16,714 bases of DNA from Methylovirgula sp. (lineage in GTDB: Bacteria > Pseudomonadota > Alphaproteobacteria > Rhizobiales > Beijerinckiaceae), in contig JASHVQ010000010.1 in assembly GCA_030044485.1 (NCBI GenBank), positions 1-16,714 of the forward strand, read 5' to 3'. Of this stretch, positions 1-16,714 are shown in pieces. The first letter of the stretch is position 1; every line of letters begins with the position of its first letter. Position numbers and translations under genes: made by a program. Below the pieces are notes generated by a model, which did no database searches, was not told where the DNA came from, and saw nothing but the letters and a program-made list of their open reading frames with translations.

Positions 1-185
1 GTCAGATGCTCGAGCCGCGACAGGCCGAGAAAGCCGCAAGTCCCCTTGATCGTATGAAACAGCCTGAAGATCTTGCCGATGGCGCTGTCGTTCGAAGGAT
101 CGCGTTCGAACAGAACAAGCTGTTCGCCGGCCGCTTCGATGTGCTCGGTCGTCTCAACCAGGAAATCGTTGAGCAATTCGTCCAT
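1..185 (-). CDS. cheA: Chemotaxis histidine kinase CheA, N-terminal Hpt part (cut by window edge)
   Basis: CheA is the kinase that takes signals from chemoreceptors and phosphorylates CheY and CheB. Only the first 61 codons are in the window; the rest lies beyond position 1. The translation begins MDELLNDFLVETTEHIEAA and contains FRLFHTIKGTCGFLGLSRLE, the P1/Hpt signature, with the phosphorylated His at residue 44. That motif is highly conserved in alphaproteobacterial CheA. The start is the ATG at 185; an in-frame TAA lies only five codons upstream, so no longer start is possible. There is no clear Shine-Dalgarno sequence. The gene follows chpT on the same strand after a 128 bp gap, which holds a CtrA-like box. 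The frame is easy to miss because so little of it is present. The identity is secure for the Hpt domain. Other kinases with a CheA-like Hpt (for example hybrid CheA-CheY) cannot be excluded from this piece. Confidence 0.88.
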   Translation of the reverse strand, partial: MDELLNDFLVETTEHIEAAGEQLVLFERDPSNDSAIGKIFRLFHTIKGTCGFLGLSRLEHL

Positions 186-232
186 GGCCTCGGCCGCAAC
201 TTACTCTACGCTTGGCCAGGACTATGGCCCCG

Positions 233-266
233 ATCCGTTAAGGAGCTTTGAAGGCCAATCCGTTAA
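233..266. repeat. Direct repeat of ATCCGTTAA (two copies, 25 bp apart) in the cheA-chpT gap
   Basis: The 9-mer ATCCGTTAA occurs at 233-241 and again at 258-266. Each copy contains a TTAAC half-site on the minus strand. The first is part of the CtrA-like box; the second has only a poor partner half (2 of 4). The two copies are about 2.4 helical turns apart. Two tandem half-sites next to the cheA start suggest a regulator binding region, but a chance repeat of 9 bp is possible. Confidence 0.5.
237..252 (-). promoter_or_regulatory. Putative CtrA binding box upstream of cheA
   Basis: Read on the minus strand the site is TTCA, seven bases, then TTAAC, against the CtrA consensus TTAA-N7-TTAAC (8 of 9 positions). 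It ends 52 bp upstream of the cheA ATG, a fitting place for an activator site over a promoter. CtrA is known to control motility and chemotaxis genes in many alphaproteobacteria. Binding here is inferred from the motif only. Confidence 0.45.
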
Positions 267-313
267 AACTTTTGGAAAAACGCGCGATTTCGACGCCGAA
301 AATCGCGCCGCGC

Positions 314-985
314 CTAAGCTGTTGCAGCAGCCATTGCGCTGGCCTGAGCGGGGCAGGCCTCGAGCCGCACAAGATCGGCGCTGACCGCGACGCTGAGTGT
401 CAGGTTCGCGGCGCGCGCCACGAGCCCCGCGTAGAAGGGCTGGATTCCTTGCGCGTCGACCTGGTTATTTTCCGGCTTGCCGGCGAGCAGCTGCGGGACG
501 TGGCTCGCAAGCCTCGCATTGGCGCCCTTCGCCTCGACCTCGATCCGCGTGATCTGTTCGCCGCCGCACACTTTCACGCGGATCTCTCCGCCGCGCGGAA
601 TGGCGGCCGCGGCGATGAGGCACAGATTGAGTACGAGCTTCACCTTGTCCTTCGGCATGAGGACGCGCGGCACGTCCCATTCGAGTTTCGTACGGTCGTC
701 GGCGAGAAGCCCGCGCGCCACCTGTTCGGCATCGCCCGTGTCGATCGCCGCGCCGGCCGAGCCGGCCGCGCCGAAGGCGAGCCTGCAGAACTGCAGCCGC
801 GCCGAGGCGGTGCGGGCGCTCTTTTTGACGAGGTCGAGCGCGAATCCGCGCATCTCGGCATCTTTCTCTTCCTCGAGCACTTCGAGCCCGTTGACGATGG
901 CACCGACGGGGCTGATGACGTCATGGCAGACGCGCGAACAGAGAAGCGCCGCGAGGTCGAGGGGGTTGAGCGCGAATTCGGTCAT
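314..985 (-). CDS. chpT: Histidine phosphotransferase ChpT
   Basis: ChpT passes phosphate from the hybrid kinase CckA to the master cell-cycle regulator CtrA and to CpdR in alphaproteobacteria. The protein is 223 residues, close to the family length. The N-terminal helix carries LLCSRVCHDVISPVGAIVNG, the ChpT/DHp-like phosphorylation motif with His21. It is followed by the second helix (EVLEEEKDAEMRGFALDLV) and a degenerate HATPase-like C-terminal half without ATP-binding boxes, as known for ChpT. I chose the ATG at 985 because AAGGAA lies about six bases upstream and the protein then begins MTEFALNPLDLAALL. The open frame runs on to 1069, but that extension looks non-coding. cheA lies downstream on the same strand after 128 bp, so the two might be co-transcribed, though a separate cheA promoter is suggested by the CtrA-like box. 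The assignment is firm at family level. Confidence 0.92.
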   Translation of the reverse strand: MTEFALNPLDLAALLCSRVCHDVISPVGAIVNGLEVLEEEKDAEMRGFALDLVKKSARTASARLQFCRLAFGAAGSAGAAIDTGDAEQVARGLLADDRTKLEWDVPRVLMPKDKVKLVLNLCLIAAAAIPRGGEIRVKVCGGEQITRIEVEAKGANARLASHVPQLLAGKPENNQVDAQGIQPFYAGLVARAANLTLSVAVSADLVRLEACPAQASAMAAATA

Positions 986-1268
986 TTTTATTCCTTCGAG
1001 GGTCGAAGAGCGGGGCGAAAGCCGGGCTGCGCGGGCGCGAGCGGGCAAACGACCGCTGCGTTGCAGCACGCGAAGGCTTACGCGACCCCACCTGAAATCC
1101 GCACCTTAGACGCGGCGGATTAAAAACTGACGAATCACGAAAAATCTCGTTGTGGCTTCTAGTTGCACGTTGGCTCCTGGTTTGCAAATCGGAGCTTGGC
1201 AGGGGCGCCTAGACTTGAAACGCGGCCCAATTTGCCGCATGCAAAGCGGCCGCGACACCCGAGATCCT

Positions 1269-2129
1269 ATGCCCGTCAAGACGAGCCAAACTCACGATCG
1301 CCTCGGCCTCAATTACGATGCCGTCGCCGAGGTCTTCGCAGAACTCGCCTCGGCGGCCGGCGCCGCGGTCATGCGTTTCTACAAAGGCGACAGCAACGTT
1401 CAGACGAAGGCCGACCAAAGCCCGGTCTGCGATGCGGATGTCGCGGGCGAGGCCATCATTCTCGAAGGTCTCGCGGCGCACCTGCCGGATCTGCCGGTCA
1501 TATCCGAGGAGGCGGCCGCCAACGGCGCGGCGGCGCGGCTCGCCGATAGTTTCATCCTGGTCGATCCGATCGACGGAACGCGCGAGTTCTTGGCCGGGAA
1601 GGACGAATTCACCGTCAACATCGGGCTCGTCGTGAACGGCGAGCCGAAAGCCGGCGTCGTCTACGCGCCGGCGCTTGAACTGATGTGGATGGCCGGCAGG
1701 AAGCCCGCTTCCTTTTCGCTTCTTCCGGGCGCGAAATTGCCGCCCGCCGGCAAGCGCCACCGCATTCATGTGCGGCGTCCCGAATCGGACGGCCTGATCG
1801 CCTTGACGAGTTGGTCGCACACCGACCCGCGCACCTCGACCTTCCTTTCCAAACTGCCCGTCAAGGAGCGCCGTATGATCGGCTCTTCCTTGAAATTCTG
1901 CGCCATCGCCGATGGCTCCGCCGATATCTACCCGCGCTTCGGGGCGACCATGGAATGGGATACGGCGGCAGGCGACGCCATTCTGCGGGCCGCCGGCGGG
2001 ATCGTGCTCGCCCGCGACGGCCAGCCGCTTCGCTACGGCAAGAGCGCCGCGAAGTTCATGAACGGCTCTTTCGTCGCTTGCGGAGACCGCGCGTCGGTGC
2101 CGGCGCATCTCGGCGCAAGATTGGCGTAA
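1269..2129 (+). CDS. cysQ: 3'(2'),5'-bisphosphate nucleotidase CysQ
   Basis: CysQ removes the 3'-phosphate from PAP and PAPS, recycling the by-product of sulfate assimilation and sulfotransfer; it is a Mg-dependent enzyme of the inositol monophosphatase superfamily. The 286-residue protein has the family metal-binding set: PVISEE (Glu80-Glu81), LVDPIDGTREF (Asp99-Pro-Ile-Asp-Gly-Thr, residues 99-104) and the C-terminal EWDTAAGDAIL (Asp231). GTREF after the DPIDGT motif is typical of CysQ rather than of inositol monophosphatase proper. The ATG at 1269 (MPVKTSQ) gives the usual CysQ N-terminus; the frame is open upstream to 1152, with another ATG at 1240, but neither has a good ribosome binding site. 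The gene is divergent from chpT across a 283 bp gap in which I recognise no clear signal. Its stop codon overlaps the putative CtrA box of the following gene. Confidence 0.93.
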   Translation: MPVKTSQTHDRLGLNYDAVAEVFAELASAAGAAVMRFYKGDSNVQTKADQSPVCDADVAGEAIILEGLAAHLPDLPVISEEAAANGAAARLADSFILVDPIDGTREFLAGKDEFTVNIGLVVNGEPKAGVVYAPALELMWMAGRKPASFSLLPGAKLPPAGKRHRIHVRRPESDGLIALTSWSHTDPRTSTFLSKLPVKERRMIGSSLKFCAIADGSADIYPRFGATMEWDTAAGDAILRAAGGIVLARDGQPLRYGKSAAKFMNGSFVACGDRASVPAHLGARLA

Positions 2130-2141
2130 TTCTCCGTTAAC
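2126..2141 (+). promoter_or_regulatory. Putative CtrA binding box upstream of eipA
   Basis: The sequence is GTAA, seven bases, then TTAAC, matching TTAA-N7-TTAAC at 8 of 9 positions; it continues as TTAACCAT, a form also described for CtrA half-sites. It lies 55-70 bp upstream of the eipA ATG and overlaps the cysQ stop codon. In Brucella abortus eipA is reported to be directly activated by CtrA, which makes this match more believable than a motif alone. Binding in this organism is inferred. Confidence 0.58.
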
Positions 2142-2196
2142 CATGCTCGTTGAGAGTCGCGTTATCCGAAAGCACGCGCCATATCGGGAGGCGTCC

Positions 2197-2790
2197 ATGC
2201 GCGCATTTTCGCGTCGAGAAATTACCGCCAAACTGGCGTTGATTGCCGCCGCCGGCACGGCTCTGAGCTGGCCGCGTGCGGCGCGCGCCACGACCGAGGA
2301 CAATTCCAACCAGTTCAGCGGCGACGAGATCATCCGTGCCGGGCACCATTTCTTCGGGACGATCTCGCGCGGACTCGCGGAGGTCGTCGAGGCCGCGACC
2401 CGGCGCTGGGGTCGGCCGAACGGCTATATTCTGGGGCAAGAAGCAAGCGGCGCTTTCGTCGGCGGCCTGCGCTACGGCGAAGGCGTCATGTACACGCGCA
2501 ATGCCGGCGACCTTAAAGTCTTCTGGCAGGGACCGTCGCTCGGCTTCGATGCCGGCGCCGATGGCGATCGCACCATGATGCTCGTCTACGGCCTGCCGGC
2601 GGTCAACGCGGTCTTTCGCCGATTCGGCGGCGTCGACGGTTCGGCCTATTTCGTGGGCGGGTTCGGAATGACCGCCTTGACGGCCGACAATATCGTCGTT
2701 GTGCCCATCCGCACCGGGGTTGGGGCGCGATTTGGCCTCAATCTTGGCTATTTAAAGTTCACGCCGCACGCGACTTGGAACCCGTTCTGA
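2197..2790 (+). CDS. eipA: Envelope integrity protein EipA family (DUF1134), secreted
   Basis: This is a DUF1134 protein, the family of Brucella EipA, a soluble periplasmic beta-barrel needed for envelope stress resistance. The 197-residue protein opens with an export signal: MRAFSRREI, a hydrophobic stretch at about residues 11-24, and an Ala-Arg-Ala cleavage site near residue 31. The SRRE pair resembles a twin-arginine motif but lacks the full consensus, so Sec or Tat export is open. The mature part has the family features: FFGTISRGLAEVVE, GRPNGYILGQEASGAFVGGL, the GEGVMYT strand, and a C-terminal run ending GLNLGYLKFTPHATWNPF. The start at 2197 is supported by GGGAGG five bases upstream; an in-frame ATG at 2143 would put 18 odd residues before the signal peptide. 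It follows cysQ after 67 bp, with a CtrA-like box between them, and is followed by a possible terminator. Confidence 0.92.
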   Translation: MRAFSRREITAKLALIAAAGTALSWPRAARATTEDNSNQFSGDEIIRAGHHFFGTISRGLAEVVEAATRRWGRPNGYILGQEASGAFVGGLRYGEGVMYTRNAGDLKVFWQGPSLGFDAGADGDRTMMLVYGLPAVNAVFRRFGGVDGSAYFVGGFGMTALTADNIVVVPIRTGVGARFGLNLGYLKFTPHATWNPF

Positions 2791-2808
2791 GGGCTTTGCG
2801 GCAACCTG

Positions 2809-2828
2809 CCGGCACTTGGCCGGGTTTT
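2809..2828 (+). terminator. Possible rho-independent terminator after eipA
   Basis: CCGGC and GCCGG form a perfect 5 bp stem around the loop ACTTG, followed by GTTTTG. It sits 19 bp after the eipA stop. The stem is short and the T run has only four bases, so it is a weak candidate; the outer AACC/GGTT pairing could lengthen it with bulges. Confidence 0.4.
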
Positions 2829-2885
2829 GCTCTCGGCTTGCTTAAGTGCCATATTTGACGGCGAAAGACTGCCGGATAGAGCCGC

Positions 2886-4103
2886 GTGATCGAGCAAATC
2901 ATGATCTTCGCGCTCGGGTTCCTGCTTGCAGGGCTCGCGGCGCTGGCCTTCGCGCCCGTCTTCTGGCGACGCGCGAACCGACTGACGCGTCGTCGGCTCG
3001 AAACCCAGGTTCCCCTTTCCGTCCAGGAAATCCTCGCGGAGAGGGACCAATTGCGGGCCGAATTCGCCGTCGAACAGCGGCGCATCGAACTGCGCGCCGC
3101 GCAAGTGAACCTGGCGCATGCCGCCGACCGCAGCGAACTCGGCCGGCGCGCCGCCGAAGTCAGCGACCTGAAGGACCTGCTTGCTTCGAGCGCCGCCGAA
3201 AACCATGAATATGAGCTTGCGCTCGCCAACGTGCAGCGCGAGCTCGCCCAGGCGAATGCCGAACTAGGCGCGGCCAGCAAGGCGCTCTTCGACGCCGAAG
3301 CGCTTTACGAACGCAAGCAGTCGGAGCTGCTCGATCTTGGCAAGGCGCATGAAGCGATGACCATGCTGGCCGAGGAACGGCTTGCAAACCACGCCGCCGC
3401 CGATGCGCGCGCCGTCGGATTGGAATTGCGGCTCGCCGACGTCAGCCGCATGCTGCTCGAGGCGGAGAAGCGCTTCACCGAACGAACGGCGCAGGCCGCC
3501 AAGCTCAGCGACTCGCTCGCGCTTTCGCGCCGCCATCTCGAATTGAGCGAAAACAACGGCGCCGCGTTGCAGAGAAAATTGGACGCCGAGGCGGTGCGCG
3601 CCGCGGCCGTCGGCCTGGAGTTCGAGGCGCTGCGTGCGCAGCGCGACGAGGATCAGGGGAAGTTGCGCGCCCTGACCGCCAAGCTCGGCGCAAACCAAGC
3701 GGCGCTCGAGGACGCCGGCCAGCGCGAAGAAGAGATTCGCGCGCAGCGCGACCGGCGACTCGAGAAGGCGCGCGAGGCGGAGCGCAACTTGGCCGAGAAA
3801 TACGAGCGCCTGCAGTCCGAATATGCCGCGCTGCAGGGCGCCCTCGACGTCGCACGCCGGCGTTGCGAGGCGCTCGAATCCGAAATGGTCGAGCGCGGGT
3901 TGCGCCCCAAAAAGCCTGCCGAGGCCGAGGATGGATCGACGCCGCATCGCGACGGCAATGGCGGCTTCGCACATCCGCCGCGCGCCGGCGAACCTGCTGC
4001 GCCCGGCGCGGAGAGCGCAGCCGAAGCGGAAAGAATGCGTGTCGCGCGCCCGGCTGTGCCGGACGACGGCCCCGGCGGAAGGCGCGACCACCTCAGATCC
4101 TGA
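2886..4103 (+). CDS. Membrane-anchored long coiled-coil protein of unknown function
   Basis: I do not recognise a named family. The 405-residue protein has one N-terminal membrane helix (about residues 5-27) followed by Arg/Lys-rich residues (WRRANRLTRRRLE), so the bulk should be cytoplasmic. Residues of about 45-345 are almost entirely Ala, Glu, Leu, Arg and Gln in heptad-like order, with repeated ERDQLRAE- and REEEIRAQRDR-like segments, which predicts a very long coiled coil. The last 60 residues are Pro/Ala/Gly/Glu-rich and probably disordered. Similar 'anchor plus coiled coil' proteins are common in Hyphomicrobiales and are often misnamed as chromosome segregation ATPases; no ATP-binding motif is visible here. 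The start is a GTG at 2886; an ATG at 2901 is the alternative, and neither has a strong ribosome binding site. It lies 95 bp after eipA on the same strand, and the tRNA-Glu promoter begins just after its stop. A scaffold or envelope-associated role is only a guess. Confidence 0.75.
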   Translation: MIEQIMIFALGFLLAGLAALAFAPVFWRRANRLTRRRLETQVPLSVQEILAERDQLRAEFAVEQRRIELRAAQVNLAHAADRSELGRRAAEVSDLKDLLASSAAENHEYELALANVQRELAQANAELGAASKALFDAEALYERKQSELLDLGKAHEAMTMLAEERLANHAAADARAVGLELRLADVSRMLLEAEKRFTERTAQAAKLSDSLALSRRHLELSENNGAALQRKLDAEAVRAAAVGLEFEALRAQRDEDQGKLRALTAKLGANQAALEDAGQREEEIRAQRDRRLEKAREAERNLAEKYERLQSEYAALQGALDVARRRCEALESEMVERGLRPKKPAEAEDGSTPHRDGNGGFAHPPRAGEPAAPGAESAAEAERMRVARPAVPDDGPGGRRDHLRS

Positions 4104-4111
4104 GAGCGAAG

Positions 4112-4139
4112 CTTGCCGGGCTCTGCCTGGGCCTATAGA
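4112..4139 (+). promoter_or_regulatory. Likely promoter of the tRNA-Glu gene
   Basis: CTTGCC (4112-4117), a 16 bp gap and TATAGA (4134-4139) form a housekeeping-type promoter, and transcription would begin a few bases before the tRNA at 4153. CTTG-type -35 boxes are common in alphaproteobacterial stable-RNA promoters. The element starts eight bases after the stop codon of the coiled-coil gene, so the tRNA can be transcribed on its own. Confidence 0.5.
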
Positions 4140-4152
4140 AGGCGAGAGCGCC

Positions 4153-4228
4153 GCTCCCTTCGTCTAGCGGCCCAGGACGTCGCCCTCTCACGGCGAAAAC
4201 AGGGGTTCGAGTCCCCTAGGGAGCGCCA
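4153..4228 (+). tRNA. tRNA-Glu (anticodon CTC)
   Basis: This is a complete 76-base tRNA with CCA encoded. The acceptor stem GCTCCCT (4153-4159) pairs with AGGGAGC (4218-4224), followed by discriminator G and CCA. The anticodon stem TCGCC/GGCGA encloses the seven-base loop CTCTCAC, giving anticodon CTC, which reads GAG. The T arm is AGGGG-TTCGAGT-CCCCT, and the D arm has GTC/GAC pairing around TAGCGGCCCAG. The long APC/GGDEF/EAL gene converges on it, its stop lying 20 bp further on. No integrase or repeated tRNA end is seen nearby. Confidence 0.97.
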
Positions 4229-4248
4229 GAAAGCAAGCCGCCATGCGC

Positions 4249-7200
4249 TCAAGCGGCGGCGACGGGCCTGCCGGAAATCGGCGGCCGGGAAGTCAGCAGC
4301 GGCGTGATCTCGGAGGCGGGCAAGGGTTTCGAATAGAGGTACCCCTGTCCGAAGGCGCAGCCGAGACGTCTAAGCTCTCTGGCTTCTTCGTAATTCTCGA
4401 TCCCCTCGGCGATCGCCTCCATTCGCAACCCCTTGGCCAGCGTCAGGATGGTGGTGACGACTTCTCTGGCTTCCGGCTTTTTCAAAAGATCGGCGACGAA
4501 GGATCTGTCGATTTTGAGATTGTCAAACGGAAAGCGGTGGAGATGGCCGAGAGAAGAATAGCCCGTCCCGAAATCGTCGATGCTCAGTTTTACGCCGATC
4601 GACTTGAGCTGCGACAATATGCTTGCGGCGCGTTGCGGATCGCCCATCGTGCAGCTTTCGGTCACTTCCAGTCGGATGGAGGCCGGATTGATCCTGGCTT
4701 CGTCCAAAACGAATTGCACATCGCGCGCGAGATTAGGTTCGGTAAATTGCCGGGGCGAAAGATTTACGCTCATGCTCAGATGCGGTGATTCGACGCGTTC
4801 CTGCCATGCGTACAACTGCCGGCAGGCTTCGCGGAGCACCCAAAATCCCAGCGGAATGATGATGCCCGTCTCTTCGGCGATCGAGATGAAATCGGCGGGG
4901 TGGACCAGGTCCCCGCCGGGCGTTTGCCAGCGAAGCAGCGCCTCGAATCCTTCGATTTTCTCGGTACGGAGCGATACGATCGGCTGATAGTGCAGCACAA
5001 ATTCGTTGTTGCTGAGTGCGCGGCGCAGTCTGGTCTGCAAATGCAAGCGCGCGGTCGCCTGGGCGTGCATCGAATCGTCGTAAATCTGCATCCGCGCTTC
5101 ACCGCGGCTCTTGGCGTAATACATCGCGAGATCGGCGTCTCGCAGAATATCGTCCGCGGCATTGTATGCCACGCAACTCGCGACGATTCCGATGCTGGCG
5201 GTGGCGTAAACTTCCTGACCTTCGACGACGAAGGGCGCCGAAAGCGCTTCCTCTATGCGCATCGCGGCGGCAATTGCATCTTCGGCTCCGTCGACCTCGG
5301 TGAGCAAGACGGTAAATTCGTCTCCTCCGAAGCGCGCCAGCATGTCGCTCACCGGCTCGCTGGTCATTGCGTGGCGTGAACGCTCCGTGCTGCGCAGCAG
5401 CCCGCGCAGCCGATCCGCAACCTCAAAAAGAAGGCCGTCGCCGGCGCCGTGGCCGAGGCTGTCGTTGACCCTTTTGAAGCCGTCCAGATCCAAGAAGAAC
5501 ACGGCGAAGTCCGTCGCCGCCCGCCCCTTTCTGGAAAGAGCCGCCTTGAGACGACGCATGAAGAAGGTGCGATTGGGCAAGCCGGTGAGAGGATCGTGCA
5601 ACGCGTCGCGAACCGCCTCTTCCTTGGCGCGAAGCAGTTCGGTCGCCAGCCGCTTTTCCTCTTGGATCGTGGTCGCCAGCGCATTGTTCGACGCGAGAAG
5701 CTGGGAGCGTGCCGCGCCGAGACCTTCGCGAGCCCGATCGAGCCCCATCGCGGCCAGCTTGACGCTCTGTTGCAAGGCGTTGAAGCTCACGGCCATCGCC
5801 CCAAGTTCGTCGCGCGAGTGGACCTCGACGGGGGTAACATCGGCGCAAGCGTGCGCGGCCTGCAAATTGCCTTCGCCCAAAGCATCCATCGCCCGCGCCA
5901 AATCCCGCACCGTGCCGTGCGCGAGCCGCTCCGCCGCTTCTTTAACCTCGTTGGCCGAGTGCGCGATCATGCCCGGCAGAACAAGGCCAACGCTGATTGT
6001 CAGGATCGCCACGAGGACGAAGATGTCCTCGAGTCCGACGACGAACACTTGGTTGTTGTCGGGAATGGCGCCGACGGCCAGCATGTAGCCTGCGGCGTCG
6101 AGCGCCAGAACGAGCAGCATAGCTCCCGTGAGCTTGACGTGCAGACTGCCGCCCAAGGGCCTCAGCCCGCGCCGCCAGCGATCCTCCAGTTTTCGCCATG
6201 CATAAAGCCCCGCTCCCGAATAGGCCATGAGCAGGCCGAATACGACGGTGGGCAAGCCGAACTGTTCGAATCCGAGCAGCGCGCTGCACCCCCAAACGCC
6301 GGCCGCGGCAAGCCCAAGTCCGACGGTGCCTTTGGGCGCGCGGAAAGGGCGAACCGCGTCGGGTGCGTCCCGGCGCAGCAGATAGACGGCCACGCTCGGG
6401 AGGCAAATTCCGATGAGATAGGTGAAGTTCGCGGCGGCAATCAGCCAAATCGGATCGCCGATGAGGAGAAAAAGGATCGCAAATCCCGCCGTGGCCAGCG
6501 TCGCGGCCCAAGGCGTGTCGGTCGGAAGGCGCAAGGCGAGGAAGCGCGGCGCAAGCCCGTCCTCCGAGAGTTGCGACATGGTCCGTGCCGCCCCGGCCAG
6601 CGGCTGCAACGTGCCGTGGAACATGTTGAACATCATGAAGCCGATGGCTGCCGACTTCGCGAAACTCCCGAAGACGGGCGCAAAGGTCGGGCCGAGAACT
6701 TCCAGCAGATCCCGCCCAAGCGCCGCCGGTCCCAAGGCGCCAAGCCAGATCAGCGGCAAGAAGGCGAAGTAGACGGCCGCCATGCCGGCGCTTGCCAGTG
6801 TCGCCCGCGGCACGTTGCGCGCCGGCGCAACCGTCTCGCCGACATGGCACGTAGCCGCTTCGAACGCGGGGGCGCCGAAGCCGATCAAATAGAGGCCCGC
6901 CATCATCGAGGTCAGCGCGCCAAACCAGCCGGGAAATGGCGCGGTCAAATGGAAGTCGAAGGCGCGCGCCCAATCCATGCCGCCGCTGAGGAGCGGCGCC
7001 AACATCGAGATGAACGCAAGACATGCCGAAGCCGCGGCGATCGGCAAGGCGAGATTCGCGACCCATCGGATGCCGCAAAGATTGACGCCGGTGAACAGCA
7101 GCACGAGCCCGCAGGCGATGACCGGAACCGGAATGCCGGGCAGGCACCATTGGTGGATGGCTGTTGCCGATAGGATCGCAGTCACGCCGCAGGTCGGGAC

Positions 7201-7572
7201 CCAGCCCCACCAATAGCAAACGCCGGCCAGTGCCGAGAGTATGGGGCTATAGCGGCGAAAGGCTCCCGTGCACGATGCCGCGATTCCGCCAACCCGGTCC
7301 GGCGACATCAGAACAAGCTCGACCCAGCCGGGTGCCGCGGCGTAGCTGAGCAGCAGGCCGACGATCAACAGGCCGACAGCGGCACTTCCTTGGCCGGGTA
7401 TGTTTCCCTGCCCGACGAAGAGCGCCGTGATGAGAAACAGCGACTGATTGCTGCCGCCCATGGCCAGGGCGCTCGTGCCCAGCCATCCGAGCCGCCGCGG
7501 ATGCGGTTTCGGCCCTAATTCTTCAGGATGACTTGCCGCAGATGTCCGTTGCCCGGACTTTGATTTGCCCAT
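4249..7572 (-). CDS. APC-family permease fused to HAMP-like, GGDEF and EAL domains
   Basis: The product is a 1107-residue fusion. Residues of about 25-460 form a full APC-superfamily amino acid permease with about 12 membrane helices; GFGAPAFEAATCHVGETVAPARNVPRA is not quoted in full here but resembles the family's conserved E-x-x-x-x-P-x-R-x-x-P-R loop (about 238-256). Two further helices (about 481-500 and 512-535) lead to a HAMP-like segment (about 536-605) and a coiled coil (606-655). The GGDEF domain (about 656-830) has DLDGFKRVND and intact RFGGDEF at 749-753, but the inhibitory site is PVSD rather than RxxD. The EAL domain (about 845-1095) keeps EALLRW, NLSP, EVTES, DDFGTGYSSL, LKIDRSF, AEGIEN and the GQGYLYSKP end, so phosphodiesterase activity is expected. 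The ATG at 7572 has GGGAGG ten bases upstream. I infer an amino-acid- or transport-gated c-di-GMP enzyme, comparable in idea to CbrA, a transporter-kinase fusion. The gene stands alone, divergent from the next gene over 222 bp. Confidence 0.9.
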   Translation of the reverse strand: MGKSKSGQRTSAASHPEELGPKPHPRRLGWLGTSALAMGGSNQSLFLITALFVGQGNIPGQGSAAVGLLIVGLLLSYAAAPGWVELVLMSPDRVGGIAASCTGAFRRYSPILSALAGVCYWWGWVPTCGVTAILSATAIHQWCLPGIPVPVIACGLVLLFTGVNLCGIRWVANLALPIAAASACLAFISMLAPLLSGGMDWARAFDFHLTAPFPGWFGALTSMMAGLYLIGFGAPAFEAATCHVGETVAPARNVPRATLASAGMAAVYFAFLPLIWLGALGPAALGRDLLEVLGPTFAPVFGSFAKSAAIGFMMFNMFHGTLQPLAGAARTMSQLSEDGLAPRFLALRLPTDTPWAATLATAGFAILFLLIGDPIWLIAAANFTYLIGICLPSVAVYLLRRDAPDAVRPFRAPKGTVGLGLAAAGVWGCSALLGFEQFGLPTVVFGLLMAYSGAGLYAWRKLEDRWRRGLRPLGGSLHVKLTGAMLLVLALDAAGYMLAVGAIPDNNQVFVVGLEDIFVLVAILTISVGLVLPGMIAHSANEVKEAAERLAHGTVRDLARAMDALGEGNLQAAHACADVTPVEVHSRDELGAMAVSFNALQQSVKLAAMGLDRAREGLGAARSQLLASNNALATTIQEEKRLATELLRAKEEAVRDALHDPLTGLPNRTFFMRRLKAALSRKGRAATDFAVFFLDLDGFKRVNDSLGHGAGDGLLFEVADRLRGLLRSTERSRHAMTSEPVSDMLARFGGDEFTVLLTEVDGAEDAIAAAMRIEEALSAPFVVEGQEVYATASIGIVASCVAYNAADDILRDADLAMYYAKSRGEARMQIYDDSMHAQATARLHLQTRLRRALSNNEFVLHYQPIVSLRTEKIEGFEALLRWQTPGGDLVHPADFISIAEETGIIIPLGFWVLREACRQLYAWQERVESPHLSMSVNLSPRQFTEPNLARDVQFVLDEARINPASIRLEVTESCTMGDPQRAASILSQLKSIGVKLSIDDFGTGYSSLGHLHRFPFDNLKIDRSFVADLLKKPEAREVVTTILTLAKGLRMEAIAEGIENYEEARELRRLGCAFGQGYLYSKPLPASEITPLLTSRPPISGRPVAAA

Positions 7573-7794
7573 GCCGGAGCAGCCTCCCGTCTAGGCTGCC
7601 AGCATCTCTGAAAGATTGAATCGGCCACAGCCCAAAATCGGCGGCGCCATTAGATAGCCGGGAGTTTTACGAAAGATCGAAACGGATGCGGAAAATTCTA
7701 GCGTTTCGCGAACTGCAGGAACCTCAATACAATCCAACACAGAAGTGTTATGATGCCGAACTAATATTGGCCCGCTCCTTTGGAGGACATCGAT

Positions 7795-8109
7795 ATGAAG
7801 CCCAATATTGTTGTTGTTGCGCTTGGACTCTGTGCCTTCGCCACTCTGGCGCCCGACAGCGCCCAAGCTTATCACGGATGGCACGGCGGCCATTGGGCAG
7901 GCGGTGGCTGGCACGGCGGCTATTGGCGCGGTGGCCGTTACTATGGCCCGGGATGGGGCTGGGGCGCGGCCGCGGCAGGACTTGCCGTCGGCGCGGCCGT
8001 CGGAGCAGCCACCGCCGCTCCATATTATGGCTACGGATATCCGGGATATGGTTATCCTGGGTGCCCCTACGGCTATCATTACTACGGCGGCTATTGCTAT
8101 CCGAATTGA
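7795..8109 (+). CDS. Small secreted Gly/Tyr/His/Trp-rich protein, function unknown
   Basis: The 104-residue protein starts MKPNIVVVALGLCAFATLA and has a clear signal peptide, probably cut after SAQA near residue 25. The mature part has three zones: HGWHGGHW-type repeats rich in Gly, His and Trp; an Ala/Gly hydrophobic stretch (AAAAGLAVGAAVGAATAA) that may be a glycine-zipper-like membrane or assembly segment; and a Tyr/Gly/Pro tail with GYGYPGYGYPG repeats and two Cys. The ATG at 7795 has GGAGG eight bases upstream; the TTG at 7780 would overlap that site. A TATGAT sequence (7749-7754) could be a -10 box, but no good -35 is seen. Such proteins are widespread in Hyphomicrobiales without a known job; a cell-surface, structural or metal-binding role is conceivable. 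The gene ends 13 bp before the stop of the converging large secreted protein. Confidence 0.8.
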   Translation: MKPNIVVVALGLCAFATLAPDSAQAYHGWHGGHWAGGGWHGGYWRGGRYYGPGWGWGAAAAGLAVGAAVGAATAAPYYGYGYPGYGYPGCPYGYHYYGGYCYPN

Positions 8110-8122
8110 GCGTCGAAACGCG

Positions 8123-9979
8123 CTAGGCGCGCGTCGGCCAGTGCCGCTCGTGAAACCAGGCGCGGTAGACGGTCATTTTGGCGCGTTGCGTCGCCGGCGC
8201 ATGCCGCTTGCACGTCGATGCCTCTTCGCTTCCCTCGGGCGCGCCCCAGCGTAGTTCGACGCAATCGTTGAGGTTGTAGGCCATTTCGAGTGCCGCGGCG
8301 CGATCGACCACGTCCTGAAGCGACAGCGTCCAGGCCGAGCCGTCGCTGCGCGTATAGGTGAACTTGCGCGCTGCAAGCTCGGCGGCGAGCGTGCTCTGCA
8401 ATTCGGCCTTCACCTGCGCGACGCTCTTGCCACCGGGCATCGCGTAGCGCTCCGGCCGCGCCGCTACCCGGTCCGGAAAGCCGGTCACCACGTCGATTGC
8501 GATCAGCATGCGAAAATCGCGCGCCGGCGTCGCGAAATCCTCCCATGCGCCGTTGGTCTCGAAGATCGACGCGCCGTCCGGCATGTCGGCGTCGCCGGCC
8601 GCGCTTGCCTGATACTTGCGCCCGTTTTCGACGGCCGTGACGCGCGTCTTCACTTGTTCTTCGAGCGATGTAATCGCATCTTCCATGGCGAGCGCGGGAT
8701 CGAGCGGCTGCGGCGACATCACCTCGTCCATCCGATCGTAGAAATCCTCGGCCGCGAGCTGCGACTGCTCGAGCGAATAATCCCCATATTGATCGTTCTT
8801 CGCGATTTCGACATTTGTTTGCCGCCGCAAGGCGCCGTTCGCGGCGCGTATGATCGGCCTGAAGCGCTTGAAACCGGGGCTGCCGAGCGCGGGATCGTGG
8901 ACGAAGAGGAAATTGCCGCGCCAGAAACGTTTGCGCGTAACGGTGCCGTCGGGCTCCGCGTCGACCGCGAGAAGGACGCCCGCCGCGCTGCCGACCTGCG
9001 GCACGCGCCGCACCAACATCAAAATGTGTCCGTAGGGATCGGCATATATGGTGCCGGGGCGCAGCGCCTCTTGCGCGAGCGGCACGGGATAGAAGTCGGT
9101 GTTGTTGTCGCTGGCCGAGGTCCGTCCATTGCCGGACTGGACGGCGTCGGCGAGCATCGGCAGGAAGTCCCGGAACGACTCGCCGAGCCCCGCTTGACTG
9201 GGCGCGGCGCTCGCCGAGCTGAACCATTGCGAGCACCTGGGCGGCCGGCCTTCGTTGCCGCGCGAGCAATGCGAATAGCCGAAGGGCAGGCCCATTTTGA
9301 ACGCAAAATAAGCGCGCAACATGTAGGGAAGCTTGGCGCAATCCGGGCGGAAGACGATGCCGATCTCGTCCTCGCGCACGCCCAAATAGTCAAAGAGCAT
9401 GTTGCGCGAGCGGTCGCGCAAGACGTCTTGCAGCGTCGGCCAGGAAAGCTCGGTGTCGAGCGGCCCGTCGAAGAGCTTTTGGATCCATGCCGAGTAAAGA
9501 TTTTCCGTCGCCCGGTCCCACGCATTGCGCAGCGGCCAGACGCTTCCCGGCGTCGCGCGCGGCGCGGGCGGGGGCTCGCCGCGCACCGCGATGTCGCGCG
9601 TGATCATCCTGCAGCCGGCGGGCGCCGCGTCGAGGGCCAGCGTCGCGTGCCATGTTCCCGCGGCCGGCGCGGCGACCTCGGCGAACCAGAAATAGGGAGG
9701 GCCGCCTTGCAGGTCGGAAGATTTGGCCGCGACGCTTCCGTCCGGGGCGATCAGCGACAGCTCGCCGCGCAGCGGCTTTTCTGCGGCAAACAGGACGCGC
9801 AACGGCGCCCCCGTCCAAGGCGCGATCGGCGCGGGCAAGACCGCGATTCCGACAGCCGCTTCGCAGCCGCCGGAGGAATCCTGGGCGCGCGACTCCTCGG
9901 CCGAGAAAAACATCAGCAAAATCGCCATGAAAAGCGACAGTGCCAAGTCGGCAACAATGAACCGGCGCCCGAGAAGCAA
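8123..9979 (-). CDS. Large secreted protein with Ig-like part and NlpC/P60-like Cys/His pattern
   Basis: I know no named family for this 618-residue protein. From the TTG at 9979 it starts LLLGRRFIVADLALSLFM (first residue read as Met), a signal peptide with a likely cut after SRA near residue 32. TTG is preferred because GGGAGGGAG ends three bases before it; the open frame runs to an ATG at 10099, but those 40 extra residues look non-coding. About residues 50-125 read as a beta-sandwich (PLRVLFAAEKPLRGELSLIAP, then GTWHATLAL). Residues 212-232 (PDCAKLPYMLRAYFAFKMGLP) and 308-322 (RPGTIYADPYGHILM) resemble the Cys and His motifs of NlpC/P60 papain-like folds, giving Cys214 and His318, with His361 (FLFVHDP) as a possible third residue. 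The C-terminal half is unassigned. A cell-wall or peptide-directed hydrolase in the periplasm is my inference; a catalytically dead relative is as likely. The gene is single, divergent from the DUF302 gene. Confidence 0.72.
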   Translation of the reverse strand: MLLGRRFIVADLALSLFMAILLMFFSAEESRAQDSSGGCEAAVGIAVLPAPIAPWTGAPLRVLFAAEKPLRGELSLIAPDGSVAAKSSDLQGGPPYFWFAEVAAPAAGTWHATLALDAAPAGCRMITRDIAVRGEPPPAPRATPGSVWPLRNAWDRATENLYSAWIQKLFDGPLDTELSWPTLQDVLRDRSRNMLFDYLGVREDEIGIVFRPDCAKLPYMLRAYFAFKMGLPFGYSHCSRGNEGRPPRCSQWFSSASAAPSQAGLGESFRDFLPMLADAVQSGNGRTSASDNNTDFYPVPLAQEALRPGTIYADPYGHILMLVRRVPQVGSAAGVLLAVDAEPDGTVTRKRFWRGNFLFVHDPALGSPGFKRFRPIIRAANGALRRQTNVEIAKNDQYGDYSLEQSQLAAEDFYDRMDEVMSPQPLDPALAMEDAITSLEEQVKTRVTAVENGRKYQASAAGDADMPDGASIFETNGAWEDFATPARDFRMLIAIDVVTGFPDRVAARPERYAMPGGKSVAQVKAELQSTLAAELAARKFTYTRSDGSAWTLSLQDVVDRAAALEMAYNLNDCVELRWGAPEGSEEASTCKRHAPATQRAKMTVYRAWFHERHWPTRA

Positions 9980-10114
9980 TTGCTCCCTCCCTAACCGCAA
10001 TCGAAACGATATTGCGAAAGCTTTGGCTGAATGATGGCAGACCGCCTCGGCCCGCGATTGCCGGGAAACAAAGGCACACGGGGGCGGCGAATATGTCAAA
10101 TGCCCAGCCGCCGG

Positions 10115-10141
10115 TTGACACTAGATGTATATGCACATAAT
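10115..10141 (+). promoter_or_regulatory. Possible promoter of the DUF302 gene
   Basis: A perfect TTGACA (10115-10120) is followed after 15 bp by CATAAT (10136-10141), five of six matches to the -10 consensus but with a short spacer. TGTCAA at 10094-10099 is the exact inverse of the -35 box, so the pair forms an inverted repeat that could be back-to-back -35 boxes or an operator. The leader to the start codon at 10250 would be about 100 bases. Confidence 0.35.
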
Positions 10142-10249
10142 TCTCAGGCATGGCGGCGGCGCGCTTTCCGGGACGGCGCCGGCAAAGTAAGAATCGCGCG
10201 GCAGGCGGATCCGGCTCTGCGCTTTTTCCCCGCGCGGCAAGGGAACGTC

Positions 10250-10741
10250 ATGTCGCAACCAAACCTCGGCGCGCATTCGATAAAAGTCGCGCATGTGAGA
10301 ATCACCACGGCGAAATCATTCGCCGAGGTCGAAGCGGCGCTCGAAAAGTTGCTTCCGAAGATCGACCAGGAGATCCTCGAGGCTTTGGCCGAGGGCGAGC
10401 TCGAACGCGCCAAGCGGCTGGGGCGCGGCTGCGAACTCTTCATCTTCGGCAAACGCGACCACGGGATTTTGCTGCGCAGCGCCGGGCAGACGCGCCGCAC
10501 GGTGCAATATGAAATCGGCAATCCGATCACCGCGGCGTCGATGACGCAATATCAATTGAGCGCCGCTCTCTACGCGCCGTTGCGCGTCTTGCTTTTTCAG
10601 AAGCCCTCGGAAGAAGGGGCGACCTTCGAATACGATCTGCCCTCGTCGCTGTTTGGCCAGTTCGGCGACGAACGCGTGACGGCCGTCGGCGAGAAACTCG
10701 ACGCCGAACTCGAACGCGCCTTGAGGCGCGCCGCGAGCTAG
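10250..10741 (+). CDS. DUF302 domain protein
   Basis: DUF302 proteins are small, widespread alpha/beta proteins without an established function. The 163-residue product begins MSQPNLGAHSIKVAHVRI and keeps the family layout: an N-terminal strand and helix (TTAKSFAEVEAALEKLLPKI), a middle segment with GCELFIFGKRDHGILLRSAG, where the family has 'LLIFGNP'-like text, and YAPLRVLLFQ followed by an acidic loop and FEYDLPSSLFGQF, matching the family's 'LPLRVLVWED...V.YNDP' part. The ATG at 10250 is chosen because AAGGGA lies five bases upstream; the frame is open to 10031 but the upstream part does not look coding and contains a promoter-like sequence. No signal peptide or membrane helix is visible, so it is probably cytoplasmic. 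The thioesterase gene follows after 87 bp on the same strand and may share the transcript. Confidence 0.8.
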   Translation: MSQPNLGAHSIKVAHVRITTAKSFAEVEAALEKLLPKIDQEILEALAEGELERAKRLGRGCELFIFGKRDHGILLRSAGQTRRTVQYEIGNPITAASMTQYQLSAALYAPLRVLLFQKPSEEGATFEYDLPSSLFGQFGDERVTAVGEKLDAELERALRRAAS

Positions 10742-10828
10742 GTCCGCGAGTTCCGCGCACGGATGGACAGGCGCGGCGGGGCGTGGTCAATTGAGACGCA
10801 GGTCCAAAACCGAAGCCACGCCGACCTG

Positions 10829-11317
10829 ATGAGCGCTCAGGAAAAATCCCTGTTCATGACCTTTCTGATGACGCCGGACATGGCCAATTTCTCAGGCCAT
10901 GTCCACGGCGGCGCCATCCTCAAATTGCTCGACCAAGTGGCCTATGCCTGCGCGGCGCGCTATTCCAAAACCTATGTAGTGACGGCTTCGCTCGACCAGG
11001 TGATCTTCAAGGAGCCGATCAAGGTCGGCGAGCTCGTCACCTTCAAGGCCAATGTCAATTACGTCGGGCGCACGTCGATGGAGATCGGCATCAAGGTCGT
11101 GGCCGAGAATCTCACGACCAAGGAGGATCGCCACGCCGTATCCTGCTATTTCACGATGGTGGCGCGCAACGCCGACGGCACGCCCTGCGTTGTTCCGCCG
11201 CTCAAGATCGAGACCGAACTCGATCGGCGCCTCTTCGAGGCCGGCAAGATGCGCAAGGAAATGCGCCGCGAGATCATGGAGCGCAATCGCGCGCTGCATG
11301 TCGGGATTCCGGATTGA
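10829..11317 (+). CDS. Acyl-CoA thioesterase, hotdog fold (YciA/BACH type)
   Basis: The enzyme splits acyl-CoA into free acid and CoA. The 162-residue protein has the type II hotdog signature MANFSGHVHGGAILKLLDQ, with Asn20, His26-Gly-Gly and Asp35 in the positions used for catalysis in YciA and acyl-CoA hydrolase relatives. It continues with YVVTASLDQVIFKEPIKVGELV and the strand VNYVGRTSMEIGIKV, both typical. The C-terminal 35 residues are charged and helical. The start is uncertain: ATG at 10829 (MSAQEKSLFMTFLMTP) gives the usual family N-terminus, while ATG at 10763 adds 22 residues; neither has a good ribosome binding site. The chain-length preference cannot be read from the sequence. The gene converges on the patatin gene with eight bases between stops. 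Thioesterase, patatin and acetoacetate decarboxylase together point to acyl/ketone-body carbon turnover, but the link is by location only. Confidence 0.88.
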   Translation: MSAQEKSLFMTFLMTPDMANFSGHVHGGAILKLLDQVAYACAARYSKTYVVTASLDQVIFKEPIKVGELVTFKANVNYVGRTSMEIGIKVVAENLTTKEDRHAVSCYFTMVARNADGTPCVVPPLKIETELDRRLFEAGKMRKEMRREIMERNRALHVGIPD

Positions 11318-11325
11318 GGCGCGGC

Positions 11326-12519
11326 CTAGGCGTCGCGCAGCCGGTGCACGTCGTGGACGATAATGCCGCTCTCGGGCATTTCGAGCCATTTGCGATGCAA
11401 AAGCGTGCGCTTCGTATCCTCGTAGCCGCTCTGCCAGTGCTCGCGCATGGACGTGCCGGAGAAATCATAATCCTTGGCGTGGCCCTCATAGGCCTTCTGC
11501 TGATAGATCAGATGAAGGATCGTTATGTCCGGCATTTCGGCGAGCTCGTCGCGCAGACGGCGCTCCTCGTCGTTTAACTGATCCTCGGGGACTTTGACGA
11601 GCGCCTGATAGGCGCGCGTCTTCCATTCCCGCAGGCGCTGATACATGTCGGTGTTGTAGCGGGTACGCGACGAATACATGATGTCCTTGTGACGGCCGAG
11701 CACATCCGGCATGTCGCGCGGCAATTGCCCGCGCGCCGAGAAAAGATCGACCTGGAAGACGAGCGAGTTGCAGAGGTCGCTTTGGTCGAGAAGATGCTGC
11801 AACGGCGTGTTCGAGACGATGCCGCCGTCCCAATAATAATCCGTGCCGATCTTCACCATCGGCAGTGCCGGAGGCAGGGCGCCGGAGGCCATGATGTGCT
11901 CCGGGCCGATGACCTCGGTGCGGTTGTCGAAATAGATGAAGTTTCCGGTGAGCACGTTTACCGCGCCGACGGCGAAACGCATGCTGCCGTCGTTGATGAG
12001 CGAGAAATCCACGAAATCATTGAGCGTCTGGGCGAGCGGAGCGGAGTCGTAGAAGCTTATCGCAGTGCGCGCGCCGGCGACGTTGAGCCAGGGATTGAGG
12101 TCGTGCGGCTTGAAGAAGCCGGGCTGGCCCATGGTCATGGTGAGCAGGGCGCTCGTCGCGTTGCGGGCGCGCCGGTAGATGTCCCCGTCCGGCGTATAGG
12201 CCCAGACGTGCCGCTCGGTGATCTTCTTCCAGAAGGCGCGCAGCCTTTCCAGGCGGCGGGCGCGCGAATTTCCGGCGATGATCGCCGCGTTGATGGCGCC
12301 GATCGACACGCCGGTCATCCAATCGGGTTCGATGCCGGCCTCATGCAGCGCTTCATAGACGCCCGCCTGATAGGCGCCGAGCGCACCGCCGCCCTGAAAG
12401 ATCAACGCAATCTGGTTGCAGCGTTCGGGCCGCCAGGGCCTGAAACCTTCCGGCTTGGTACCCGCTTCGACCTTTGCATCCATATCCGTCGCCCGCCCGT
12501 CGCCTGCCACAGAGACCAT
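11326..12519 (-). CDS. Patatin-like phospholipase with C-terminal DUF3734 part
   Basis: Patatin enzymes are Ser-Asp dyad acyl hydrolases acting on lipids. The 397-residue protein has the oxyanion loop FQGGGALGAYQAGV (Gly43-Gly48), the nucleophile elbow GVSIG with Ser72, and the catalytic Asp in YYWDGGIVSNTPL (Asp231-Gly-Gly). The last 130 residues, with YSSRTRYNTDMYQRLREW and ITILHLIYQQKAYEGHAKDYDFS, fit the DUF3734 extension found with bacterial patatins. There is no signal peptide, so a cytoplasmic or membrane-surface location is likely. The start at 12519 is not supported by a clear ribosome binding site; ATG at 12483 is an alternative. It is divergent from the acetoacetate decarboxylase gene over 185 bp. 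In several alphaproteobacteria such patatins sit beside acetoacetate decarboxylase and 3-hydroxybutyrate dehydrogenase genes, which suggests work on polyhydroxybutyrate granules or ketone-body turnover; that role is inferred. Confidence 0.92.
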   Translation of the reverse strand: MVSVAGDGRATDMDAKVEAGTKPEGFRPWRPERCNQIALIFQGGGALGAYQAGVYEALHEAGIEPDWMTGVSIGAINAAIIAGNSRARRLERLRAFWKKITERHVWAYTPDGDIYRRARNATSALLTMTMGQPGFFKPHDLNPWLNVAGARTAISFYDSAPLAQTLNDFVDFSLINDGSMRFAVGAVNVLTGNFIYFDNRTEVIGPEHIMASGALPPALPMVKIGTDYYWDGGIVSNTPLQHLLDQSDLCNSLVFQVDLFSARGQLPRDMPDVLGRHKDIMYSSRTRYNTDMYQRLREWKTRAYQALVKVPEDQLNDEERRLRDELAEMPDITILHLIYQQKAYEGHAKDYDFSGTSMREHWQSGYEDTKRTLLHRKWLEMPESGIIVHDVHRLRDA

Positions 12520-12540
12520 AGGCGGGGCGAATTGCGGTAT

Positions 12541-12582
12541 TGTGACATGTCAGCGTCACATGGCATTCAACGCGAATGTGAC
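12541..12582. promoter_or_regulatory. Putative operator region: three TGTGAC half-sites and a 10 bp palindrome
   Basis: TGTGAC occurs at 12541-12546 and 12577-12582, and its inverse GTCACA at 12555-12560. TGACATGTCA at 12543-12552 is a perfect palindrome overlapping the first. The block starts 22 bp upstream of the patatin start and ends 123 bp before the decarboxylase start, so one bound regulator could control both. The half-sites recall CRP/FNR-type TGTGA sites, but the spacer is 10 bp instead of 6, so a different regulator is possible. Confidence 0.45.
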
Positions 12583-12704
12583 AAGATGCCTGGCTTCGGC
12601 GCGGCGTTGCTTAACAATTGCGACATTTCGCAAGACGCAGATCGGATTGCAATTTTGCGCCGAGAGATCGAGACTTAGCTTCCTCCGAAGCTCGGGAGCA
12701 ATCC

Positions 12705-13451
12705 ATGCGCATCGAAGACGTTCTTCACTTGCCCTCCATGCCGCTCGCCGGGCCGAGCTATCCGAAGGGGCCGTACCGTTTCGTCAACCGCGAATACATG
12801 GTGATTTCTTACGAGACCGATCCCGACATCGTTCGCGCGCAATTGCCGGAGCCGCTCGAACCCGTCGACCGGCCGCTCGTTCATTACGAATGGATCCGCA
12901 TGCCGGATTCCTCAGGCTTCGGAGATTATACCGAAAGCGGCGTGGTGATCGCCTGCCGCTACCAAGGCGAAGAGATGAACTTCGTCGCGCAGATGTATCT
13001 CGACGACGATCCGCCGATCACGGCCGGGCGCGAAATCTGGGGCTTCCCGAAGAAATACGCGCATCCCAAGCTCGAGATCGTCAAGGACACGTTGACGGGA
13101 ACCTTGGGTTACGCCGGCCAGCTCGTAGCCATGGGCACGATGGCCTATAAACACGAAAGCATGGCCGGCAATGGCGAGCTGACCAAGGCCATCCTCACCA
13201 AGACACAGGTCAATCTGAAGCTCATTCCAGGCATCGACGGCAAACCCGCCATATGCCAGCTCGTGTCCTACAATCTCACCGACGTAAGTGTGAAGGGCTC
13301 GTGGATCGGGCCGGGGCGCCTGCATCTTATCCCGCACGTCAACGCCCCGGTGGCCGATCTGCCGGTGCACCGCATCGTCGCCGCGCATCACTTCATCGCC
13401 GATTTGACGTTGCCCTACGGGCGCGTGCTCTACGATTACCTGAAACGCTGA
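12705..13451 (+). CDS. adc: Acetoacetate decarboxylase
   Basis: The enzyme decarboxylates acetoacetate to acetone and CO2 through a Schiff base. The 248-residue protein is of full family length. It carries GREIWGFPKKYAHPKL, where Lys116 and Lys117 match the paired lysines of clostridial Adc (the first forms the Schiff base, the second lowers its pKa). Family segments with likely active-site acids and Arg are also present: KGPYRFVNREYM near residue 29 and DYTESGVVIACRY near Glu77. The ATG at 12705 (MRIEDVLHLPSMPLAGPSYP) has GGGAG seven bases upstream; the frame is open to 12618 but the extra part looks non-coding. The gene shares its promoter region with the divergent patatin gene and ends 15 bp from the converging RND gene. 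With intact lysines it should be active, though acetoacetate decarboxylase-like proteins with other substrates exist. Confidence 0.93.
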   Translation: MRIEDVLHLPSMPLAGPSYPKGPYRFVNREYMVISYETDPDIVRAQLPEPLEPVDRPLVHYEWIRMPDSSGFGDYTESGVVIACRYQGEEMNFVAQMYLDDDPPITAGREIWGFPKKYAHPKLEIVKDTLTGTLGYAGQLVAMGTMAYKHESMAGNGELTKAILTKTQVNLKLIPGIDGKPAICQLVSYNLTDVSVKGSWIGPGRLHLIPHVNAPVADLPVHRIVAAHHFIADLTLPYGRVLYDYLKR

Positions 13452-13466
13452 TGGCGTTAACTTGCG

Positions 13467-16400
13467 CTATTCGGCGAGATCCGGCGCGGCTTGCGGCGGG
13501 AACTCGGCGGCCGGTCTGCGGCTTCCGCCGCGCAGCCATTCCTGGAAGCCATCCAGGATCAGATAGAGAACCGGCGTCGTATAGAGCGTGAGCATTTGGC
13601 TGAGGATCAGTCCGCCGACGATCGATATGCCGAGCGGGCGGCGGATCTCGCCGCCTTCCCCGAAGCTCAAGGCCAGCGGGATGGCGCCGAGAATGGCGGC
13701 GGCCGTGGTCATCATGATCGGCCGGAACCGCAGCAGCGCGGCTTGGAAAATCGCGTCGCGCGCGCTCATGCCCTGGCGGCGCGCCTCGATCGCGAAGTCG
13801 ATCATCATGATTGCGTTTTTCTTCACGATGCCGATCAGCAGAATGACGCCGATCAGCGCGATGATGCTGAACTCGGTATTGAACGCCATCAGCGCCAGCA
13901 GCGCACCGACGCCGGCCGACGGCAGAGTCGAGAGAATCGTGATCGGATGAATGTAGCTTTCGTAGAGAATGCCGAGCACGATATAGACCGCCGCCAGGGC
14001 CGCGGCGATGAGCAGCGGCTCGTTGGAGAGCGAGGATTGGAACATCTGCGCCGTTCCCTGCAGGCTGCCGTGGATGTCGACTGGCATGTGCAGATTGCGC
14101 ACGTCCCGGTCGATTTCCGAGGAGGCCTGGCTGAGCGACGCCCCGGGCGCCAGGTTGAAGGAAAGGGTCGTCGCCACGAACAGGCCCGAATGATTGACCG
14201 AGAGCGGCGTATTTCCGGGCGCGAAATGCGCGATGGCGGCGAGCGGAACCATGGTTTCGAGGCCGGTGCTGACGGCCGCGCCGGCCGACGTGCTGCCATG
14301 GCCGGTGTTGGCGATCGCATTGGTGTCGGCGTTGCGCGCATTGTTGATGGGGCTCGAAGCGCTGGCCGATTCGGTGCTGGCCGCTGAGAGCGAGCCGACC
14401 GGCGCGGCAGTCGCCGCGGCCGTGCCGGCCGGAGCGTTCGTAGTCTGCGAGCCGGATGGCGGACTGCCGGCCGTGCTGACGTAGATGTCTTTGAGCGTCT
14501 CCGGACTCTGCCAATAGCGCGGCGCGACTTCCATGACGACGTGATATTGGTTCACGGCGCTGTAGATCACCGAGACCTGCCGCTGTCCGAAGGCGTCATA
14601 AAGCGTATTGTCGATCTGTACCGGGGTGAGGCCGAGCCGCGAGGCCGTGTCGCGATCGATGATGACGTTCGATTCCAGCCCCTTTTGCTGCTGATCCGAA
14701 TTGACGTCGGCAAGGTATTTGGCGTGCTGCAGGGCGTCGAGCAGCTTCACCGACCAAGTATAGACCTCGGCGGGATCATCGCCCTGCAGCGTATATTGAT
14801 ATTCGGCATTGCTCAGCCGGCCGCCGACGCGAATGTCCTGCACCGCTTGGAGATAAAGCTTGGCGCCCGGAATGACGGCCATCTTGCGGCGCAGCGAGTC
14901 GATGACCTGATCGGCACTGCGATGCCGCTGCGACAAGGGCTTCAGCGTCACATAGACCGATCCCTGATTGGTGCCGGACCGGCCGCCGCCGCTGCCCGCG
15001 CCGGTAAATCCCATGACGCTTTGCACGGCGCGGTCTTCCTGCACGATGGCCATGAGCTGCGCCATCTTCTTCTGCATGGATTGGAACGAGATGCTCTGGT
15101 CGGCCTGGATGGCTCCGACCAGACGTCCGGTGTCCTGTTCGGGAAAAAAGCCTTTGGGTATGACAAGGAATAAAAACACGGTCGTCCCGAGCGCGGCGAA
15201 GAGTGCCAGCATGATGAAGCGGCGATGCAGCAGAGCCCACGGCAGACTGCGCTCGTATCCGCTCATGAGAATTGAGAGCGGATTCCACCAGCGGCGCCCC
15301 TGGCGCGCCGACCTCACTTTCAGGATGAGCGAGCACAACATGGGCGTTGCGGTGAGCGAGATCAGCAGCGAGATCAGGATCGCCATCGAGAGCGTCACTG
15401 CGAATTCGCGAAACAGACGGCCGAGCAGGCCGCCCATCAACAGGATGGGCGTAAAGACGGCGATGAGCGAGATGCTGATCGAGGTCACCGTGAAACCGAC
15501 TTCGCGCGCGCCGAGCAAAGCCGCCTGGAAGCGCGGTACGCCGGCTTCGATGTGCCGCGTGATGTTTTCGAGAACGACGATCGCATCGTCGACCACGAAG
15601 CCCGTGGCGATCGTCAGCGCCATCAGCGAAAGATTGTCGAGGCTGAAGTTCATCAGATACATCGCGCCAAATGTGCCGATGATCGAGACTGGGACGGCAA
15701 CCGCCGGGATGATGGCGGCGCGCGCATTGCCGAGAAACAGGAAAACGATCAGCGTCACCAGGCAGACGGCGATGACCAGCGTGCGTTCCGTGTCGTGCAG
15801 CGAGGCGCGAATCGTCAGGCTTCGGTCGGAAGCCAGCGTAATGTCGACGTCGCGCGGCAGGGCGGCGCGCAAATAGGGCAATTCGGCTTTGACGCCATCG
15901 ACGGTGGCGATAATGTTGGCGCCTGGCTGGCGAAACAGAATGACGAGAACCGCCGGCTTGCCGTTCGCCAATCCCTCGTTGCGCAGATCCTCGACCGAAT
16001 CCTCGATGTCGCCCAGATCCGCGAGTTGGATCGGGTTGCCGTTCCGGTAGCCGACGATGAGCGGCCTATAGTCGGCGGCTTTGGTCGCCTGATCGTTGGT
16101 GTAGATCTGGTAGTGCCAGCCGCCGTCTTCGATTGCGCCCTTCGGGCTATCGGCGTTGGCCGAGGCAAGCGCGGCGCGCACGTCTTCGAGGCCGACGCCG
16201 TATTTGAAAAGCGCCGTCGGGTTGAGTTCGACGCGCACCGCCGGCAAGGCGCCACCCCCGACAATCACCTGCCCGATGCCGCTGAGCTGCGAGAGGCGCT
16301 GCTGCAAGACATTGCTCGCCGCGTCGTAAAGCTGGCCAGGCGTCAAGGTCTTCGAGGTGAGCGAAAGTATTAAGATTGGCGCGTCGGCGGGATTGATTTT

Positions 16401-16714
16401 GCGGTAGGTCGGATTCTGCTTGAGGTCCGCCGGCAAGTCGGCCATCGATGCGTTGATCGCCGCCTGCACGTCGCGCGCCGCCCCGTCGATGTCGCGATCG
16501 AGACTGAATTGCAGCGTGATCCGCGTCTGGCCGACGCCGCTCGTCGACGACATTTCCGTCACGTCGGCGATCTGCCCAAGGCGGCGCTCGAGCGGGCTTG
16601 CGACACTCGTTGCGACCGTGTCGGGACTTGCGCCGGGCAACATGGCCTGGACGGCGATGGTCGGAAAATCGACCTGCGGCAGGGGCGCGACCGGCAGGCT
16701 CAGAAAGCCCAATA
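13467..16714 (-). CDS. RND efflux pump inner-membrane permease, MdtB/MdtC-like (5' end cut by window)
   Basis: This is a proton-driven trimeric exporter subunit of the HAE1/AcrB group, working with a periplasmic adaptor and an outer-membrane channel to expel drugs or other amphiphiles. The 1081 codons present begin inside the first helix region ([18 protein letters not shown]), so about 30 residues are missing beyond position 16714. The proton-relay pair is intact in [14 protein letters not shown] (Asp-Asp near 15585-15590), as is the partner Lys in [15 protein letters not shown]. Porter-domain segments such as [16 protein letters not shown] and [16 protein letters not shown] are typical; [15 protein letters not shown] and [11 protein letters not shown] point to the MdtB/MdtC/MuxB branch. 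Unusually, a Ser/Ala/Thr-rich stretch of about 71 residues (14265-14477) is inserted in the second periplasmic part. The adaptor and any second permease gene are probably upstream, outside the window. It converges on the decarboxylase gene. Confidence 0.94.
14265..14477 (-). other. Low-complexity Ser/Ala/Thr-rich insert within the RND permease
   Basis: Between DIYVSTAG and [14 protein letters not shown] the protein has about 71 residues of Ser, Ala, Thr, Gly and Asn. In most RND pumps the strand ending in 'YV' is followed within about 10 residues by the 'VPL' strand. The reading frame stays open and the flanks are normal, so it is an in-frame insert, not a frameshift. It should form a flexible periplasmic loop. 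Confidence 0.8.

What the first reader, a model, noticed from the sequence alone, without database searches (positions are those of the whole stretch)
4249..7572. Amino acid permease fused to GGDEF and EAL: a transporter-shaped c-di-GMP receptor
A complete 12-helix APC-type permease is followed, in one unbroken frame, by two more helices, a HAMP-like linker, GGDEF and EAL. Transporter domains used as sensors are known for histidine kinases (CbrA, a solute symporter-kinase fusion), but this layout with both c-di-GMP domains is unusual. The lack of any neighbouring transport genes fits a sensor (or a transporter whose flux is read out). It suggests that uptake or binding of an amino acid or amine sets c-di-GMP and thus motility or biofilm.
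Basis: partly seen in the sequence, partly recalled or inferred. Interest (0 to 1): 0.78.

Follow-up and report, generated by a model that had tools for sequence, protein, structure and literature searches.

The report
Permease-shaped sensor controlling c-di-GMP enzymes
A bacterial protein that looks like an amino-acid importer is welded to enzymes that make and destroy a signalling molecule, and close relatives of the same importer-shaped part are welded to several other kinds of signalling machinery in unrelated bacteria, so it is probably a shared plug-in sensor that, as far as I could search, has not been named.

Summary
One intact 1107-codon frame (4249-7572, minus) encodes a 12-helix APC-fold permease, two further helices, HAMP, GGDEF and EAL, with the catalytic residues of both enzymes present. 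The permease-to-HAMP block is one conserved unit: a scan of one genome per species gave 109 relatives; 80 were kept, 57-85% identical, eight phyla by title. It carries different outputs: histidine kinases (57 loci), GGDEF-EAL (18), GGDEF-HD-GYP (1); four frames are short, broken or cut. On the sensor tree the output changes at least 8 times (3 forced by well-supported branches alone), and one GGDEF-EAL clade is rejected. No permease-only member was seen in the genomes sampled. Most likely it is a transporter-derived sensor: a solute binds the permease, helices 13-14 and HAMP relay this, and c-di-GMP turnover changes. Ligand, transport and direction of the effect are unknown. CbrA and Ks-Amt5 are precedents, so it is a new variant of a known kind. 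Literature searches of open papers listed no description.

The parts
4249..7572 (-). complete gene, 1107 aa: APC permease - TM13/14 - HAMP - linker - GGDEF - EAL
6172..7503 (-). APC-fold (LeuT-fold) permease domain, residues 24-467, 12 TM helices by my assignment
   Evidence: Pfam AA_permease; AA_permease_2 over cut-off in the genome search though not listed for the window protein by hmmscan; AlphaFold model; Foldseek and VIA-align
5962..6144 (-). TM13 and TM14, residues 477-537, outside the part spanned by most superposed solved transporters (22-474); mean modal identity 0.79 and 0.86 in 80 sensors
5761..5910 (-). HAMP domain, residues 555-604
   Evidence: Pfam HAMP 36.7 bits; HAMP in 75 of 79 relatives
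5623..5760 (-). linker between HAMP and output, residues 605-650, inside the conserved block in most relatives; coiled coil is inferred, not computed
   Evidence: blastp block reaching residues 625-650 in most relatives
5095..5604 (-). GGDEF domain, residues 657-826; RFGGDEF and metal-site residues intact; PVSD where the inhibitory site would have RxxD (motif recalled, read by eye)
4324..5031 (-). EAL domain, residues 848-1083; E877, R881, N937, E969, D999, D1000, K1020, E1056, Q1076 all present
4153..4228 (+). tRNA-Glu (CTC), 20 bases beyond the gene's 3' end; limit of conserved gene order in the genus (probable insertion site, not part of the protein system)

Best explanation
A transporter-derived membrane sensor with a c-di-GMP output. 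The 12-helix APC permease serves as the ligand-binding sensor; a solute entering the pocket around the broken helices TM1 and TM6 shifts the permease between its states. TM13-TM14, HAMP and the linker, probably in a dimer, carry this to the GGDEF-EAL pair and change net c-di-GMP turnover, hence motility or attachment. The permease-TM13/14-HAMP block is a general plug-in sensor that elsewhere drives histidine kinases or, in one case, a GGDEF-HD-GYP enzyme. Shown: domain order, fold, intact catalytic residues, conservation, several changes of output, rarity, patchy spread. Inferred: ligand binding, dimer, direction of coupling. My guess, with about even odds, is that the net activity is phosphodiesterase, because the EAL residues are complete in 17 of the 18 other GGDEF-EAL members (the exception, L095, has a gap there) while two of the 18 have changed GGDEF motifs.
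For: Same block with different outputs: of 79 C-terminal parts, HAMP 75, HATPase_c 56, HisKA 47, HisKA_2 5, HisKA_3 2, REC 37, GGDEF 19, EAL 18, HD_5 1. On the sensor tree the output needs at least 8 changes, and holding the 19 GGDEF-EAL sensors together costs 134 log-likelihood units (p-AU 7.7e-8). No permease-only member seen: 43 genomes known to hold the block gave 45 hits of 857 bits or more, every one in an open frame of 863 aa or longer; in 288 Verrucomicrobiota-centred genomes the only family hit scored 981 bits and the next best 52; in the family sample the only short frames are two pieces of one genome, G502, and both stop at contig ends. Mean modal identity in 80 sensors: TM1 .83, TM2 .84, TM6 .85, TM13 .79, TM14 .86, against TM4 .61, TM5 .65, TM11 .65 (TM3 .88, TM8 .81, TM10 .86 are inflated by the search patterns). 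Against the window protein the sensor is 58-85% identical in the 18 other GGDEF-EAL members, their enzyme parts 33-69%. Catalytic residues intact. Receiver domains in 20 of 132 adjacent frames; no listed non-signalling family in more than 3.
Against: No ligand, binding or activity data. Well-supported tree branches alone force only 3 changes for GGDEF-EAL and 4 for kinases, and outputs are far more clustered on the tree than shuffled labels, so re-joining is repeated but not frequent. TM7, part of the LeuT-fold core, is not especially conserved (.73). The pocket keeps APC features (broken TM1 and TM6, a TM6 acidic residue, N382 and Y385), so real transport is not excluded. In CbrA, a close precedent, the fused domain does transport histidine, histidine did not change kinase activity, and removal of the domain left target-gene activation (PMC7096432, passages), so a transporter-like domain need not be the signal input. 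Both enzyme domains look active, so the net direction cannot be read from sequence. The fetched set was chosen by short peptide patterns and cut to the best 80 of 109. Searches list hits only to E 1e-30 and searches scored at most 3-5 candidates a genome, so distant or extra members could be missed.
Confidence: 0.7

Rival explanations
1. A true transceptor: the permease imports its solute and the transport cycle itself (flux) is read out by the fused enzyme domains.
Against: No permease-only relatives among the hits, the contig-end pieces of G502 apart. No partner catabolic family recurs. The Lys in TM5 that several APC transporters use for coupling (role and position recalled) stands over Ala in the sensor consensus in the profile alignments; AdiC is recalled to lack it too, so this is weak.
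Confidence: 0.2
2. Reverse signalling: the nucleotide state of the GGDEF-EAL part gates a working permease, so c-di-GMP controls uptake.
For: Geometry would allow it. Both domains bind nucleotides by family knowledge. No call supports it directly.
Against: 57 relatives carry histidine kinases and one a GGDEF-HD-GYP on the same sensor, so the part common to all is the sensor, with outputs exchanged. Response regulators lie next to several of the loci.
Confidence: 0.06
3. Decayed or accidental fusion without function.
For: Rare and patchy (1 of 398; 7 of 298); no match in 9 of the 11 genomes of the genus, six of them under 90% complete.
Against: dN/dS 0.096 in the permease and 0.17-0.18 in the enzyme domains; catalytic residues intact; same order in 18 further loci.
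Confidence: 0.03

Closest known systems
CbrA of Pseudomonas (SLC5-STAC-PAS-histidine kinase)
   Same: A whole LeuT-type transporter fused in one chain to a signalling output (PMC13022988, PMC7096432, passages read).
   Different: Sodium/solute-symporter (SLC5) family and STAC linker there; APC/LAT family, two extra helices and HAMP here, with c-di-GMP enzymes as well as kinases in the family.
Ks-Amt5, ammonium transporter-histidine kinase of Kuenenia
   Same: A transporter recruited as the sensor of a fused enzyme (PMC5764959, abstract, outline and passages).
   Different: Amt fold, no HAMP, kinase output. It binds but does not translocate its ligand; nothing is known here.
5TMR/LytS sensors and ECF S-components
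   Same: A transporter fold used as an exchangeable sensor with PAS, kinase, GGDEF and EAL outputs (PMC11109136, passages).
   Different: An unrelated six-helix fold (recalled to be unrelated to the LeuT fold).
LysP-CadC of E. coli
   Same: A lysine-specific amino acid permease informs a signalling protein (PMC6978683, passage).
   Different: Two separate proteins; here permease and output are one chain, with HAMP between.
LAT/SLC7 and AdiC-type APC transporters
   Same: Fold and topology of residues 22-473.
   Different: 13-20% sequence identity; TM13-14 lie outside the region spanned by most superposed chains.
TMAO permease Tmp (NF053774)
   Same: The named model with the best E-value among the 25 sensors scanned, matching all 25; shares the TM6 Glu and N..Y in TM10.
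   Different: 93.6 bits for the window protein against a cut-off of 690; 20-26% identity, hardly nearer than another APC permease in the same alignment (19-23%).

Membership tests
APC superfamily, LAT/AdiC-like permeases (Pfam AA_permease / AA_permease_2) | profile match over the curated cut-off | tested here: met
   AA_permease 39.1 bits, cut-off 24.6. AA_permease_2 90 bits, cut-off 27, in the genome search, but hmmscan lists only AA_permease for the window protein. In the 25 sensors of A2: AA_permease_2 in 23, AA_permease in 21.
APC superfamily, LAT/AdiC-like permeases (Pfam AA_permease / AA_permease_2) | LeuT fold with broken TM1 and TM6 | tested here: met
APC superfamily, LAT/AdiC-like permeases (Pfam AA_permease / AA_permease_2) | substrate transport | not testable with these tools
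   needs an uptake assay
TMAO permease Tmp (NF053774) | curated equivalog cut-off of 690 bits | tested here: not met
   93.6 bits
SLC5-STAC sensor kinases (CbrA type) | SLC5 (solute/sodium symporter) domain | tested here: not met
   Pfam at E 0.001 lists AA_permease, HAMP, GGDEF and EAL only
SLC5-STAC sensor kinases (CbrA type) | STAC linker | tested here: inconclusive
   no STAC among the Pfam or NCBIfam matches shown, but I did not check that either library holds a STAC model; a HAMP match stands in its place
HAMP-coupled receptors | HAMP domain between last TM helix and output | tested here: met
   36.7 bits, residues 555-604; 75 of 79 relatives
GGDEF-EAL dual c-di-GMP enzymes | catalytic residues of both domains | tested here: met
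   all listed residues present in the window protein (positions named from family knowledge)
GGDEF-EAL dual c-di-GMP enzymes | measured cyclase or phosphodiesterase activity | not testable with these tools
   needs an enzyme assay
fused transporter-sensors ('transceptors') | ligand-dependent output activity | not testable with these tools
   ligand unknown

The most novel reading that the evidence does not exclude
An unnamed APC-fold sensor domain, 14 helices plus HAMP, that no longer exists as a free transporter, reads one and the same small solute with a nearly invariant pocket in at least eight phyla, and is passed between lineages and re-joined to histidine kinases, c-di-GMP enzymes and an HD-GYP enzyme: a general nutrient sensor for environmental bacteria.
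Probability: 0.4. Interest if true: 0.78.

Novelty: new variant of a known kind. Interest (0 to 1): 0.62.

Why it matters
If right, a whole amino-acid-type transporter has become an exchangeable sensor with its own relay helices, as happened separately with SLC5, Amt and S-component folds. Because natural relatives carry the same sensor on kinases and on c-di-GMP enzymes, the question whether a transporter-shaped sensor needs transport in order to signal becomes testable with ready-made natural chimeras. One identified ligand would give a function to the 109 or more genes of this family.

Tried and rejected
Ligand by nearest relative: the TMAO permease model is the best named hit, but identity to Tmp-like permeases is 20-26%, against 19-23% to another APC permease in the same alignment, so no ligand is claimed.

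Ligand by gene neighbourhood: 705 neighbouring frames, called mechanically, were clustered: three clusters span four or more loci, two of receiver-domain proteins (13 and 9 loci) and one of RND efflux proteins (4, the window's included, 61 to 5327 bases from the sensor gene in the three others). 132 adjacent frames were scanned with Pfam (the first 25 of 163 families are listed): outside signalling domains the highest counts are 3 (AAA and IstB-type ATPases); a porin family, OprB, has 2.

Second fusion in the same genome: a permease hit in an 808-codon frame (L002) reads as an ordinary permease behind a long open stretch that I take to be spurious.

Direct repeat of the tRNA-Glu end as an integration mark: one match only in the window, the tRNA itself. 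No riboswitch over the gathering score: Rfam finds only the tRNA.

One search took wrong frames for at least L120, L122, L126, L130 and L002-L004 of the 13 permease loci; its mixed alignment was discarded. One search uses five others (L121, L124, L125, L128, L129) and leaves out L123, which looked right too.

Rows dropped before counts: L109 (frame broken early) from the C-terminal scan and the trees; L006 (sensor identical to L035); L046, L072 and L108 (no output readable). Taxon labels come from record titles, read by me; L044, titled only 'Bacterium M00...', was counted with the alphaproteobacteria because its sensor sits beside that of Mesorhizobium L040; the four titled only 'proteobacterium' or 'Proteobacteria' were left out of the taxon-change count. 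The 57 rows labelled kinase in the tree were labelled by motifs and elimination; the Pfam scan gives 56 HATPase_c matches in 79 and L076 is cut by a contig end.

Literature search concerned the TMAO permease, not the fusion.
Full report

THE LARGER FAMILY. A scan of one genome per species with residues 1-549 found 109 relatives and kept the best 80, 57-85% identical by best segment. The common block runs on through HAMP to about residue 625-650 in most. By record title, as I read them, the 80 loci comprise 17 alphaproteobacteria, one 'Bacterium M00' that I count with them, 17 beta- or gammaproteobacteria, 4 proteobacteria not further named, 27 Verrucomicrobia, 9 actinobacteria, and one each of Eremiobacterota, Myxococcales, Herpetosiphonaceae (Chloroflexi), Omnitrophota and Dormiibacterota: eight phyla. 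Most are metagenome bins, so single assignments may be wrong, but titles without the MAG label include a Verrucomicrobia complete genome, Mesorhizobium, Paraburkholderia kururiensis, Roseiarcus fermentans, Glaciimonas immobilis, Methylocapsa palsarum and Actinoplanes palleronii. L035 has the same sensor sequence as G006's copy. L060 and L077 lie in one genome. A search of plasmid records found one more, on a 1.09-Mb replicon of Paraburkholderia sp. PREW-6R.

OUTPUTS. Pfam on 79 C-terminal parts: HAMP 75, HATPase_c 56, HisKA 47, HisKA_2 5, HisKA_3 2, response regulator 37, Hpt 10, GGDEF 19, EAL 18, HD_5 1, and PAS models up to 18. L107 has a GGEEF motif and an HD-GYP motif. The frames of L046 and L076 run into contig ends; L072, L108 and L109 are short or broken. 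The sensor tree (81 rows, quick IQ-TREE) needs at least 8 changes of output and 12 of taxon group, alphaproteobacteria and beta/gammaproteobacteria being counted apart. Counting only well-supported branches, at least 3 changes are forced for GGDEF-EAL and 4 for kinases, and outputs are more clustered than in any of the shuffles. Forcing the 19 GGDEF-EAL sensors into one clade is rejected (p-AU 7.7e-8; 77 rows). So the block was joined to different outputs more than once, and its spread across phyla points to transfer between lineages; I did not compare it with a species tree.

A TIGHT, RARE FAMILY WITH NO PERMEASE-ONLY MEMBER SEEN. A profile of 25 sensors found it in 1 of 398 genomes of the phylum (the window's own), 7 of 298 of the family including the window's own, and 1 of 288 in a Verrucomicrobiota-centred sample (the centre itself). 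In 43 genomes known to hold it there were 45 copies: 41 genomes with one, 2 with two. In one search, which listed hits to E 1e-12, the one family hit scored 981 bits and the next best, ordinary permeases, at most 52. Searches listed hits only to E 1e-30; there every hit scored 857 bits or more except a 137-bit piece in G502. All hits lie in frames of at least 863 aa, except two in G502 (537 and 608 aa); both of these stop at contig ends (5281 of 5283 and 5564 of 5565). Searches scored at most 3-5 candidates a genome.

WHERE SELECTION ACTS. Across 80 sensors, mean modal identity is high in TM1, TM2 and TM6 (.83-.85) and in TM13 and TM14 (.79.86), low in TM4, TM5 and TM11 (.61-.65), middling in TM7, TM9 and TM12 (.73-.74). 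TM3, TM8 and TM10 are also high (.81-.88), but peptide patterns that picked the loci lie there, so those values are inflated. Residues such as G39, G40, N42, Q43, E238, H243, N382, Y385 and D516 are constant in at least 97% of them. Against the window, the other 18 GGDEF-EAL members are 58-85% identical in the sensor but 33-69% in the enzymes. Against L035, dN/dS is 0.096 in TM1-12, 0.18 in GGDEF, 0.17 in EAL, with dS of 1.1-1.4, near saturation.

CATALYSIS. Of 20 rows aligned, the EAL residue set is complete in the window and in 17 of the 18 others with EAL; the exception, L095, has a short frame and a gap there. The GGDEF motif reads GG(D/E)EF in 18 of 20 rows and is changed in L085 and L086. 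This leans towards phosphodiesterase as the constant activity, but it does not settle it.

SURROUNDINGS. ChpT, CysQ, EipA, an unnamed 405-aa frame and tRNA-Glu (CTC) keep their order in all 6 genus relatives in which EipA was found. In the four of these with about 8 kb or more of fetched sequence beyond the tRNA, none of the window's genes on that side, the sensor included, was found there. In G006 the sensor lies on another contig than this block. The gene therefore sits at a variable site beside a tRNA, which fits acquisition by transfer; no direct repeat of the tRNA end was found in the window. Among 132 adjacent frames of the 80 loci, receiver domains recur (20) and no listed non-signalling family matches more than 3; wider clustering shows RND efflux proteins near four of the sensor genes, the window's included.

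HOW IT PROBABLY WORKS. The permease pocket binds a solute; the change of state passes through TM13-14, HAMP and the linker to the GGDEF-EAL pair. Architecture, conservation and exchange of outputs are shown; binding, coupling and direction are inferred. CbrA shows that a fused transporter can still transport, and that its output can work without it (PMC7096432, passages); Ks-Amt5 shows that one can bind without translocating (PMC5764959, outline and passages). Which applies here cannot be told from sequence.

NOVELTY. Ten literature searches (number 54 on the TMAO permease), limited to PubMed Central papers under open licences, listed no paper on an APC permease fused to a kinase or to c-di-GMP enzymes; two searches showed only the first 20 of 217 and 12 of 586 papers. 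I read passages or outlines of six papers (PMC11109136, PMC13022988, PMC7096432, PMC5764959, PMC5845226, PMC6978683), none whole. Subscription papers and architecture databases were not searchable, so 'not described' is a limited claim. The kind of thing (a transporter used as a fused sensor) is known; this fold, linker and range of outputs are, as far as I could see, a new variant.

Noticed in passing
window 314-4228: ChpT, CysQ, EipA, an unnamed 405-aa frame and tRNA-Glu keep their order in 6 of 6 genus relatives with EipA; beyond the tRNA the gene content differs, a variable site.
   Followed up: partly
window 12618-13451: The acetoacetate decarboxylase gene, 8.4 kb past the tRNA here, lies about 20 kb past it in G006 and about 36 kb past it in G005, so the stretch between varies in length.
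   Followed up: partly
window 8123-10099: A 658-aa frame without any Pfam or NCBIfam match at E 0.001, present in 5 of 11 genomes of the genus including the window's own.
   Followed up: no
window 7780-8109: A 109-aa frame rich in Gly, Tyr and Trp, without a Pfam or NCBIfam match at E 0.001, divergent from the sensor gene.
   Followed up: no
window 7579-7599: By eye, a short inverted repeat (GCAGCC / GGCTGC) just upstream of the sensor gene's start; its right arm overlaps a GGGAGG that could be the ribosome-binding site.
   Followed up: no
L060 and L077: Two sensor copies in one verrucomicrobial genome, with different kinase types judging by motifs only.
   Followed up: partly
L107: The one relative whose output has GGEEF followed by an HD-GYP motif, so both EAL and HD-GYP enzymes occur behind this sensor.
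   Followed up: partly
L120-L125, L128: TMAO permease genes over the curated cut-off in 6 of 60 relatives sampled, three of them in the window's genus.
   Followed up: no
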